Of a DNA stretch of 64,000 nt, positions 1 through 64,000 are shown one piece after another. Source of the DNA: Pigmentiphaga humi (GTDB lineage: Bacteria; Pseudomonadota; Gammaproteobacteria; Burkholderiales; Burkholderiaceae_B); NCBI RefSeq assembly GCF_900606115.1, contig NZ_UWPJ01000023.1, positions 248,001 to 312,000 of the forward strand. The letters run 5' to 3'. Made by a program: the position numbers and the translations under genes. The stretch's first letter is position 1, and every line of letters begins with the position of its first letter. The notes beneath the pieces are model-generated. The model saw only the letters and a list, made by a program, of their open reading frames with translations. It was not told where the DNA came from and searched no databases.

Positions 1-2
1 CC

Positions 3-140
3 GGCTACGACCTGGACCGCTATCGCGCGGCGCAGCCGTTCGGAGCATTCGCCAAGGCGTCCCAGCGCGATTACGAAGGCAACCGCCGCACCCGCAAACG
101 TTCGTTCTGGTCGCTGTTGGGACTCGGCGCGAAGCATTGA
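3..140 (+). CDS. C-terminal end of an unidentified protein (partial)
   Basis: The frame starting at base 3 is open from the window edge to a TGA at 138-140 and gives the last 45 residues of a protein. The tail is basic and aromatic (RKRSFWSLLGLGAKH at the end), which could be a membrane-proximal or peripheral C-terminus. I do not recognise the family from so short a piece. It lies upstream of a GT9 glycosyltransferase on the same strand, so a cell-envelope role is possible, but that is only a guess from position. Confidence 0.55.
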   Translation, partial: GYDLDRYRAAQPFGAFAKASQRDYEGNRRTRKRSFWSLLGLGAKH

Positions 141-155
141 TGTTTCCAGCTGTTG

Positions 156-172
156 CGCCCCGCCGCGGGGCG
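156..172 (+). terminator. GC-rich stem-loop after the partial gene
   Basis: CGCCCC (156-161) pairs with GGGGCG (167-172) around a five-base loop, 15 bases after the upstream stop codon. There is no T-run after it, so it may be a weak terminator or only a 3' end stabiliser. Confidence 0.3.
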
Positions 173-310
173 TGCGGAGCGAAGCGCCGCGCCATGGCCG
201 ATGCGCATGGTTGAGCAGTGCCGGACGGCCGATGCTTGGTTACGAACTGCATGCGTTGCGCCGGGATGCGCATGCTATTTAAACCTGAGGTCACTTCATT
301 ATGAGATGAC

Positions 311-1366
311 ATGTCGGGTACTCCCACCTCTCCTTCCCACCCCATCGAGCAAGACTGGACCGTCGCGTTCGTGATGTCCCGCCGTATCGGCGATACGCTC
401 GTCTCGATGGTGCTGGTCAACAACCTGATGCGCCATGGCATAGCGGTCACGGTGTTCAGCAGGCACCTGGACGCCATGCGCGAGTGGTTTCCCGGCGTCG
501 ACATCCGGCCCGAATTGGGCGCCGCACAGGCGCGCGGCGAACTTTCGCGCTACGACCTCGTGCTGCACGCCTACGCGAACGACGTCGTGGGCGATACGCG
601 CGCCTGGCACCCGCGGGCGTGGGTGATGGACCACTGGCCGACCTATCGCCAGGTCAAGCCCATGGTAGACATCCAGCTCGACGTCTGTCGCGACTGCTTC
701 GGGCTTGCCGATCCCACCCGGGACAACGGCCTGGTCGTGCCGCTGGGCGCCGCGGGCGTGGTCATCCGCAACCGGGTGATCATCCATCCCACGGCCAGCG
801 ACCTCCACAAGCAGTGGCTGCCGGTCCGTTTCCTCGCGTTGGCGCGGCGCCTGCGCAAACAGGGCTACGAGCCGTGGTTCGTGGTCGCTCCTTGCGAGCG
901 TGCCGATTGGCACTGGATCGAGGCGCAGGGCGAGCGGCTGGTTGCGTACGCATCGCTGGCCGACGTGGCCGCCTGGCTTGCGACCGCGGGTGTTTTCGTC
1001 GGCAATGATTCGGGCCTGGCGCACCTGGCCTCCAACGTGGGCGTGCCGGCCGTCTCGCTCGCCTTGCGGCCGCGCATCGCGCTGCGCTGGCGGCCGGGCT
1101 GGGCTCCCGCTCTGGCGATCACCGCGCCGCCCCTGATGCCCGGGCGCTGGCTGCGCGAGGTCTCCTGGAAATATCTGCTGCCGGTCTCATGCGTGGCTAC
1201 GGCAGTCGAGCGGCTGCGGCTGCGGATGGCGCAGACCGCGCGCGCCTTCGGTCCGGAGCCTGCGCCGGTCGAGGCGCCATTGGCGCGCACAAAGCCCGCC
1301 CGCACCCGGCCGCCTATGCTGTCCGTGCCGGACACGCTGGCGGATCCGCGTACGCGCACGCATTGA
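311..1366 (+). CDS. Glycosyltransferase family 9 (heptosyltransferase-like)
   Basis: 351-residue cytoplasmic GT-B enzyme of the ADP-heptose:LPS heptosyltransferase family (GT9). The N-terminal acceptor half carries RRIGDTL at 24-30, matching the family's GD(x)L start motif. The C-terminal nucleotide-sugar half carries VIIHPTAS at 156-163 and the family hallmark GNDSGLAHLA at 231-240, the donor-binding loop. The basic, Pro/Thr-rich tail after about residue 310 is not part of the fold. GT9 enzymes add heptose or related sugars to lipopolysaccharide core; the acceptor here cannot be read from sequence. ATG start at 311. It seems to be a single-gene unit, followed 67 bp later by an unrelated LysR gene. 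Confidence 0.85.
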   Translation: MSGTPTSPSHPIEQDWTVAFVMSRRIGDTLVSMVLVNNLMRHGIAVTVFSRHLDAMREWFPGVDIRPELGAAQARGELSRYDLVLHAYANDVVGDTRAWHPRAWVMDHWPTYRQVKPMVDIQLDVCRDCFGLADPTRDNGLVVPLGAAGVVIRNRVIIHPTASDLHKQWLPVRFLALARRLRKQGYEPWFVVAPCERADWHWIEAQGERLVAYASLADVAAWLATAGVFVGNDSGLAHLASNVGVPAVSLALRPRIALRWRPGWAPALAITAPPLMPGRWLREVSWKYLLPVSCVATAVERLRLRMAQTARAFGPEPAPVEAPLARTKPARTRPPMLSVPDTLADPRTRTH

Positions 1367-1433
1367 GACCGCGGGGGAAGACCGGCGCTGGGTTAAGCTA
1401 GGCGGGATTGTCCAGGCTTCCTGACCCGCTCCG

Positions 1434-2423
1434 ATGAATTCCGACGACCTCGCCCTCTTTACCCGCGTGGCCGATACCGGCAGCTTTTCCGCTGCTGCGC
1501 TGGCCGACGGCCTGGACACGTCCAATGTCAGCCGCCGTATCGCGCAATTGGAAAAAGACCTGGGCGTGCGCCTGTTCCGCCGCAATGGCAGAGGCGTTGC
1601 GCTGACGGGCCAGGGCGAAGTGCTCCTGACGTATGCGCGCGAGGTGGGCAGCTCGCTCGAGGCGGCGCGGACGGCGGTTTCCAGCACCGCCCGGCGCGGC
1701 CCCGCCCGCATCCGCATCGCCGCCCAGCCCACCATTGCCCGCGCGCTGTTCGGCGACCTGTTCCACGCGCTACGCGCGCATTTCCCGCACAGCCAGGTGC
1801 ATTTCACCGAGGGCCTGGCGGATACCATCCTGGCGGACCTGCAATCCGGCGCGCTGGATCTGGCGGTGCTCTACCGCCCCGAGCACGTGGGCGGCATGGT
1901 GTACGAGCCCCTGCTGCTGGAGCGCCTCTACCTGCTGGCGCCGCCGGGCTTTCCGGTGACGCAGGCGCACCTTTGCGAACATGGCTTGAAAGGCCTGCCG
2001 CTGATCCTGCCCAGCACGCGCCACGGCTTGCGCGTGTTCGTCGAGGCGCTGGCCTCGCGCCATGGCTACGCCCCCACGATCGCGCTGGAAAGCGACGGTT
2101 CGAATGCGCTGACGGTGGACCTGGTGCACAAAGGCTGCGGCTGCTCGGTGCTGCCGCTGGCGACGGTGGCCGACGACATCGCGTGCGGCCGGCTGCAAGG
2201 TTTCCCCATTCCGGGCGAGGATGTGGAGCGGGCGATTTCGCTGGTGCTGGGGCGCTCCGACATGGAAGCCCGCGATCTCTGGCCGCTCACCCGCCTGATC
2301 CGTTCGGTCACGGCCAGGCTGGCGGAGCAGGGGGCCTGGCCGGGAGCCCGCCCGGTGCCGCAGCCCGCGGACGGCCAGGCGGCCCAGGCGTTCAGTCCTT
2401 GGCCAGCCGCGCCTGCGGCGTGA
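1434..2423 (+). CDS. LysR-family transcriptional regulator
   Basis: 329 residues with the LysR layout: a winged helix-turn-helix at about 1-60 (helix around SFSAAALADGLDTSNVSRRI) and then a periplasmic-binding-protein-like effector domain from about 90 to 300. It converges on the TPP-enzyme gene on the other strand and their 3' ends overlap by 32 bp (2392-2423). The last residues, rich in Pro/Ala, are therefore encoded opposite the end of that gene. Since LysR genes usually control divergent neighbours, its target is not obvious here. No strong ribosome-binding site precedes the ATG. Confidence 0.88.
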   Translation: MNSDDLALFTRVADTGSFSAAALADGLDTSNVSRRIAQLEKDLGVRLFRRNGRGVALTGQGEVLLTYAREVGSSLEAARTAVSSTARRGPARIRIAAQPTIARALFGDLFHALRAHFPHSQVHFTEGLADTILADLQSGALDLAVLYRPEHVGGMVYEPLLLERLYLLAPPGFPVTQAHLCEHGLKGLPLILPSTRHGLRVFVEALASRHGYAPTIALESDGSNALTVDLVHKGCGCSVLPLATVADDIACGRLQGFPIPGEDVERAISLVLGRSDMEARDLWPLTRLIRSVTARLAEQGAWPGARPVPQPADGQAAQAFSPWPAAPAA

Positions 2424-4062
2424 TCTGCAGCGGGTCGGTAAGCAGTTCCAGCAAGGCGGGCCGCCCCGATGCGCGGGCGCGTTCGAAGGCGGCCGGGAAA
2501 TCCGCTTCGTGTTCGATGCGTTCGGCATGCGCGCCGAAGGCTCGCGCCAGCGCCACGAAGTCCGGGTTGGCCAGGCGCGTGCCGGAAACGCGGCCGGGAT
2601 ATTCGCGCTCCTGGTGCATGCGTATCGTGCCGAGCATGCCGTTGTTGGCGACGATGACGATGACCGGGGCATCGAACTGCATGGCGGTGGCCAGTTCTTG
2701 CGGGTACATCATGAAGCAGCCGTCGCCGGCGAAGCACACCACGGTGCGTTCGGGATGGGCGAGCTTGGCGGCGACGGCGGCGGGAAAGCCGTAGCCCATG
2801 GCGCCGTTGACCGGCGCCAGTTCGGTGTGCAGCCGCTTGTAGCGGAAGTGCCGATGGACCCAGACGGTGTAGTTGCCGGCGCCGCTGGCGATGATCGCGT
2901 CTTCGGGCAGCGTGTCGGACAAATGTGCGACCACGGCGCCCAGGTCCACGCCGCGCAGCGCGTCGTTGCGCGGCAGCGGGGCGTTGTGGGCCTCGTAGGC
3001 CGCGCGCGCCGCGGCGGTATGGGCGTCCCAGGGGCGCGCGCCGGCCGGCGCGGGCAGTTCGGCAAAGGCGTCGGTGGCCTTGGCCACCGACGCGTTGATG
3101 GGCAGCTCGGCGCGGTAGACGCGGCCGAGTTCCTCGGGGTCGGCATGGACGTGCACCAGCCGCTGGGTGGGTTCGGGGCTGCGCACCAGTTCGTAGCTGC
3201 CCGAGCTGACTTCGGACAGCCGGCTGCCGATGGCGATCAGTAGGTCGGCCTCGCGCAGCGTCTGCGTCAGCGCGGGCGAGATGCCCAGGCCGATCTGGCC
3301 GACGTAGTGCGGATCCCGGTTGTCGAGGATGTCCTGGCGGCGGAACGAAGCCGCCACCGGCAGGTTGTAGGCGGCGGCGAAGCGGCGCAGGTCGGCCTGG
3401 GCCTGCTCGGTCCAGCCGGTTCCGCCGACCACGACCAGCGGGCGCCGGGCCTCGCGCAGCAGCTTCTCCAGTTCGGGCGCGGCGGCCGCATCGGGAGCGG
3501 CTTCGGCGATCCGTGCCGGCGGGATGTCGGCCACGGCCGCCGATCCATACAGCACGTCTTCGGGCAGCGCGACGACCACCGGACCCTTGCGGCCGGATTG
3601 CGCCACGCTGAACGCGCGATTGACGATCTCGGGGATGCGCTCGATGGACTCGATCTCGGTCGCCCATTTGGCCAGTCCGCCGAAGACCTTGCGGTAGTCC
3701 AGTTCCTGGAAGCCTTCGCGCTCCTTGGCGTCGCCGTGCACCTGGCCGACGAACAGGATCATGGGGGTCGAGTCCTGCATGGCGGTATGTACGCCGTTGG
3801 CCGCGTGCGTGGCGCCGGGGCCGCGCGTGACGATGGCGATGCCGGGGCGGCCGGTGAGTTTGCCGTAGGCGTCGGCCATGTTGGAGGCCGCGCCTTCATG
3901 GCGGGTAACGATGGTGCGGATGCCGGGGTGGTCGGCCAGGGCGTCCAGCACGGGCAGGTAGCTCTCGCCGGGGACGCAATAGACGGTATCCGCCAGATTG
4001 CGCCGCAGCGCTTCGACGAGGATCTGGCCGCCGTGGCGGGAAGAGGTATCGGTAGTCGCCAT
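2392..4062 (-). CDS. Thiamine pyrophosphate enzyme, acetolactate-synthase-like
   Basis: 556 residues in the three-domain layout of the TPP-dependent decarboxylase/carboligase family. The catalytic Glu that activates the cofactor is E56 (RHEGAASNMADA). The central domain follows, and the C-terminal PP domain carries the Mg-TPP motif GDGCFMMYPQE ending in VANNG. The ATG at 4062 is preferred over an in-frame GTG 12 bp upstream; neither has a strong ribosome-binding site. No small regulatory subunit lies nearby, and it is not part of an ilv operon, so it is more likely a catabolic 2-oxoacid decarboxylase or carboligase than a biosynthetic acetolactate synthase. The 275 bp before it is shared with the divergent gene at 4338. 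Confidence 0.85.
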   Translation of the reverse strand: MATTDTSSRHGGQILVEALRRNLADTVYCVPGESYLPVLDALADHPGIRTIVTRHEGAASNMADAYGKLTGRPGIAIVTRGPGATHAANGVHTAMQDSTPMILFVGQVHGDAKEREGFQELDYRKVFGGLAKWATEIESIERIPEIVNRAFSVAQSGRKGPVVVALPEDVLYGSAAVADIPPARIAEAAPDAAAAPELEKLLREARRPLVVVGGTGWTEQAQADLRRFAAAYNLPVAASFRRQDILDNRDPHYVGQIGLGISPALTQTLREADLLIAIGSRLSEVSSGSYELVRSPEPTQRLVHVHADPEELGRVYRAELPINASVAKATDAFAELPAPAGARPWDAHTAAARAAYEAHNAPLPRNDALRGVDLGAVVAHLSDTLPEDAIIASGAGNYTVWVHRHFRYKRLHTELAPVNGAMGYGFPAAVAAKLAHPERTVVCFAGDGCFMMYPQELATAMQFDAPVIVIVANNGMLGTIRMHQEREYPGRVSGTRLANPDFVALARAFGAHAERIEHEADFPAAFERARASGRPALLELLTDPLQITPQARLAKD

Positions 4063-4337
4063 GCGTGGTTCCACTGCTGTGAAGAGGGATGGGCGGACGG
4101 TGTCCGGGATCGGTCAAGTATTCCAGGCATTGCGCGCCGCCGGACAGTGGGGGCCGCATAGCAGTTTTGCGATAAATACAAAGCCAGGGCGGTCCTCGCA
4201 AAGCCGCCCGGTTGGCGCGGATTAACCTTTCTGTCAACGTATTGGCTGCATTCCTCAATCGACGCGCTGCGGACCGCGGTGCACACTCCGCCCTCTCATG
4301 CCGGCGCGGTGCCGGCCGTGTCCGGAGATTGCACACG

Positions 4338-5252
4338 ATGGCTGACCATACGCTCGTGACCGCCTTGCGGCGGTATGAGTACAACGATGTTCTGTTCGAC
4401 GAACAAGCCCACGATGGCGTGACGTTCAGGATCGCCACCTACGAAGGCGCGTTGCTGACCGCGATGCGCGCCATGCTGCGCGAACGCGCCTACGATGTCT
4501 GCGAGATGTCGCCGACATCTTATTTGATCGCGCGCCAGGCCGGCGCGCCGCTGATCGCGCTGCCGGTCTTTCCGTTCCGCCAGTATGCGCTGGGCCAGAT
4601 CGTGGCGCGCGCGGACTCCGCGGTCCGGGACGTGCGGGACCTGCCGGGCAAGCGGATCGCCGTGCGCACCTGGGCGCAGCCGACGGCGCTGTGGGTGCGC
4701 TACTACCTGTCGGATTACCTGGGTGTGGATTTGTCGGGCGTGACCTGGGTCTTCGTCGCCGACGACCCGGTGCCCGGCCTGAAGCGGCCGGAAGGCGCGA
4801 TCGAGCGGCGCGGCCAGACGCTGGACGGCCTGCTGGCATCGGGCGAGGCGGACGTGGCCATCGGCCTGCGCCATGTGCCCGAAGGCTGCCGCACCCTGAT
4901 CGCCGATCCGCAGGAATCGGCATCGGCGTGGACCCGGGCGACCGGCATCGTGCCGGCCAACCACCTGGTAGTGATGGACGCCAAGTACGCCGGCACCGAA
5001 GTGCCCGACCTGGTCTGCCAGCGTTTCGAGACGGTGCTGCGCGATTACCTCGCGGCCCACGGCACGCCCGCATCCGGCGTGATCGCGGACCTCGAGCGCA
5101 TCAATCCCGAACTGGATCCGCTGCCCAACGGCCGCCGGGCCAACGCGCGGATGTGGGAAGCCCTGGTGTCGGCCATGGTCGCGCAGGGGATGCTCGAACC
5201 GGTGGCCGAGCCGTTGGCGCTGCTGCACGACTGGGAGCCTGCACGGGCCTGA
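4338..5252 (+). CDS. 4,5-dihydroxyphthalate-decarboxylase-like protein (PBP2 fold)
   Basis: 304 residues. The pattern YDVCEMSPTSYLIARQ followed by PVFPFRQYALGQI is that of the 4,5-dihydroxyphthalate decarboxylase family, which has a type-2 periplasmic-binding-protein fold but acts as a cytoplasmic enzyme. Consistent with that, no signal peptide is present. The family removes a ring carboxylate from dihydroxyphthalate; many members are untested and could instead bind a substrate. The ATG at 4338 follows TCCGGAGATTGCACACG, and the N-terminus aligns well from there. The LigB dioxygenase starts 47 bp downstream, so the likely job is to decarboxylate an aromatic acid before ring cleavage. A paralogue sits at 26631-27545. 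Confidence 0.75.
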   Translation: MADHTLVTALRRYEYNDVLFDEQAHDGVTFRIATYEGALLTAMRAMLRERAYDVCEMSPTSYLIARQAGAPLIALPVFPFRQYALGQIVARADSAVRDVRDLPGKRIAVRTWAQPTALWVRYYLSDYLGVDLSGVTWVFVADDPVPGLKRPEGAIERRGQTLDGLLASGEADVAIGLRHVPEGCRTLIADPQESASAWTRATGIVPANHLVVMDAKYAGTEVPDLVCQRFETVLRDYLAAHGTPASGVIADLERINPELDPLPNGRRANARMWEALVSAMVAQGMLEPVAEPLALLHDWEPARA

Positions 5253-5299
5253 ATCCCGTTCGAGCGCACCCTCCATCAAAAAATGAGTCAGGAGTAGAC

Positions 5300-6364
5300 A
5301 TGGCGAAGTTTCTCGGAGCCATTGGCACCTCGCATTCCCCTCCGATGTTCCTGGAAGTCGAATACTGGGAAAAGCATTCGGAAATCACCGACCAGAAGAA
5401 TCCCGAACTGCAATCCCCGCGTACGGGCAACATAACGCCTTATGCGCAGTTGCTCGAAGAGGCGCAGGCCGCGGATCCCGGCCTGGCCGCGGAGCTGACG
5501 CCCGAGGTATTCGCCGCCAAGTACGAGCGCATGCAAGTGGGCGCGCAGAAATTGCGCGACGTCGTCGCCGAGCAGAAGCCGGACGTGGTCATGGTGATCA
5601 GCGACGACCAGGAGGAGCTGTTTTTCGACGACAACATGCCGTCGCTGTCCATCTACTGGGGCGACTCGTGGGATCTGATCCCATGGAAATCGCACCGGCC
5701 CGGCGCGCACCGGCTGTTCGAAACCTTCCAGCGCGGCTGGGGCGACCGCGAAATGTCGGTGCCGGTGGACGCGGCGATGGGCGAGTACCTGATCAAGGGC
5801 CTGGGCGACCGCGATTTCGACATCTCGCATTTCCGCTATCTGCGCGACGAGTACGGCGGCAGCGTGGGCCCGTCCGGCTATATCGAGGAGCGCCGCTCGC
5901 GCGCGCCGGGCAAGAAAGGGATACCGCATGGCTTCGCCTACGTGGTGAAGGCGGTGATGGACAACCAGCCGATTCCCATGGTGCCGGTGTTCGTGAATAC
6001 CTGCTATCCGCCGAACCGGCCGACCGGCCGCCGCTGCTTCGACTTCGGCGCCGCGCTGCGCGCGCTGGTCGAGGAATACCCCGGCGACCAGCGTGTGCTG
6101 ATGGTGGCTTCGGGCGGCCTGAGCCATTTCGTGCTCGACGAGGAGCTCGACAGGCGGGTCCTGAAAGGCCTGCAGGAGAACGACCGTTCGATTCTGGAAA
6201 ACCTGCCGCGCCTGGATACGCCGACTGGTGAGATCCGCAACTGGATCGTGGCCGCGGGCGCCTGCCAGGACCACCGCTTCGACTTGATCGATTACGTGCC
6301 GACCGCGCGCAGTCCGGCCGGCACGGGAGGCGGCTGGACATTCGGACAGTGGGTCCGGACTTGA
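5300..6364 (+). CDS. LigB-type class III extradiol dioxygenase family protein, one metal ligand replaced
   Basis: 354 residues, related to the catalytic beta subunit of protocatechuate 4,5-dioxygenase. H12 in GTSHSPP corresponds to the first iron ligand and H276 in GGLSHF to the catalytic acid-base His. E311 in TPTGEIRNW corresponds to the carboxylate ligand. The second iron His normally lies in an NDH or DDH motif; here that place reads SDDQEELFF with Q104. This protein therefore has a His-Gln-Glu set, an altered subfamily whose activity is uncertain. No LigA-like small subunit is visible. A good AGGAG precedes the ATG at 5300. It is probably co-transcribed with the decarboxylase-like gene before it and the Bug gene after it. 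Confidence 0.78.
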   Translation: MAKFLGAIGTSHSPPMFLEVEYWEKHSEITDQKNPELQSPRTGNITPYAQLLEEAQAADPGLAAELTPEVFAAKYERMQVGAQKLRDVVAEQKPDVVMVISDDQEELFFDDNMPSLSIYWGDSWDLIPWKSHRPGAHRLFETFQRGWGDREMSVPVDAAMGEYLIKGLGDRDFDISHFRYLRDEYGGSVGPSGYIEERRSRAPGKKGIPHGFAYVVKAVMDNQPIPMVPVFVNTCYPPNRPTGRRCFDFGAALRALVEEYPGDQRVLMVASGGLSHFVLDEELDRRVLKGLQENDRSILENLPRLDTPTGEIRNWIVAAGACQDHRFDLIDYVPTARSPAGTGGGWTFGQWVRT

Positions 6365-6417
6365 ACTGATTGCCGTCGGCTTGCCGACAGCCATTCCAAC
6401 GATAGGAGACAACAACC

Positions 6418-7404
6418 ATGACCGATCGCCGTGATTTCCTCGCCACCCTGGGCGCAGCCGCGCTGGGCGCCAGCCTGCCCGCCGTGGGGCGGGCGCAGGG
6501 CGCGCCCTGGCCGAGCGCCAGGCCCATCACCTATGTCGTCCCGTTCTTCGCCGGGAGCACTACCGACGTCATCGCCCGGATCATCACTCAGGCCTTGAGC
6601 GAATCGCTCAAGCAGACCTTCGTGGTCGAGAGCAAGGCGGGGGCGGGCGGCATTATCGGCGCCGAGACCGTCGCCAAGGCCGCGCCGGACGGCTACACGC
6701 TCATAGGGGGCACCAGCGGCACGCATGCCGCCAACGTCAGCCTCTACAAGAACCTGCCCTACGACCCGGTCAAGGATTTCGAGCCGGTATCGCTGGTGGG
6801 CGACGTGCCCAGCCTGCTGGTGGCCAATCCCAATCTCGGCGTGAACTCGGTGGCCGACCTGATCGCGCTGCTCAAGAAGAGCGAGAAGGCGCGCGCCTAC
6901 GGTTCGGCCGGCGTGGGCACGACGCCGCACCTGGCGGGGGAACTGTTTTCGCAGATCATCGGCGTACCGCTCCTGCACGTGCCGTACAAGAACCAGTCGG
7001 GCCTGACCGATGTGGTGTCGGGCCAGCTGGCGTTCAAGTTCGACCAGCTGCCGTCCACGCTGCCCCTGCTGCAGTCGGGCAAGATCAAGGTGCTGGCGGT
7101 GACTTCGGCCAAGCGCATCGCGCAACTGCCGGACGTGCCGACGATGATCGAGGCGGGCGTGGCGGGATTCGAATTCACGTCCTGGCACGCCGTGTTCGCG
7201 CCCAAGGGGACGCCCAAGCCCATCGTCGAGCGGCTCAGCACCGAGATCGCCAGGGTGGTGAAGTCGCCGCAGGCCCAGCCCAAGCTGCTCGACCTGGGAC
7301 TGGAGGTGGTGGGAGGCTCGCCGGCGGAGCTGGCCGAGCTGATGCAGCGCGATATCGAGCGCCTGTCGGAATTGATCAAGCGCTCGGGCGCCTCGGTGGG
7401 GTGA
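6418..7404 (+). CDS. Bug/TctC-family tricarboxylate-transporter-type binding protein with Tat signal
   Basis: 328 residues of the Bordetella uptake gene (Bug) family, periplasmic type-2 binding proteins that capture carboxylates. The N-terminus has a twin-arginine motif (RRDFLATLG, from residue 4) and an Ala-rich stretch ending near GRAQG, so export is probably by Tat. Family marks include PITYVVPFFAGSTTDV near the N-terminus of the mature protein and DGYTLIGGTSGTHAAN. The start at 6418 has a clear AGGAG. No TctA/TctB membrane genes are in this cluster. The position after the decarboxylase-like and LigB-type genes suggests that it binds the substrate of that pathway, probably an aromatic acid. 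Confidence 0.88.
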   Translation: MTDRRDFLATLGAAALGASLPAVGRAQGAPWPSARPITYVVPFFAGSTTDVIARIITQALSESLKQTFVVESKAGAGGIIGAETVAKAAPDGYTLIGGTSGTHAANVSLYKNLPYDPVKDFEPVSLVGDVPSLLVANPNLGVNSVADLIALLKKSEKARAYGSAGVGTTPHLAGELFSQIIGVPLLHVPYKNQSGLTDVVSGQLAFKFDQLPSTLPLLQSGKIKVLAVTSAKRIAQLPDVPTMIEAGVAGFEFTSWHAVFAPKGTPKPIVERLSTEIARVVKSPQAQPKLLDLGLEVVGGSPAELAELMQRDIERLSELIKRSGASVG

Positions 7405-7435
7405 GGGGCGCCGCCGCGCCCGGTAAACGCCGCCG

Positions 7436-7918
7436 CTACAGCGGGTAGATGATGGAGTTGAGGATCCACTCGCTGTCGAAAACGCACGTTCGGCTTTTCA
7501 GTTTCAGGCCGCCGGGCGTGCGTTGCAGCCGGTCGAGATAGCGTCCGGCATTGAAGAGCTCGGAGGGTTGGTCCCGCTTGGTGCGGATGACCTGGTAGTT
7601 GGTTTCGGCGACGATCTCATCGTCGTTCGAGGCGGTGATCAACGGTGTCGATATCACGTGCCTTTGATAATAGGGATCGTGATAGAGCGTTTCGCGGATT
7701 CCATAGACGCGATCGCGCAGCATGCCTCGTCCTTCCAGCCACAGGATGCAGAGCGGCAGTCCCTGGTCGTGGTTCTCCCTCGCCTGGATGCGGTAGTGGC
7801 AGTCGTCCAGGAAAAAATCGGGCCAGCGCTCGAATTCGTTCTGGTCCAGGCACGCGCTATAGCTGCCATGGAATGCGATGAGCTCCAGCAGGTCTGCCTG
7901 GTGTCGGGTGAGTTGCAT
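7436..7918 (-). CDS. Ring-hydroxylating oxygenase small (beta) subunit, salicylate-5-hydroxylase (NagH)-like
   Basis: 160 residues with the SnoaL/NTF2-like fold of Rieske oxygenase beta subunits, which build the alpha3beta3 core and have no cofactor. The family pattern is visible as WPDFFLDDCHYRIQARE followed by LRDRVYGIRETL. The start codon lies 2 bp after the stop of the alpha gene, so the two are certainly translated together. The gene converges on the Bug gene, with 31 bp between stops. The alpha subunit's close match to salicylate 5-hydroxylase makes this its small subunit. Confidence 0.85.
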   Translation of the reverse strand: MQLTRHQADLLELIAFHGSYSACLDQNEFERWPDFFLDDCHYRIQARENHDQGLPLCILWLEGRGMLRDRVYGIRETLYHDPYYQRHVISTPLITASNDDEIVAETNYQVIRTKRDQPSELFNAGRYLDRLQRTPGGLKLKSRTCVFDSEWILNSIIYPL

Positions 7919-7920
7919 GG

Positions 7921-9183
7921 CTAGACCTCCATCAGCTTGCGCCAGTATGCATACATGCCGCGCAGGACGTTCTCGGTGATGGTATGCGTCGAGTCGCTCC
8001 AGTCGCGGCCTCCTTGTTCGGCGATCGTCGCCCGGTTCCGGTCGCCGGCATCGTAGGACTCCTGACAGAATTCGAGCACTTCGCCGTCGTCCGCCGAAAC
8101 GTAGCCGGCCGGGCCGAACATGTTGGCCTGGCGCAGGCGGCGGGTTTCCAGGTCCGGCGTATCGTCCTCGAAGCCGAAGTGCGTCCAGACGAAGTCGAAT
8201 TTCCCCGTGCCGCGCGGGATGATCTGCCGCATCGACATGCTGTTGGACTGCTGCTGCACGATCAGGTTGGGAAAGAGCGTCAGCATGACGACCGTGGGGC
8301 CGTTCCACCATTGCTCGCGTTCGATATCGATGATGCGCTCGTCGTGCAGGCGCATGTCGTCCTTGAAGCTGTGCAGGCCCTGGCTGACGTCGCCTTTGCC
8401 CGTGTCCGCCCGCGTCGAGGCCATCGCGCCGTGGCGCCCGTGCGCGTCCATCAGGATGTTCGATTTCTGGTCCCCCCGGATCAGGCCGAACATCAGGAAC
8501 CAGGTATGCAGGAGCCCGACGTGGTAGGGGTCCTTGATGTTCTCTTGCATCAGTTTCCAGTTGCCGGGGATGCGCTGACGGGCATGCCCGTGGATTTTCA
8601 GCTTGCGGCCGTCGAAGGTCCGGTCGAAGTAGGGGAGGATCCGCGGCCCGAGGTAGTCTTCCAGGGATTCGATGTCGTGGGCGAACGAGGCGAAGATCAC
8701 GCCGTTGCGGACGGCGACGTTCAGCTTGTTCAGTCCATGCTCGGCAGGCTTGAAATCCGCGGGCATGCCGCCGCGGATCTCGCCGTTCTTCTTGAGGCCG
8801 CGGCGGAACGGCACGCCGGCCAGGTTGCCCTTCAGGTCATAGGTCCATTGGTGGTAGGGGCACAGGAATTCTTTGACGTTTCCGGTCCGCTCCCGGCAGA
8901 ATGCGGCGCCGCGGTGCGCGCAGATGTTCTCCACCGCGCTGATCGAGCCGTCGTCGGTCCTGGCGACGATGACCGATCGTTCTCCTACCCACGTGCGCTT
9001 GTAGTCGCCGGCGTGGGGAATCTCCGCTTCGAGGCCGACGTAGCTCCAGTGCTTGCCGTAGAAGATCCGGTCGAGTTCCCGGTGGTACAGCGCCTCGTCG
9101 GTATAAACCCAGAAGGGAATCCTGCTGTAGCCTTCGCCTTCCCATCTCGGGACGGGGAGGGCCTGAATGGGCTCCATGTTCAT
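7921..9183 (-). CDS. Ring-hydroxylating oxygenase large (alpha) subunit, salicylate-5-hydroxylase (NagG)-like
   Basis: 420 residues. The N-terminal Rieske domain has C88-H90 (ICAHRG) and C108-H111 (CPYHQW). The catalytic domain has the mononuclear-iron region QENIKDPYHVGLLHTW, with the bridging D218 and ligands H221 and H226. From memory, long stretches match NagG, the large subunit of salicylate 5-hydroxylase, which turns salicylate into gentisate. The ATG at 9183 has a GGAG eight bases upstream and is preferred over an in-frame start 72 bp further out. The neighbours fit: a small subunit right behind it, a divergent NahR-like regulator and a Rieske ferredoxin at 10389. A ferredoxin reductase and a gentisate dioxygenase are absent from the window, so the true substrate could be a substituted salicylate. 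Confidence 0.85.
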   Translation of the reverse strand: MNMEPIQALPVPRWEGEGYSRIPFWVYTDEALYHRELDRIFYGKHWSYVGLEAEIPHAGDYKRTWVGERSVIVARTDDGSISAVENICAHRGAAFCRERTGNVKEFLCPYHQWTYDLKGNLAGVPFRRGLKKNGEIRGGMPADFKPAEHGLNKLNVAVRNGVIFASFAHDIESLEDYLGPRILPYFDRTFDGRKLKIHGHARQRIPGNWKLMQENIKDPYHVGLLHTWFLMFGLIRGDQKSNILMDAHGRHGAMASTRADTGKGDVSQGLHSFKDDMRLHDERIIDIEREQWWNGPTVVMLTLFPNLIVQQQSNSMSMRQIIPRGTGKFDFVWTHFGFEDDTPDLETRRLRQANMFGPAGYVSADDGEVLEFCQESYDAGDRNRATIAEQGGRDWSDSTHTITENVLRGMYAYWRKLMEV

Positions 9184-9261
9184 GCGTGTGCTCCAGGTCG
9201 GTGGTTCAGGCGCATGATCCCCCCGCCCGGCCCGTGGACCAATAAAGCCGCACAAATGTAC

Positions 9262-9282
9262 GATATCACCTCAATGAATATC
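9262..9282. promoter_or_regulatory. LysR-type operator, GATAT-N11-ATATC
   Basis: GATAT (9262-9266) and ATATC (9278-9282) form a perfect dyad with an 11-base centre, containing the T-N11-A core typical of LysR boxes. It lies between the divergent oxygenase and NahR-like genes and ends one base before the GGAGG of the regulator. This fits autorepression of the regulator and effector-dependent activation of the oxygenase genes. Confidence 0.6.
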
Positions 9283-9293
9283 CGGAGGCGGCC

Positions 9294-10247
9294 ATGGACC
9301 TGCGCGACGTCGACTTGAATCTCCTGCTCGTGTTCGCCGAGCTGATGCAGGAAGGAAGCGTATCGAAGGCGGCCGACAGCCTGGGCATGTCCCAGCCCGG
9401 CATGAGCAACGCGTTGAACCGCCTCAGGGCGCTATTGGGAGACGAGCTGCTTACCCGCACCGGACGCGGCATGCAGCCCACGCCTTACGCCGAGCGCCTG
9501 TCCGGCCCCGTCAGCGAGGCGCTGAGGCTATTGCACGATGCGATCAATTTCGAAATGACATTCGAGCCGGAATCGAGCACGCGCAATTTCACCATCGCCA
9601 TGACGGACATCGGCGAGATCGATTTTCTTTCGAATCTGATGCGTATGCTGGGAACCGTGGCGCCCCGGGTTTCCATCAGCACGGTGCGCAAGGACGCCGC
9701 CAATCTCAAGGACGAACTGGAAGCGGGGGCGGTCGATCTCGCCGTGGGATGGCTGCCGGACCTCAATGCCGGGATCTTCCAGCGCCGCCTGGCGTCCAGC
9801 CAGTACGTCTGTACGTTCAGGAAGGGGCATCCGCTCGACAAGGGACCGATCTCGCTGGACGAGTTCAGCCGCGCCGACCACGTCGTGGTGATAGCCGCCA
9901 ACACGGGCCACATGATGGCGGAACAGGAACTGGAGCGTCTCGGCATACGCCGGAACGTGAGGCTGCGCATTCCGCATTTCTCCGCCGTGGGCCATATCCT
10001 CGGCGAGACGGACCTGGTGGCGACGCTGCCGGGCCGCCTCGTGAACCGCAGCATGCTGCCTTTCGAGCTGGCCTGGTCGCCTTTGCCCATCGGTCTGGAC
10101 CCCATTCCCCTGAACGTATTCTGGTCCGCCAAATACCACCGCGACCCGGCCAATCAGTGGCTGCGCAAGATGATGTTCGATAGCTTCGACGCAAGGGTGC
10201 CGCGCTTGCCGCCGGCGCTGGCGGTGCCCGCGGCCTTCCCGGGCTGA
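9294..10247 (+). CDS. LysR-family regulator, NahR/NagR-like (salicylate-type effector)
   Basis: 317 residues. The start (MDLRDVDLNLL), the effector-domain motif AMTDIGEIDF and the stretch HFSAVGHILGETDLVAT closely follow NahR, the salicylate-responsive activator of naphthalene and salicylate genes. The helix-turn-helix lies at about 18-41 (GSVSKAADSLGMSQPGMSNA). The gene is divergent from the salicylate-5-hydroxylase-like genes with a LysR box between them, so it very probably activates them in response to a hydroxybenzoate. The start at 9294 has a strong GGAGG. The tail after about residue 300 is longer than in NahR and rich in Pro/Ala. Confidence 0.85.
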   Translation: MDLRDVDLNLLLVFAELMQEGSVSKAADSLGMSQPGMSNALNRLRALLGDELLTRTGRGMQPTPYAERLSGPVSEALRLLHDAINFEMTFEPESSTRNFTIAMTDIGEIDFLSNLMRMLGTVAPRVSISTVRKDAANLKDELEAGAVDLAVGWLPDLNAGIFQRRLASSQYVCTFRKGHPLDKGPISLDEFSRADHVVVIAANTGHMMAEQELERLGIRRNVRLRIPHFSAVGHILGETDLVATLPGRLVNRSMLPFELAWSPLPIGLDPIPLNVFWSAKYHRDPANQWLRKMMFDSFDARVPRLPPALAVPAAFPG

Positions 10248-10388
10248 ATCAACCGCGCCGGAATCCGCGGCGGGGACGGTTCTGCCGTGCATCTATTGCG
10301 GCCAGCAATACTGACCATTCACCGCAGGGCATTATCAGCAGCGGGCGGCTCGCTTAAGATCGCGGCAACGAATCTGAGGAGCTTGTCC

Positions 10389-10709
10389 ATGACTGACCGT
10401 TGGGTCGATATCGCCGCACGCAGCGAACTTCCGGACGACGATGTCGTAGCCGTGAGAGCGGAGGGAGTCGAGATCGCTCTCTACGACGTCGGCGGAGAGG
10501 TATTCGCCACCGACAATATCTGTACGCACGGCAATGCCCGGCTTTGCGACGGGTTCCTGGAGGAAGGCGAGATCGAGTGCCCGCTGCACCAGGGCCGGTT
10601 CGACGTGCGTACGGGGAAGGCGCTTTGCGCGCCATTGACGCAGGACGTCCGCACCTTTCCCGCCAAAGTGGACGGCGAACGGATATGGGTGCTGTTTCGT
10701 GATGCATGA
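10389..10709 (+). CDS. Rieske-type [2Fe-2S] ferredoxin
   Basis: 106 residues, the usual size of a Rieske ferredoxin for aromatic-ring oxygenases. The cluster ligands are C45-H47 (ICTHGN) and C64-H67 (CPLHQG). The start at 10389 is set by GAGGAG seven bases upstream. It carries electrons from a reductase to the terminal oxygenase, here most likely the alpha/beta pair at 7436-9183. It follows the NahR-like gene on the same strand, 141 bp away, so it may have its own promoter. No NAD(P)H:ferredoxin reductase is present in the window; the cell must supply one from elsewhere. Confidence 0.88.
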   Translation: MTDRWVDIAARSELPDDDVVAVRAEGVEIALYDVGGEVFATDNICTHGNARLCDGFLEEGEIECPLHQGRFDVRTGKALCAPLTQDVRTFPAKVDGERIWVLFRDA

Positions 10710-10765
10710 GCGAACATAACGAATGAACGGCGCAGATTGCGCCCGGTTCGCAAAACCTCCCCGGC

Positions 10766-10771
10766 TATAAT
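10766..10771 (+). promoter_or_regulatory. Perfect TATAAT -10 box upstream of LysR gene
   Basis: TATAAT stands 35 bp before the ATG at 10807. I found no good -35 hexamer at 16-18 bp, so the promoter would be weak or activator-dependent. Just before it, GCGAAC (10710-10715) pairs with GTTCGC (10746-10751), enclosing a smaller GGCGC/GCGCC stem. This could end the ferredoxin transcript. Confidence 0.35.
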
Positions 10772-10806
10772 CCGCCCGTGTCTGGCTCTCACCGGAAGCC
10801 TCGTGC

Positions 10807-11745
10807 ATGGCCTCTTTCATTCCGCCGCTGAACGCGCTGCTTGCTTTCGAGGCGACGGCGCGCCATTTGAGCTTCACCAAGGCAGCCAATGAGCTGCACT
10901 TGACCCAGGCGGCGATCAGCCATCAGATCCGCGCGCTGGAGGACCGGCTCGGCACGACGCTGTTCGTGCGCGCCCGGGGCAAGATCGCATTGACTACGCC
11001 GGGGGCCGAGTATCTGGAGGCGATCAGCGGATTGCTGGTGGCGCTGTCCACCGCGACCGACCGGGCCAGCCAGGGCGGCAACGAGAACACGCTGACCGTC
11101 AGCTGTCTGCCGACTTTCGCCACCGAATGCCTGCTGCCCGCGCTGCCGGAATTCCGCGCCGCGTATCCCAGGTTGCGCATCCAGCTGTCGACCACGGCGG
11201 CTTTCGATGCTTTCCAGATCAATGCCTACGACGTCGCCATACGCTACGGCTCCGGCAAGTGGGACGGCGTGCGCAGCGACTGGCTGTGCGACGAATATTT
11301 CTTTCCCGTCATGGCGCCTTCCCTGATCCGGGGCCGGAGCGATCTCGGCGCGCAGGCCATCCTGAGCGATTCGGTATGGCTGCGCACCTATTTCACCTCG
11401 CTGTACGAAGACGACTGGCAGGAATGGCTGGCGGCGGCCGACCTGGCCGATCTGCAGCCGAGCATGGAACTGGGCATGCACATGCAGCTCACTTCGCTGG
11501 CCGGAGCGGTGGAGGGCTTGGGCGTCGTGATCGGGCGCACGCCGCTGGTGAACCGCGCGATGCGGCGCGAGGCGCTGGTCTCGCCGTTCGGGCCACGCTT
11601 GAAATCGAAGTCGGCCTATTACCTGGCGACGCCCGAGAGCCGCCATGCGCACCAGAAGGTGGCCTGTTTCCGCGACTGGCTGCTGGAGCGGGCCGAGCGG
11701 GATTGGCGGGCGGGTCCCGAAGCCCTGGCTGCCCATGCCAGATAG
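10807..11745 (+). CDS. LysR-family regulator, GcvA-type
   Basis: 312 residues. The N-terminus (PPLNALLAFEATARHLSF, then KAANELHLTQAAISHQI) is the classic start of the GcvA/AmpR-like LysR group, with the effector domain from about 92 onward. Its 3' end overlaps the AMP-dependent ligase gene by 11 bp, so the two are translationally coupled. The pair converges on the molybdenum-hydroxylase operon. Co-transcription with the ligase suggests that it senses an intermediate of that pathway; the target promoter has not been located. Confidence 0.88.
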   Translation: MASFIPPLNALLAFEATARHLSFTKAANELHLTQAAISHQIRALEDRLGTTLFVRARGKIALTTPGAEYLEAISGLLVALSTATDRASQGGNENTLTVSCLPTFATECLLPALPEFRAAYPRLRIQLSTTAAFDAFQINAYDVAIRYGSGKWDGVRSDWLCDEYFFPVMAPSLIRGRSDLGAQAILSDSVWLRTYFTSLYEDDWQEWLAAADLADLQPSMELGMHMQLTSLAGAVEGLGVVIGRTPLVNRAMRREALVSPFGPRLKSKSAYYLATPESRHAHQKVACFRDWLLERAERDWRAGPEALAAHAR

Positions 11746-13252
11746 TTTTGCCGACTTCGTCGAAGCCTGTCTGGCGCGCCGCGCCAGCCGGCAGCCGGAC
11801 AGGATCGCGCTGGCCGACGTGGCGAGCGGCGCGGCCCTGGACGGCCGTGCGCTGTATGCGCGCGTCGGCGAGGTGGCGCGTTCGCTGCCGCGCCGCGAAG
11901 GAGGGGACGTACCGCTTTACTTCCTGCCCTCGGCCAATGGCCTGGACAAGGTGGTGTTGTGGCTGGGCGCATGGATGGCCGGCGCGGCCGTGCTCAATAT
12001 CGATACCGAATTCCTGCCGTCGGACGTGGTGCGTACGCTGCTGGCCGCGGCCCGGCCGACCGCCGTGCTGTCGCTGGGGCCGGGCGGGGCCGACTACCTG
12101 CCGTTGTCGGAACGGCGCAGCGCCCTTCCCGCGGGTACGGTGCAGGTCAACTGCACCTCCGGCACGACCGGCATGCCCAAGCTGGTCTACCAATCGGCGG
12201 CGGCGTTGCGGCACAACGGCGAGGTCTCCGCCCGGCTGATGGCGCTGGACGAGGGCGAACCGTGCCTGGAAGTGCGCGGGATGAACTGGTATTCGGCGCA
12301 GATACTGAGCCTGATGCCGTTCCTGCTGCGCGATACGCAACTGCATGTGGCGGCGGGCTTCTCGGCATCGCGCCTGACGGGCTGGCTGGCCGACCGCGGC
12401 ATCCGCTTCATGCCCATGGTGCCCAGCATGGTGCGGATCATGCTGGGCATGGCGGACGCGCTGCCGTCGCTGACGCGGCTCTCCTGTAGCTCGTCGGAAT
12501 TGGCGGCGGATATCTGGGAACACGCCGAGCAGGCCTGGCAGGTGCCGCTGATCAATCTGTACGGCAGTTCCGAGCTGGGCTGGATGTGCGGCTCGAATGC
12601 GGCGTGCCGGCAGGTGGGCCGCGTGGGGTTTCCGATCGAAGGCGTGGGGGTCGAGCTGGCCCGGCCGGCCGGCGCGGCGCCCGATGCGCCGGGCCGCATT
12701 CTCGTTTCCAGTCCCTATGCGGCTCTGGCGACGCGGCTGGTGCACGAGAATGCGCTGCGGCCTTGTCCCGCGCCGGTGGATACGCAGGACGTCGGGCGCT
12801 TCGATGCAAGCGGCAGGCTGACCGTGCTGGGGCGGGCCGACGACATGATCCTGCGCGGCGGCGTGAACATTCATCCCGGCGAGATCGAGCGGCAGGTGGA
12901 AGGCATGGCGGGCGTGCGCCAGGCAGTGGTGTTCGGCGTGGAGGATGCCACCTACGGCGCCGTGGTTGGCTGCGCCTTCACCGGTACGCCCGGCCTGCAG
13001 GCCAATGATCTCGCCATCCAGTTGGCGACCCGGCTTCCGCCGGCCTGGCAGCCGGTCTACTGGTGGAAGCTGGAGAGCATCCCGCTCGGGGCGAACGGGA
13101 AAGTCTCGCGGCGCCTGCTCAGGCAGCAGTTGACGGAATCGCTTCCGCCACCGCTTGCACTTCGATCAGGGCGCCGAAATGCAGCGCGCCCACCGGCACT
13201 ACCGTGCGCGCGCAGCGATGCGCGCCCAGGCGCTCGCGGTACAGCCGATTGA
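11735..13252 (+). CDS. AMP-dependent acyl-/aryl-CoA synthetase-like ligase
   Basis: 505 residues of the ANL superfamily, which activates carboxylic acids with ATP and then usually forms a CoA thioester. Motifs in order are NCTSGTTGMPK (139-149, ATP P-loop), YGSSELG (aromatic/adenine motif), GRADDMILRGGVN from about 366 (hinge) and NGKVSR (catalytic Lys, about 455). The ATG at 11735 overlaps the end of the LysR gene, though its ribosome-binding site is weak. After about residue 462 the frame runs antisense through the ridA-like gene for 134 bp, giving a Pro/Arg/Ala tail that does not look like family sequence; a stop codon may have been lost. The likely substrate is an aromatic or branched acid made by the facing operon. 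Confidence 0.8.
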   Translation: MPDSFADFVEACLARRASRQPDRIALADVASGAALDGRALYARVGEVARSLPRREGGDVPLYFLPSANGLDKVVLWLGAWMAGAAVLNIDTEFLPSDVVRTLLAAARPTAVLSLGPGGADYLPLSERRSALPAGTVQVNCTSGTTGMPKLVYQSAAALRHNGEVSARLMALDEGEPCLEVRGMNWYSAQILSLMPFLLRDTQLHVAAGFSASRLTGWLADRGIRFMPMVPSMVRIMLGMADALPSLTRLSCSSSELAADIWEHAEQAWQVPLINLYGSSELGWMCGSNAACRQVGRVGFPIEGVGVELARPAGAAPDAPGRILVSSPYAALATRLVHENALRPCPAPVDTQDVGRFDASGRLTVLGRADDMILRGGVNIHPGEIERQVEGMAGVRQAVVFGVEDATYGAVVGCAFTGTPGLQANDLAIQLATRLPPAWQPVYWWKLESIPLGANGKVSRRLLRQQLTESLPPPLALRSGRRNAARPPALPCARSDARPGARGTAD

Positions 13253-13496
13253 ATTCGTCCCACAGCGTGATGTCCGACAGGTAGACGGTGCATTGCACGA
13301 GATGGGACAGGTCCAGCCCGCCTTCGGCCAGGATGGCTTCGATGCGCTCGAAGCAGGTGCCGAACTGGACGGCGAAGTCGCTGCCGCGGGCCAGGTCGGG
13401 CAGGACGCCGGACAAATAGACCAGATTGCCGGTTTGCACCGCGTAGGCGTAGTGGCCCGCCGGCGGCGCCAGGCGGCGGGGCTCCCAGGTTTTCAC
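13119..13496 (-). CDS. RidA/YjgF/UK114 family protein
   Basis: 125 residues with the family's trimeric fold pattern: GNLVYLSGVLPD in the first half and, near the end, ARTVVPVGALHFGALIEVQAVAEA, holding the conserved Arg that binds carboxylates. The usual LP after it is LH here. RidA proteins hydrolyse reactive enamine/imine intermediates; relatives in catabolic operons act as deaminases. A GTG start at 13496 is supported by the GTGA overlap with the coxG stop. It is the last gene of the nine-gene operon and its 3' end lies opposite the ligase gene. Its presence hints that the pathway makes a nitrogen-containing intermediate. Confidence 0.82.
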   Translation of the reverse strand: MKTWEPRRLAPPAGHYAYAVQTGNLVYLSGVLPDLARGSDFAVQFGTCFERIEAILAEGGLDLSHLVQCTVYLSDITLWDEFNRLYRERLGAHRCARTVVPVGALHFGALIEVQAVAEAIPSTAA

Positions 13497-14146
13497 GATC
13501 CGCTGCCCGAACCCAGGACGATGAAGGCGACCACCGCCACCGCGACCGCCGCGGCTGCGTACAGCCAGGCGCGATTGGGCTTGGAGGCCGCCGCAGGAGC
13601 GGAGGCGGCCGGGGCGGGTGCTGCCGGCGCGGGCGCTGCGGCAGCCGCCGGCGTTGCGGCGGGCTGGGGGGCTTGTTCCACATCGGCGCTGGGCGGCGCG
13701 GCGACCCGGGTAATGTGGGCATCGAGCCGCTGGAAGAACTCGTCGGCCATTTTCTTGGCAACGGCGTCGATCACGCGCGCGCCGACCTGGGCGAGCTTGC
13801 CGCCCACCTGGGCCTGGACCCGGTAGCTCAGCATCGTGCCGCCATCGGCGCCGTCGGCCAGGGCCACCGACGCGCTGCCCTTGCCGAAGCCGGCCGCGCC
13901 GCCCGAGCCGTTGAAGCCGAGGTCGTAGGAGGTGTCCGCGACCTTGTTCTGCAGCGCCAGGTCGCCCACGAAACGCGCCTTGATGAAGCCGACGGCGGCC
14001 ACCATGGCGACCTTGTAGCTGTCGGGGCCGGTCGCCTCGATGGATTCGCAGCCGGGAATGCAGGCCTTCAGGACCTCCGGGTCGTTCAGGCATTGCCAGA
14101 CCAGGGGCCGCGGGGCGGCGATCGGGCGTTCAGCAAGCATTTCCAT
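13493..14146 (-). CDS. CoxG / carbon-monoxide-dehydrogenase subunit G family protein, membrane-anchored
   Basis: 217 residues. The N-terminal 150 form a SRPBCC/START-like domain, beginning with the family's ERPIAAPRPLVWQCLNDPEVL and CIPGCESIE. Then comes a Pro/Ala-rich linker and a C-terminal hydrophobic helix (about 193-213) that would anchor it in the inner membrane. CoxG proteins accompany molybdenum hydroxylases and are thought to recruit the enzyme to the membrane, near its quinone electron acceptor. The ATG at 14146 follows a strong AAGGAGA; the stop overlaps the ridA-like start by 4 bp. The anchor supports a respiratory electron route for the hydroxylase. Confidence 0.83.
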   Translation of the reverse strand: MEMLAERPIAAPRPLVWQCLNDPEVLKACIPGCESIEATGPDSYKVAMVAAVGFIKARFVGDLALQNKVADTSYDLGFNGSGGAAGFGKGSASVALADGADGGTMLSYRVQAQVGGKLAQVGARVIDAVAKKMADEFFQRLDAHITRVAAPPSADVEQAPQPAATPAAAAAPAPAAPAPAASAPAAASKPNRAWLYAAAAVAVAVVAFIVLGSGSGS

Positions 14147-14159
14147 GCAATGTCTCTCC

Positions 14160-14645
14160 TTAGCGCGCGGACGCGATGCGTTCCGCAGCGAGCCGCACCG
14201 CGGCGATGATTTCGGGGTAGGTTCCGCACCGGCACAGGTTGCCGGCCAGGTAGTGCTCGATCTGCGCATTGGTGGGCGAGGGATGCAGGTCGAGCAGCTT
14301 GCGCGTCATCATGACGAAGCCGGGCGTGCAGAAACCGCACTGGAACGCGCCGGTGTCGATGAAGGCCTGCTGGATCGGATCGAGTTCGCCGTCCTGCTCG
14401 TGCGCCGCCTCGACCGTCTGCACGTCGCGGCCCTCGAGCTTCCAGGCCGGGCACAGGCAGCCCGAAGCAGGCTGGCCGTCGACGTAGATGGTGCAGCAGC
14501 CGCACAGGCCCTGGCCGCAGCTTTCGCGGGCGCCTTTCAGGCCGCAGCGGTTCAGCACGTCGATGGCGTTGTCGCGCACGTCCACATGGTGGCGCTGGGG
14601 CCGGCCATTGAGCTGGAACTGGATGTCGATGTGGTGGGTGCTCAT
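14160..14645 (-). CDS. Molybdenum hydroxylase small subunit, two [2Fe-2S] clusters
   Basis: 161 residues, typical of the iron-sulfur subunit of xanthine-oxidase-family enzymes. The plant-type cluster uses C43, C48, C51 and C63 (ESCGQGLCGCC then SGC). The second uses C103, C106, C138 and C140 (QCGFCTPGF and NLCRCG). It passes electrons from the molybdenum centre to FAD. The ATG overlaps the stop of the large-subunit gene by four bases (ATGA), and the coxG-like start lies 13 bp after its stop. Confidence 0.92.
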   Translation of the reverse strand: MSTHHIDIQFQLNGRPQRHHVDVRDNAIDVLNRCGLKGARESCGQGLCGCCTIYVDGQPASGCLCPAWKLEGRDVQTVEAAHEQDGELDPIQQAFIDTGAFQCGFCTPGFVMMTRKLLDLHPSPTNAQIEHYLAGNLCRCGTYPEIIAAVRLAAERIASAR

Positions 14646-16939
14646 TGTGTGCTCTCTTGTCCTTGCCGGGCCTGGAGCCCGGCCCAGATCTTCTCGGGGC
14701 GGATGGGAAGATCGGTAATGCGTACGCCCACGGCATCCTCGATGGCCGCGGCCAGCGACGAGGCCACGCCGAAGGCCGCGCTTTCGCCGACGCCCTTGCC
14801 GCCGAACGGGCCGTTGGCCTGGTAGGCGTCCACCGCCTCGCGGCCGATGTAGCGGGGAATGTCCTGGATGCCGGGGATCTTGTATTCGGACAGGCCGGCG
14901 TTGCGCAGCTGGCCCTGCTCGTCGAATTCCATTTCCTCCAGCGTGACGGTGCCCAGCTGCATGATGGCCGAGCCGCTGATCTGGGTGTCGACGACCAGCG
15001 GATTGAGCGCGGTGCCGCAATCGACCACGTTCTCCATGCGCAGGATGGTGTACATGCCGGTCTCGGTGTCGACTTCGACCTCCATGGCGCAGCCGCCTAT
15101 CATCCAGTTCGGCGTGATGTCCTCGGACTGGCCGGTCTGTTTGTCGGGCGACTGGTAGGTGGGCTTGTAGACGCCGGTGCCGATGATGGTGCCGGCCTGC
15201 ATGCCGAACTTGCGCACGAACAGCATGCCCAGGTCGTTCGGATCGACCCGGTCGACGCCGACTTCGCGCGCCATCGCCTGCAGCTTGGCGAGCGCATCCT
15301 CGGCGGCCAGGCGCACGGCGTGGCCCATGTGGAAGGTCGAGCGCGATCCCAGCGTGGCCATGTCGTACGGCGAGGCGTCGGTATCGGGAGAAACGACCGA
15401 GACCGATTCGGCCGGCACGCCGATGACTTCGGAGACGATCATCGCCATCACGGTGTCGGACCCCTGGCCCATGTCCACGGTATTGCCCTGGACGCTGCAG
15501 CTGCCGTCGGCCGCCACCGAGACTGCGGCCACCGACGTGGTGGGCGAGACGCAGGCCTTGATGCCCACGCCTATGCCGCGGCCGCGCCGCTTGCGGCCGG
15601 TGCCGCGCTCGATGGCTTGGTCCCAGCCGAAGCGTTCGGCCAGGCGCTTGAGCACGGCGGGGATGGCGGCGTCCTGCATGACGGTGCCGGTGGCGTGGCG
15701 CTTGCCGTCGGACAGCACGTTGCGCAGCCGGAACTCGAGCGGATCCTGGCCCAGCGCCCGGGCGATGATGTCGGCCTGGCTTTCATAGGCCCATACCAGC
15801 TGCGGAATGCCGAAGCCGCGGAACGCGCCGGCCGGCGGGCGATTGGTGTAGATCGCCACGGAGCTGACGTCCACGTGCTCGATGTCGTACGGCCCGGGCG
15901 CGGTGAAACCGGATTTCTGGGTGACGCGGGGGCCGATGTCGGCATAGGCGCCGCCGTTCCACAGCACCTCGCAGCGGCGCGCGGTAATGCGTCCGCTTTC
16001 GTCCACCGCGGACTCGATCCGGAAGGTGGTGGGGTGGCGGGTGATGGTGTAGAACTGCTCGGCCATCGTCAGCGCCACGCGCACCGGCCGGTGGCACAGC
16101 ATGCTCAGCGCCACGGCCAGCGGTTCGAGCTTGACGTAGAGCTTGCAGCCGAAGCCGCCGCCCAGGAAGGCCGTCTTGATGGTGACCTGGTTCTCGCGCC
16201 AGCCCAGCAGGCGGGCGATCTCGGTGCGCGCGAAGGAGGGCGTCTGGCTGGCGGTGTAGACGTAGGCATGCGAGTGGCGCACGTCGGCGACCGACACCAT
16301 GGGCTCCAGCGGGACGTGCATCACTTGCTGTGTCTTGAAGGTGTTCTTGAACACCCGGTGGGCGCGCGCGAAAGCCTCGTCCACATTGCCTTTCTTGACG
16401 CCGAAGGTCAGCGCCACGTTGGTGTCGCGGATGCCGCTCAGGTGCTTGAGGTCGGCGAAGGTGCCGGCAGGCCGCAGCGAATCGTGCACGTAGATGTCCG
16501 AGTGCATGGCCTCGACCTCGTCCAGCACCGCGGGCAGTTCCTCGATATCGGCCATGACCAGGCCGGCGGCATCCTCGGCCACGTGCGGCGATTCGGCCAC
16601 GACCACGGCAAGCGGTTCGCCCACGTAGCGCACCTTGTCGATGGCCAGGATGGGCTGGTCGTGGAAGGCCGGACCGTAGTAGGGCTCGGGAATGACCGTG
16701 AGGATGTCGGCGCCGGTGTAGACCCCGATGACGCCGGGGACGGCGCGCGCTTCCTCGACGTTCACGCCGAGCAGCCTGCCGTGCGCCACGTGGCTGCGCA
16801 CGATCTTGGCGTGCAGCATGCCGGGCAGCGAAACGTGGTGGGTGTAGTTGGCGCGGCCGGTCACCTTGTCGACCGCCTCGAGGCGGCGCAGGCCCTTGCC
16901 CAGGCGCGTCAGGGAAGGACGTTCGGTCGATGTCGTCAT
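14642..16939 (-). CDS. Molybdenum hydroxylase large subunit (xanthine oxidase family, not CO dehydrogenase)
   Basis: 765 residues binding molybdopterin-cytosine-dinucleotide-type cofactor. The N-terminal ald_Xan_dh_C-like domain covers about 20-130 (GKGLRRLEAVDKVTGRANY) and the Mo-binding domains follow. The Mo-site loop reads GAFRGFGIPQ at about 371-381, and the catalytic Glu sits in GKGVGESAAF at about 717. The CO-dehydrogenase loop AYxCSFR is absent, so CO is excluded. The family hydroxylates electron-poor ring carbons with water as oxygen source, in substrates such as nicotinate, isoquinoline or purines, or reduces hydroxybenzoyl-CoA. ATGA overlaps on both sides tie it to the FAD and iron-sulfur subunits. 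Confidence 0.9.
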   Translation of the reverse strand: MTTSTERPSLTRLGKGLRRLEAVDKVTGRANYTHHVSLPGMLHAKIVRSHVAHGRLLGVNVEEARAVPGVIGVYTGADILTVIPEPYYGPAFHDQPILAIDKVRYVGEPLAVVVAESPHVAEDAAGLVMADIEELPAVLDEVEAMHSDIYVHDSLRPAGTFADLKHLSGIRDTNVALTFGVKKGNVDEAFARAHRVFKNTFKTQQVMHVPLEPMVSVADVRHSHAYVYTASQTPSFARTEIARLLGWRENQVTIKTAFLGGGFGCKLYVKLEPLAVALSMLCHRPVRVALTMAEQFYTITRHPTTFRIESAVDESGRITARRCEVLWNGGAYADIGPRVTQKSGFTAPGPYDIEHVDVSSVAIYTNRPPAGAFRGFGIPQLVWAYESQADIIARALGQDPLEFRLRNVLSDGKRHATGTVMQDAAIPAVLKRLAERFGWDQAIERGTGRKRRGRGIGVGIKACVSPTTSVAAVSVAADGSCSVQGNTVDMGQGSDTVMAMIVSEVIGVPAESVSVVSPDTDASPYDMATLGSRSTFHMGHAVRLAAEDALAKLQAMAREVGVDRVDPNDLGMLFVRKFGMQAGTIIGTGVYKPTYQSPDKQTGQSEDITPNWMIGGCAMEVEVDTETGMYTILRMENVVDCGTALNPLVVDTQISGSAIMQLGTVTLEEMEFDEQGQLRNAGLSEYKIPGIQDIPRYIGREAVDAYQANGPFGGKGVGESAAFGVASSLAAAIEDAVGVRITDLPIRPEKIWAGLQARQGQESTQ

Positions 16940-17814
16940 GCTTGCCTCGTTGCCGGCCGGGCGGTTTTCATGGCCTGCTCGAAAACTTCGGGAAGATAGG
17001 CGCGCAGCAGCGCCTGCTTGTATTCCATGCTGCCGTGGTTGTCGGCCACCAGCGGCGCCTCGGCGACAGCCGCCTCGGCCGCCTTGCGGGCCAGTGCTTC
17101 CGACCAGGGCTGCCCTTCGACCAGCGCCTCGGTCTGTTCCAGGCGCTTGGGGCGGTCGGTGGCGGCGCCGATGAACAGGCGGGCGCGGCCGATGCGGTCG
17201 CCGGTCATGTCGAAGGCGGCCGCGATGCCCAGCGTGGGCCAGTCGTGGCGGGCGCGGGTGGTGACCTTCTTGTAGTAGGCACAGCCTGGCTGGCGGGGAA
17301 TGAACAGCCCGGTGACGAGTTCGTCGGCCGCCAGCGCGGTTTCGTAATAGCCCTGGTAGAGCTGGTCCACCGGGATCTCGCGGCTGCCGCGTACGCTGCG
17401 GGCCGTCACGCGCGCGTCCAGCGCGCTCAGGACCGGCGGCAGATCCATGTGCGGATCGCCGTGCGATAGATAGCCGCCTATCATCGCGACGTTGCGCACG
17501 CGCGGATTGGCCAGGGTGACGAATACCTGCGCCAGCACGGGATGCGAGCGCATCAGGGCGGCGTGGCGTTCCATCTCGCCCAGGGTGGCCAGGGCATCGA
17601 CGCGCGCCTGGCCGTCGTCGCCGACCTGGATCCGGTTCAGCGAGGCGCGCAGGCCTTCCAGGCTGACCAGGCTATCCACGTTGAGCACGCCGGCGCGGCG
17701 CATCAGCGAGATCGCGGTCGAGCCGCTGACCGGGCGGCCGGCGAAATCCGGCGCGGCGATCAGTTCCAGCGCCTCGTCGAGCGAGGCCGGACGCAGCAGT
17801 TCGTAGGGAGACAT
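16936..17814 (-). CDS. Molybdenum hydroxylase medium subunit, FAD-binding
   Basis: 292 residues of the CoxM-like FAD subunit. The FAD domain has a modified first loop, PVSGSTAISLM, in place of the usual GG(T/Q) motif. The second loop is MIGGYLSHGDPHMDLPP, where most relatives have TIGGN, a variant found in hydroxylases of ring compounds. The C-terminal CO_deh_flav_C-type domain follows from about 175. It has no extra iron-sulfur insertion, unlike 4-hydroxybenzoyl-CoA reductase, which argues against reductive use. The ATG at 17814 is 16 bp after the hydrolase stop; its own stop overlaps the large-subunit start. Confidence 0.88.
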   Translation of the reverse strand: MSPYELLRPASLDEALELIAAPDFAGRPVSGSTAISLMRRAGVLNVDSLVSLEGLRASLNRIQVGDDGQARVDALATLGEMERHAALMRSHPVLAQVFVTLANPRVRNVAMIGGYLSHGDPHMDLPPVLSALDARVTARSVRGSREIPVDQLYQGYYETALAADELVTGLFIPRQPGCAYYKKVTTRARHDWPTLGIAAAFDMTGDRIGRARLFIGAATDRPKRLEQTEALVEGQPWSEALARKAAEAAVAEAPLVADNHGSMEYKQALLRAYLPEVFEQAMKTARPATRQA

Positions 17815-17830
17815 GGCGGGATTCCTTCGG

Positions 17831-18643
17831 CTAGCCGCGCGCCAGTTCGCGCAGGCACGCAGCCACGTCCTGCGGGTACTCCAGCGGCGACAGGTGGCGT
17901 GCGCGCGGCAGCACGCGCAGCGTCGATCCTGCAATGGCATCGGCCAGCGCCTGCGCCATGGCCACGGGCGTGGCGTAGTCTTCTTCGCCGACGAGAATGC
18001 GGGTGGGCACGGCGATGCCGGCCAGCCCGCCGCGCTGGTCCATATTGCCCAGCATGCGGCAGGTTTCAAGATAGGCCGGCACGTCGTTGGCCAGGAAGAC
18101 CTCCTTGCAGCGCGCCACCACGTCCGGGTGGGCGCTGCGGAACTCGTCGGTGAACCAGCGGGTTTCCTGGAATGCGATCAGGCTGGCCAACCCCTCCCGG
18201 ACCGCTTTCTGGCCGCGGTCTTCCCAATCGGCCGGCGCGCTGGCGCCGTACCAGGCGGTGGTGTCGAACAGCCCCAGCCCGGCGGTGCGGCCAGGGTGGC
18301 GGATGGCGAAGGCCAGCGCCACGCTGCCGCCCATCGAGGCGCCGCCCACGGCCGCGCGTTCCCAGCCCAGCGCGTCCAGTACCGCCGCGAGATCGTCGGC
18401 GAAGGTCTCGACGCGGTAGGGGCCCGCCGGCCTGCCGGAGCGGCCGTGGCCGCGGGCGTCGATGGCCGCGACCGCGACGTCCGTGCCGAGATGGGCCACG
18501 ACGGAATCCCAGAACGTATGGTCCATGGCCAGCGAGTGGACCAGGGCGATGCGCCGGCGCGAGGCGGGATCGCCATGCAATGCGTAAGCGATGCGGGTGC
18601 CGTCCTGGGCGGAGGCGAACTGCGGGTGGGGCGTTTGAGTCAT
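17831..18643 (-). CDS. Alpha/beta hydrolase, 3-oxoadipate-enol-lactonase-like
   Basis: 270 residues. The nucleophile elbow is GGASMGG with S103. The acid is probably the Asp in VGEEDYATP near 222, and the His lies in RARHLSPLEYP near 248, completing the triad. The oxyanion region reads LVHSLAMDHTFWD. The nearest characterised relatives by pattern are enol-lactonases and carbon-carbon or ester hydrolases of aromatic pathways. It lies directly before the FAD-subunit gene. A role in hydrolysing a lactone, lactam or ring-cleavage product of the pathway is inferred from this position. Confidence 0.82.
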   Translation of the reverse strand: MTQTPHPQFASAQDGTRIAYALHGDPASRRRIALVHSLAMDHTFWDSVVAHLGTDVAVAAIDARGHGRSGRPAGPYRVETFADDLAAVLDALGWERAAVGGASMGGSVALAFAIRHPGRTAGLGLFDTTAWYGASAPADWEDRGQKAVREGLASLIAFQETRWFTDEFRSAHPDVVARCKEVFLANDVPAYLETCRMLGNMDQRGGLAGIAVPTRILVGEEDYATPVAMAQALADAIAGSTLRVLPRARHLSPLEYPQDVAACLRELARG

Positions 18644-18671
18644 CTGTTCTCGTTTCCGGTATGTCGGCGTT

Positions 18672-19634
18672 TCAATCCACCTTGCCGATGCGCTGCACGG
18701 CCTGGATCTGCCCGTCGGCGTCTTCCTTCCAGTATTTGGCGAAGTCGGCCGTGTTCAGGTACTTGATGGGCAGGCCGCCGCCTTCGATGGTCTTCTTGAC
18801 GCGGGCGTCTTCAGAGGCGAACTTGGCGGCTTCGCCGAGTTTTTCCAGCACGGCCTTGGGCGTGCCCGCGGGGGCGAACAGGCCGCTCCACTGGTAGAAC
18901 TCGACGTTGTAGCCCTGGGACTTGAGGCTGGGCAGCTTGGGGAAGGCTTCCAGCGGCTCGTCGCCCCAGTGGGCCAGCACGCGCAGCGCGCCGCTGTTCA
19001 CGTGCTGCTTGACCGAAGCCGGAGAGGCCGCCACGGCCTGGATCTGGTTGCCCATCAAGGCCAGCAGCGCCGGCCCGGCGCCGCCGAACGGCACGTGCAG
19101 CATGTCCATGCCGGCGGCGTTGCCCAGCGAGGCCATGTACATGTGCAGCGTGCCGTAGACGCCCGAGGAACCATAGGTGATCTGGTGCTTGCGGCCGTAG
19201 TCGACGAATTCCTGCAGCGTCTTCCAGGGGCTGTCCGCGCGCACGGCCAGCACGGTCGGATCGGCGGTGATGCGGGCGATGGGGACCAGCTGGTCGAGCT
19301 GGTACATGGATTGGCGGCCGACCAGCTTGTCCGCGGTGGGCATGCTGGAGATGGAGGGCAGCGAGATCAGGATGGTGTAGCCGTCGGGAGCCGCCCGCGC
19401 GACGTGCGCAATGCCCGCCGCGCCGCCCGAACCGGCCTTGTTCTCGACCACGACCGGCTGGCCGAGCTTGCGCGACATGGCTTCGGCCACGGGGCGGGCG
19501 ACCGTGTCCGCCACGCCGCCGGGGGAGAAAGGCACGATCAGGGTAACGGGCCGGCTCGGCCATTGCTGGGCGAAGGCGGTGCCGGCGGCCAGCGTGCCCG
19601 CCAGGGTGGCGGCAAATATCGTCGTGTGGTTCAT
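18672..19634 (-). CDS. Bug/TctC-family periplasmic binding protein
   Basis: 320 residues with a Sec signal peptide ending at about AFAQQ (residues 16-20) and the Bug start of the mature protein, WPSRPVTLIVPFSPGGVADT. DGYTILIS and GMDMLHVPFGGAGPAL are further family marks. The ATG at 19634 is preferred over an upstream start because the signal peptide begins there, with GAGGAGCA just ahead. It lies 28 bp before the hydrolase and 32 bp after the UbiD gene, inside the nine-gene operon. It should bind the substrate or a related carboxylate in the periplasm; no TctAB membrane pair is present. Confidence 0.88.
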   Translation of the reverse strand: MNHTTIFAATLAGTLAAGTAFAQQWPSRPVTLIVPFSPGGVADTVARPVAEAMSRKLGQPVVVENKAGSGGAAGIAHVARAAPDGYTILISLPSISSMPTADKLVGRQSMYQLDQLVPIARITADPTVLAVRADSPWKTLQEFVDYGRKHQITYGSSGVYGTLHMYMASLGNAAGMDMLHVPFGGAGPALLALMGNQIQAVAASPASVKQHVNSGALRVLAHWGDEPLEAFPKLPSLKSQGYNVEFYQWSGLFAPAGTPKAVLEKLGEAAKFASEDARVKKTIEGGGLPIKYLNTADFAKYWKEDADGQIQAVQRIGKVD

Positions 19635-19666
19635 GCTGCTCCTCGTTCTTGGTGTCGTTCTTCGGG

Positions 19667-21127
19667 TCATTCGTCGAGTACGTGTCCCCACTTGCGGCGG
19701 GTCTCCGCTTGCAGGGCCTTGCTGGCTTCGGCAACCTCGGGGAACCGGCCGAGGTAGTCATAAGGCCGGCATGCGTCGATGACGGCCTTGGAGTTGAACG
19801 CGGTGTCGGTGCCGAAGGTGACGAACATCGGGTCGTTCTTCGAGCCCATGCCGCGGGTCAGTACGTCGATGTCGCGTTCCGGATCGGCGCGCGTGGCGAC
19901 CGCCCACATCACTTCCTGCAGGTTGGAAGGATCGATGTCTTCGTCCACCACCACGGCCCAGCGCGACATGTAGGCGCCCACGCCGCAGTTGAGCAGCAGG
20001 TGCCCCGCCTGGCGGGAATGGCCGGCGTAGCGCTGCTTGATGGACACCACGTTGAACATGCGCGCGCCGCCGATCTCGTGGGCCCACACGGATTGCACGT
20101 CGGGCACGCCGGCTGCCTGCAGCGCGTCCATCAGCAGCGCCGAGCGCATCACCGCTTTCGAATAGGAATAGTCGTTGGGCGGCTTGGCCGGCGGACTGCC
20201 CAGCAGGATGGGCTGCGAACGGTAATAGACGCGTTCGATGGTCACCACCGGCGAGGTGCCCTGCTTGCCAGGGTAGTAGCCGTGGAATTCGCCGAACGGG
20301 CCTTCCTCTTTTATGTCGCCGGGATGGGCCCAGCCCTCCAGCACGATCTCGGCGGCCGAGGGAATGGGCAGGCCGGTGAGCTGTCCGCGCACGACTTCCA
20401 CCGGCTGGCCCAGGATGGCGCCGATGTAGTTGTATTCGCACATGCCGTAGGGCACTTCGATGCCGGAAATGGTGTAGCCCAGCGGATCGCAGCCCAGCAC
20501 GATGGCGACCGGGAAGGGCTTGCCTGCGTCGACGTGCTTGTCGTACTGGATGGCGCCGTGCTTGCCGGGGATCATGTCCAGCCCGACGTGGTTGCGGTCG
20601 TGGATCATGACGCGGTAGGTGCCCACGTTGACCCAGTCGGTGTCGAGATCGCGGGTGACGACCATGCAGCCGGTGCCGATGTAGCGGCCGCCGTCCTTTT
20701 CATGCCAGAGCGGCGCGGGAAAGGCCGTGACGTCGACCTCGTCGCCGCTCATGACGTGTTCGAACACCGGGCCGTCGTCGACCTCCACCGGCGGAAAGTC
20801 GGCGGCGCGGCTTTTCCAGGCGTTGGGGCGTCCGCGCAGCTTGCCCACCAGGTCCTGGTGGCTATCGACGCTGCCCAGCCGCAGGATGTTGGCGAGCCGG
20901 ACGGCATTGGACGTGGTGCAGGTCAGGACGCGGTGTCCGGCCGGATAGCCGGGGATCTCGTCGAACAGCAAGGCCATGGGATCGGCCTTCTTGACGTTCA
21001 GTTCCGAGATGGCGCCCAGCTCCAGGCGCCAGTCGGCGCCCGGAACTTCCTTCACCTGCCGCATGGCGGCTATGTCTTCCAGCCAGCGCCGAAGGTCCAG
21101 TCCGTTTGCCTTGTTGGGGTTGGTCAT
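19667..21127 (-). CDS. UbiD-family (prenylated-FMN) decarboxylase
   Basis: 486 residues of the UbiD/Fdc1 family, which uses prenylated FMN to remove or add carboxylate on aromatic and acrylic acids. The catalytic set is recognisable: R172 in GTYRVMIHD, and E275 and E280 in KEEGPFGEFHGYY, close to R173/E277/E282 of Fdc1. The ligand region IHDRNHVGLDMIPGKHGA is also conserved. UbiD of ubiquinone synthesis stands elsewhere in most genomes; this copy is flanked by two Bug genes, so a catabolic role on an imported aromatic acid is likely. It needs a UbiX flavin prenyltransferase, which is not in the window. Confidence 0.88.
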   Translation of the reverse strand: MTNPNKANGLDLRRWLEDIAAMRQVKEVPGADWRLELGAISELNVKKADPMALLFDEIPGYPAGHRVLTCTTSNAVRLANILRLGSVDSHQDLVGKLRGRPNAWKSRAADFPPVEVDDGPVFEHVMSGDEVDVTAFPAPLWHEKDGGRYIGTGCMVVTRDLDTDWVNVGTYRVMIHDRNHVGLDMIPGKHGAIQYDKHVDAGKPFPVAIVLGCDPLGYTISGIEVPYGMCEYNYIGAILGQPVEVVRGQLTGLPIPSAAEIVLEGWAHPGDIKEEGPFGEFHGYYPGKQGTSPVVTIERVYYRSQPILLGSPPAKPPNDYSYSKAVMRSALLMDALQAAGVPDVQSVWAHEIGGARMFNVVSIKQRYAGHSRQAGHLLLNCGVGAYMSRWAVVVDEDIDPSNLQEVMWAVATRADPERDIDVLTRGMGSKNDPMFVTFGTDTAFNSKAVIDACRPYDYLGRFPEVAEASKALQAETRRKWGHVLDE

Positions 21128-21158
21128 GCACGATTCCAGAAAAAATTTCCCTGCGCTT

Positions 21159-22121
21159 TCAGGGCTCGATCTTGGCGCGTTCGATCACGCCGCGTACGTT
21201 CTGCAGGTCGAACTCGATGCGCTGCTTGAATTGCGCGGGCGGCATGCCGCCCACGGTGGCGCCGGCGTCGGCGAAGCGTTGCACCACGTCGGCGGCGGCC
21301 AGCGTCTTGGCCACTTCCCGGTGCAAGGTCTCGACGATGGCGTCGGGGGTGTTCTTGGGCGCGAACATGCCGACCCAGTTGGAAGCATCCACGCGCGGGA
21401 TGCCGGCGCCTTGCGCGGTTTTCCATTCCGGGTGGTCGGCCATCGTGCGCTGGGTGAGCAGGCCTATCACGTGGACCCGGCCGGTCTTGACGTGCGGCAG
21501 CACGGCGGGTACGGCCACGACGCCCAGCGGAACCTCGCCGCCGGCAACGGCCGCCATGGCGGGTGCGCCGCCCTTGTAGGGGATGTGCATGAGCTTGATG
21601 CCCGCCTCCAGCGCCAGCCATTCGCCGCCCAGGTGGTTGTAGCTGCCGGATCCGGGCGAGGAGAAGGAGAGGCCGCCGGGATTGGCCTTGGCGGCCTTGA
21701 TCACGTCATCGAAGGTCTTGTAGGGCGTGTTGGCGTTGGACACCAGCAGCAGGGGCGTGTCGCTGACCAGCGTGATGGGCTTGAAGTCGCGTTCCAGGTT
21801 GTAGGGCACGTTCTTGAACAGCGCCGGGTTCACCGAGAACTCGCCGGTGTGCGCCATCAGCAAGGTATAGCCGTCGGCGGGGGCCTGCGCGACGTAGTTC
21901 ACCGCGATGAAGCCGTTGCCGCCCGGCTTGTTTTCGACGATCACGTTCCAGCCGAGCCGTTCGGTCAGCTTCTGCGCGAGCAGTCGCGCGGTCACGTCCA
22001 CCACGCCGCCGGCGGCGAAGGGCACCACCATGCGGATCGGTCGGGCGGGGTAGTCCTGTGCCTGGGCGGTTCCCGCTGCCGCGGCAAGAAACAGGCAAGT
22101 CAGCGCTTTGGATAGTTTCAC
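21159..22121 (-). CDS. Bug/TctC-family periplasmic binding protein, first gene of the operon
   Basis: 320 residues. It starts at a GTG (22121) with a strong AGGAGGAG seven bases upstream; the in-frame codons further up look non-coding. The signal peptide ends at about TAQAQ, and the mature part begins DYPARPIRMVVPFAAGGVVD. Other Bug marks are DGYTLLMAHTGEF and HIPYKGGAPAMAAVAGGEV. It leads the nine-gene operon that runs to ridA, so the operon promoter should lie in 22122-22410. It differs clearly in sequence from the second Bug protein of the operon, so the two may bind different ligands. Confidence 0.88.
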   Translation of the reverse strand: MKLSKALTCLFLAAAAGTAQAQDYPARPIRMVVPFAAGGVVDVTARLLAQKLTERLGWNVIVENKPGGNGFIAVNYVAQAPADGYTLLMAHTGEFSVNPALFKNVPYNLERDFKPITLVSDTPLLLVSNANTPYKTFDDVIKAAKANPGGLSFSSPGSGSYNHLGGEWLALEAGIKLMHIPYKGGAPAMAAVAGGEVPLGVVAVPAVLPHVKTGRVHVIGLLTQRTMADHPEWKTAQGAGIPRVDASNWVGMFAPKNTPDAIVETLHREVAKTLAAADVVQRFADAGATVGGMPPAQFKQRIEFDLQNVRGVIERAKIEP

Positions 22122-22330
22122 GTTGCTTCTCCTCCTGGGGGGCCAGATATTTCCGGTCTGTATTCGACTGGCCCGAATTGTGCCGATCGGGGAGGAGGGC
22201 GCCAAATGAAATGTCCTTATGGCAGGCATGAGGATTTCTATTGGCCGTGCGCGGAGGCAGCGCGATGCTGCGCGCCTGCGGGCATCCGGGCCGCCGGCGC
22301 GAACGGAATGCGTGCCAGAAAGGCGACGCT

Positions 22331-22361
22331 ATAAAAATTCCTAATGGAAAGAAATTTTTAT
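22331..22361. promoter_or_regulatory. AT-rich inverted repeat in the operon's upstream region
   Basis: ATAAAAATT (22331-22339) and AATTTTTAT (22353-22361) are perfect inverted copies with a 13-base spacer, in otherwise GC-rich DNA. It lies about 210 bp before the GTG at 22121 and 50 bp beyond the 3' end of the NIPSNAP gene. It could be a protein-binding site for the operon or a terminator stem for the NIPSNAP transcript, since A/T runs flank it on both strands. Confidence 0.4.
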
Positions 22362-22410
22362 GGTTGTGGAGAGGGCGTGAAAGCCGCCGCGGAGTGCGCC
22401 GCCGCGAACG

Positions 22411-23031
22411 TCAGCGCAGCGGTGAATGCGGGCAGGCGGCGACCAGGCTGGACTCCGTGCGGGCGATCGATGCGCCGTGTCTGTTGTAGAAATCGCGCCA
22501 GCCGCCGCTGCGGATGCGGCGGTCCAGGTCGGGATAGGCCGACAACTGCACGACTTCATTCAGTCTGCCCGCGAAAGTGGTCCACACCGCGAGCGACATG
22601 GCCGGATCGTCGTCCGGTGGTTCGTCGCGCAATCGTGCCGCGATCTCGGCGGCTTTGCCGACCTTGGTCCGTATCAGGCGGAATTCGTAGGCGCTGACCT
22701 CCCCGGCCGGCGGACGCAGCGGCGCAACAGGCGACATGAAACGGATCTCCTGCTCGTCCATCAGCGGATGCACGCACGCCACGTAGTCATTGCGCCAGGC
22801 GTCCAGCCGGTCCAGCCCCGCCCGCGCCTGCTGGCGCGTGGCCAGGTCCGTGTGGCGCCACAAGTTGAACACGCGGCAAACCGAACCGATCTCGCCGGTC
22901 CAGAACCCCAGCAAACTGCCATAGGCGTCGCCGCGTATGGGAACCGCTACATCCTGCGCAAGACGCAGATACTCCTCCAGGCCTTGCGGCGTCACCGTAT
23001 AGATCCTGAGCTCATCCAATGGCATGCGCAT
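22411..23031 (-). CDS. NIPSNAP-family protein (tandem dimeric alpha/beta-barrel halves)
   Basis: 206 residues in two similar halves. Residues 1-100 (ELRIYTVTPQGLEEYL, then RVFNLWRHTDLATRQQARAGL) match the NIPSNAP pattern of an EIRxY start and a W-x-Y/H-x-DLxxR core. Residues 113-200 (AYEFRLIRTKVGKAAE, VVQLSAYPDLDRR) repeat it in degenerate form. Small dimeric barrel proteins of this type often accompany catabolic genes, but the biochemical role is unknown. An alternative start lies two codons downstream (23025). It is divergent from the Old-Yellow-Enzyme gene with 131 bp between, so the two units may share control. Confidence 0.75.
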   Translation of the reverse strand: MRMPLDELRIYTVTPQGLEEYLRLAQDVAVPIRGDAYGSLLGFWTGEIGSVCRVFNLWRHTDLATRQQARAGLDRLDAWRNDYVACVHPLMDEQEIRFMSPVAPLRPPAGEVSAYEFRLIRTKVGKAAEIAARLRDEPPDDDPAMSLAVWTTFAGRLNEVVQLSAYPDLDRRIRSGGWRDFYNRHGASIARTESSLVAACPHSPLR

Positions 23032-23070
23032 ATCCTCGCGGCGGCGTTCGTGCTTAGGGCTAGTCCTGCT

Positions 23071-23100
23071 TTGACAATTTTTCCCAAATTATAAGATACT
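23071..23100 (+). promoter_or_regulatory. Probable sigma-70 promoter for the OYE operon
   Basis: A perfect TTGACA (23071-23076) is followed, 18 bp later, by GATACT (23095-23100), in a markedly AT-rich stretch 63 bp before the ATG at 23163. On the minus strand a TATAAT is also present at 23093-23088 but has no partner -35 box. Confidence 0.6.
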
Positions 23101-23162
23101 TTATAGAACGCGGGATGCCCGTTGCGGCGGCCTGTCCTTACGCATACAGGAGATGTCGTTTC

Positions 23163-24266
23163 ATGACGCGCAGCTTGTTTTCCCCTTTGGCGCTGGGCCG
23201 CGTCGAACTCCCCAACCGCATTGCCGTGTCGCCGATGGCGCAGTACAGCAGCGATGCCGACGGCTGTGCGAGCGATTGGCACCTTGCCCATCTCGGGCAG
23301 CTTTGCTATTCGGGCGCGGGACTGCTGATGACCGAGGCCACCGCCGTCGAACCCGCGGGGCGGGGTTCGCTGCGCTGCCTGGGCTTGTATGGCGACGCGC
23401 AGGAGCAGGCGCTTGCGCGGGTCGTGGCATTCTGCAAGCAATGGGGCAGCGCGCGCGTGGGCGTGCAGCTCTCGCACGCCGGGCGCAAGGCGTCGATACG
23501 TCCGCCCTGGGCCGGGCGGGGGCCGTTGCCGCCGGAGGAGGGCGGTTGGCAGCCGCTGGCGCCGTCCGCGCTGGCCGGCGATGCGGGGGCGCCGGTGCCG
23601 CAGGCGCTCGACGAGCAGGGCATCGCGCGCATCCGCCAGGCCTTCGTGGACGCCGCGGCGCGCGCGGCGCGGACCGGCTTCGACGTGGTCGAACTGCATG
23701 CCGCCCATGGCTACCTGCTCCACCAGTTCCTGTCGCCGCTGTCGAACCAGCGCGGCGATGCCTACGGAGGCAGCGCGGCGGGCCGGATGCGGCTGCCGCT
23801 CGAAATCGCCGAGCAGGTCCGCGCGGCGCTGCCCGCCGACCGGGCGCTGGGCGTGCGCATCAGCGCCAGCGACTGGGCCGAGGGCGGTTTCGGGCTCGAC
23901 GACGCCGTCGCCCTGGCAGGGGCACTGAAGGAAATCGGTTGCGATTATGTGTGCGTCTCGTCCGGCGGTCTGGTGGGCCACCAGCGCATCAGCGTCGGTC
24001 CGGGATACCAGGTGCCGTTCGCGGCCGCCGTGCGCGAGCGCACCGGCATCGCCACTCGCGCGGTCGGCCTGATCTCGCGTCCCGAACAGGCGGACGCCAT
24101 CGTGCGGTCGGGCGAGGCCGACTTCGTGGCGCTGGGCCGCGCCATGCTCGACGATCCCCGCTGGGGATGGCATGCCGCCGATGCGCTGGGCGGGCAGGTT
24201 CCCTATCCCAAGCAGTACGAGCGCGCCGCCAGCAAAGTCTGGCCGGGCGCAAGACCGGCGCGCTAG
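23163..24266 (+). CDS. NADH:flavin oxidoreductase, Old Yellow Enzyme family (YqjM-like)
   Basis: 367-residue FMN barrel enzyme that reduces activated C=C bonds. The substrate-binding His pair appears in VELHAAHGYL, and the loop LSNQRGDAYGG is a strong family mark. The start is NRIAVSPMAQYSS: residue 26 is Ala, where YqjM-type enzymes carry the redox-tuning Cys26. The ATG at 23163 follows AGGAGATGTCGTTTC; an upstream in-frame start at 23115 is less likely. It leads an operon with a Bug protein and a cupin. The likely role is reduction of an enone or enoate derived from an imported acid. Confidence 0.87.
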   Translation: MTRSLFSPLALGRVELPNRIAVSPMAQYSSDADGCASDWHLAHLGQLCYSGAGLLMTEATAVEPAGRGSLRCLGLYGDAQEQALARVVAFCKQWGSARVGVQLSHAGRKASIRPPWAGRGPLPPEEGGWQPLAPSALAGDAGAPVPQALDEQGIARIRQAFVDAAARAARTGFDVVELHAAHGYLLHQFLSPLSNQRGDAYGGSAAGRMRLPLEIAEQVRAALPADRALGVRISASDWAEGGFGLDDAVALAGALKEIGCDYVCVSSGGLVGHQRISVGPGYQVPFAAAVRERTGIATRAVGLISRPEQADAIVRSGEADFVALGRAMLDDPRWGWHAADALGGQVPYPKQYERAASKVWPGARPAR

Positions 24267-24321
24267 CACGCCGGCGGTTCCAGGACAAAAACGCAGCAAT
24301 GTCCATCTACGGAGACACATC

Positions 24322-25305
24322 ATGAAAGCTCGTCTTGTCGTCGCAGCGCTGGGGGCCGTGGCCACCTGCTCCTTCGCGGCCGCGCCCCTCGCGTGGGCCC
24401 AGGAGTTTCCTTCCCGTCCGATCCGCCTGATCGTGCCTTATGGCACCGGGGGCGTTACCGACATCACGGCGCGCCTGGTCGCGCCTTTCATGTCCGAGGC
24501 GCTGGGCCAGCAGGTCGTGGTCGAGAACCGGGGCGGGGGCGCGTCCATCCCGGGTACCGAGGCAGTGGTCAAGGCCGATCCGGACGGCTATACGCTGCTG
24601 TTGACCTCGACCGCGCTGGCGGCCAATCCCATCCTCTTCAAGAAAATGCCTTTCGACGCCGGCAAGGACCTCGCCCCGGTCAGCCTGTTGTCCACCGTGC
24701 CGACCGTGCTGGTGGTCAATCCGGCGTTGCCGGTAGGCAGCGCCAAGGACCTGGTCGCCATGGCCAAGGCCAAGCCCGGCGCGTTGAACTACGGGTCGGC
24801 CGGCTACGGCAGCGACAATCACCTGAATGCCGCGATGTTCAATGCCGCCGCGGGAATCGAGGCCCAGCACGTGCCCTACAAGGGCGGGGGCGCCGTCATG
24901 ACCGACCTGGTCGGCGGCCAGATTTCCTATGTGTTCGCGGTCCTGCCTACCGCCTTGCCATTCGTGTCTTCCGGCAGGCTCAAGGCGCTGGGCGTCAGCG
25001 GACCCGAGCGCAGCGGGGCGCTGCCCGACGTGCCCACGGTGGCCGAGGCCGCGGGGCTGCCGGGTTTCGCGGTGCAGGGCTGGGTGGGCATCTTTGCGCC
25101 CCGCGACACGCCCAGGCCGGTGATCGACAAGCTGAACGCCGCCGCATCGCAAGCCTTGAAGAATCCCGAACTGATCGGCAAGCTCAAGGCGATGGGCGAA
25201 GATCCCAAGGGCGGGGCGCCCGAGGCGCTCGGCGGCTACTTCAAAGAAGAGACCGAACGCTGGAGCCAGTTGGCCGCCAAGGTGAAGTTCGATGTCGCGC
25301 AATGA
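24322..25305 (+). CDS. Bug/TctC-family periplasmic binding protein
   Basis: 327 residues. A Sec signal peptide of about 25 residues ends at AWAQ, and the mature part starts EFPSRPIRLIVPYGTGGVTD. DGYTLLLTSTALAANPILF and QHVPYKGGGAVMTDLVGGQ are typical of the family. GGAG lies seven bases before the ATG at 24322. It is 55 bp after the OYE gene and overlaps the cupin gene by 14 bp, so all three form one operon. It presumably supplies the ligand processed by the OYE and cupin. Confidence 0.89.
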   Translation: MKARLVVAALGAVATCSFAAAPLAWAQEFPSRPIRLIVPYGTGGVTDITARLVAPFMSEALGQQVVVENRGGGASIPGTEAVVKADPDGYTLLLTSTALAANPILFKKMPFDAGKDLAPVSLLSTVPTVLVVNPALPVGSAKDLVAMAKAKPGALNYGSAGYGSDNHLNAAMFNAAAGIEAQHVPYKGGGAVMTDLVGGQISYVFAVLPTALPFVSSGRLKALGVSGPERSGALPDVPTVAEAAGLPGFAVQGWVGIFAPRDTPRPVIDKLNAAASQALKNPELIGKLKAMGEDPKGGAPEALGGYFKEETERWSQLAAKVKFDVAQ

Positions 25306-25693
25306 CGGCGGCAGGCCCCGCGCCGCCGTCAGGGAACTCGCGGAGTTTCCCTGGATACAGTCGCCCGGGCACTTCCAGGGCGCGCTGTCCAAGGTCCTGG
25401 TGAGCGTGGAAGGAGACGGGGCGAGCTTCCTGGATTTCCGGATTTCCAGCTATGAGCCGGGAGCCTATGTGCAGACGCACGTCCACGAGGCCAAGGAGCA
25501 GGTCTATTACTTTGTCGAGGGAGAGGGCCTGCTGGAACTGGACGGCTGTCCGCAGGTCGTCAGGCCCCGCTCGTTCGTATTCCTGCCGGCCGGCGTCGGC
25601 CATGGGCTTTCCAATACCGGAACCGATAATCTCGTGTTTTTCGTGATTACCACGCCGGCAGGCAGCCTGGCCCAGCGCGAACCCCAACCGTAG
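25292..25693 (+). CDS. Small cupin-domain protein
   Basis: 133 residues forming a single cupin barrel. Motif 1 is THVHEAKEQVYYFVEGEG with metal-binding His-x-His and Glu; motif 2 is FLPAGVGHGLSN with the last His. The metal set is complete, so it can bind Fe, Mn or Zn. Single-domain cupins may be dioxygenases, isomerases or simple binding proteins, and the sequence does not decide. Its start lies inside the end of the Bug gene, which indicates coupled translation. No further gene follows on this strand. Confidence 0.82.
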   Translation: MSRNDGGRPRAAVRELAEFPWIQSPGHFQGALSKVLVSVEGDGASFLDFRISSYEPGAYVQTHVHEAKEQVYYFVEGEGLLELDGCPQVVRPRSFVFLPAGVGHGLSNTGTDNLVFFVITTPAGSLAQREPQP

Positions 25694-25779
25694 CGGCATT
25701 GGATCAGGAGGCTGCCGCGAACTCGATCGCTGCCGGCAATTGGCGCGGCGTGCAGGGCTGTCGGAGGATGTCGTGACGT

Positions 25780-26634
25780 TCAGTTTGCCAGCTGCAGCAC
25801 ATGTCCGGTCAGGATGCCGGTAGGGGATTCGAGCGAGTCGAGGATGGTGAAGTGATTGGCTTGCGGCACGGGAATCAACGCCCCCGGCCGATGCCGGTCC
25901 GCGCGGTAGCCATGGAAGGCGCGCCCGTGCCCGATCAGTGCCGGGAGTTCACGTGTCCCGTAGGCGATGGCCAGTGTTTTATCGACGGCCGGCATGCGCA
26001 GAGGCGAGCAGGTCGCGATGTCATGGTCGGACAACCGCAGCTTGGCATTCAGATAGGTATCGCGGATCTGCGCGAGATCGTAGATGCCGGAGATCGCCAG
26101 CCCCGCCCGGACGGCCACGTGGTCGAGCAGCATGGAGGCCAGGTGGCCGCCCACGGATGAACCGCACAGGAACAGGGGGCCGGCGATGCCGAGCGAGGGG
26201 CCGGTGTCGCGCAGCCAGTCCAGCGCCCGGCGCAGATGGGCGACGATGGCGCCGACGGACACCTGCGGTGCGAGCGGATAGCCGACGCAGGCGTACGACC
26301 ACCCGTGGGCCATGACGCCGGTTCCCAGCACGCTGCCGGAGTTCCGGCTGCCTCGCTGCCAGTAGCCGCCGTGGATGAACGCCAGGCAGGGCGCATGCGG
26401 ATCCCTGGCGGGAAAGAGATCCCACCTGTTGCGTTCGTCGGGGCCGTAGGGGCGGTCCAGGCATCCCGGACGTTCCGCCCGGAAGCGCGCCGATGCTTCG
26501 TGCCGCGCCTGCTGGATCGCCGCGGCACCGGCCACGGCGGCAAGGTTGTCATAGGCGGCGTCCCGCTGGGCCTGGCCGAGGTCGTCCCAGCCCAGCGGGG
26601 GGATGGCGGCGGCACTGTCGGGGCATGCGGTCAC
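25780..26634 (-). CDS. Alpha/beta hydrolase, arylformamidase (kynurenine-formamidase)-like
   Basis: 284 residues. HGGYW at 88-92 is the oxyanion-hole motif of the arylformamidase/carboxylesterase group, and GSSVGG with S160 is the nucleophile elbow. An Asp in the region after LAIAYGTRE and a His in PQANHFTILD complete the triad. The GTG start at 26634 forms a GTGA overlap with the upstream stop. It is the last gene of the eleven-gene operon. Arylformamidases hydrolyse N-formyl-anthranilate-type amides and esters; no other tryptophan-catabolic gene is here, so the actual substrate is open. Confidence 0.8.
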   Translation of the reverse strand: MTACPDSAAAIPPLGWDDLGQAQRDAAYDNLAAVAGAAAIQQARHEASARFRAERPGCLDRPYGPDERNRWDLFPARDPHAPCLAFIHGGYWQRGSRNSGSVLGTGVMAHGWSYACVGYPLAPQVSVGAIVAHLRRALDWLRDTGPSLGIAGPLFLCGSSVGGHLASMLLDHVAVRAGLAISGIYDLAQIRDTYLNAKLRLSDHDIATCSPLRMPAVDKTLAIAYGTRELPALIGHGRAFHGYRADRHRPGALIPVPQANHFTILDSLESPTGILTGHVLQLAN

Positions 26635-27545
26635 GCCACGGCTCCGAGCCGGCGGGTGGTGTCGTCGAACAATTCGTCGACGGTCAGCCGCCGGGCCAGC
26701 AGGTTTTGCTCGCAGCAGACGTCTATCATGCATTGCAGTCCGCGCCTGAGCGGCTCGACGCCGGCGGGATGCGGAGCGAAAGCGGTCCGCTCCTGTTCCG
26801 GCGCGGCCGCCCGGCTGGCCATGTAGAGCCGGAACAGTTCCCGCACGATGTCGGGACGGGCCCGGGCCAGCGCCTGCGTGACTACCGGCATGTGGATGAT
26901 CTGCACGATGCCGTGCCTGTCCAGCCAGCGGGCGGCAGCCTGGTCGGCGTCGGCGATGACCGGCTGCACGCGCGGGTCGCGGTGCATGTCCGGGCCGAGG
27001 ACGGCGGCGTCGACGTCGCCGGCCAGCAGGATCTGCAGCATGGTCCGGCCGCTGTGGTCGTAGCCGACGTTGGGCGGCACGCTGCTTCCCTCGACGTGGG
27101 GGTCTTCCACGCAGATCCATTGGATGCCGTCGAGGTCCACGCCGTGCTCGTTCTGCAGGATGCTGCGCGCCCACGTGCCGGTGGTCTGGGGGTGGGAGCG
27201 CACGCCCACGCGCCGGCCCTCGAGGTCCTTGGGACGCAGCGGGCCGCGCTGGGCATCGTAGCCGATGTAGCCGTGCTGCATCTTGCCGGTAACGACCACG
27301 GGCAGCAGGACGAAGGGCTGGTCCAGGGCCCGGGCCTGCAGGTAGCTGACCAGCGACATCTCGCTGCAGTCGTATTTCTGCGTGCGCATCATGGCGGCGA
27401 ACTCGTCCCAGACCGCGCGCAGCCCGGAGAAGCGGACGTCGATGAGGTCCGAGTCCAACTGGCCGCTCTTCCAGGCGCGGGTGGCAGGGTAATCGCCCAG
27501 GTTGACGGTAACGATGGGCCGGCCGGCGGTGGCTGCTGCGTTCAT
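26631..27545 (-). CDS. 4,5-dihydroxyphthalate-decarboxylase-like protein (PBP2 fold), second copy
   Basis: 304 residues, the same length as the protein at 4338-5252. It has the family core YDCSEMSLVSYLQARALDQPF followed by PVVVTGKMQHGYI, closer to the classical decarboxylase than the first copy. There is no signal peptide, so it acts in the cytoplasm. LEGRRVGVRSHPQTTGTWAR is the second conserved block. It lies 18 bp after the ABC binding-protein gene and overlaps the hydrolase gene by 4 bp. In this operon it would act on the imported compound or an early product; a decarboxylase function is inferred from the family. Confidence 0.77.
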   Translation of the reverse strand: MNAAATAGRPIVTVNLGDYPATRAWKSGQLDSDLIDVRFSGLRAVWDEFAAMMRTQKYDCSEMSLVSYLQARALDQPFVLLPVVVTGKMQHGYIGYDAQRGPLRPKDLEGRRVGVRSHPQTTGTWARSILQNEHGVDLDGIQWICVEDPHVEGSSVPPNVGYDHSGRTMLQILLAGDVDAAVLGPDMHRDPRVQPVIADADQAAARWLDRHGIVQIIHMPVVTQALARARPDIVRELFRLYMASRAAAPEQERTAFAPHPAGVEPLRRGLQCMIDVCCEQNLLARRLTVDELFDDTTRRLGAVA

Positions 27546-27563
27546 GCTCGTCGATCCACGTCC

Positions 27564-29126
27564 CTATTTGGCCGGCTTGGCGCGCCAGGCGAAGCTGCGT
27601 TCATCCGACCAGGCATCGAAGTCCACGCCTTTCTTCGAGATCCAGTACAGCCGCTGGAAGTAGAGCGGCAGGAAGGCGGCGTCGTCGTAGACCAGCGCGG
27701 CGGCCTCCTGCAGGTACTGCTCCTGTTTCTGGGCATTGAATTCGCTGGCGGCGCCGTCGATGGCTTCATCCACTTTGGGATTGGAATAGCCGAAGCGGTT
27801 CAAGGTGCCGACGTCGCCCTTGAGCCGTGTGTGCAGCGTGGCCAGCAGGCCGCGCAGCGATTCGGCGGTGGCGTTGCCGTAGCTGAAGGTGAAGGCCGCA
27901 TATTTGTTGTCCACGGCTTCCTTGGCATAGACGGTATAGGGCAGGGCGACCACGCCGTTCACCTTCAGGCCGCCGCGCGAGAACATCTGGCCCAGCGCCT
28001 GGACGAGTTCGCCGTCCTGCGGATAGCGGTCGTTCGAGCCGTGCACGGTGATTCCGAAGCCGTTCGGGTAGCCCGCCTCGGCCAGCAGCTGCTTGGCGCG
28101 CTTGACGTCGGGCTTGATCGCCGGCAGCTTGGGATCGAAGCCGAACGACTGGTCGTTGACGAACTGGTTGGCGGGCTGCCCGGCGCCCTGCAGCAGGCGA
28201 TCGGTGATGGCCTGGCGATCGATCATGAGCGACATGGCCTGGCGCACGCGCTTGTCCTGCAGCGGGTTCTTGGGCAGCGGCTTGCCGTTCAGGTCGGTCA
28301 GCAGCGGCGCATCCGCGTTCTGGTTGAGCGCCAGGTAGATGATGCGGTAGGTGGCGGCGGACGTTACGCGGAAGTTGGGATCCTTCTCCAGGCTCTTGAC
28401 GTCGAGCACCGGCACCTGGTCGATCAGGTCGACCTGGCCGGAGCGCAGCGCCGCGAGGCGGGCGGCGTTGTTGCCGATGAAGCGCAGCGTGACGCGCTGA
28501 TAGGCGGGCTTGGGACCCCAGTAGTCCTCGTTGCGGACCAGCTCGAGCTTGTCGCCCGGTGTCCATGAAACGAACTTGTAGGGGCCGGTGCCGATGGCGG
28601 CCTTGCCGCTGTTGAAATCGGCGGTGGCCATGCCCTGGGAGGTTTCCTTGTCCAGGATGTGCACGTAGCCGACGTCTTCGATGAAGCGCGGCGAGGGCGT
28701 CTTGGTGGTGAACTTGATGGTGTGGCTGTCGACGATCTCCATTTTGTCGACCTCGGCCACGGCGGCGGCGAACGAGGCCGGCGAATTCGGCACCTTGGGC
28801 GCGCGTTCGATGGAGAACACCACGTCGTCCGCGGTGAAGGGCGAGCCGTTGTGGAACTTCACTCCCTTGCGCAGGTAGACCATCCAGGTCTTGGGATCGA
28901 GATTCTGCCAGCGTTCGGCGAGGTAGGGCGTGGTCTTGCCGTCCTTGCCCGGTTCGATCAGGCGTTCGTAGATGTGGTTGACGAAGTTCTGGTTCGACGC
29001 CGCGCGGGTGAATTGCGGATCCATCGATGTGGCGTCGTTGGCTGCGCCGATGACCAGCGTCTGGGCGGGGGCGGGTGCGCAAATGATGGCGCAGGCCAGC
29101 GCCAGGATATATCTCGAGAGTTTCAC
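27564..29126 (-). CDS. Peptide/nickel-type ABC transporter substrate-binding protein (SBP_bac_5)
   Basis: 520 residues, the usual size for DppA/OppA-type receptors. The signal peptide ends at about APAQT (residue 22). Family blocks include NHIYERLIEPGKDG, VKFHNGSPFTADDVVFSIER and GTGPYKFVSWTPGDKL. The GTG start at 29126 has AAGGAG upstream and forms a GTGA overlap with the ATPase stop. Since the operon encodes degradative enzymes and no peptidase, the ligand is likely a small organic acid, opine or amide rather than a peptide. Confidence 0.9.
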   Translation of the reverse strand: MKLSRYILALACAIICAPAPAQTLVIGAANDATSMDPQFTRAASNQNFVNHIYERLIEPGKDGKTTPYLAERWQNLDPKTWMVYLRKGVKFHNGSPFTADDVVFSIERAPKVPNSPASFAAAVAEVDKMEIVDSHTIKFTTKTPSPRFIEDVGYVHILDKETSQGMATADFNSGKAAIGTGPYKFVSWTPGDKLELVRNEDYWGPKPAYQRVTLRFIGNNAARLAALRSGQVDLIDQVPVLDVKSLEKDPNFRVTSAATYRIIYLALNQNADAPLLTDLNGKPLPKNPLQDKRVRQAMSLMIDRQAITDRLLQGAGQPANQFVNDQSFGFDPKLPAIKPDVKRAKQLLAEAGYPNGFGITVHGSNDRYPQDGELVQALGQMFSRGGLKVNGVVALPYTVYAKEAVDNKYAAFTFSYGNATAESLRGLLATLHTRLKGDVGTLNRFGYSNPKVDEAIDGAASEFNAQKQEQYLQEAAALVYDDAAFLPLYFQRLYWISKKGVDFDAWSDERSFAWRAKPAK

Positions 29127-30124
29127 GGGGTCTCCTTCCTGGTTTGTTCGATGAGATGGCAGGCGGCTTTCCTGTCCGGCCCGACGGCCGTCAACAGAGG
29201 GATGGAACGGCTGCAAGCGGGTATGGCATGGGGACAGCGCGTATGGAAGTGGCAGCCCGGCGGCGGCGCCAGCGGCGACGGCAGGTCGCTGGCGGCCGAC
29301 CGGTAGCGCTTGTGGCCGCGTCCGAGGCGGGGGGCCTCGGACAGCAGCAACTGGGTATAGGGGTGGGCCGGCCGCGAGAAGATTTCCTGCGTGGGTCCGA
29401 TCTCGACGATGCGCCCCAGGTACATGACGGCGACCCGGTCGGTCAGGTGCTTGACGACCCCCAGGTCGTGGCTGATGAACAGATACGTCAGGCCGCGCCG
29501 CTCGCGCAGGTCCATGAACAGGTTGAGCACCTGCGCCTGTACCGATACGTCCAGCGCGGAGACTGCCTCGTCGCATACCAGCAGGCTGGGTTCCACGGCC
29601 AGCGCGCGGGCGATGCCGATGCGCTGCCGCTGGCCGCCGGAGAACTGGTGCGGAAACCGGCTGGCGTAGCTGGGGTCCAGGCCGACCTCGCGCATCAGCG
29701 CCGCGACCTTGTCGGCCTTGTCCTTGCGGGCGACCAGGCCATGGTAGACCGGTGCCTCGCCGATGATGTCGACGATGCGCTTGCGCCGGTTCAGCGAGGA
29801 CATCGGATCCTGGAACACCATCTGTATGCCCAGGCGGTCGCCGTGCGCGCGCCGGCCGTCGGCGCGGGCGCCATTGTCGAACGAGACCGCGCCGGAAGAG
29901 GGCGGCAGGATGCCGGAAACGATGCGGCCCAGCGTGGATTTGCCGCATCCCGATTCGCCGACCAGTCCGAGCGCCTCGCCGCGGCCGACCTCCAGCGTCA
30001 CCCGGTCCACCGCGCGGACGACGGGAAAGGGTTTGCCGCCCAGGCGCTGCACGAAGCGGTCGACCAGGTCGGGTTTGCGCGTGAAGACTCTGGAGACGTC
30101 GGTCAGGGAAAGATGGGGATTCAT
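29123..30124 (-). CDS. Oligopeptide-type ABC transporter ATPase (DppF/OppF-like)
   Basis: 333 residues. Walker A is GESGCGKST, the signature motif is FSGGQRQRIGIA, and Walker B is LLVCDEAVSALD, the DppF form. The C-terminal oligo_HPY region, with Cys residues in CHFHTRCPHAIPAC, suggests the iron-sulfur-binding extension common in this group. ATGA overlaps with both neighbours fix the start at 30124. With the DppD-like ATPase it forms the heterodimeric motor. Confidence 0.92.
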   Translation of the reverse strand: MNPHLSLTDVSRVFTRKPDLVDRFVQRLGGKPFPVVRAVDRVTLEVGRGEALGLVGESGCGKSTLGRIVSGILPPSSGAVSFDNGARADGRRAHGDRLGIQMVFQDPMSSLNRRKRIVDIIGEAPVYHGLVARKDKADKVAALMREVGLDPSYASRFPHQFSGGQRQRIGIARALAVEPSLLVCDEAVSALDVSVQAQVLNLFMDLRERRGLTYLFISHDLGVVKHLTDRVAVMYLGRIVEIGPTQEIFSRPAHPYTQLLLSEAPRLGRGHKRYRSAASDLPSPLAPPPGCHFHTRCPHAIPACSRSIPLLTAVGPDRKAACHLIEQTRKETP

Positions 30125-31158
30125 TGCACGGCTCCCATGTCGCTGCGCGAGGTCTGTTCCGCTCTGGGCGGCGGGGCGGTGCCGCAGGCATCTTCCGGGG
30201 CGTGGAGCGGCGCGATACAGCGCACCCAGCGCTGTCCCCCGGCGCCGTTGACCGGCGGCGGCGCCGCGCAGGCATCCAGCCGGTAGGCGCAGCGCGGCGC
30301 GAAGGCGCAGCCCGGCGGCAGCGCCAGCAGCGACGGCGTCATGCCGGGAATGGGCCGCAGCTTCTGGCCGTGCGGCGTGTTGCCGGGGATGGAGTCGATC
30401 AGGCCGCGTGTGTAGGGATGGGCGGGCGCCGCGATCACCGGCTGCGACGGGCCGTATTCGACGATCTTGCCCGCGTACATCACCGCAATGCGATCGGCGA
30501 TGGCCTCGACCACGGCCAGGTCGTGGCTGACCCAGATCATGGCCGAGCCGGTCTGGGCCACCAGTTCCTGCATCTGGGCCAGGATCTGGCCCTGGATGGT
30601 GACGTCCAGCGCGGTGGTCGGCTCGTCGGCCAGGATCAGCGCGGGTCGGTGCAGCAGCGCAATGGCGATGGCAACGCGCTGGCGCATGCCGCCGGAGAAC
30701 TGGTGCGGATAGGCGCGCAGTCGTTCCTCGGGAGACGGGATGCTCACCATGCGCAGCACCTCCAGCGCGCGGGCGCGCGCGGCGCGGCGCGACACCTTCT
30801 CGTGCGCCAGGATGGCTTCGACCATCTGGGTCTCGATGCGAAGCACCGGGGTCAGCGTCATCATCGGGTCCTGGAAGATCATCGCGATCTCGCGGCCGCG
30901 TATGGCGCGCAAGTCTTCCGGAGGCGCGCCGACCAGCTCGCGTCCGCGGAAACGGACCGACCCGGAGATGCGGCCCGGCGCATCGATCAGCCCGAGGATG
31001 GAAAAACTGGTGACGCTCTTGCCCGACCCGCTTTCCCCGACCAGGCCCAGCACCTCGCCTTCGTCCAGGTCGATGTCGATCCCGTCCACCGACTTCACCA
31101 CGCCGGCGCGGGTGTGGAAATGGGTGCGCAGCCCGCGGATTTCGAGTAGCCTTTTCAT
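30121..31158 (-). CDS. Oligopeptide-type ABC transporter ATPase (DppD/OppD-like)
   Basis: 345 residues. Walker A is GESGSGKS, the Q-loop lies in MIFQDPMMTL, the signature is FSGGMRQRVAIA, Walker B is LILADEPTTALD, and the H-loop is WVSHDLAV. The Cys-bearing C-terminal tail (CAFAPRCAYRLDAC) is again of the oligo_HPY type. The start at 31158 overlaps the permease stop by 4 bp. Confidence 0.92.
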   Translation of the reverse strand: MKRLLEIRGLRTHFHTRAGVVKSVDGIDIDLDEGEVLGLVGESGSGKSVTSFSILGLIDAPGRISGSVRFRGRELVGAPPEDLRAIRGREIAMIFQDPMMTLTPVLRIETQMVEAILAHEKVSRRAARARALEVLRMVSIPSPEERLRAYPHQFSGGMRQRVAIAIALLHRPALILADEPTTALDVTIQGQILAQMQELVAQTGSAMIWVSHDLAVVEAIADRIAVMYAGKIVEYGPSQPVIAAPAHPYTRGLIDSIPGNTPHGQKLRPIPGMTPSLLALPPGCAFAPRCAYRLDACAAPPPVNGAGGQRWVRCIAPLHAPEDACGTAPPPRAEQTSRSDMGAVQ

Positions 31159-32090
31159 CGCGCATTCCTCGGATTGAGGACTTCGCGCAGTTGGTCGCCG
31201 ACGATGTTGATGGCGAAGATCAGCACCAGCAGGAGCATGCCCGGAAACACGCTGATCCAGTACAGGCCGGCCATCATGACGTTGTAGCCGTTGGCGATCA
31301 GCAGCCCCAGCGAAGGCTTGGTGATGGGCAGGCCCAGCCCCAGGAAGGAAAGCGTCGCTTCGGCGGAAATGGCCGAGGCGATCTGGATGGTGCCCAGCAC
31401 GATGATGGGCGGAATGCAGTTCGGCGCCAGGTGGCCGAGCACGATGCGCAGCCTGCCCAGCCCCAGCGAACGCGCCGCCTCGATGTATTCCATGCGCCGC
31501 TCGCTCAGCGCCACCGACCGTATCGTGCGCGCGAAATGCGCCCATTGCACCAGCACCAGCGCGAGGATCACCTTGTCCACCCCCTGGCCCAGCACGGCGA
31601 GCAGCATCAGCGCGACCAGGATGGTGGGGAAACTCAGCATGAAATCCACCACGCGCATGATCAATGCATCGACGAAGCCGCCGGCGTACGCGGCCAGCAG
31701 CCCGATCAGCACGCCCAGCACGATGGCGATCACACCCGACACGACACCGACGAACAGGCTGGTGCGCAGGCCGAACAGCATGGCCGAGAACATGTCGCGG
31801 CCCTGCACGTCAGTGCCCAGCACGAACAGGTGCCCCTCCATCGATCGGGACATGGGCGGCAGGCTGCCGTCCATGAACCCGACCTGCGCCAGGTCGTACG
31901 GGTCCTGGGGGGCGAGCATCGGCGCAAAAAGCGCCATGAGCACCAGCAGTGCGCACACCGCCAGCCCTCCGACCGCGAGCCGGCTCTCGGCGAACTCGCC
32001 CCACACCGCCCGCAACCGCCCCGGCGCTCGCTTCACCGTTCCCGCAACAACCGGGACCGTTCCCTCGATCACCACTCTAGCCTCTGACAA
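31155..32090 (-). CDS. ABC transporter permease (DppC/OppC-like)
   Basis: 311 residues from a TTG start. About six membrane helices are visible; the first, VGGLAVCALLVLMALFAP, follows a cytoplasmic tail. The EAA loop is around EAARSLGLGRLRIVLGHLAPN, which docks the ATPase. I chose the TTG at 32090 because AAGGAG stands six bases before it, giving MSEARVV. An ATG 33 bp further out lacks a ribosome-binding site and lies in a C6/G6 stem. Confidence 0.85.
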   Translation of the reverse strand: MSEARVVIEGTVPVVAGTVKRAPGRLRAVWGEFAESRLAVGGLAVCALLVLMALFAPMLAPQDPYDLAQVGFMDGSLPPMSRSMEGHLFVLGTDVQGRDMFSAMLFGLRTSLFVGVVSGVIAIVLGVLIGLLAAYAGGFVDALIMRVVDFMLSFPTILVALMLLAVLGQGVDKVILALVLVQWAHFARTIRSVALSERRMEYIEAARSLGLGRLRIVLGHLAPNCIPPIIVLGTIQIASAISAEATLSFLGLGLPITKPSLGLLIANGYNVMMAGLYWISVFPGMLLLVLIFAINIVGDQLREVLNPRNAR

Positions 32091-32115
32091 CGCTATCTCC
32101 TTCAGGGAGCACTCA

Positions 32116-32142
32116 CCCCCCAACCACTTGTTATTCGGGGGG
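32116..32142 (-). repeat. C6/G6 stem-loop between the two permease genes
   Basis: On the plus strand CCCCCC (32116-32121) pairs with GGGGGG (32137-32142) around a 15-base loop. In the operon mRNA it lies just after the dppB-like stop and ahead of the dppC-like ribosome-binding site, in the widest gap (53 bp) of the operon after the first genes. It could tune relative expression or mRNA decay. Confidence 0.4.
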
Positions 32143-32143
32143 C

Positions 32144-33109
32144 CTATATATCTCTCGTTCTCGGGTCGAGCGCCATGTAGAGCAGATCCACCACCAGGTT
32201 GATCGCCACGAACAGCGTGGTGATTACCAGCAGATAGGCCGCCACGACCGGCCGGTCGAGGCGGACGATGGAGTCGATGATCAGTTTTCCCATGCCCGGC
32301 CAGGCGAAGATGGATTCGGTCACCACGGCGAACGCCAGCATGGATCCGAACTCCAGTCCGATCACGGTGATGATGGGCGCGGCGATGGTCTTGGCGACGT
32401 GGGTGGTGATGATGCGGCGCTCTGTCAGGCCCTTGGCGCGGGCGAATCTGACGAAATCCATGGGCATGACTTCACGCACCTGGGCACGGGTCAGGCGGAT
32501 GACCATTGCCATCTTGAACAGCGCCAGGTTCAGCGCAGGCAGGAACAGATGGTGCAGGCCGTCGAGCGTGGCGAAGCTGGTCTGGGCGCCGAACAGCGAG
32601 CCGGTCTGGCCGCGGCCGCTGGCAGGGAACCAGCCGAGTCCTACGGCGAAGATCAGGATCAGCATCAGTCCTTGCCAGAAGTTGGGCAGCGAGAAGCCCA
32701 GGATGGACCCGGTGGTAATGGTCTTGTCCATCCAGGTGTTCGGCTTGAGGCCGGCGATCAGGCCCAGCGGCGCACCGATGAGCAGCGCGATGAAGAGCGC
32801 CGCCAGCGCCAGTTCCAGCGTGGCCGGCAGGCGTTGCAGGATCAGGTCGATGGACGGCATGTTGTAGACGAAAGAGTTGCTCAGGTCGCCGTGCAGCGCA
32901 TTGACCAGGAAGCGCAGGTATTGCGTCCAGATCGGCTGGTCCAGGCCCAGCGCGCGGATGGCGGCGACCCGCTCGGACTCGGTCGCGTCGTCGGGCAGCA
33001 GGATGTCGACCGGGTTGCCGATCGCATACAGCCCCATGAACACCACCAGGGACACCGCAAGCAGCACGGCCATGGCCTGCAATGCGCGCCTCAATACATA
33101 AGTGACCAC
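32144..33109 (-). CDS. ABC transporter permease (DppB/OppB-like)
   Basis: 321 residues. It opens with the family's YVLRRALQAMAVLLAVSLVVF helix, then a periplasmic segment with DATESERVAAIRALGLDQPI. Four or five more helices follow, and the EAA loop is RFARAKGLTERRIITTHVAK. The GTG at 33109 has AAGGA six bases upstream and is 13 bp after the aldehyde-dehydrogenase stop; an ATG further up at 33172 would overlap that gene by 50 bp and adds residues foreign to the family. Confidence 0.88.
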   Translation of the reverse strand: MVTYVLRRALQAMAVLLAVSLVVFMGLYAIGNPVDILLPDDATESERVAAIRALGLDQPIWTQYLRFLVNALHGDLSNSFVYNMPSIDLILQRLPATLELALAALFIALLIGAPLGLIAGLKPNTWMDKTITTGSILGFSLPNFWQGLMLILIFAVGLGWFPASGRGQTGSLFGAQTSFATLDGLHHLFLPALNLALFKMAMVIRLTRAQVREVMPMDFVRFARAKGLTERRIITTHVAKTIAAPIITVIGLEFGSMLAFAVVTESIFAWPGMGKLIIDSIVRLDRPVVAAYLLVITTLFVAINLVVDLLYMALDPRTRDI

Positions 33110-33122
33110 GTCGTGTCCTTCG

Positions 33123-34559
33123 TCAGAGTCTCTGGGTGAAATGCGTGACGTACTTCGTGACGAGGTACGCATCGACGGCCTCGGTGCCTCCCTCGCGGCC
33201 GTGCCCCGAATCCTTGACGCCGCCGAAGGGCGCCTCGATCGGGCCCAGTCCCTGGTGGTTGATCGACACCATGCCTGCTTCGATGGCCCGGGCGGCCAGG
33301 GCCGCGCGTGCCATCGAGCGGGTATAGGCGTATGCCGCCAGGCCGTAGGGCAGGCGGTTGGCCTCGGCGATGGCGTCGCGGTCGTCGCGGAACGGCGTGA
33401 TGGCCGCGATAGGGGCGAAGGGCTCCTCGTTCATGATGCGCGCGTCGGCGGGCAGCCCCGCCAGCACCGTCGGACGATAGAACCAGCCCTTGCCGCCGGG
33501 CCGCTCGCCGCCCGCCCGCAATTGCGCGCCGCGTTCGAGCGCGTCGGCGACGAAAGCCTCGGCCGCGCGCACGCGCCGTTCGTGGATCAGCGGACCCATG
33601 CCGGTGCCGCTTTCGAGACCGTGGCCGAGCCGGATGGCGTCGGCCTGCGATGCGAAACGCGCGACGAAGTCGTCATAGATGCCTTCCTGGACCAGGAAGC
33701 GGGTGGGGGAGATGCAGATCTGCCCGGCATTGCGGTACTTGGCCGCTGCCAGCAGGGGAATGGCGCGGTCCAGGTCGGCGTCGTCGAAGACGATGGCCGG
33801 CGCGTGTCCGCCCAGCTCCGCGGTGATGGGCTTCATGTGGCGGCCGGCCAGTTCGGCCAGCTGCCTACCTACCGCGGTCGAGCCGGTGAAAGACACCTTG
33901 CGTATGGCGGGGCTGGCGATCAGGCGCGCGGAAATCTCCGCCGGATTGCCGAACACCAGGTTCGCCACGCCGGCGGGCAGGCCGGCAGCCTCGATGGCGC
34001 GCATCAGGCAGGCGGCGGTCGCAGGCGTGTCCTCGGCGGCCTTCAGCACGACGGAACAGCCGGCCGCGAGCGCGGCGGCGACCTTGCGCGCCACCTGGGA
34101 GAGCGGGAAATTCCAGGGAGTGAAGGCCGCCACCGGGCCGACCGGCTCGCGTTCGACGATCTGCAGTACGTCCGGCACGCGGGCGGGAATGGTGCGCCCG
34201 TAGAGGCGCCGGGCTTCTTCGGCACACCAGTCGAACACCTCGGCGGAACTGGCGCATTCGTGCAGGGCCTGGTCGAGCGGCTTGCCCTCTTCGCACGTAA
34301 TGATGCGGGCGATCCGGTCCGCCTGGCCGCGCAGGTGGTCGGCCACCGCGTGCAGCCGCCGCGCGCGCTCCGGCGCAGGCACCGCCCGCCAGGTGTCGAA
34401 GGCGCGCGCGGCGGCTGCCAGCGCATCGTCCAGGTCCGCCGGGCCGGCGTGCGCCACGGAGCCTATCCTTGCTTCGGTGGCAGGATCGTAGACGGGCAGC
34501 TCGCCGTTGCCGCCCGCGCGCCATTGGCCGTCGATGAAGAGCCGGGTGTCCGGGTACAT
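33123..34559 (-). CDS. NAD(P)-dependent aldehyde dehydrogenase (succinate-semialdehyde-dehydrogenase-like)
   Basis: 478 residues. The cofactor-binding and active-site elements are TPWNFPLSQ (148-156), FTGSTAVG (224-231), E248 in ITAELGGHAP and the nucleophile C282 in NAGQICISPTRF. NEEPFAPI and the C-terminal PFGGVKDSGHGREGG fit the class of GabD-like enzymes. It oxidises an aldehyde to an acid, plausibly the product of the TPP decarboxylase encoded 26 bp upstream. The start at 34559 matches the family N-terminus (LFIDGQW). Confidence 0.92.
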   Translation of the reverse strand: MYPDTRLFIDGQWRAGGNGELPVYDPATEARIGSVAHAGPADLDDALAAAARAFDTWRAVPAPERARRLHAVADHLRGQADRIARIITCEEGKPLDQALHECASSAEVFDWCAEEARRLYGRTIPARVPDVLQIVEREPVGPVAAFTPWNFPLSQVARKVAAALAAGCSVVLKAAEDTPATAACLMRAIEAAGLPAGVANLVFGNPAEISARLIASPAIRKVSFTGSTAVGRQLAELAGRHMKPITAELGGHAPAIVFDDADLDRAIPLLAAAKYRNAGQICISPTRFLVQEGIYDDFVARFASQADAIRLGHGLESGTGMGPLIHERRVRAAEAFVADALERGAQLRAGGERPGGKGWFYRPTVLAGLPADARIMNEEPFAPIAAITPFRDDRDAIAEANRLPYGLAAYAYTRSMARAALAARAIEAGMVSINHQGLGPIEAPFGGVKDSGHGREGGTEAVDAYLVTKYVTHFTQRL

Positions 34560-34585
34560 GCTCGATGCCTCCTCGCTGGCGCCTG

Positions 34586-36265
34586 TCAGGCGCTCTTCTG
34601 GTTGTAGGGCGTGGGCGGTCCGCCGAAGGCCTGGGCGAACGGGCCGATGGCTGCCATGTCGGCTTCCAGCAGGCTGGGGCCGTCGATGGCGAGCATTTCC
34701 CGCAGCGCGTCGGAGAAGCCCTGTGGGTGGGCGACGCGTCGGTGCGGCAGGCCCAGCGACCGGGCGAACAGCCCGAAGTCCGGCATGAGCAGGTCGGCAG
34801 CGAAGCGGCGTCCGCCGAAATGCGCGTCCTGGAGGTTGCGCATGATGCCGTAGCCGCCGTCGTTCATCAGGATGATGGTGAGGTTGGCCCGCTCCTGTAC
34901 CGCGGTGGCGACCTCGCCCAGCGACAGCGACAACCCGCCGTCGCCGACCAATGCGATGGTCTTGCGCTGCGGCGCGGCGATGGCTGCCCCTATGCCCTGC
35001 GCCAGTCCCATGCCGATGGCTCCGCTGACCGAGTAGACGCCGCGGCGCGGCGCCCGCAGGGGCGGCAGGCGATTGCCCCAGGTGCTGTTGCTGATGGTGA
35101 TGTCGCGCACCCAGTTGAAATCGGCGGGAGCGTGCTCGATGAGCGCGTCCAGCAGCGCTTCGTAGGGACCGAGCATGGCGCGCAGCGTGCTCTCCGCGGA
35201 ACGGCGGGCGGCGCGCAGGTCGTCGTGAAAGGCCGGATCCAGGTCGAGCTTGCCGAGCTTGCCGGCCAGCGCCGACAGAAAGCGCTGCGCATCGGCGCAG
35301 ACGAAGGCGTCGCATGGATAGTTGCGGTTTTCCGCGCGCGGATCGGCATCGACGATGACCAGCGGATGGGGCAGAGGCAGTCGGAACGAATGCGTCTGCG
35401 CGCTGCGCAGCCGCGAACCGGCCACCAGCATGAAGTCGCAACTGCCCAGGAAATCGGGCGCGGCGCCCAGCGAGGCCATGGAGCCCAGGTTTTGCGGATG
35501 GTCGTCGGGCACGATGCCGCGTCCCTGCACGCTGGAGGCCGCGCCCATGCCGGCGCGCAGCAGCGCGAGGCTGGCATCGCCGGCCTCGGCCGCGCCGCCG
35601 CCCAGCCACAGCATCGGCCGGCGGGCGCGGCGCAGCATGGCGGCGATTCGCTCGACCGCGGCATCGCAAGGCTCGATGGGGGATGGCGGCACCAGGCCGA
35701 AGTCGGCAGGCAGGCAGACCGGCATCTTCTGTACGTCGATCGGGATCTCGACGGTGACGGGGCCGCGGGGCGCGCTCAGCGCGACGCGCGCCGCTTCGCG
35801 CAGCGTGCCGAGCGCGGTCTCCGGCGTATGCACGCGGAAGGCTGCCTTGGACACGCCTTCCAGCATGCGGAACTGGGTGGGAGTCTCGTGCGTGTAGCCG
35901 GTGACCCGGTCCAGGTAGCGGGTCTCGACGTTGCCCGTGATGTGCAGCAGCGGCGTGCCGGCGCCCAGGCATTCGAGCAGCCCGGCACAGGCATTGGCGC
36001 AGCCGGCGCCGGTGGACGTGAGCAGGACGCCGATGCGGCCGGTGCTGCGCGCGCCGGCATCGGCCATGTTGACGGCGCCGGCCTCGTTGCGCACCGGCAC
36101 GAAGCGGATCGCGTCGCGCCGCGCCAGCGCATCGGCGATCGGCAGGTTGTGGATGCTGATGATGCCGAAGACGGTCCGGACGCCCAGGCATTCGAGAAAG
36201 GCGACGACGAGATCGCCGACGGTCGGGGATCCAGGCGCGGCCTGCTGGCGGGCTTGCTCAGACAT
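34586..36265 (-). CDS. Thiamine pyrophosphate-dependent decarboxylase (benzoylformate-decarboxylase / acetolactate-synthase family)
   Basis: 559 residues. The activating Glu is E61 in VRNEAGAVNMADA. The PP domain has VGDGGLSLSLGE with the motif closing at MNDGGYG, the Mg-TPP site. No FAD-type signature of acetolactate synthase is evident, and no small subunit is present. Followed directly by an aldehyde dehydrogenase gene, it probably decarboxylates a 2-oxoacid to an aldehyde that is then oxidised. The ATG at 36265 overlaps the SDR stop by 8 bp. It differs substantially from the TPP enzyme at 2392-4062, so the two are not recent copies. Confidence 0.87.
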   Translation of the reverse strand: MSEQARQQAAPGSPTVGDLVVAFLECLGVRTVFGIISIHNLPIADALARRDAIRFVPVRNEAGAVNMADAGARSTGRIGVLLTSTGAGCANACAGLLECLGAGTPLLHITGNVETRYLDRVTGYTHETPTQFRMLEGVSKAAFRVHTPETALGTLREAARVALSAPRGPVTVEIPIDVQKMPVCLPADFGLVPPSPIEPCDAAVERIAAMLRRARRPMLWLGGGAAEAGDASLALLRAGMGAASSVQGRGIVPDDHPQNLGSMASLGAAPDFLGSCDFMLVAGSRLRSAQTHSFRLPLPHPLVIVDADPRAENRNYPCDAFVCADAQRFLSALAGKLGKLDLDPAFHDDLRAARRSAESTLRAMLGPYEALLDALIEHAPADFNWVRDITISNSTWGNRLPPLRAPRRGVYSVSGAIGMGLAQGIGAAIAAPQRKTIALVGDGGLSLSLGEVATAVQERANLTIILMNDGGYGIMRNLQDAHFGGRRFAADLLMPDFGLFARSLGLPHRRVAHPQGFSDALREMLAIDGPSLLEADMAAIGPFAQAFGGPPTPYNQKSA

Positions 36266-37043
36266 GAGGCTTCATTCCTCCGGTCACGTCTATCCACGAT
36301 CCCGTGATGTAGCCCGCGCCGGGCGAAGCCAGGAAGGCGATCGTGCGGGCCACTTCCTCGGATTCGCCGAAGCGGCCGAGCGGCACCTTGCGCTGGGCGA
36401 CGAGGTCGTCCAGGTATTCCTGGTAGGTGGCGAATTTGTCCTGCTTCTGGAAGCGCCGCTCCCACTGGCCGGACTTGACCAGCCCGACCAGCACGGAATT
36501 GACGCGGATGCGATCGGCCGCGAGCCACAGCGACATGGTCTTGGACATGTTCAGCTGGCCGGCGCGGGCGGCGCTGGTGGCCGCCATGTGCGGATGCGGA
36601 CGCTGCGAGACCAGCGAGTTGATGTTGACCACGGCGCCCTGGCCGGACTCGGCCAGCAGCGACCGGAAGGCGCGGGTGGGGTGGAGCACCGAGAATATCT
36701 TGAGCTGGTACTCGTCCATCCACTCCTGGTCTTCGGTCTGCTCCATGTTGCCCAGCCGCGCCTGGCCGGCGTTGTTGATGAGCATGTCGGCGCCGCCGAA
36801 AGAGTCGGCCACGGCGTCGCGCAAGCGCTGGACCTGGGCGGGATCGAGTACGTCGCACGTGGTGGCCAGCAGCCGGTCGGGGCCGGCGCCCAGCGCGACG
36901 CGGGCCTGTTCGAGGCGCTGCGGATCGCGGCCGCAGATCGCGACCCGCGCGCCCAGATCGAGGAATGTCCTGGCAGTCGCCAGCCCGATGCCGTGCGTGC
37001 CGCCGGTCACGACGGCCACCCGGCCGCCAATTCCGTAGTCCAT
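36258..37043 (-). CDS. Short-chain dehydrogenase/reductase family protein with non-canonical active site
   Basis: 261 residues with a normal Rossmann fold: TGGTHGIG (13-20), CDV near 63 and NNAG (90-93). S143 is at the catalytic Ser position, but the YxxxK pair is replaced. Thirteen residues after S143 stands T156, and four later R160 (ATSAARAG). Classic catalysis needs Tyr and Lys there. I have the impression that similar TSAAR variants occur in other SDRs, so this may be a real subfamily with changed chemistry. The ATG at 37043 comes 35 bp after the CMD stop. Confidence 0.85.
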   Translation of the reverse strand: MDYGIGGRVAVVTGGTHGIGLATARTFLDLGARVAICGRDPQRLEQARVALGAGPDRLLATTCDVLDPAQVQRLRDAVADSFGGADMLINNAGQARLGNMEQTEDQEWMDEYQLKIFSVLHPTRAFRSLLAESGQGAVVNINSLVSQRPHPHMAATSAARAGQLNMSKTMSLWLAADRIRVNSVLVGLVKSGQWERRFQKQDKFATYQEYLDDLVAQRKVPLGRFGESEEVARTIAFLASPGAGYITGSWIDVTGGMKPHV

Positions 37044-37078
37044 GGTTTCCTTCCTGCTTGAATGGTGGGGAGGGCGCG

Positions 37079-37660
37079 TCAACGCGGCTTGGTGCCGGTG
37101 CGCCGGTAGCCGCTGACGTCCGGAAAGGGCTCCTGCCGTCCGGAGTGCATGTCGATCTGGAAGACATTGAGCAGCATGGCGAGCATGGAGAAGGCGCCGA
37201 TGGCCCCTACCATGTCGATCACGCCTTCCTCGCCGAATACGCGTACCGCGTCGGCGTAGGTGGCATCGCTGACGAAATGCTCGCGCAGCAGTTCATCGGC
37301 GAAGCGGAAAAACACGCGTTCGTCTTCGGCGGTGAAATCGGCACGGCCCGTGAGGGCGAGCGCGTCGACCGCTTCCTGGGAGACGCCTTCCTCGACCGCC
37401 TTGGGCGCATGGGCGACCCAGGAATAGGCGGCGTCCCAATAGCGCGCGGTGAGCAGGATGCACAATTCGCTGATGCGGCCGGTAATGGGACTGTCCCAGC
37501 GGAAATAGGAATTCAGTTTCTCGACGATGTCGCAGAGTTCGGGCCGGTGCATCCACGCCAGGTAGGGGCCTCTGACCTGGCCGCGCTTGCCGGCAATGCG
37601 CTCGTAGAGATCTTTCTGCAACTGCGTGAACTGCTCCGGTTCCAGCTTGCTGATTCTCAC
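37079..37660 (-). CDS. Carboxymuconolactone-decarboxylase (CMD/AhpD-like) family protein
   Basis: 193 residues, all-helical. The family core is PITGRISELCILLTARYWDAAYSWVAHAPKAVEEG, written here as two parts around residues 58-90. There is no CxxC, so it is not a peroxidase of the AhpD kind; a lyase, lactone decarboxylase or binding role remains possible. It is the first gene of the eleven-gene operon; a GTG start at 37660 has GGAGG five bases upstream. The operon promoter should lie in 37661-37882. Confidence 0.8.
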   Translation of the reverse strand: MRISKLEPEQFTQLQKDLYERIAGKRGQVRGPYLAWMHRPELCDIVEKLNSYFRWDSPITGRISELCILLTARYWDAAYSWVAHAPKAVEEGVSQEAVDALALTGRADFTAEDERVFFRFADELLREHFVSDATYADAVRVFGEEGVIDMVGAIGAFSMLAMLLNVFQIDMHSGRQEPFPDVSGYRRTGTKPR

Positions 37661-37814
37661 CGCGTCCTCCTGGTTTCGCGATCAATTAGACCAGCAGGGA
37701 CGCGGCTTCAGAATGGGCTTTGCCCGCAAAACTAGGTTTCAGGATCGTGACGAATCCCCGGGCCGGGGGCTGAGGCTCGCGTGTACCAACGGTTTGAGCC
37801 TGCCCGGGGCGCGC

Positions 37815-37830
37815 GCGCACGCCCGTGCGC
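37815..37830 (-). terminator. Stem-loop between GGDEF gene and operon start
   Basis: GCGCAC (37815-37820) and GTGCGC (37825-37830) pair around GCCC, about 52 bp past the GGDEF stop on the same strand. It could end that transcript before the CMD-led operon. No T-run follows. Confidence 0.3.
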
Positions 37831-37882
37831 TAAGGGTAGTCCCTGATCGGGAGCCGGAAGGGCACGCTGTAAGGGGCGTCCC

Positions 37883-38635
37883 TCAGGAGGCAACCTTCAC
37901 ACGGTTGCCGCCATCCGCTTTCGCGCGGTACATGGCCTGGTCGGCGCGCGCGTAGATGTCGGCGAAGCTGGCGCCGCGGGCGATGGGTATCAGGCCGACA
38001 CTGACGCTGACGTGCAGCGGCGGGCCGTTCATGGAGAAGTCCGCCACCGCCACCTGGCGCACGAATGCTTCGGCCAGGCGCACGGCCTCCTCCAGCGTGG
38101 CGGGCACCAGCAGCGCGGAAAATTCTTCGCCGCCCATGCGCGCGACTTCGCAGGGAGGTCCGAAAACGGAACGCATCAGGCGCGCCAGGGTCACGATCAC
38201 GTGATCGCCGGTGGGGTGTCCGTAGATGTCGTTGATGCGCTTGAAGGCGTCGACGTCGGCCAGCATCAGCACGTGCGGCCGAGCGGATGCCAGCGCCGTC
38301 TCGGCCAGTTCGATGAAGGCCCTGCGGTTGAGCAGGCCGGTATGGGGGTCGAGCCGGTTCAGGTTCGCCAGGTGCGATTTCATCTGATAGAGCTTGTAAT
38401 TTCCCATGGCCATGATGTAGATCACGCTGCTGCCCAGCACGCTTGCGATCAGCGTGGTCTGGATGGCCGAGCGGACGATCTGGAAGGGCGCGTAGATGAG
38501 GTTGATGCACAAGTCGATCAGGTCGGCGGCGACGATCACCAGGAGCGTGGTGACGATGGTTCTCTGGAAGACTTCGCGGCGCGACGTGATTTCGCCGCGC
38601 ACGCGCCATCGGTTGCGCGAGGGACTGTTGGGCAT
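37883..38635 (-). CDS. Diguanylate cyclase, two membrane helices plus GGDEF domain
   Basis: 250 residues. Hydrophobic helices at about 27-48 and 56-77 place a short hairpin in the inner membrane, with almost no periplasmic sensor. The GGDEF domain begins near LDPHTGLLNRR (95-105); the active loop is GGEEF at 168-172, so synthesis of cyclic-di-GMP from two GTP is expected. The upstream inhibitory RxxD site is absent (GPPC in its place), so it lacks product feedback. It is read in the same direction as the catabolic operon but is separated by 222 bp. Confidence 0.9.
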   Translation of the reverse strand: MPNSPSRNRWRVRGEITSRREVFQRTIVTTLLVIVAADLIDLCINLIYAPFQIVRSAIQTTLIASVLGSSVIYIMAMGNYKLYQMKSHLANLNRLDPHTGLLNRRAFIELAETALASARPHVLMLADVDAFKRINDIYGHPTGDHVIVTLARLMRSVFGPPCEVARMGGEEFSALLVPATLEEAVRLAEAFVRQVAVADFSMNGPPLHVSVSVGLIPIARGASFADIYARADQAMYRAKADGGNRVKVAS

Positions 38636-38795
38636 GTAGGTGGTAGCGGTGGTGTGCCGGACGGCGGGAAAGCCGGCTCTGCCGCTACCTTACCGCAATT
38701 CGCCCATGTCCAGTGCGCGGGCGTCCGGGGTGCGGCGAGCAACGCTATCATGGTGCTGCGCGGCACACCGGCCGCGGTTCGACTGGAGGCCGTAC

Positions 38796-39683
38796 ATGGA
38801 TATTTCCCGCCGTTTTGGATTCATCGGACTTGGCAACATGGGCCTGCCCATGGCGACCCGGTTGCTGGCCGCAGGCCATGCGGTGACGGTCTGGAACCGC
38901 AGCGCCGACAAGGCGGAGGAACTGGCGCGCGCCGGCGCGGCCGTGGCGGCCGAGCCGGCGGATGTGCTGCGGCAGGCGGAGGTGGTGGGGATTTGCGTGA
39001 AAGACGGCGCCGCCGTCGAGCAGATCGCGTTCGGGCCGGGCGGCCTGGCGGAGGCGGGCGCCGCCGGCCAGGGCAGGGTGGTGGTCGATTTTTCGACCAT
39101 CTCTCCCGGGCAGGCACGCGACATCGGCCGCCGCCTGCGCGAATTGACCGGAGCCGGCTGGCTCGATGCTCCGGTATCGGGCGGCGTGCCCGGCGCCGAG
39201 CGCGGGTCGCTGATCTGCTTTGCCGGCGGCGAGGCGGCCGATCTCGAGCTTGCCCGGCCCTTGCTGGCCCCGCTCGCCGCGCGCGTGACGTACATGGGGC
39301 CGGCCGGCGCGGGCCAGACCACCAAAATCTGCAACCAGATGATCGTGGCCGTGAATGTGCTCACCATTGCCGAGACCTATGGGCTGGCGCGCAAGGCGGG
39401 CGTCGATCTCGGCCAGTTGGCCCCGGCATTGGCGGGCGGCTTTGCGGATTCGCAGCCTTTGCAGATATTCGGGCCGTCGATGGCCGCCGGCCGGTTCGAG
39501 CCGATACGCACCGCGGTCGAACTGATGGCCAAGGATCTCGGCATCTCGCAGGACATGGCGGACGAACTGGAGGCGGGCACGCCGGTGTCCGGCTTCTGCT
39601 CGGCCCTGTACCAGGCCATTCGGGCCGAACACGAGGACGTCTTCTGGGGCGACGTGGCGGGCCTGGTCCGGCTGTACCGCTAG
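38796..39683 (+). CDS. NAD(P)-dependent beta-hydroxyacid dehydrogenase (3-hydroxyisobutyrate dehydrogenase family)
   Basis: 295 residues. The Rossmann motif GLGNMG lies at 11-16, the substrate loop is DAPVSGGVPGAERG (124-137), and the catalytic Lys is K177 in GQTTKICNQM. GxxGxGxxxK spacing is right for the family. It oxidises short 3-hydroxy acids or reduces semialdehydes such as tartronate semialdehyde. The ATG at 38796 follows GGAGGCCGTAC. It is divergent from the diguanylate cyclase, with 160 bp between them, and is followed by a strong hairpin. Confidence 0.9.
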   Translation: MDISRRFGFIGLGNMGLPMATRLLAAGHAVTVWNRSADKAEELARAGAAVAAEPADVLRQAEVVGICVKDGAAVEQIAFGPGGLAEAGAAGQGRVVVDFSTISPGQARDIGRRLRELTGAGWLDAPVSGGVPGAERGSLICFAGGEAADLELARPLLAPLAARVTYMGPAGAGQTTKICNQMIVAVNVLTIAETYGLARKAGVDLGQLAPALAGGFADSQPLQIFGPSMAAGRFEPIRTAVELMAKDLGISQDMADELEAGTPVSGFCSALYQAIRAEHEDVFWGDVAGLVRLYR

Positions 39684-39762
39684 CCGACATGTCATGGGAA
39701 TTTCATTGATGTAACGCTGCTCAAGCACCGTACGGCCTGGGCCGATAAAGCGAATGAAGCGC

Positions 39763-39792
39763 AACGGCGGGGTTCTCGGGAACCCCGCCGTT
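39763..39792 (+). terminator. Strong 13-bp hairpin, transcription terminator
   Basis: AACGGCGGGGTTC (39763-39775) pairs perfectly with GAACCCCGCCGTT (39780-39792) around a TCGG loop, 80 bp after the dehydrogenase stop. The T content after the stem is modest (GTCATTTG), but the stability should be enough. It isolates the chemoreceptor gene, whose ATG is 34 bp further on, so that gene's promoter probably overlaps or lies upstream of the hairpin. Confidence 0.7.
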
Positions 39793-39826
39793 GTCATTTG
39801 TGGCCTAGGGTTTTCATTAGGGTGTC

Positions 39827-41491
39827 ATGAAAATACGCAGCAAATTGTTCGCCTTGGGGACTGCCGGCATCGTCGCGCTGGTGGTTGTGGCCGGTTGTGC
39901 GGTGGCCGGATTGTTGCGCCTGAGCGGCGCGGTCGACGACTATGCGCAGCGGCGGGTGCCGGCGCTGGTGGCATTGGGCGCGCTGCGGGAAGGGCAGGTG
40001 CAGATCGCCCGCCACAGCCTGGAGCCGCTGCAGTGGGCCGACGAATATTCCATCGAGGCGCGCAACGAGTGGGAACGCATGCTGCAGTCGAAGGGGCGCA
40101 CCTGGGCCGCGATGGAGGCGGCTCGCGCGGCGCTGTCCGAGGCGCCGGCGGCGCAGGGCGAGTCCGAGGCGCTGGACGCTTTCGACGCGGCCTTCCATGC
40201 CTGGGCCGAGAAGGAAAAGCCGCTCACGGATCTGCTCGCGCAACTGGTGGAAGCCGAGACCGAGGAGCGCCAGCGATTCCTGTTTCTGAAATACCTGGCC
40301 GCCTATTCGGCGCAGGAATCCTATTATGTGCAGGCGCAACAAGCGATGCAGGCACTGGCCGAAGCGGGCGCCCAGGCCGCGGCCGAGCGGGCGGCGGAAT
40401 TACGGCAGGCCAGCCGGCGCCTGGCGGCGATGATTGCCGGCATAGGCCTGGCCGCCATGCTCCTGGTGCTGGCCGGGGCGTGGCGCATCGGCCGCACCAT
40501 CGTCGGCGCCATCGACGGCATGCGGGCGCGCCTGGCCGCCATCGCCGATGATCTGGATTTCCGTCCCCGCGCGGCAGCCCGGGGCAACGACGAGGTGGCG
40601 GACATGGCGCGCGCGCTGGATCGGCTCGTGGCGCGCGTGCGCACCTCGCTGGCGACGATGCAGGATCTGTCGGCAACCATGAACGCCGCCGGCAACGAAG
40701 TGTCGGCCGGCGCGGCGGGCGTGGCCGGCGGGGCGGCCCGCCAGAGCGACGCCGCGGGACGCATGGCCGAATCCATGCAGACCGTGGCCGCGAGCATGAC
40801 CCAGGTGGCCGGATCGGTCGAAGAGGCGATCGGCCTGTCCCGCGAGGCCTGCGGCCTGGCCCGGCACGGCGGTGAACTGATCGGCACCGCCGGCGAGCGC
40901 ATGGATGTGATCTCGGGGCGGATGACGGCGGCGTCGCGGGCGCTGGACGCGCTGGACCGGCATGGCGAGTCGATTCGCCACGTGGCCCGCCTGATTTCCG
41001 ATATCGCCGGCCAGACCAAGCTGCTGTCGCTGAACGCAGCGATCGAGGCGGCGCGCGCGGGCGAGGACGGCAGGGGCTTTGCCGTCGTCGCCGAGCAGGT
41101 CAGGACGCTGGCCGAGAAAAGCGCGGCCTCCAGCCTGCAGATCGGCCAGACCGTGGAGCGCATCGCCGATGAAACGGCTGCCGCTGCCGAGTTGATGCGG
41201 GAAGTGGTGGAAGCCGTGGCGGTGGGCCAGGCCAATGCGACCGAAGCGGGCCGCTTCGTGGGCGAGCTCAGCGCGGCCTCGGAGCGGGCGGCCAGGGTGG
41301 TGGCCGCCATCGGGCAGGCGCTGCGCGAGCAATCCTCGCTGAACGACGGTGTCGCGCGCCACGTGGACGACGTGGCCGGCATGGCCGGACATTACCGGGA
41401 GGCCGCGGGCGCCATGGCGGCCCAGGCGGCGAGCCTCCAGGAGACTGTTCGCACGGTCGATGCAACGGTCAATTCGTTCAGGGTGTCGTAA
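39827..41491 (+). CDS. Methyl-accepting chemotaxis protein
   Basis: 554 residues. TM1 covers about 9-30, a mostly helical periplasmic ligand domain extends to about 197 and TM2 covers 199-219. A HAMP-like linker follows. The signalling tip, near 395-430, reads [20 protein letters not shown] with [13 protein letters not shown] after it; S replaces the usual A in LLALNAA. No C-terminal CheR pentapeptide is visible. It would report a periplasmic chemical to CheA/CheW, encoded elsewhere. Its 3' end overlaps the efflux lipoprotein gene by 14 bp. Confidence 0.92.
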
Positions 41492-43004
41492 TGATCGTGG
41501 CCATGGACGTGCCGACCATTGCAGTTGAAGGGGGAGCCTCGCTCCACCCGCCGCCCAAGGCCCGGATCAACCCCACCGTGGCGCGCGCCCGCTCGCCATC
41601 CAGGCGGACGGCGGCGCGCCGCTGCTGCAAGACGTTGCGGTCGGCGTCGATGACGTCGAGGTAGCTGACCGAGCCTTCGCGGTACTGGATCTGGGACAGC
41701 CCGGCGGCGCGGGCCGCCGAGGCGACCGCGGCATCCTGCGCCCGGTTCTGCTCGTCGAGCAGGCGCAGGCTGGCCAGGTTGTCTTCCACTTCGCGGAAGG
41801 CATCGAGCACCGCCTGGCGGTAGTTGGCCACGTCTTCCTCGTAGGCGGCTCGGGCGCGTTCGAGTTCGGCGCTGCGCCGGCCGCCGTCGAAGATCGGCAG
41901 GGTGAGCGCGGTGCCGACCAGGGGGCCGAGCACGAAGGCGCGGGCCGGCCAGTCGAGCAGATTGCCGAGTTCCCCGGACTCGTAGCCCAGCGCGCCGGTA
42001 AGCGACAGGCGCGGGAAGAAGGCGGCCCGGGCGATGCCGACGCGGGCATTGGCGGCGGCCACGGCGCGCTCGGCGGCCGCGATGTCGGGGCGGCGTTCGA
42101 GCAGTTCGGACGGTAGGCCGGCCGGGATCGTCACCGCCATGCGGGCGATCGGCCGGGCGGGCAGGCCGAAGCTGGCCGGCGGCTGGCCGAGCAGGATGGC
42201 CAGCGCGTGTTCCGCCGCGCTGCGCTGGCGCGCGATCTCGATCGCTTCGGCCTGCGCCGAGGCCAGCTCGGTGCGCGAGCGCGCCAGGTCCAGTTCGCTG
42301 ATGTCGCCTTCGTCGAAGCGCCGCTGCACCAGCTTCAGGCTGCGCTCGCGCAGGGCGACCGTGGCGGCGTAGAGCTGCTGCTCGGCATCCAGTTCGCGCA
42401 TCCGGAAATAATTCTGCGCCACGTCGGCCTGCAAGGCCAGTTGCACCGAGCGGAACAGGGCTTCGCTCTGTTCCGCCTGGGCCGAGGCGGCATCGACGCC
42501 GGACGCGATGCGTCCGAACAGGTCGGCTTCGTAGGAAACCGTGGCCTGGGCGCGCCACAGCGTCGTGGCGGAACTGGGCGCGTCGTCGGGCAGGCCGCGC
42601 GATGCGGGCGAAGGTCGCTGGCGCGACGGGCCGAAGCCGGCATTGAGCTCGGGATAGCGCTCGGCCCGGGCGCTGCCCAGCATGGCGCGGGCCTGGGCCA
42701 GGCGCGCCGCGGCGGCCTTGAGATTCTGGTTGGCGGCCAGCGCGCGGTCTTCCAGGCGGTCCAGTTCGGCATCGCCGAACACGGTCCACCATTGTCCGCG
42801 CGCCAGCGCTTCGGCGGGCCGCGCTGTTTTCCAGCGCGGGTCGGCCTCGGGCGCGGCTTCCTTGTAGGCGGCGGGCGTGTCCACGGCCGGTTTGTCGTAG
42901 ACGGGCGCGACCGAGCAGCCGGCCAGGATAAGCGTCAGGAGCAGGACGGACGGCGCCGTCCAGGCAGTGCGTTGCGTGGTTTTCATGGTGTCGGGATGCT
43001 TCAT
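41478..43004 (-). CDS. RND efflux outer-membrane channel lipoprotein (NodT/OprM family)
   Basis: 508 residues. A lipobox LILAGC places the lipidated Cys at residue 30. Two OEP repeats follow, with long coiled-coil stretches such as [17 protein letters not shown], which form the periplasmic alpha-barrel of TolC-like trimers. The start at 43004 is set by ATGA overlap with the RND pump gene, though an ATG 18 bp downstream would also give a signal peptide. It completes the tripartite export system. Confidence 0.92.
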
Positions 43005-46000
43005 AGCGCCCCCTCAGGGCGCGCGGCCGGCGCATGCTCGGCCACGATGGGCGCCTGGTGCGGCGCCGCCGCGTGCAGGGGGCGGCTGCCCGCCAGCTTG
43101 CGCAGCAGGACATAGAACACGGGTGTCAGGAACAGGCCGAACAGCGTCACGCCCAGCATGCCGAAGAACACCGCCACGCCCATGGCCTGGCGCATCTCCG
43201 CGCCGGCGCCGGTGGAAAGCACCAGCGGCACCACGCCCATGATGAAGGCGATCGAGGTCATCAGGATGGGGCGCAGCCGCAGGCGGCTGGCTTCGATGGC
43301 GGCTTCCACCGCCGAACGGCCCTGCATTTCCAGTTCGCGGGCGAATTCGACGATCAGGATGGCGTTCTTGCAGGCCAGGCCGACCAGCACCATCAGGCCG
43401 ATCTGCGTGAAGATGTTGTTGTCGCCGCCGGTCAGCCAGACGCCGGCCAGCGCGGCCAGGATGCTCATCGGCACGATCAGGATCACGGCCAGCGGCAGGA
43501 CCAGGCTTTCATAGAGCGCGGCCAGCACCAGGAACACCAGCAGCACGCTGATGGGGAAGACCCAGACGCCCGCGTTGCCGGCCAGGATCTGCTGGTAGGT
43601 CAGGTCCGTCCATGCCAGCCGCATGCCGCGCGGCAGCACGTCGGCGGCGATGCGCTCGGCCGCGGCCTGGGCCTGTCCGCTGGAATAGCCCGGCGCGGGC
43701 CCGCCATTGATGTCGGCGGCGGTGTAGCCGTTGTAGCGCACCACCATTTCCGGACCGTAGCTCGGCTTGACCTGGACGACCGACGACAAGGGCACCATCT
43801 CGCCCGCGGCATTGCGCGTCTTGAGGTTGAGGATGTCGTCGGGCTGGGAGCGGAAGGGCGCATCGGCCTGGGCCCGTACCTGGTAGACGCGGCCGAAGCG
43901 GTTGAAGTCGTTCACGTACAGCGAGCCGAGGTAGATCTGCATGGTGTCGAACACGTCGGTGACCGGCACGCCGAGCTGATTGGCCTTGACACGGTCGAGA
44001 TCCACGTCGAGCTGCGGCACGTTGATCTGGTAGCTCGAGAACGTCGGCCCCAATTCCGGCGCCTGGCTGGCCGCGGCCACGAAGGCCTGCGCGGCCTGGT
44101 CGAGCGCCGCGTAGCCCTGGGCGCCCCGGTCTTCGATCTGGAACTTGAAGCCGCCCAGCGTGCCCAGGCCCAGCACGGGCGGGGGCGGGAAGACGCCGAT
44201 GAAGGATTCCTTGATGCCGGCGAACTTCTGGCCCAGCTCGGCCGCGATGGCGTCGGCGGTTTGCCCCCTGGCCTCGCGGTCGGCGAATTCGTCCAGGGCG
44301 ACGAATACGATGCCGGCGCTGGAACTGTTGGTGAAGCCGTTGATCGACAGGCCCGGGAAGGCAATGGCGTGGGTGACGCCCGGCTGCTTCAGGACGATGT
44401 CCGACATCTCGCGGATGACGGCTTCGGTGCGGTCGAGCGAGGCGCCGTTGGGCAACTGGGCGAAGGCGATCAGGTACTGCTTGTCCTGCGCCGGCACGAA
44501 GCCGCCCGGCACGATCTGGCCGAAGAACACCGTCAGCGCCAGCAGCGCGGCATAAACGCCCATGACTGAAGCCTTGCGCGAGATCACGCCCGCCACGCCC
44601 TTGCCGTAGCGTTCGGAAGCGCTGCCGAACACGCGGTTGAAGGCGCGGAAGAAGCCGCCCAGCGAGCGGTTCATGAGCCGCGTCAGGACGTCGGGCTTGT
44701 CGTGGTGGCTTTTGAGCAGCAGGGCGGCCAGGGCCGGCGACAGCGTCAGCGAATTGAAGGCCGAGATGACCGTGGAAATCGCGATGGTCATCGCGAACTG
44801 CTTGTAGAACTGGCCGGTGAGGCCGGTCATGAAGGCCAGCGGCACGAACACCGCCACCAGGGTCAGCGCGATGGCGACGATGGGGCCGCTCACTTCCTGC
44901 ATGGCGCGGTAGGTGGCGTCGCGCGGACTCAATCCTGCCTCGATGTTGCGCTCGACGTTTTCCACCACCACGATGGCGTCGTCCACCACGATGCCGATGG
45001 CCAGCACCATGCCGAACAGCGACAGCGCATTGATGGAATAGCCGAAGCCCAGCATCAGCGCGAAGGTGCCGACGATGGACACCGGCACGGCCAGCAGGGG
45101 AATGACGGAGGCGCGCCAGGTCTGCAGGAACACGATGACCACCAGCACCACCAGCGCGATGGCTTCCAGCAGGGTATGCACCACCGCCTCGATGCTCGCG
45201 CGCACGAACTGCGTCGGGTCGTAGACGATCCGGTGCTCCACCGAGGGCGGGAAGTCCTTGGCCATGTCGTCCATGGCCTCGCGCACCCGGGCCGATACGT
45301 CGAGCGCGTTGGCGCCCGGCGCCTGCATGATGGCCAGGGCCACCGCCGGCTTGTTGTCGAGCAGCGAGCGCAGGCCGTATTCGGCCGCGTCGAGCTGCAC
45401 GCGGGCCACGTCGCTCAGCCGCGTCACGCCGCCCTCGGGCGAGGTCTTGAGCACGATGTCGGCGAATTCCTGCTCGGTCTGCAGGCGGCCCTGGGTATTG
45501 ATCGACAGCTGCAAGGGCACTTCGGCCGAGTTGGGCGAGGCGCCGATCACGCCGGCCGCCACCTGCACGTTCTGCTCGCGGATGGCGCGCACCACGTCGG
45601 ACGCGGTCAGGCCGCGCTGGGCGACCTTCTGCGGATCGAGCCAGACGCGCATGGAATAGTCGCCCCCGCCCCAGAGCTGGACTTCGCCGATGCCGGGCAG
45701 GCGCGCCAGGCGGTCCTTGACGTTGAGCAGCGCGTAGTTGCGCAGGTAGTTGATGCCGTAGCGGTCGTCCGGCGAGATCAGGTGCGCGACCAGGGTCAGC
45801 GTGGGCGAGCTCTTGATGGTCGTCACGCCCAGGCGCTGTACGTCGGCGGGCAGGCGGGGAAGGGCCTGCGATACGCGGTTCTGCACCAGTTGCTGGGCTT
45901 TGTCGGGATCCATGCCCAGCTGGAAGGTCACCGTCACGGCGAGGTTGCCGTCGCTGTTGGCCTGCGACTGCATGTAGAGCATGTTCTCTACGCCGTTGAT

Positions 46001-46210
46001 CTGTTCTTCCAGCGGCGCGGCCACGGTTTCGGCGATGACCTTGGGGTTGGCGCCCGGGTACTGGGCGCGCACGACCACCGAAGGCGGCACGACTTCCGGA
46101 TATTCGGAAATGGGCAGCTGGAACAGGGCCAGCACGCCGCCGAGCAGGATCAGGACGGACAGCACCCCCGCGAAGATGGGCCTGTCGATGAAGAATCTGG
46201 ACATATTCAT
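43001..46210 (-). CDS. RND efflux pump inner-membrane transporter (HAE1/AcrB-MexB family)
   Basis: 1069 residues, standard for hydrophobe/amphiphile pumps. The N-terminus MSRFFIDRPIFAGVLSVLI is the family start. Proton-relay Asp residues lie in VLAIGIVVDDAIVVVENVE (TM4), and PFG-type and FTSSSAG-like porter loops are present (NGFTNSSSAGIVF). TM10 carries a conserved Lys region near GLACKNAILIVEFA. It exports drugs, dyes or aromatic compounds driven by protons. It is the middle gene of adaptor, pump and channel. Confidence 0.94.
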   Translation of the reverse strand: MNMSRFFIDRPIFAGVLSVLILLGGVLALFQLPISEYPEVVPPSVVVRAQYPGANPKVIAETVAAPLEEQINGVENMLYMQSQANSDGNLAVTVTFQLGMDPDKAQQLVQNRVSQALPRLPADVQRLGVTTIKSSPTLTLVAHLISPDDRYGINYLRNYALLNVKDRLARLPGIGEVQLWGGGDYSMRVWLDPQKVAQRGLTASDVVRAIREQNVQVAAGVIGASPNSAEVPLQLSINTQGRLQTEQEFADIVLKTSPEGGVTRLSDVARVQLDAAEYGLRSLLDNKPAVALAIMQAPGANALDVSARVREAMDDMAKDFPPSVEHRIVYDPTQFVRASIEAVVHTLLEAIALVVLVVIVFLQTWRASVIPLLAVPVSIVGTFALMLGFGYSINALSLFGMVLAIGIVVDDAIVVVENVERNIEAGLSPRDATYRAMQEVSGPIVAIALTLVAVFVPLAFMTGLTGQFYKQFAMTIAISTVISAFNSLTLSPALAALLLKSHHDKPDVLTRLMNRSLGGFFRAFNRVFGSASERYGKGVAGVISRKASVMGVYAALLALTVFFGQIVPGGFVPAQDKQYLIAFAQLPNGASLDRTEAVIREMSDIVLKQPGVTHAIAFPGLSINGFTNSSSAGIVFVALDEFADREARGQTADAIAAELGQKFAGIKESFIGVFPPPPVLGLGTLGGFKFQIEDRGAQGYAALDQAAQAFVAAASQAPELGPTFSSYQINVPQLDVDLDRVKANQLGVPVTDVFDTMQIYLGSLYVNDFNRFGRVYQVRAQADAPFRSQPDDILNLKTRNAAGEMVPLSSVVQVKPSYGPEMVVRYNGYTAADINGGPAPGYSSGQAQAAAERIAADVLPRGMRLAWTDLTYQQILAGNAGVWVFPISVLLVFLVLAALYESLVLPLAVILIVPMSILAALAGVWLTGGDNNIFTQIGLMVLVGLACKNAILIVEFARELEMQGRSAVEAAIEASRLRLRPILMTSIAFIMGVVPLVLSTGAGAEMRQAMGVAVFFGMLGVTLFGLFLTPVFYVLLRKLAGSRPLHAAAPHQAPIVAEHAPAARPEGAL

Positions 46211-46228
46211 GATGCGGGCCTTTCTTCC

Positions 46229-47491
46229 TTAGACCACGCCGGTCCGGTCGGCGGCCGGCGTGCCCGCTGGCGTACCCTCCTGCCGCTGCGCGGCATCCTC
46301 CCCGAGGGAGGACGCACGCCCTTGGGGCGGCCGTGCGGGCGTGCTCATGGGCACGTCGCGCGGCGCGACGGTTTCGCCCGGGCGCACCCGCTGCAGGCCG
46401 TTGACGACGATGCGCTCGCCCGGGGCGAGGCCGGCTTCCACCACGCGCAGGCCGCCGCTGCCGCGGCCCAGCCGGACTTCCCGGTAAACGGCGCGGTTGT
46501 CGGCGTCGAGCACCAGCACGTAGCGCTTTTCCTGGTCGGTGCCCACGGCCCGCTCTTCGACCAGCACGGCTTCGCGCGGCTTGCCGGTGCCGAGACGGAC
46601 GCGGGCGTACAGGCCGGGGATCAGCGTGCCGTCGGCGTTGTCGAAGATCGCGCGCACGCGGATCGTGCCGGATGCGGTGTCCAGCCGGTTGTCGACGAAG
46701 CTCACCGCGCCCCGGCGGGCATAGCCGGTTTCGTCGGCCAGGCCGAGCTGGACCGGCATCGGCGCACCGCCCGCGCGGCTGGCCTGGGCCAGCTTGAGAT
46801 AGGTCGGCTCGTCCACGTCGAAGGCGGCGTACATTTTGTTCACCGATACCAGCGTGGTCAGCGGCTCGCCGCCCGTGCCCGCCGAGACCACGTTGCCGGC
46901 GGTGACGCGGGCGCGCGAGATGCGGCCCGCGACCGGCGCCACGATGCGGGTATGTTCCAGGTCGATCCGCGCGGCCTTGAGCGCGGCCTGCGCCGCCAGC
47001 AGTTCGGCCTGCGCCACGTGCGCGTCGTTCTGCTTGGCGTCGTAGTCGCGCTTGGCGATGGCGTTGTCGGCCAGCAGGCGCTCGGCGCGGGCTCCGTCGG
47101 ATTCGGCATGGCCGGCGCGGGCCTTGGCCGCTTCCGCCTGGGCCAGGCTGCGGGCGACCGCGGCTTCGTAGGGACGCGGGTCGATGGTGAACAGCACGTC
47201 GCCCTTCCTGACCATCGCGCCGTCCTTGAAGTGGACGGCAGTGAGGGTGCCCGAGACGAGCGGGTGGATCTCGACGCGCTCGACCGCTTCGATGCGGCCG
47301 GAGTAATCGCGCCAGTCGATGATGTTGCGGCTGACGACCAGGGCGGCGTCCACCGGCGTGGCGGGCGCCTGGGCGGAGGCGGGCGCGTTGGCCTGGACAG
47401 GTTCGGAGAGCGCGGCCAGGCCGGCGGCTGCCAGCGCCAGGACGATGGCCGCGCCGGCAAAGGCGGCGGTGCGCGTGCTCAGGGTAGACAT
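46229..47491 (-). CDS. RND efflux periplasmic adaptor (membrane-fusion protein)
   Basis: 420 residues. An N-terminal helix is followed by lipoyl-like halves (RVEIHPLVSGTLTAVHFKDG and IVAPVAGRISRARV), separated by an alpha-hairpin of about 80 residues. The beta-barrel and membrane-proximal domains come next (LIPGLYARVRL). No lipobox Cys is present, so the N-terminus stays as an anchor helix. It bridges pump and channel. The ATG at 47491 is 156 bp from the divergent LysR gene, with a dyad operator in between. Confidence 0.92.
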   Translation of the reverse strand: MSTLSTRTAAFAGAAIVLALAAAGLAALSEPVQANAPASAQAPATPVDAALVVSRNIIDWRDYSGRIEAVERVEIHPLVSGTLTAVHFKDGAMVRKGDVLFTIDPRPYEAAVARSLAQAEAAKARAGHAESDGARAERLLADNAIAKRDYDAKQNDAHVAQAELLAAQAALKAARIDLEHTRIVAPVAGRISRARVTAGNVVSAGTGGEPLTTLVSVNKMYAAFDVDEPTYLKLAQASRAGGAPMPVQLGLADETGYARRGAVSFVDNRLDTASGTIRVRAIFDNADGTLIPGLYARVRLGTGKPREAVLVEERAVGTDQEKRYVLVLDADNRAVYREVRLGRGSGGLRVVEAGLAPGERIVVNGLQRVRPGETVAPRDVPMSTPARPPQGRASSLGEDAAQRQEGTPAGTPAADRTGVV

Positions 47492-47547
47492 AGGGTGGCC
47501 TCGGATAGGAAGTCGGGGAAATTTCTGAGAGGAGAAGATTCTCGGTG

Positions 47548-47565
47548 TTATCCTTGGCTGGATAA
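47548..47565. promoter_or_regulatory. Perfect dyad TTATCC-N6-GGATAA, candidate LysR operator
   Basis: TTATCC (47548-47553) and GGATAA (47560-47565) are exact inverted copies about the centre TTGGCT. It lies in the 156-bp gap between the efflux operon and the divergent LysR gene, where the regulator would be expected to bind. The two-sided symmetry is clear, but the spacing is not the standard T-N11-A. Confidence 0.55.
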
Positions 47566-47647
47566 ACTGGCAGGATTCGTCAACACTATTCGTTCGTGCT
47601 GAATAATCGCTGTGCGCCCAGCCTGGCACCGCTTTCAAGGGATCACC

Positions 47648-48655
47648 ATGGACCGTTTCCAAGCCATGCAAGTCTTTACGCGCGTGGTCGAAGCCAACAG
47701 CTTCAGCCTGGCGGCCGAAAACCTCGGTCTGCCGCGCGCCACCGTCAGCACGACCATCCAGGGCCTGGAGAAGATGCTGCGGGTACGGCTGTTGAACCGC
47801 ACCACGCGCAGGATCAGCCTCACGCCGGACGGCGCGGCGTATTACGACCGCTGCAAGCAGCTGCTGGCCGACCTGGAGGAAACCGAGGCGTCGTTTCGCG
47901 ACGCCGCGCGCGGGCCGAGCGGCCGCCTGCGGATCGACGTGCCGGCCTCGATCGGCCGCAGCATACTCATCCCGTCTTTGTGCGAGTTCCACGAACGCTA
48001 TCCGGACGTGGAACTCGTCATCGGCATGAGCGACCGCCCGGTGGACCTGGTGCAGGAGGCCGTCGATTGCGTGATCCGCAAGGGCGACCTGCCGGATTCC
48101 CGCCTGGTCGCGCGCCGCATCGGTTCGTTCGAGAACCTCACCTGCGCGGCGCCGGCCTACCTGGAAGCCTACGGCGAGCCGCGGACCCTCGACGATCTCG
48201 CGCGCCACCACGCGGTCAATTACTTCGCCAGCCGCACCGGCCGCGTGCTCGATTGGGACTACGTCATCGATGGCGTCGCCACCGAGTTCGAGATGAAAGG
48301 GGTGATCGCGGTCAACGACGCCGACGCCTACGTCGATTGCGCCTTGCAGGGTTTCGGCCTCATCCAGGCGCCGCGCTACCTGGTGCTTCCCCATCTCGAG
48401 TCCGGCCGCTTGAAGGAAGTGCTGCCCGAATGGAAGCCCTCGCCCATGCCGATTTCGGTGATGTACCTGCAGAACAGGCATCTGTCGCCCAAGGTGCGCG
48501 CTTTCGTCGATTGGGTGGCCGATCTGTTCGCGGGCTGCCCGCTGCTGGGCGGCTGCACGGCGGCGGAGCAGGAATGCCACTTCGTCGGCATGGCGGCGCC
48601 GCATACCGAGCGGGCGCTGACGCAGAATCAGAACCTGGCAGAGAGCGTGTTCTGA
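47648..48655 (+). CDS. LysR-family regulator of the RND efflux operon
   Basis: 335 residues. The winged helix (FQAMQVFTRVVEANSFSLAAE, then LGLPRATVSTTIQGLEK) is of the common CrgA-like LysR group, and the effector domain begins near 90. An extra tail after about 305 contains Cys residues (GCPLLGGC, QEC). Divergence from the adaptor gene with an operator-like dyad between points to control of the pump. The ATG at 47648 follows AAGGGATCACC. Confidence 0.88.
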   Translation: MDRFQAMQVFTRVVEANSFSLAAENLGLPRATVSTTIQGLEKMLRVRLLNRTTRRISLTPDGAAYYDRCKQLLADLEETEASFRDAARGPSGRLRIDVPASIGRSILIPSLCEFHERYPDVELVIGMSDRPVDLVQEAVDCVIRKGDLPDSRLVARRIGSFENLTCAAPAYLEAYGEPRTLDDLARHHAVNYFASRTGRVLDWDYVIDGVATEFEMKGVIAVNDADAYVDCALQGFGLIQAPRYLVLPHLESGRLKEVLPEWKPSPMPISVMYLQNRHLSPKVRAFVDWVADLFAGCPLLGGCTAAEQECHFVGMAAPHTERALTQNQNLAESVF

Positions 48656-48844
48656 TTTTGGCCTTTCAGACCTTATGCCACCGACCTGCTGGCGGTCGTT
48701 CCCGGCACCGTGAAGCCAGGCCGCCGAACCGCCCGGTTTGCGCAATGCAACATGCGCCGGGGCGGGCGTGCCGTCCAGACGTTCAGCATCATGTAAGTCC
48801 TTGGCGGGCCGAGCTTTTCTCTAGCGGACGCGGGTAAAGGGACG

Positions 48845-48874
48845 TTTCGGCCGACTCAGGGTTTGCGCTATACT
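48845..48874 (+). promoter_or_regulatory. Possible nuo operon promoter
   Basis: TATACT (48869-48874) is a good -10 box; TTTCGG (48845-48850), 18 bp upstream, is a weak -35. Transcription would start near 48881, giving a leader of about 280 bases. Confidence 0.45.
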
Positions 48875-48878
48875 TTCG

Positions 48879-48916
48879 GTCGGACATGAGCATGGGTGAA
48901 ACATGGCGTGTCCGAC
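48879..48916 (+). repeat. Inverted repeat at the start of the nuo leader
   Basis: GTCGGACA (48879-48886) and TGTCCGAC (48909-48916) are perfect inverted copies around 22 bases that also contain three CATG units. The stem lies right at the predicted transcript start, so it could be an operator or a 5' stabilising hairpin. Confidence 0.45.
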
Positions 48917-49161
48917 AGTTACTGCAGTCATCCGGTAAGACAACTTGTTTTTGCAGCCGGGCGCGTTTCTTGAAAACGTGGCATTCCGCGCAGAAACATA
49001 CATCCTTGCATGTAAGCGTTGGCGCTCTTTGCCGGTCCGGCCGGGACGGGCGGCGCCTTGGTGTGGGCCGCGCGGCGCAGGGAAAGCTCTTCCGCATCCT
49101 GCCTTTGCCAATGACGTCCGGGCGCGCCAATGCCTGCAACGTCGCTCGAACAGGTTACCTG

Positions 49162-49521
49162 ATGAATATCGAGAGCTACCTTCCAGTATTGCTGTTCATC
49201 ATCGTGGGCAGCGTCATCGGTTTCGCGCTGATGTTCCTCGGCTCCGTGCTCGGCCCGAGCCGGCCCGACAGCGAAAAGCTCTCTCCCTACGAGTGCGGCT
49301 TCGAGGCCTTCGAAGACGCCCGGATGAAGTTCGACGTGCGCTACTACCTCGTGGCCATTTTGTTCATCCTGTTCGATCTGGAAATCGCATTCTTGTTTCC
49401 GTGGGCCATGGCCAACGCGCAGGTCGGCCTGCTGGGCTTCGGCACCGTGGCGGTATTTCTGGCCGTTCTCGTGGTCGGCTTCATCTACGAATGGAAAAAA
49501 GGCGCGCTGGACTGGGAGTGA
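49162..49521 (+). CDS. nuoA: NADH-quinone oxidoreductase subunit A
   Basis: 119 residues with three membrane helices (about 8-30, 63-83 and 90-110). The conserved cytoplasmic loop carries [10 protein letters not shown], with the Cys-Gly-Phe-Glu element typical of NuoA/ND3, which lines the quinone channel. The start ([11 protein letters not shown]) fits the family; it lacks a strong ribosome-binding site. First gene of the complex I operon, 36 bp ahead of nuoB. Confidence 0.96.
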
Positions 49522-49557
49522 TCCCAGCCGCTTGCCGAAGGACACCGGGTTTCATCA

Positions 49558-50034
49558 ATGGCTATCGACGGAATTCTCAACGAAGGCTTCATCACCACGA
49601 CCGCCGACAAGGTCCTCAACTGGGCCAAGACCGGCTCGCTGTGGCCCATGACATTCGGCCTGGCCTGTTGCGCGGTCGAGATGATGCACGCGGGCGCCGC
49701 GCGCTACGACCTCGACCGTTTCGGCATCATTTTCCGGCCCAGTCCGCGCCAGTCCGATCTGATGATCGTGGCCGGCACGCTGTGCAACAAGATGGCGCCC
49801 GCGCTGCGCAAGGTCTACGACCAGATGCCCGAGCCGCGCTGGGTGGTGTCCATGGGATCGTGCGCCAACGGCGGAGGCTACTACCACTATTCGTATTCGG
49901 TGGTGCGCGGCTGCGACCGCATCGTGCCGGTAGACGTCTATGTGCCGGGCTGCCCGCCCACCGCCGAAGCGCTGGTGTACGGCTTGCTGCAGCTGCAGAA
50001 CAAGATCCGGCGCACCAACACCATCGCGCGCTGA
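49558..50034 (+). CDS. nuoB: NADH-quinone oxidoreductase subunit B
   Basis: 158 residues. C37, C38, C102 and C132 ([21 protein letters not shown]) bind the terminal [4Fe-4S] cluster N2, which hands electrons to quinone. There is no long N-terminal extension. It is followed by an 88-bp gap before nuoC. Confidence 0.97.
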
Positions 50035-50122
50035 CCCATGCCGGCATGCGCCATTCCCACCTCCGATTCCTTGCCCGGGCAGGCCTCGTCCTGTCCGGTG
50101 CCGCCTTTTGATCCGAGCGCTC

Positions 50123-50716
50123 ATGACCAAGCTTGAAACCCTGCGCCAGAATCTGCTTTGCGCCTTGGGCGACGACATCCGCCTGACGCTCGCCCTGGGC
50201 GAGCTCACGCTCGAGGTGCCCGTCGACCGCTACATGCAAGTCTGCCAGACGCTGCGCGACGACGAAGGCCTGCGCTTCGAGTCCTGCATCGACCTGTGCG
50301 GCGTGGACTACTTCTCCTACGGCAACGACGTGCGCGAATCGCAGCGCTTCGCCGTGGTGCTGCACCTGCTGTCGGTTACGCACAACTGGCGCCTGCGCGT
50401 GCGCACCTTCGCGGCCGACGACGACCTGCCGGTGGTGCCTTCGCTGGTCGAGGTCTGGCCGGGCGTGAACTGGTACGAGCGCGAGGCGTTCGATTTCTAC
50501 GGCGTGCTGTTCGAGGGCCACCCCGACCTGCGCCGCATCCTGACCGACTACGGCTTCATCGGCCATCCGTTCCGCAAGGACTTCCCGCTGTCGGGCAACG
50601 TCGAAATGCGTTTCGACCCCGAGCAGAAGCGGGTCATCTACCAGCCGGTCACCATCGAGCCGCGCGAGGTCTCGCCGCGCGTGATCCGCGAAGACGGCTA
50701 CGGATTGGGACGCTAA
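50123..50716 (+). CDS. nuoC: NADH-quinone oxidoreductase subunit C
   Basis: 197 residues, the 30-kDa subunit, separate from NuoD (not the fused NuoCD of enterobacteria). The conserved block [24 protein letters not shown] is present in order near 133-157. Starts at ATG 50123; an upstream extension in frame is not conserved. Two bases separate it from nuoD. Confidence 0.97.
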
Positions 50717-50718
50717 TC

Positions 50719-51972
50719 ATGGCAGAGATCAAGAACTACACCCTGAACTTCGGCCCGCAGCACCCGGCCGCGCACGGCGTGCTGCGCCTGGTGCTGGAAC
50801 TGGACGGCGAAGTGATCCAGCGCGCCGATCCGCACATCGGCCTGCTGCACCGCGCCACCGAGAAGCTGGCCGAGCACAAGACCTACCTGCAGGCCCTGCC
50901 CTACATGGATCGCCTGGACTACGTGTCCATGATGTGCAACGAGCACGCCTACGTGATGGCGATCGAGAAGCTGCTGGGCCTCGAAGTGCCGCTGCGCGCG
51001 CAGTACATCCGCGTGATGTTCGACGAAATCACCCGCGTCCTGAACCACCTGATGTCGCTGGGCTCGCATGCGCTGGACGTGGGCGCGATGGCGGTGTTCC
51101 TGTACGCCTTCCGCGAGCGCGAGGACCTGATGGACTGCTACGAGGCGGTCTCGGGCGCGCGCATGCACGCGGCCTACTACCGTCCGGGCGGCGTCTACCG
51201 CGACCTGCCGGACCGCATGCCGCAGTACCGTCCCAGCAAGCTGCGCAGCGAAAAGGAAATGAAGGTCCTGAACGAAGACCGTTCGGGTTCGCTGCTGGAC
51301 TTCATCGAGTCGTTCACCAACCGCTTCCCCGGCTACATCGACGAATACGAGACGCTGCTGACCGACAACCGGATCTGGAAGCAGCGCCTGGTCGACGTCG
51401 GCATCGTCACCCCCGAGCGCGCCAAGGCGCTGGGCTTCACCGGCCCCATGCTGCGCGGCTCGGGCATCGCCTGGGACCTGCGCAAGATGCAGCCCTACGA
51501 AGTCTACGACCTGGTCGAGTTCGACGTGCCGGTCGGCACCAATGGCGATTGCTACGACCGCTACCTGGTGCGCATCGAAGAAATGCGCCAGAGCAACAAC
51601 ATCATCAAGCAGTGCGTGGAATGGCTGCGCAACAATCCCGGCCCCGTCATGACGGGCAACCACAAGGTCGCTCCGCCCAGCCGGACCGAGATGAAGACCA
51701 GCATGGAAGAGCTGATCCACCATTTCAAGCTCTTTTCCGAAGGCTTCCACGTGCCGCCGGGCGAGGCCTATTCGGCCGTCGAGCATCCCAAGGGCGAATT
51801 CGGCATCTACCTGGTCTCGGACGGCGCCAACAAGCCGTACCGCCTGAAGATCCGCGCCCCCGGCTTTGCCCACTTGCAATCGCTGGACGAGATGGCGCGC
51901 GGCCACATGATCGCCGACGCCGTCACGATTATCGGCACGCAGGACATCGTGTTCGGCGAGATCGACCGCTGA
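50719..51972 (+). CDS. nuoD: NADH-quinone oxidoreductase subunit D
   Basis: 417 residues, the 49-kDa subunit that forms the quinone pocket with Nuo[11 protein letters not shown] at 11-20 carries the two conserved His of the pocket (H15, H19), and the C-terminus ends in the family's [10 protein letters not shown] start 2 bp after the nuoC stop is unambiguous. Confidence 0.97.
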
Positions 51973-51976
51973 ACCC

Positions 51977-52507
51977 ATGACTGCGTCCCAACCGGATACC
52001 ACCATGCTGCTTTCCGAACAGGCCCTCAAGAAGATCGACCGCGAAGTCTCCAAGTACCCGGCCGAACAGAAACAGTCCGCCGTCATGGCGGCGCTGGCCA
52101 TTGCCCAGGACGAGAAGGGCTGGCTGTCGCAAGAGGTGATGGAAGAGGTCGCCGACGTCCTCGGCATGCCGGCCATCGCCGTGCAGGAGGTCGCGACCTT
52201 CTACAACATGTACAACCTGCACCCCACGGGCAAGTTCAAGATCTCGGTCTGCACGAACCTGCCCTGTGCATTGCGCGATGGCGAGAAGGCCGGCCACTAC
52301 CTGAAGCAGAAGCTGGGCGTCGACTACAAGGAAACCACCGCCGACGGCGTGTTCACGCTGGTCGAAGGCGAGTGCATGGGAGCCTGCGGCGACGCGCCCG
52401 TCCTGCTGGTGAACAACAAGCGTATGTGCATCCAGATGTCCGAAGCCCGGCTCGACGCCCTCGTCGACGAGCTCAAGGGCGAGGCGGATGCCGGAGGTGC
52501 AAAATGA
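51977..52507 (+). CDS. nuoE: NADH-quinone oxidoreductase subunit E
   Basis: 176 residues, 24-kDa thioredoxin-fold subunit. C92, C97, C133 and C137 (VCTNLPC and CMGAC) bind the [2Fe-2S] cluster N1a. The alternative in-frame ATG at residue 10 is also plausible as the start. Its stop overlaps nuoF by ATGA. Confidence 0.96.
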
Positions 52508-53823
52508 GCGTGGCCGAACCGGTCATCAGCACGGCGTTCCACAATCGCCACATCGACCCGCAGATCATGGCGGGGCTGGACGGCAACAACTGGCGCCTGA
52601 AAGACTACGTCGAGCGCGGCGGCTACGAGGCCCTGCGCAAGATCCTGACCACCGGCATGACGCAGGAACAGGTCATCGCCGAGGTCAAGGCCTCGGGCCT
52701 GCGCGGCCGCGGCGGCGCGGGTTTCCCGACGGGCCTGAAGTGGAGCTTCATGCCGCGCACGTTCCCGGGCCAGAAGTATCTCGTCTGCAATTCCGACGAG
52801 GGCGAGCCGGGTACGTTCAAGGACCGCGACATCCTGCGCTACAACCCGCACATCCTGATCGAAGGCATGGCCATCGCCGCCTACGCGATGGGCATCACCG
52901 TGGGCTACAACTACATCCACGGCGAGATCTTCGAGGTCTACGAACGCTTCGAGGAAGCGCTGGAAGAGGCGCGCGCCGCCGGCTTCCTGGGCGACAACAT
53001 CCTGGGCTCGAGCTTCAGCTTCCAGCTGCACGGCCACCATGGCTACGGCGCCTACATCTGCGGCGAGGAAACCGCGCTGCTCGAATCGCTGGAAGGCAAG
53101 AAGGGCCAGCCGCGCTTCAAGCCGCCGTTCCCCGCCAGCTTCGGCCTGTACGGCAAGCCGACCACGATCAACAACACCGAGACCTTCGCCGCGGTGCCCT
53201 GGATCATCCGCAACGGCGGCGACGCCTACCTGCAGGTGGGCAAGCCGAACAACGGCGGCACCAAGCTGTTCTCGGTTTCGGGCGACGTCGAGTACCCCGG
53301 CAACTTCGAAGTGCCGATGGGCACGCCGTTCTCCAAGCTGCTGGAACTGGCCGGCGGCGTGCGCGGCGGCCGCAAGCTCAAGGCGGTGATCCCCGGCGGT
53401 TCGTCCGCCCCGGTGCTGCCGGCCGACATCATCATGGACTGCACCATGGACTACGACTCGATCGCCAAGGCCGGGTCGATGCTGGGTTCGGGCGCCGTCA
53501 TCGTCATGGACGAGACGCGCTGCATGGTCAAGTCGCTGCAGCGCCTGTCGTACTTCTATTTCGAGGAAAGCTGCGGCCAGTGCACGCCCTGCCGCGAAGG
53601 CACGGGCTGGCTGTACCGCGTGGTGCACCGCATCGAGAACGGCAAGGGCCGTCCCGAAGACCTCGAGCTGCTCGATTCGGTGGCCGGCAACATCATGGGC
53701 CGCACCATCTGCGCGCTGGGCGATGCCGCGGCGATGCCGGTGCGCGGCTTCCTGAAGCACTACCGCGACGAGTTCATGCACCACATCGAACACAAGCACT
53801 GCGTGGTGCCCGAGTACCTGTAG
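52504..53823 (+). CDS. nuoF: NADH-quinone oxidoreductase subunit F
   Basis: 439 residues. NADH is bound by [16 protein letters not shown] by the region containing [14 protein letters not shown], and cluster N3 by [11 protein letters not shown] plus a later Cys. It is the entry point of electrons into complex I. A 78-bp gap with a strong hairpin separates it from nuoG. Confidence 0.97.
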
Positions 53824-53868
53824 CCCCGGCGCGGTCTCGCATAGCAAAGCATTCAACGAAACGCATAC

Positions 53869-53888
53869 GCCCCGCCCGATGGCGGGGC
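53869..53888 (+). repeat. GC hairpin between nuoF and nuoG
   Basis: GCCCCGCC (53869-53876) pairs with GGCGGGGC (53881-53888) around CGAT. There is no U-run after it, so termination is unlikely; partial attenuation or mRNA processing within the operon is more probable. The 13 bases left before the nuoG ATG are short for a strong ribosome-binding site. Confidence 0.6.
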
Positions 53889-53901
53889 AAACGGAAATAA
53901 G

Positions 53902-56229
53902 ATGGTTGAAATTACGATCGACGGCCAGAAAGTGGAGGTGCCAGAAGGCAGCATGGTCATGCATGCCGCCCAGAAGGCCGGCCTCTACGTGCCGCATTTC
54001 TGCTATCACAAGAAGCTGTCGATCGCGGCCAATTGCCGCATGTGTCTGGTCGACGTCGAAAAGGCGCCCAAGCCCCTGCCTGCCTGTGCCACTCCGGTGA
54101 GCAGCGGCATGGTGGTGCACACTGCGTCCGAGAAAGCCATCAACGCGCAGAAGGGCGTGATGGAGTTCCTGCTGATCAACCACCCGCTGGATTGCCCGAT
54201 CTGCGACCAGGGCGGCGAGTGCCAACTGCAGGACCTGGCGGTGGGCTACGGCGGCTCGTCCTCGCGCTACACCGAGGAAAAGCGCGTGGTGTTCCACAAG
54301 AACCTGGGCCCGCTGGTGTCGGCCGAGGAAATGGCGCGCTGCATCCAATGCACCCGCTGCGTCCGCTTCGGCCAGGAGATCGCCGGCGTGATGGAGCTGG
54401 GCATGATCAACCGCGGCGAACATTCCGAGATCACGACCTTCGTCGGCCGCGCCGTCGAATCCGAGCTGTCGGGCAACATGATCGACATCTGCCCGGTCGG
54501 CGCGCTGACCTCCAAGCCGTTCCGCTACAGCGCCCGCACCTGGGAGCTGGCGCGCCGCAAGTCGGTCAGCCCGCATGACAGCATCGGCGCCAACGTGGTC
54601 GTGCAGGTCAAGAACGACCGCGTGATGCGCGTGGTGCCGTTCGAGAACGAAGACGTCAACGAGTGCTGGATCAGCGACCGCGACCGCTTCGCCTACGAAG
54701 GCCTGAACAGCGGCGATCGCCTGGCCGTGCCCATGGTGCGCGGCGAGGACGGCCAATGGAAGGAAGTGGAGTGGGCCGAGGCGCTGGAATTCGCCGCCGC
54801 CGGCCTGCAGCGCGCCAAGAACAGCTACGGCGCCGGCGAGATCGGCGCGCTGGCCGCGCAGTACGCCACCACCGAGGAATTCGCGCTGCTGGCCCGCCTG
54901 GTGCGCGCGCTGGGTTCCGACAACATCGATTTCCGCCTGCGCCAGACCGACGACGGCTTCGACGCGGCCCGCAGCGGCGCGCCCTGGCTGGGCATGCCGC
55001 TGGCCGAGGTCGGCAAGCTCGACCGCGTGCTGGTAGTCGGCTCATTCCTGCGCAAGGATCATCCGCTGCTGGCCCAGCGCCTGCGTCAGGCCGCCAAGGC
55101 CGGCACCCAGGTGGTCCTGGTCGACGTGGCCGGCGACGATCCGCTGATGCCCATCGCCGAGCGCATCACCGTTGCGCCCGGGGCGCTGCCGGGTGTGCTG
55201 GCCGAGATCGCCGTTGCGCTGGCCCAGGCCAAGGACGCCTCCGCTGCGCCCGAGCTGGCCGGTGTGCAGCCGGGCGAAGCCGCTAGGCGCGTTGCCGCGC
55301 TGCTGGCCGAGGGCGAGAACGGCGCCGTGCTGCTGGGCAATCTGGCCGCGCAGCATCCGCAGGCGTCCACCCTGGCGGCCAACGCGCAACTCATCGCGCA
55401 GGCTGCCGGCTGCCGCCTGGGCTATACCGTCGAAGGCGGCAACTCGGTGGGCGGCTATCTGGCCGAGGCCGTGCCGGTGCGCGGCGGCAAGACCGCCGCC
55501 CGGATGCTGGCCGAACCGCTCAAGTCCTACATCGTGCTGCATGCCGAGCCGGCGCTCGACGCCGACAACGGCGTGGCCGCGCTCGAGGCGCTGCGGGCGG
55601 CGCAGTTCAACGTCGCGCTGACTTCCTACAAGTCGGCCGCGCAGGACTGGGCCCACGTGATGCTGCCCATCGCGCCTTTCACCGAGACCTCCGGCACCTT
55701 CGTCAACGCCGAGGGCCGCGCCCAGAGCTTCAAGGGCACGGTCCGCGCGCTGGGCCAGACCCGCCCGGGCTGGAAGGTGCTGCGCGTGCTGGGCAATGCG
55801 CTGGAACTGCCGGGTTTCGACGACGAGACGTCCGAGTCCGTGCGCGATGCCGTGCTGGCCGGCGATATCGCCTCGCGCCTGTCCAATGCCGTAACCGCCA
55901 AGCCCGGCGCCGGCGCTGCGGCGCAGGGCCTGCAGCGGGTGGCCGACGTGCCGGTGTATTTCAGCGACGCCATCGCGCGCCGCGCCGATGCGCTGCAGGC
56001 CGCGCCGGCTTCGCGCGAGCCCGATGCGCGCGCCAACGCCGCCACCATCGCCGGCCTGGGCCTGGCCGACGGCGACCGCGTGCGCGTCAAGTCGGCCACC
56101 GGTGCGATCGAGCTCTTCCTTTCCCTGGACGATACGGTGCCGGCCGGCGCCGTGCGCATCTCCGCCGCCCACGCCGCGACTTTCGCGCTGGGCAGCGCAT
56201 TCGAACAACTCAGCGTGGAGCGTGCCTGA
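53902..56229 (+). CDS. nuoG: NADH-quinone oxidoreductase subunit G
   Basis: 775 residues. The N-terminal ferredoxin part has C34, C45, C48 and C62 for [2Fe-2S] N1b. Then come [14 protein letters not shown] (N5, with a His ligand) and [11 protein letters not shown] with CPVGAL (N4). The rest is a molybdopterin-oxidoreductase-like domain without cofactor function. Several Ala-rich parts near 420-520 are looser than in the core. The stop shares its A with the nuoH start (TGATG). Confidence 0.96.
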
Positions 56230-57302
56230 TGCATTGGATCGACGTCCTTCAGGCTCATGGAACGGAGCTGATCGGCCCGGCAGCCTGGTCGGTGGTGTGG
56301 AATCTGGTCAAGATCGCCTGCATCGCCTTGCCCATCATCCTGTGCGTGGCGTATCTCACGTACTGGGAGCGCAAGCTGATCGGCTGGATGCACATCCGCG
56401 TGGGCCCGAACCGGGTCGGCCCGCGAGGGCTGTTCCAGCCCTTCGCCGACGTGCTCAAGCTGCTGACCAAGGAAGTGATCGTTCCCAGCAATGCCAACCG
56501 CGTGCTCTACATCGTGGCGCCGACGGTGGTGCTGATGCCGGCGCTGGCCGCCTGGGCGGTGATGCCCTTCGGTCCGGAAGTGGTGCTGGCCAACGTCAAC
56601 GCGGGCCTGCTGTACGTCATGGCCATCACTTCGCTGGGCGTGTACGGCGTGATCGTCGCCGGCTGGGCCTCCAACTCCAAATACGCCTTCCTGGGCGCGC
56701 TGCGCGCGTCCGCGCAGATGGTGTCCTACGAGCTGGCCATCGGTTTCGTGCTGGTGACCGTGCTGCTGGTGTCGGGCAGCCTGAACATGAGCGAGATCGT
56801 GCTCAAGCAGGCGGACGGCCGCTTTGCCGGCATGGGGCTGACCTTCCTGTCGTGGAACTGGCTGCCGCTGCTGCCGCTGTTCGTGATCTACGTGATCTCG
56901 GCCGTGGCCGAAACCAACCGCCACCCCTTCGACGTGGTGGAAGGCGAATCGGAAATCGTCGCGGGCCACATGGTGGAGTATTCCGGGATGGCCTTCGCGC
57001 TGTTCTTCCTGGGCGAATACGCCAACATGATCCTGCTGTCCGCGCTGGCATCGATCATGTTCCTGGGCGGCTGGCTGCCCCCGATTGACGTGGCGCCGCT
57101 GACCTGGGTGCCGGGCTGGCTGTGGCTGGCGGTCAAGACCTTCTTCGTGGTGTCGCTGTTCATCTGGTTCCGCGCCTCGTTCCCGCGCTACCGCTACGAC
57201 CAGATCATGCGCCTGGGCTGGAAGATATTCATTCCGCTCACGCTGGTCTGGCTGCTGGTGGTGGCGGTCTGGATGCAGACGCCCTGGAACATCTGGAAGT
57301 AA
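56229..57302 (+). CDS. nuoH: NADH-quinone oxidoreductase subunit H
   Basis: 357 residues, about eight membrane helices. [21 protein letters not shown], the conserved first-loop block, and [19 protein letters not shown], the acidic quinone-site loop, are intact. It links the hydrophilic arm to the proton-pumping arm and holds the entrance of the quinone channel. Confidence 0.97.
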
Positions 57303-57344
57303 GGCGCGCGGTAAGCGAGCCAAGAGAATAGGCAGGACTGAATC

Positions 57345-57833
57345 ATGCAAGCGATCAAGGAATTCTTCGGCAGCCTGATGCTGACCGAACTCCTCAAGGG
57401 ATTGCGCCTGACGGGGCGGTATGTGTTTGCCCGCAAGATCACGGTGCAGTACCCCGAGGAAAAAACGCCCATGTCGCCGCGTTTCCGCGGCCTGCATGCG
57501 CTGCGCCGCTATCCCAATGGGGAAGAGCGCTGCATCGCCTGCAAGCTTTGCGAGGCGGTCTGCCCCGCGGTGGCGATCTCCATCGAATCGGAAGTGCGCG
57601 AGGACGGCACCCGCCGCACCAGCCGCTACGACATCGACCTGACCAAGTGCATCTTCTGTGGCTTCTGCGAGGAAAGCTGCCCGGTCGACTCGATCGTCGA
57701 GACGCACATCCACGAGTACCACGGCGAACAGCGCGGCGACCTGTATTTCACCAAGGAAATGCTGCTGGCGGTCGGCGACCGCTACGAGGCCGAGATCGCG
57801 CAGAGCCGCGCCTACGATGCGAAATACCGGTAA
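57345..57833 (+). CDS. nuoI: NADH-quinone oxidoreductase subunit I
   Basis: 162 residues. Two ferredoxin motifs, [12 protein letters not shown] (C63, C66, C69, C73) and [12 protein letters not shown] (C102, C105, C108, C112), bind clusters N6a and N6b. The N-terminal amphipathic helix anchors it to the membrane side near NuoH. Confidence 0.97.
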
Positions 57834-57845
57834 TCGAAACCCACT

Positions 57846-58499
57846 ATGACCGCCATACTGTTCTATATATTCGCCGCGATCCTCGTCGTGGCAGCGTGCC
57901 GGGTCATCGTCGCGCGCAGTCCCGTGACCGCCGTGATGCACCTGGTGCTGTCGTTCTTCACCGCGGCCATGATCTGGATGCTGCTGAAGGCGGAGTTCCT
58001 GGCTATCCTGATCGTGCTCGTCTACGTGGGTGCGGTGATGGTGCTGTTCCTGTTCGTGGTCATGATGCTGGACATCGACACGAGCAAGCTGCGCGAGGGC
58101 TTCAAGAGCTACCTGGTGCCGGGCATCCTGGTGGGGGTGGTCATGGTGGGCGAGATGGCTTTCGTGCTGGCCAACGCCTACTGGGACACCAGCGTGCCGC
58201 AGGCGCCCGTCGCTGCCGACTTCAACAACACGCGCGCCATCGGCGTGGCGATGTACACCGAGTACATCTATGCGGTGGAGATCGCCGCGGTGATCCTGCT
58301 GGTGGGCATGGTGGCGGCCATCGCGCTGACGCTGCGCCGCCGCAGCGACGTCAAGGTGAACCGCCCGTCCGAGCAGATCCGCGTGCGCCGCGCCGACCGC
58401 GTGCGCCTGGTGTCGATTCCGTCGCAAACCGAAAATTCCCAGGCAGGCGAGGGCGCCGAAGCGCCGGCTGCTGCCGAACCCAAGGGAAACCAACCATGA
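57846..58499 (+). CDS. nuoJ: NADH-quinone oxidoreductase subunit J
   Basis: 217 residues, five membrane helices. Helix 3 ([19 protein letters not shown]) has the pi-bulge Tyr-Val-Gly element. The soluble C-terminal tail of about 45 residues is basic, then Pro/Ala-rich. It ends in an ATGA overlap with nuoK. Confidence 0.96.
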
Positions 58500-58804
58500 C
58501 CCTGACTCTCGGCCACTTTCTGGTGCTGGGCGCGATCCTGTTCGCGATCAGTATCGTGGGCATCTTCCTCAACCGCAAGAACATCATCGTGCTGCTGATG
58601 GCGATCGAACTGATGCTGCTGGCGGTGAACATGAATTTCGTCGCCTTCTCCAGCTGGATGGGCGACCTGAGCGGGCAGGTGTTCGTGTTCTTCATCCTGA
58701 CCGTGGCGGCCGCTGAAGCCGCCATCGGCCTGGCGATCCTGGTTGTATTGTTCCGCAACCTGAACACGATCAACGTTGATGAACTTGACCGGCTGAAGGG
58801 CTGA
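58496..58804 (+). CDS. nuoK: NADH-quinone oxidoreductase subunit K
   Basis: 102 residues, three membrane helices. E38 (LLMAIELM) and E74 ([10 protein letters not shown]) are the conserved buried glutamates of the proton channel, two positions later than in E. coli. NuoK forms one antiporter-like half-channel with NuoJ. Confidence 0.97.
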
Positions 58805-58831
58805 CGGTCCGGGCTACGAGAAGATCAAGAC

Positions 58832-60859
58832 ATGTCGGTACCTAAGCTCTACCTACTCATCGCATTCGCCCCGCTGGTCGGGTCCGCCATCGCCGGCCTG
58901 TTCGGCACCGGCTTCCTGGGCCGCTGGGTCGGCCGCGCCGGCGCGCACTGGGCCACCATCCTGGGGGTGCTGGTCTCGGCCATCGGCTCGGTGATCGTGC
59001 TCAACGACGTGCTGGCGGGCAACACCTTCAACGGCGCGCTCTACACATGGAGCGCGATCGGCGGCATCAAGCTGGAAATCGGCTTCATGATCGACTCGCT
59101 GTCGGCCATGATGATGGTCGTGGTCACGTCCGTGTCGCTGATGGTGCACATCTACACCATCGGCTACATGAAGGACGATCCCGGCTACCAGCGCTTCTTC
59201 GCCTACATCTCGCTGTTCACCTTCTCGATGCTGATGCTGGTCATGTCCAACAACATGCTCCAGCTCTTCTTCGGGTGGGAGGCGGTGGGCCTGGTGTCCT
59301 ACCTGCTGATCGGCTTCTGGTACACCCGGCCGACGGCCATCTTCGCCAACATGAAGGCCTTCCTGGTCAACCGCGTGGGCGACTTCGGCTTCGTGCTCGG
59401 CATCGGCCTCTTGTTCGCCTACGCCGGTTCGATGAACTACACGGACGTGTTCGCGCAGTCCGACAGGCTGGCCGGCCTGAGCTTCCCGGGCACCGACTGG
59501 ATGCTGCTGACCGTGGCCTGCATCTGCCTGTTCGTGGGCGCGATGGGCAAGTCGGCGCAGTTCCCGCTGCACGTCTGGCTGCCCGACTCGATGGAAGGCC
59601 CGACCCCGATCTCGGCGCTGATCCACGCGGCCACCATGGTGACCGCGGGCATCTTCATGGTGGCGCGCTTCTCGCCGCTGTACGAGCTGTCGCCCACGGC
59701 GCTGTCCTTCGTCATCGTGATCGGCGCCATCACCGCGCTGTTCATGGGCTTCCTGGGCATCATCCAGAACGACATCAAGCGCGTGGTGGCCTATTCGACG
59801 CTGTCGCAGCTGGGCTACATGACCGTCGCGCTGGGCGCCTCGGCGTACTCGGTGGCGATCTTCCACCTGATGACGCACGCCTTCTTCAAGGCGCTGCTGT
59901 TCCTGGCGGCGGGCTCGGTCATCATCGGCATGCACCACGACCAGGACATCCGCAACATGGGCGGCCTGCGCAAGTACATGCCCATCACCTGGATCACTTT
60001 CCTGCTGGGTTCGCTCGCGCTGATCGGCACGCCGTTCTTCGCAGGCTTCTACTCGAAGGAAAACATCATCGAGGCGGCCAAGCTGTCGACCGTCTGGGGC
60101 TCGGGCTTCGCCTACTTCGCGGTGCTGGCGGGCGTCTTCATCACGGCGTTCTACTCGTTCCGCCTGTACTTCCTGGTGTTCCACGGCAAGGAGCGCTTCG
60201 ATACGAGCGGCGCGCACGGCCACGGCCATGACGACCACGCGCACGACGCGCATGGCCATGACGACCACCATCATGGCGGCACGCCGCACGAGTCGCCCGC
60301 CGTCGTCACGCTGCCGCTGGTGCTGCTGGCCATTCCGTCGGTGATCATCGGCGCGATCGCGGTCGGCCCCCTGCTGTTCGGCGACTTCTTCAAGGGCGTG
60401 ATCTTCAATTCGCCCGACCGGCCGGTCATGGAGCACCTGGGCGAGCATTTCCACGGCTGGGTGGCCTACGGCCTGCACGCGTTCTCCACCGTACCGTTCT
60501 GGCTGGCGCTGGCGGGCGTGGTGGTGGCCTGGTTCTTCTACCTGGTCAAGCCGGCCATCCCGGCGGCGATCAAGGCGCGCTGCGGCTGGTTGTACAACCT
60601 GCTCGAGAACAAGTACTACATGGACAAGATCAACGAAGCGGTGTTCGCCCGCGGCGCGCGCGCGCTGGGCGGCGGCTTCTGGCGGGTGGGCGACAAGTCG
60701 CTGATCGATGGCCTGATGGTCAACGGCAGCGCCCGCCTGGTGGGCTGGTTAGCGTCCGTGACGCGCCGCCTGCAATCGGGCTACATCTATCACTACGCCT
60801 TCGCCATGATCATCGGCATCATGGCCCTGGTGACCTACTTCGTCCTGCTGAACAAGTGA
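58832..60859 (+). CDS. nuoL: NADH-quinone oxidoreductase subunit L
   Basis: 675 residues, the distal antiporter-like pump. GWEAVGLVSYLLIGFW contains the conserved proton-channel Glu, and MGKSAQFPLHVWLPDSMEGPTP holds the key Lys. The C-terminal amphipathic arm follows. An unusual loop at residues 462-481 is made of ten His plus Asp/Gly. The stop codon overlaps the ATG of nuoM. Confidence 0.97.
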   Translation: MSVPKLYLLIAFAPLVGSAIAGLFGTGFLGRWVGRAGAHWATILGVLVSAIGSVIVLNDVLAGNTFNGALYTWSAIGGIKLEIGFMIDSLSAMMMVVVTSVSLMVHIYTIGYMKDDPGYQRFFAYISLFTFSMLMLVMSNNMLQLFFGWEAVGLVSYLLIGFWYTRPTAIFANMKAFLVNRVGDFGFVLGIGLLFAYAGSMNYTDVFAQSDRLAGLSFPGTDWMLLTVACICLFVGAMGKSAQFPLHVWLPDSMEGPTPISALIHAATMVTAGIFMVARFSPLYELSPTALSFVIVIGAITALFMGFLGIIQNDIKRVVAYSTLSQLGYMTVALGASAYSVAIFHLMTHAFFKALLFLAAGSVIIGMHHDQDIRNMGGLRKYMPITWITFLLGSLALIGTPFFAGFYSKENIIEAAKLSTVWGSGFAYFAVLAGVFITAFYSFRLYFLVFHGKERFDTSGAHGHGHDDHAHDAHGHDDHHHGGTPHESPAVVTLPLVLLAIPSVIIGAIAVGPLLFGDFFKGVIFNSPDRPVMEHLGEHFHGWVAYGLHAFSTVPFWLALAGVVVAWFFYLVKPAIPAAIKARCGWLYNLLENKYYMDKINEAVFARGARALGGGFWRVGDKSLIDGLMVNGSARLVGWLASVTRRLQSGYIYHYAFAMIIGIMALVTYFVLLNK

Positions 60860-62358
60860 TGGCAAGCGATATGGCTCAAACTTCTTTCCCGTGGCTTTCG
60901 CTTGCGATCTTCACGCCGATCGTCTTCGGCCTGCTGGTGCTGGCCGTAGGCCGTGACAGCAAGCCCACCGTGGCGCGAGCGCTCTCGCTGATCGGCGCGA
61001 TCGCCGGCTTCCTGGTCACCATCCCGCTGTACACCGGCTTCGACGCCTCGACGGCCGATATGCAGTTCGTCGAGAAATCGGCCTGGATCGTCCAGTACGG
61101 CGTGTCCTACTACCTCGGCATCGACGGCATCTCGATGTGGTTCGTGCTGCTGACCGCTTTCATCACCATCATCGTGGTGCTGGCGGGGTGGGAGGTGATC
61201 ACCAGCCGCGTCGCCCAGTACATGGGCTCGTTCCTGATCCTGTCCGGCCTGATGATCGGCGTGTTCGCGGCGCTCGACGGCCTGCTGTTCTACGTGTTCT
61301 TCGAAGCCACGCTGATCCCGATGTACATCATCATCGGCGTATGGGGCGGACCGAACCGGGTCTACGCCGCGTTCAAGTTCTTCCTGTACACGCTGCTGGG
61401 TTCGCTGCTGACGCTGATCGCCTTCCTGTACCTCTGGCACTCGGCCGGCGGCACCTTCGACATCCTGGCCTGGCACCAACTGCCGCTGGGCTATACCGAG
61501 CAGGTGCTGATCTTCCTGGCTTTCCTGATGGCCTTCGCCGTCAAGGTGCCGATGTGGCCGGTGCATACCTGGCTGCCCGACGCCCACGTGGAAGCGCCGA
61601 CCGGCGGTTCCGTGGTGCTGGCCGCGATCATGCTGAAGCTGGGTGCCTACGGTTTCCTGCGGCTGTCGCTGCCCATCGTGCCGGACGCCGCGCACGGCCT
61701 GTCCGGCCTGATGATCGGGCTGTCGCTGGTGGCGGTGATCTACATCGGCCTGGTCGCGTTGGTGCAGGACGACATGAAGAAGCTGGTGGCCTATTCGTCG
61801 GTGGCGCACATGGGCTTCGTCACGCTGGGTTTCTTCATCTTCAACACGGCCGGCGTCGAAGGCGCCATCGTGCAGATGGTCTCGCACGGCTTCGTTTCGG
61901 GCGCCATGTTCCTCTGCATAGGCGTGCTGTACGACCGCGTGCACTCGCGCCGCATCGCCGACTACGGCGGCGTGGTCAACACCATGCCCAAGTTCGCCAC
62001 GTTCTTCGTGCTGTTCTCGATGGCCAACAGCGGCCTGCCGGCCACCAGCGGCTTCGTCGGCGAGTTCTTCGTGATCATGGGCGCGGTGCAGTACGACTTC
62101 TGGATCGGTCTGCTGGCCGCCACGGCCCTGATCCTGGGCGCGGCCTATTCGCTGTGGATGGTCAAGCGCGTCGTGTTCGGCGAGATCACGCACCAGCACG
62201 TGCGCGAGCTTGCCGACCTGAGCGGCCGCGAATTCCTGATCCTGGGAGCGATGGCGATCGCCGTGATCTACATGGGGGTCCATCCCGCCCCCTTTACCGA
62301 CGTGATGCACGTCTCGGTCGACGCGCTGCTCAAGCACGTCGCCATTTCGAAACTGTAA
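60859..62358 (+). CDS. nuoM: NADH-quinone oxidoreductase subunit M
   Basis: 499 residues, antiporter-like pump. [17 protein letters not shown] and [21 protein letters not shown] hold the channel Glu and Lys. An ATG at 60859 makes a TGATG overlap with nuoL, as at nuoG/nuoH. A GTG three bases earlier and an ATG at 60871 are possible alternatives. Confidence 0.96.
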
Positions 62359-62377
62359 GACGCCGGACGTTACGAGA

Positions 62378-63859
62378 ATGGAATTTGCCAACCTGAACCT
62401 GTCTCTTGCGGCACCAGAGATTACGCTGCTGGTGCTGACGTCCGCGATCCTGCTGATCGATCTGTTCGTCAAGGACGAGAACCGCGCGCTGACCCACATC
62501 CTGTCGCTGCTGACGCTGGCGGCCCTGACCTGGATGAGCCTGGCGGACCTGGCCGGGAACGTGAGCGGCGTCGCCTTCGACGGCATGTACGTGGCCGACA
62601 ACCTGGCCCACGTGCTCAAGGTGTGCTCCTACATCGCGCTGGGCGTGACCCTGATCTACGGCAAGTCCTACGCCAAGGACCGCGGCATGCTGCGCGGCGG
62701 CGAGTTCTACGTGCTGTCGCTGCTGGCGCTGCTGGGCCAGATGGTGATGATCTCGGCCGGCAACATGCTGACCATCTACCTCGGCCTGGAACTGATGTCG
62801 CTGTCGTTCTACGCCCTGGTGGCGGTGCGCCGCGAGCACACCGTGTCCACCGAAGCCGCGATGAAGTATTTCGTGCTGGGCGCGCTGGCCTCGGGCCTGC
62901 TGCTCTACGGCATGTCGATGATCTACGGCGCCACCGGCACGCTGAGCCTGGCCGGCATCGCCCGCGCCACCTCGCAGGCCGGCGACAACCACATGATCCT
63001 GGTGTTCGGCCTGGTGTTTCTGGTGTCCGGCCTGGCCTTCAAACTCGGCGTGGTGCCTTTCCACATGTGGGTGCCCGACGTCTACCAGGGCGCGCCCACC
63101 GCCGTGACGCTGCTGCTGGGCGGCGGACCCAAGCTGGCGGCCTTCGCCATCGTGCTGCGCCTGCTGGTGGACGGCCTGTTCGGCCTGGCCGCCGATTGGC
63201 AGCCCATGCTGGGCATCATGGCGGTGCTGTCGCTGGCGATCGGCAACCTGGCCGCCATCATGCAGACCAACGTCAAGCGCCTGCTGGCGTATTCGACGAT
63301 CTCGCACATGGGCTTCGTGCTGCTGGGCCTGATGTCGGGCGTGGTCGAGGGCAGCGCCTTCAACGCCCAGAACGCCTATGGCTCGGCCATGTTCTACATC
63401 GTGGTCTACGTGCTCACCACGCTCAGTTCGTTCGGTGTGCTGATGCTGCTGTCGCGCGCGGGCTTCGATTGCGAGACCCTGGACGATCTGAAAGGCCTGA
63501 ACCGCCGCAACCCGTGGTTCGCCGGCGTGATGCTGCTGCAGATGTTCTCGCTTACCGGCATCCCGCCCACGGTCGGTTTCTATGCCAAGCTTTCCGTGCT
63601 GCAGGCCCTGATCCAGGCCAACCACGTCGTGCTGGCCGTGGTCGCGGTGCTGTTCTCGCTGATCGGCGCGTTCTACTACCTGCGCGTGGTCAAGGTCGTC
63701 TACTTCGACGATCCCGTCGACCAGGCACCGCTGCAGGGCAGCTTCGGTTTTCGTACGGTGCTGTCGGTCAACGGGGCGCTGCTGCTGATCCTGGGGATTT
63801 TCCCCGCGCCGCTGGTAGCGGTATGCGTCCACGCGATCAATACGTCGCTGGCGCTTTGA
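62378..63859 (+). CDS. nuoN: NADH-quinone oxidoreductase subunit N
   Basis: 493 residues, the third antiporter-like pump, with about 14 helices. [19 protein letters not shown] and [21 protein letters not shown] are its signature helices. It ends the conserved nuoA-N order. A start at 62378 is 19 bp after nuoM. Confidence 0.97.
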
Positions 63860-63876
63860 TCTTCCCGCGGGCGGTC

Positions 63877-63892
63877 GTGCGGCATGCCGCAC
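63877..63892. repeat. Palindrome between nuoN and the DUF2818-like gene
   Basis: GTGCGGC (63877-63883) and GCCGCAC (63886-63892) are perfect inverted copies separated by AT, flanked by partly pairing GCGGG and CCCGC. It may form an intercistronic hairpin; there is no T-run. Confidence 0.4.
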
Positions 63893-63926
63893 CCGCCTGT
63901 TCCATGACCGCAGTGGGGACCCGGCC

Positions 63927-64000
63927 TTGAAGCAGACCCTGGCGATCTATGTCCTGATCCTGCTCGCGCTGGTGACGGCCAATCTTCCTTTCCTGTCCGA
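63927..64000 (+). CDS. DUF2818-like small membrane protein (partial, start only)
   Basis: A TTG at 63927 with GGGGA eight bases upstream opens a frame running off the window, giving 24 residues (MKQTLAIYVLILLALVTANL and on). This hydrophobic start followed by NLPF is like DUF2818 proteins, which follow nuoN in Burkholderiales. The ATG at 63903 leads only to a short frame ending at the same place and is not used. Function unknown. Confidence 0.6.
   Translation, partial: MKQTLAIYVLILLALVTANLPFLS

Follow-up and report, generated by a model that had tools for sequence, protein, structure and literature searches.

The gene at positions 5300-6364 of the window (the whole 64-kb stretch of DNA analyzed here) quite probably encodes a working LigB-fold extradiol ring-cleaving dioxygenase, belonging to a branch in which Gln replaces the second iron-binding His. 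Judged from sequence comparison, this Gln is probably an inherent variation of the iron center rather than damage. With somewhat less assurance, we also favor the broader reading that LigZ, together with a multi-phylum clade including the window gene, represents natural extradiol dioxygenases whose iron is bound by a 1-His-1-Gln-1-carboxylate set formed with a co-evolved D-Q-x-E pair—a functioning exception to the His-His-Glu rule, apparently unremarked so far, in which at least one member, L042, is a reversal.

Gene product, fold and active-site residues

The reading frame is open from the ATG at 5300 as far as the stop at 6362-6364. This ATG was taken as the start in preference to a longer one at 4691 because an AGGAG precedes it and the resulting N-terminus is common to relatives; the longer candidate was dropped, as its ORF crosses the upstream gene. 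The product matches the PF02900 (LigB) profile at 7.7e-17 (61.7 bits; cut-off 26.3), and its ten NCBIfam matches all fall below their respective cut-offs. An AlphaFold2 model built from 11 sequences (mean pLDDT 80, pTM 0.86; below 50 in four stretches, including 106-111) superposes on DesB with Z 28.1 (2.8 Å over 257 residues) and on LigAB with Z 27.2, so that profile and fold match alike place the protein in the PF02900 LigB-fold superfamily. A profile search of solved structures returned none of any Gln-type member. The gene and the residues discussed below are as follows.

5290..5294, + strand: AGGAG, ribosome-binding-like, preceding the ATG at 5300 (read in the sequence)
5300..6364, + strand: Gln-type LigB-fold (PF02900) protein of 354 aa (ORF, profile match, fold match to DesB and LigAB)
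5333..5335, + strand: His12 codon, first iron ligand by alignment to LigB and DesB His12
5609..5611, + strand: Gln104 codon (CAG), at the place of the iron ligand LigB His61 / DesB His59
5615..5617, + strand: Glu106 codon, an acid co-conserved with Gln (D-Q-x-E/D), of predicted role
5927..5929, + strand: His210 codon, in the column of DesB His124 / LigB His127
6125..6127, + strand: His276 codon, at LigB His195 / DesB His192 (catalytic base)
6230..6232, + strand: Glu311 codon, at the iron ligand LigB Glu242 / DesB Glu239

Residues were assigned by aligning the protein to solved structures with phmmer and with a HMMER profile of 24 relatives, which matches LigB (1b4u) at 7e-25 and to which DesB was aligned as well. 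A preliminary description, made from the letters of the window, had read a Gln at the second iron-ligand place and named alignment to LigB and its relatives as the check; that alignment upholds the placement, setting Gln104, within the motif SDDQEE, on LigB His61 and DesB His59. The same comparison bears out the His12, His276 and Glu311 of that description, which align to LigB His12, His195 and Glu242. Either His137 or His210 had been proposed as a possible alternative second ligand; neither qualifies, since His137 is unconserved and His210 shares the column of the DesB catalytic His124, the V-D-H histidine of classical members.

Compared with LigAB (protocatechuate 4,5-dioxygenase) and DesB (gallate dioxygenase), the window protein thus shares the fold, His12, both catalytic His and the Glu ligand, and differs in having Gln104 where those enzymes have His61 and His59, respectively; DesB additionally uses Asn57 as an extra ligand. 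Of the features expected of a canonical class III (type II) His-His-Glu enzyme, the first ligand (His12), the Glu ligand (Glu311) and both catalytic His (His210, His276) are present, whereas the second ligand His (LigB His61) is replaced. The protein was therefore not filed as a canonical member: with Gln104 and no other conserved His to substitute for it, its His-Gln-Glu set departs from the His-His-Glu rule, as the preliminary description had argued. The DesB study lists His12, Asn57, His59 and Glu239 as the iron ligands and reports that replacing either His124 or His192, both essential, by Phe leaves no detectable activity (PMC3962378).

Phylogeny and constancy of the Gln-type clade

Gln was found in 23 of the 24 rows of our first alignment of relatives and in all eight plasmid copies fetched later, and this clade-wide occurrence rules out a sequencing error or single-gene accident. 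The oddity suspected earlier is therefore real at the site but not confined to one protein, being a trait of the clade. To examine it at larger scale we used a set of 100 proteins, of which 53 carry Gln, 45 His and 2 Arg at column 104; as the set was gathered by similarity to Gln-type queries, the 53 in 100 is not a population frequency. Rows excluded from both tree and counts were L022, L037, L039, L040, L048, L049, L055, L056, L057, L119b, L132, L133, L132b and L133b; those of them present in the set are near-copies, incomplete rows or the degenerate pair L132b/L133b, a single gene recovered twice that has Asp in the ligand column. No match was obtained for L026, which is a fragment at a contig end, when the rows were collected.

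The tree, built without column 104, needs three Gln/His changes. Constraining the 53 Gln rows together against 44 His rows, with L042 left out, gave a likelihood 8.7 above that of the free search (p-AU 0.816), whereas holding them together with L042 forced out was weakly rejected (p-AU 0.030); a single origin of Gln is thus not rejected. The window copy is divergent (end branch 0.8) and falls in a 44-row clade of 43 Gln proteins plus L042 (SH-aLRT 97), and its SDDQEE carries the D-Q-x-E/D signature of that clade. L042 (G005:C9:688215-689198) has His at the ligand place inside the Gln clade, reading GDDHKEVF with Glu106 kept. Because forcing it out of the clade is weakly rejected, it looks, on phylogenetic grounds, like a natural Gln-to-His reversal, though its branch is long (0.98).

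Across the 53 Gln rows, His12, Asp103, Gln104, His210, His276 and Glu311 are each invariant (53/53). Only columns 12, 210 and 276 are fully conserved as His; other His columns reach at most 43%, and column 137 is absent even from those above 20%. Position 106 is Glu or Asp in all 53 Gln rows, against 2 of 44 His rows (L042 apart). This association was spotted after the fact and had not been named beforehand, so we treat the acid at Glu106 as a prediction to test. It does lend itself to another, rather unlikely, arrangement, in which the protein retains its fold and metal site while Glu106 or residue 102 (the place of DesB Asn57) acts as the second ligand, with Gln104 in the second sphere and a His-Glu-Glu-like center, perhaps of another metal such as Mn(II). 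The co-occurrence of the acid with Gln, the fourth DesB ligand Asn57 from the same loop, and the poor modeling of that loop are consistent with such a center; against it, Gln104 is itself invariant and coincides precisely with the ligand His, the residue at 102 may be D, N, K, S or G among the plasmid and family rows read, and the retention of Glu106 in L042 beside a His ligand fits a supporting role equally well. We prefer Gln104 as the second ligand.

Phyletic spread

The 53 Gln rows come from sphingomonad-like genomes, Burkholderiales, Bradyrhizobium, Aminobacter, Rhodococcus and marine SAR202 Chloroflexi. The nearest relatives found are SAR202/Dehalococcoidia Chloroflexi proteins (43-48% identity), recovered from 11 loci, with Gln in all 10 that were aligned; the remaining locus (L056) is split across frames and stands outside alignment A2 and the tree. 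The window's own genome has 16 PF02900 matches in 5.1 Mb, a count that is itself a strong expansion of ring-cleavage genes. Fourteen of these were aligned (L008 and L009 stand outside this number), seven with Gln (the window copy and L010-L015) and seven with His (L001-L007). Of 61 genomes (this one plus 60 relatives), 22 hold something that matches the window protein; with the window copy excluded, identity peaks at 38% for near-full-length matches and at 49% over short stretches.

Profile scans, in which 5 to 10 candidates were scored per genome, extended the survey. The 24-row profile matched 40 of 398 genomes of the phylum at 1e-20, and only the window's own genome, G394 and G378 went beyond 1e-90; His is present in every one of the 27 weaker matches for which loci were given. 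In 199 genomes of one family, which includes the SYK-6-like genome described below, 12 match at 1e-40, and 18 of 21 distinct proteins read have Gln, while the other three have lost additional site residues as well. Plasmid records with a match numbered 105, of which 36 span at least 80% of the query; the eight copies fetched are from Rhodococcus (three), Bradyrhizobium (two), Aminobacter, Diaphorobacter and Burkholderia. Annotation labels among the 25 plasmid matches listed include 'hypothetical protein' and 'protocatechuate 3,4-dioxygenase', the latter being the name of an intradiol enzyme. It is carried by L110 (Diaphorobacter plasmid; Gln read) and H17 (Acidovorax plasmid), where it is a probable misannotation.

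Degenerate partners, in which the ligand place is taken by Arg or Asp and the catalytic His is missing, adjoin the Gln-type genes L126, L131 and L130-L133 (genomes G533, G610 and G476). They recall aminophenol dioxygenase, in which an active and an inactive subunit are paired. With such degenerate relatives next to the Gln-type copies of sphingomonad-like genomes, enzymes near the clade do lose function.

Genomic neighborhoods and the LigZ locus

In the window, the Gln-type gene has these neighbors:

2392..4062, - strand: thiamine-pyrophosphate (TPP) enzyme, whose relatives recur beside Gln-type copies elsewhere
4338..5252, + strand: upstream relative of 4,5-dihydroxyphthalate decarboxylase (PDB 9jp7 at 9.8e-12; in Pfam, a weak PF12974 match only)
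6418..7404, + strand: downstream neighbor, presumably a Bug/TctC-like receptor (no NCBIfam match; homologs common near other copies)
7436..7921, - strand: Rieske oxygenase small subunit, AndAd-like (8.6e-39, under the curated cut-off)
7921..9183, - strand: Rieske oxygenase large subunit, AndAc-like (2.2e-115, under the curated cut-off)
10389..10709, + strand: Rieske-type ferredoxin, AndAb-like (6e-34, under the curated cut-off)

The decarboxylase-like gene ends 47 bp before the Gln-type gene (queries for it began two codons early, at 4332), and its relatives occur less than 5 kb from a Gln-type gene at L102 and on plasmids from Diaphorobacter and B. multivorans, but not on the P. caribensis plasmid. 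TPP-enzyme relatives stand beside Gln-type genes at 6 of the 11 Chloroflexi loci and also at L087 and L094. From this setting, the substrate of the window copy is likely to be of the catecholic-acid class, fed by the Rieske and decarboxylase-like enzymes. The catabolic cluster is adjoined by a xanthine/CO-dehydrogenase-type hydroxylase with molybdopterin- and FAD-binding subunits (14645-18069, - strand).

A survey of 31 flanking loci plus the window (n=32) identified as recurring neighbors a Rieske family with a LigXa_C match (14/32), an Amidohydro_2 family (9/32) and tandem RraA-type aldolases (6/32). The amidohydrolase representative scores 554 bits to PDB 6e6i/5vn5, that is, LigY, the hydrolase of the OH-DDVA meta-cleavage compound. 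Of three RraA copies scanned, one matches PRK09262 (CHA aldolase) at 196.5, above the NCBIfam cut-off of 179, and ligK_PcmE at 179.3, below 304.5; the other two are below all cut-offs. The LigY query, run on 15 genomes picked for holding Gln-type copies, recovered 41 matches. Each of the 14 that score above 500 bits has a Gln-type gene no more than 3.2 kb away; eight of these come from the window's genus, so they do not amount to 14 independent events. Among the 27 weaker (LigJ-like, 38-52%) matches, at least four adjoin a Gln-type gene and most do not (one of six in the window's own genome).

Several loci have compositions of their own. On the Rhodococcus plasmids (L112 and L114), the Gln-type gene is accompanied by CHA aldolase, PIG-L family, fumarylacetoacetate-hydrolase-family and Rieske genes; the PIG-L member we take to be GalB-like, and the clusters look like a compact 4,5-cleavage-type pathway. 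On an Aminobacter plasmid (L113), the gene lies between an amidohydrolase gene and three aldolase/RraA genes, and the next gene is annotated 4-hydroxybenzoate 3-monooxygenase, a label that could hint at a protocatechuate-like substrate. The SAR202/Dehalococcoidia proteins, though nearest to the window protein and sharing its Gln, differ in their neighbors. Six of these loci (L046, L047, L049, L050, L052 and L056) hold a conserved block in which the Gln-type gene is grouped with a pair of alpha/beta hydrolases and a TPP enzyme; in most of them a dienelactone hydrolase and a luciferase-like oxidoreductase lie upstream. This block is likely an uncharacterized marine aromatic pathway.

The connection to a named enzyme comes from Sphingobium SYK-6. 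When the PDB LigY letters were searched against 397 genomes of that family, G582 matched at 100% identity over 330 aa and G824 at 99%; we infer that G582 is Sphingobium SYK-6. Its locus runs in the order transporter-like ORF (a name that we presume), Gln-type gene, RraA, RraA, LigY, 1007-aa ORF and, on the opposite strand, a LigXa-like gene. The SYK-6 locus tags in the literature are SLG_07720 for ligZ, SLG_07750 for ligY and SLG_07770 for ligXa (PMC12997858), and ddvK and ddvR are placed in the same cluster by another report (PMC6874591). Because the Gln-type gene of G582 lies three genes before ligY, as does SLG_07720, we identify it by position as LigZ. It reads IMGNDQRELF, with the same Gln and the same D-Q-x-E. 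LigZ, an enzyme of lignin degradation, is called OH-DDVA dioxygenase in the literature (PMC6874591), and LigXacd, LigY, LigZ and two transporters, introduced together into KT2440, are described as converting DDVA to 5-carboxyvanillate in about 30% yield (PMC12997858).

This LigZ resembles the window protein in its clade, its Gln and D-Q-x-E, and its other site residues (BLASTP 3e-48). The two nevertheless share only 30% identity, and single LigY-like, LigXa-like and RraA queries found no match at 1e-3 in the 64-kb window. On these two differences, identification of the window gene as a LigZ ortholog was rejected.

That the window's neighbors are unlike those of LigZ, together with the length of its end branch, would suit a paralog that had kept the fold and abandoned ring cleavage for another reaction (hydrolase, decarboxylase or other oxygenase step) or another metal, and Memo1, a fold match only, illustrates the fold serving other ends. 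We consider this slightly less likely again than the Glu106-centered arrangement, as the protein retains both catalytic His together with the carboxylate and still lies in a setting of Rieske and aromatic-acid genes, a similar Rieske pair (39% and 36%) also adjoining the Gln-type gene of L105. The preliminary description had raised another metal or reaction, which may hold for this particular protein, although nothing found demands it.

The same description had also allowed for loss of dioxygenase activity, and here our results offer no support: His12, His210, His276 and Glu311 are invariant in the Gln rows, the clade recurs beside Rieske, LigY-like hydrolase and LigK/RraA-type aldolase genes, and activity is unlikely to have been lost because the gene that is LigZ by position in the SYK-6-like genome has the same Gln. 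That Gln104 is a loss-of-function change in a dead or dying enzyme is thus very improbable: one canonical ligand is gone and degenerate relatives are known (L126b, L131b, L132b), but these lost several site residues rather than the ligand His alone, while the window gene has an intact frame and a ribosome-binding-like site and the rest of the site is constant across rows from Pseudomonadota, Actinomycetota and Chloroflexi.

Proposed chemistry and implications

In the reading that we prefer, ring cleavage with Gln104 as second ligand, Fe(II) would be held by His12, the side-chain oxygen of Gln104 and Glu311, the metal contacts being predicted from alignment. Glu106 may steady the Gln amide or give a further ligand, perhaps in replacement of DesB Asn57, and His210 and His276 would act as in DesB. 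A catechol-type aromatic acid, supplied by the neighboring Rieske oxygenase and/or the decarboxylase-like enzyme, would be held through its two hydroxyls and then cut next to the diol with O2.

Gln has a precedent in methylphosphonate synthase (MPnS), an enzyme of unrelated fold, where it stands in the carboxylate's place, whereas the window Gln replaces a His. In that synthase Gln is described as a natural iron ligand (PMC11978286). The authors of the DesB study could not exclude a productive coordination sphere other than His-His-Glu (PMC3962378); as the DesB sphere may thus differ, tolerance at the ligand site is plausible. Our search of the open-access literature, mostly by titles and the beginnings of abstracts, found no description of Gln at the second ligand place.

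From the sequence comparisons, the Gln site is a clade-wide variant of a known enzyme kind, and LigZ appears to share it. The 2-His-1-carboxylate triad is the textbook signature by which these genes are called active or dead, and if our reading is true, a clade that still cleaves rings with Gln substituted for one of those His would show the rule to be breakable. The clade would then offer a natural test of how a neutral ligand tunes O2 activation, with the His form of L042 as a ready natural comparison. It would also correct the labels given to a family whose genes keep turning up in lignin-type and other aromatic-acid clusters as well as in marine SAR202 bacteria.
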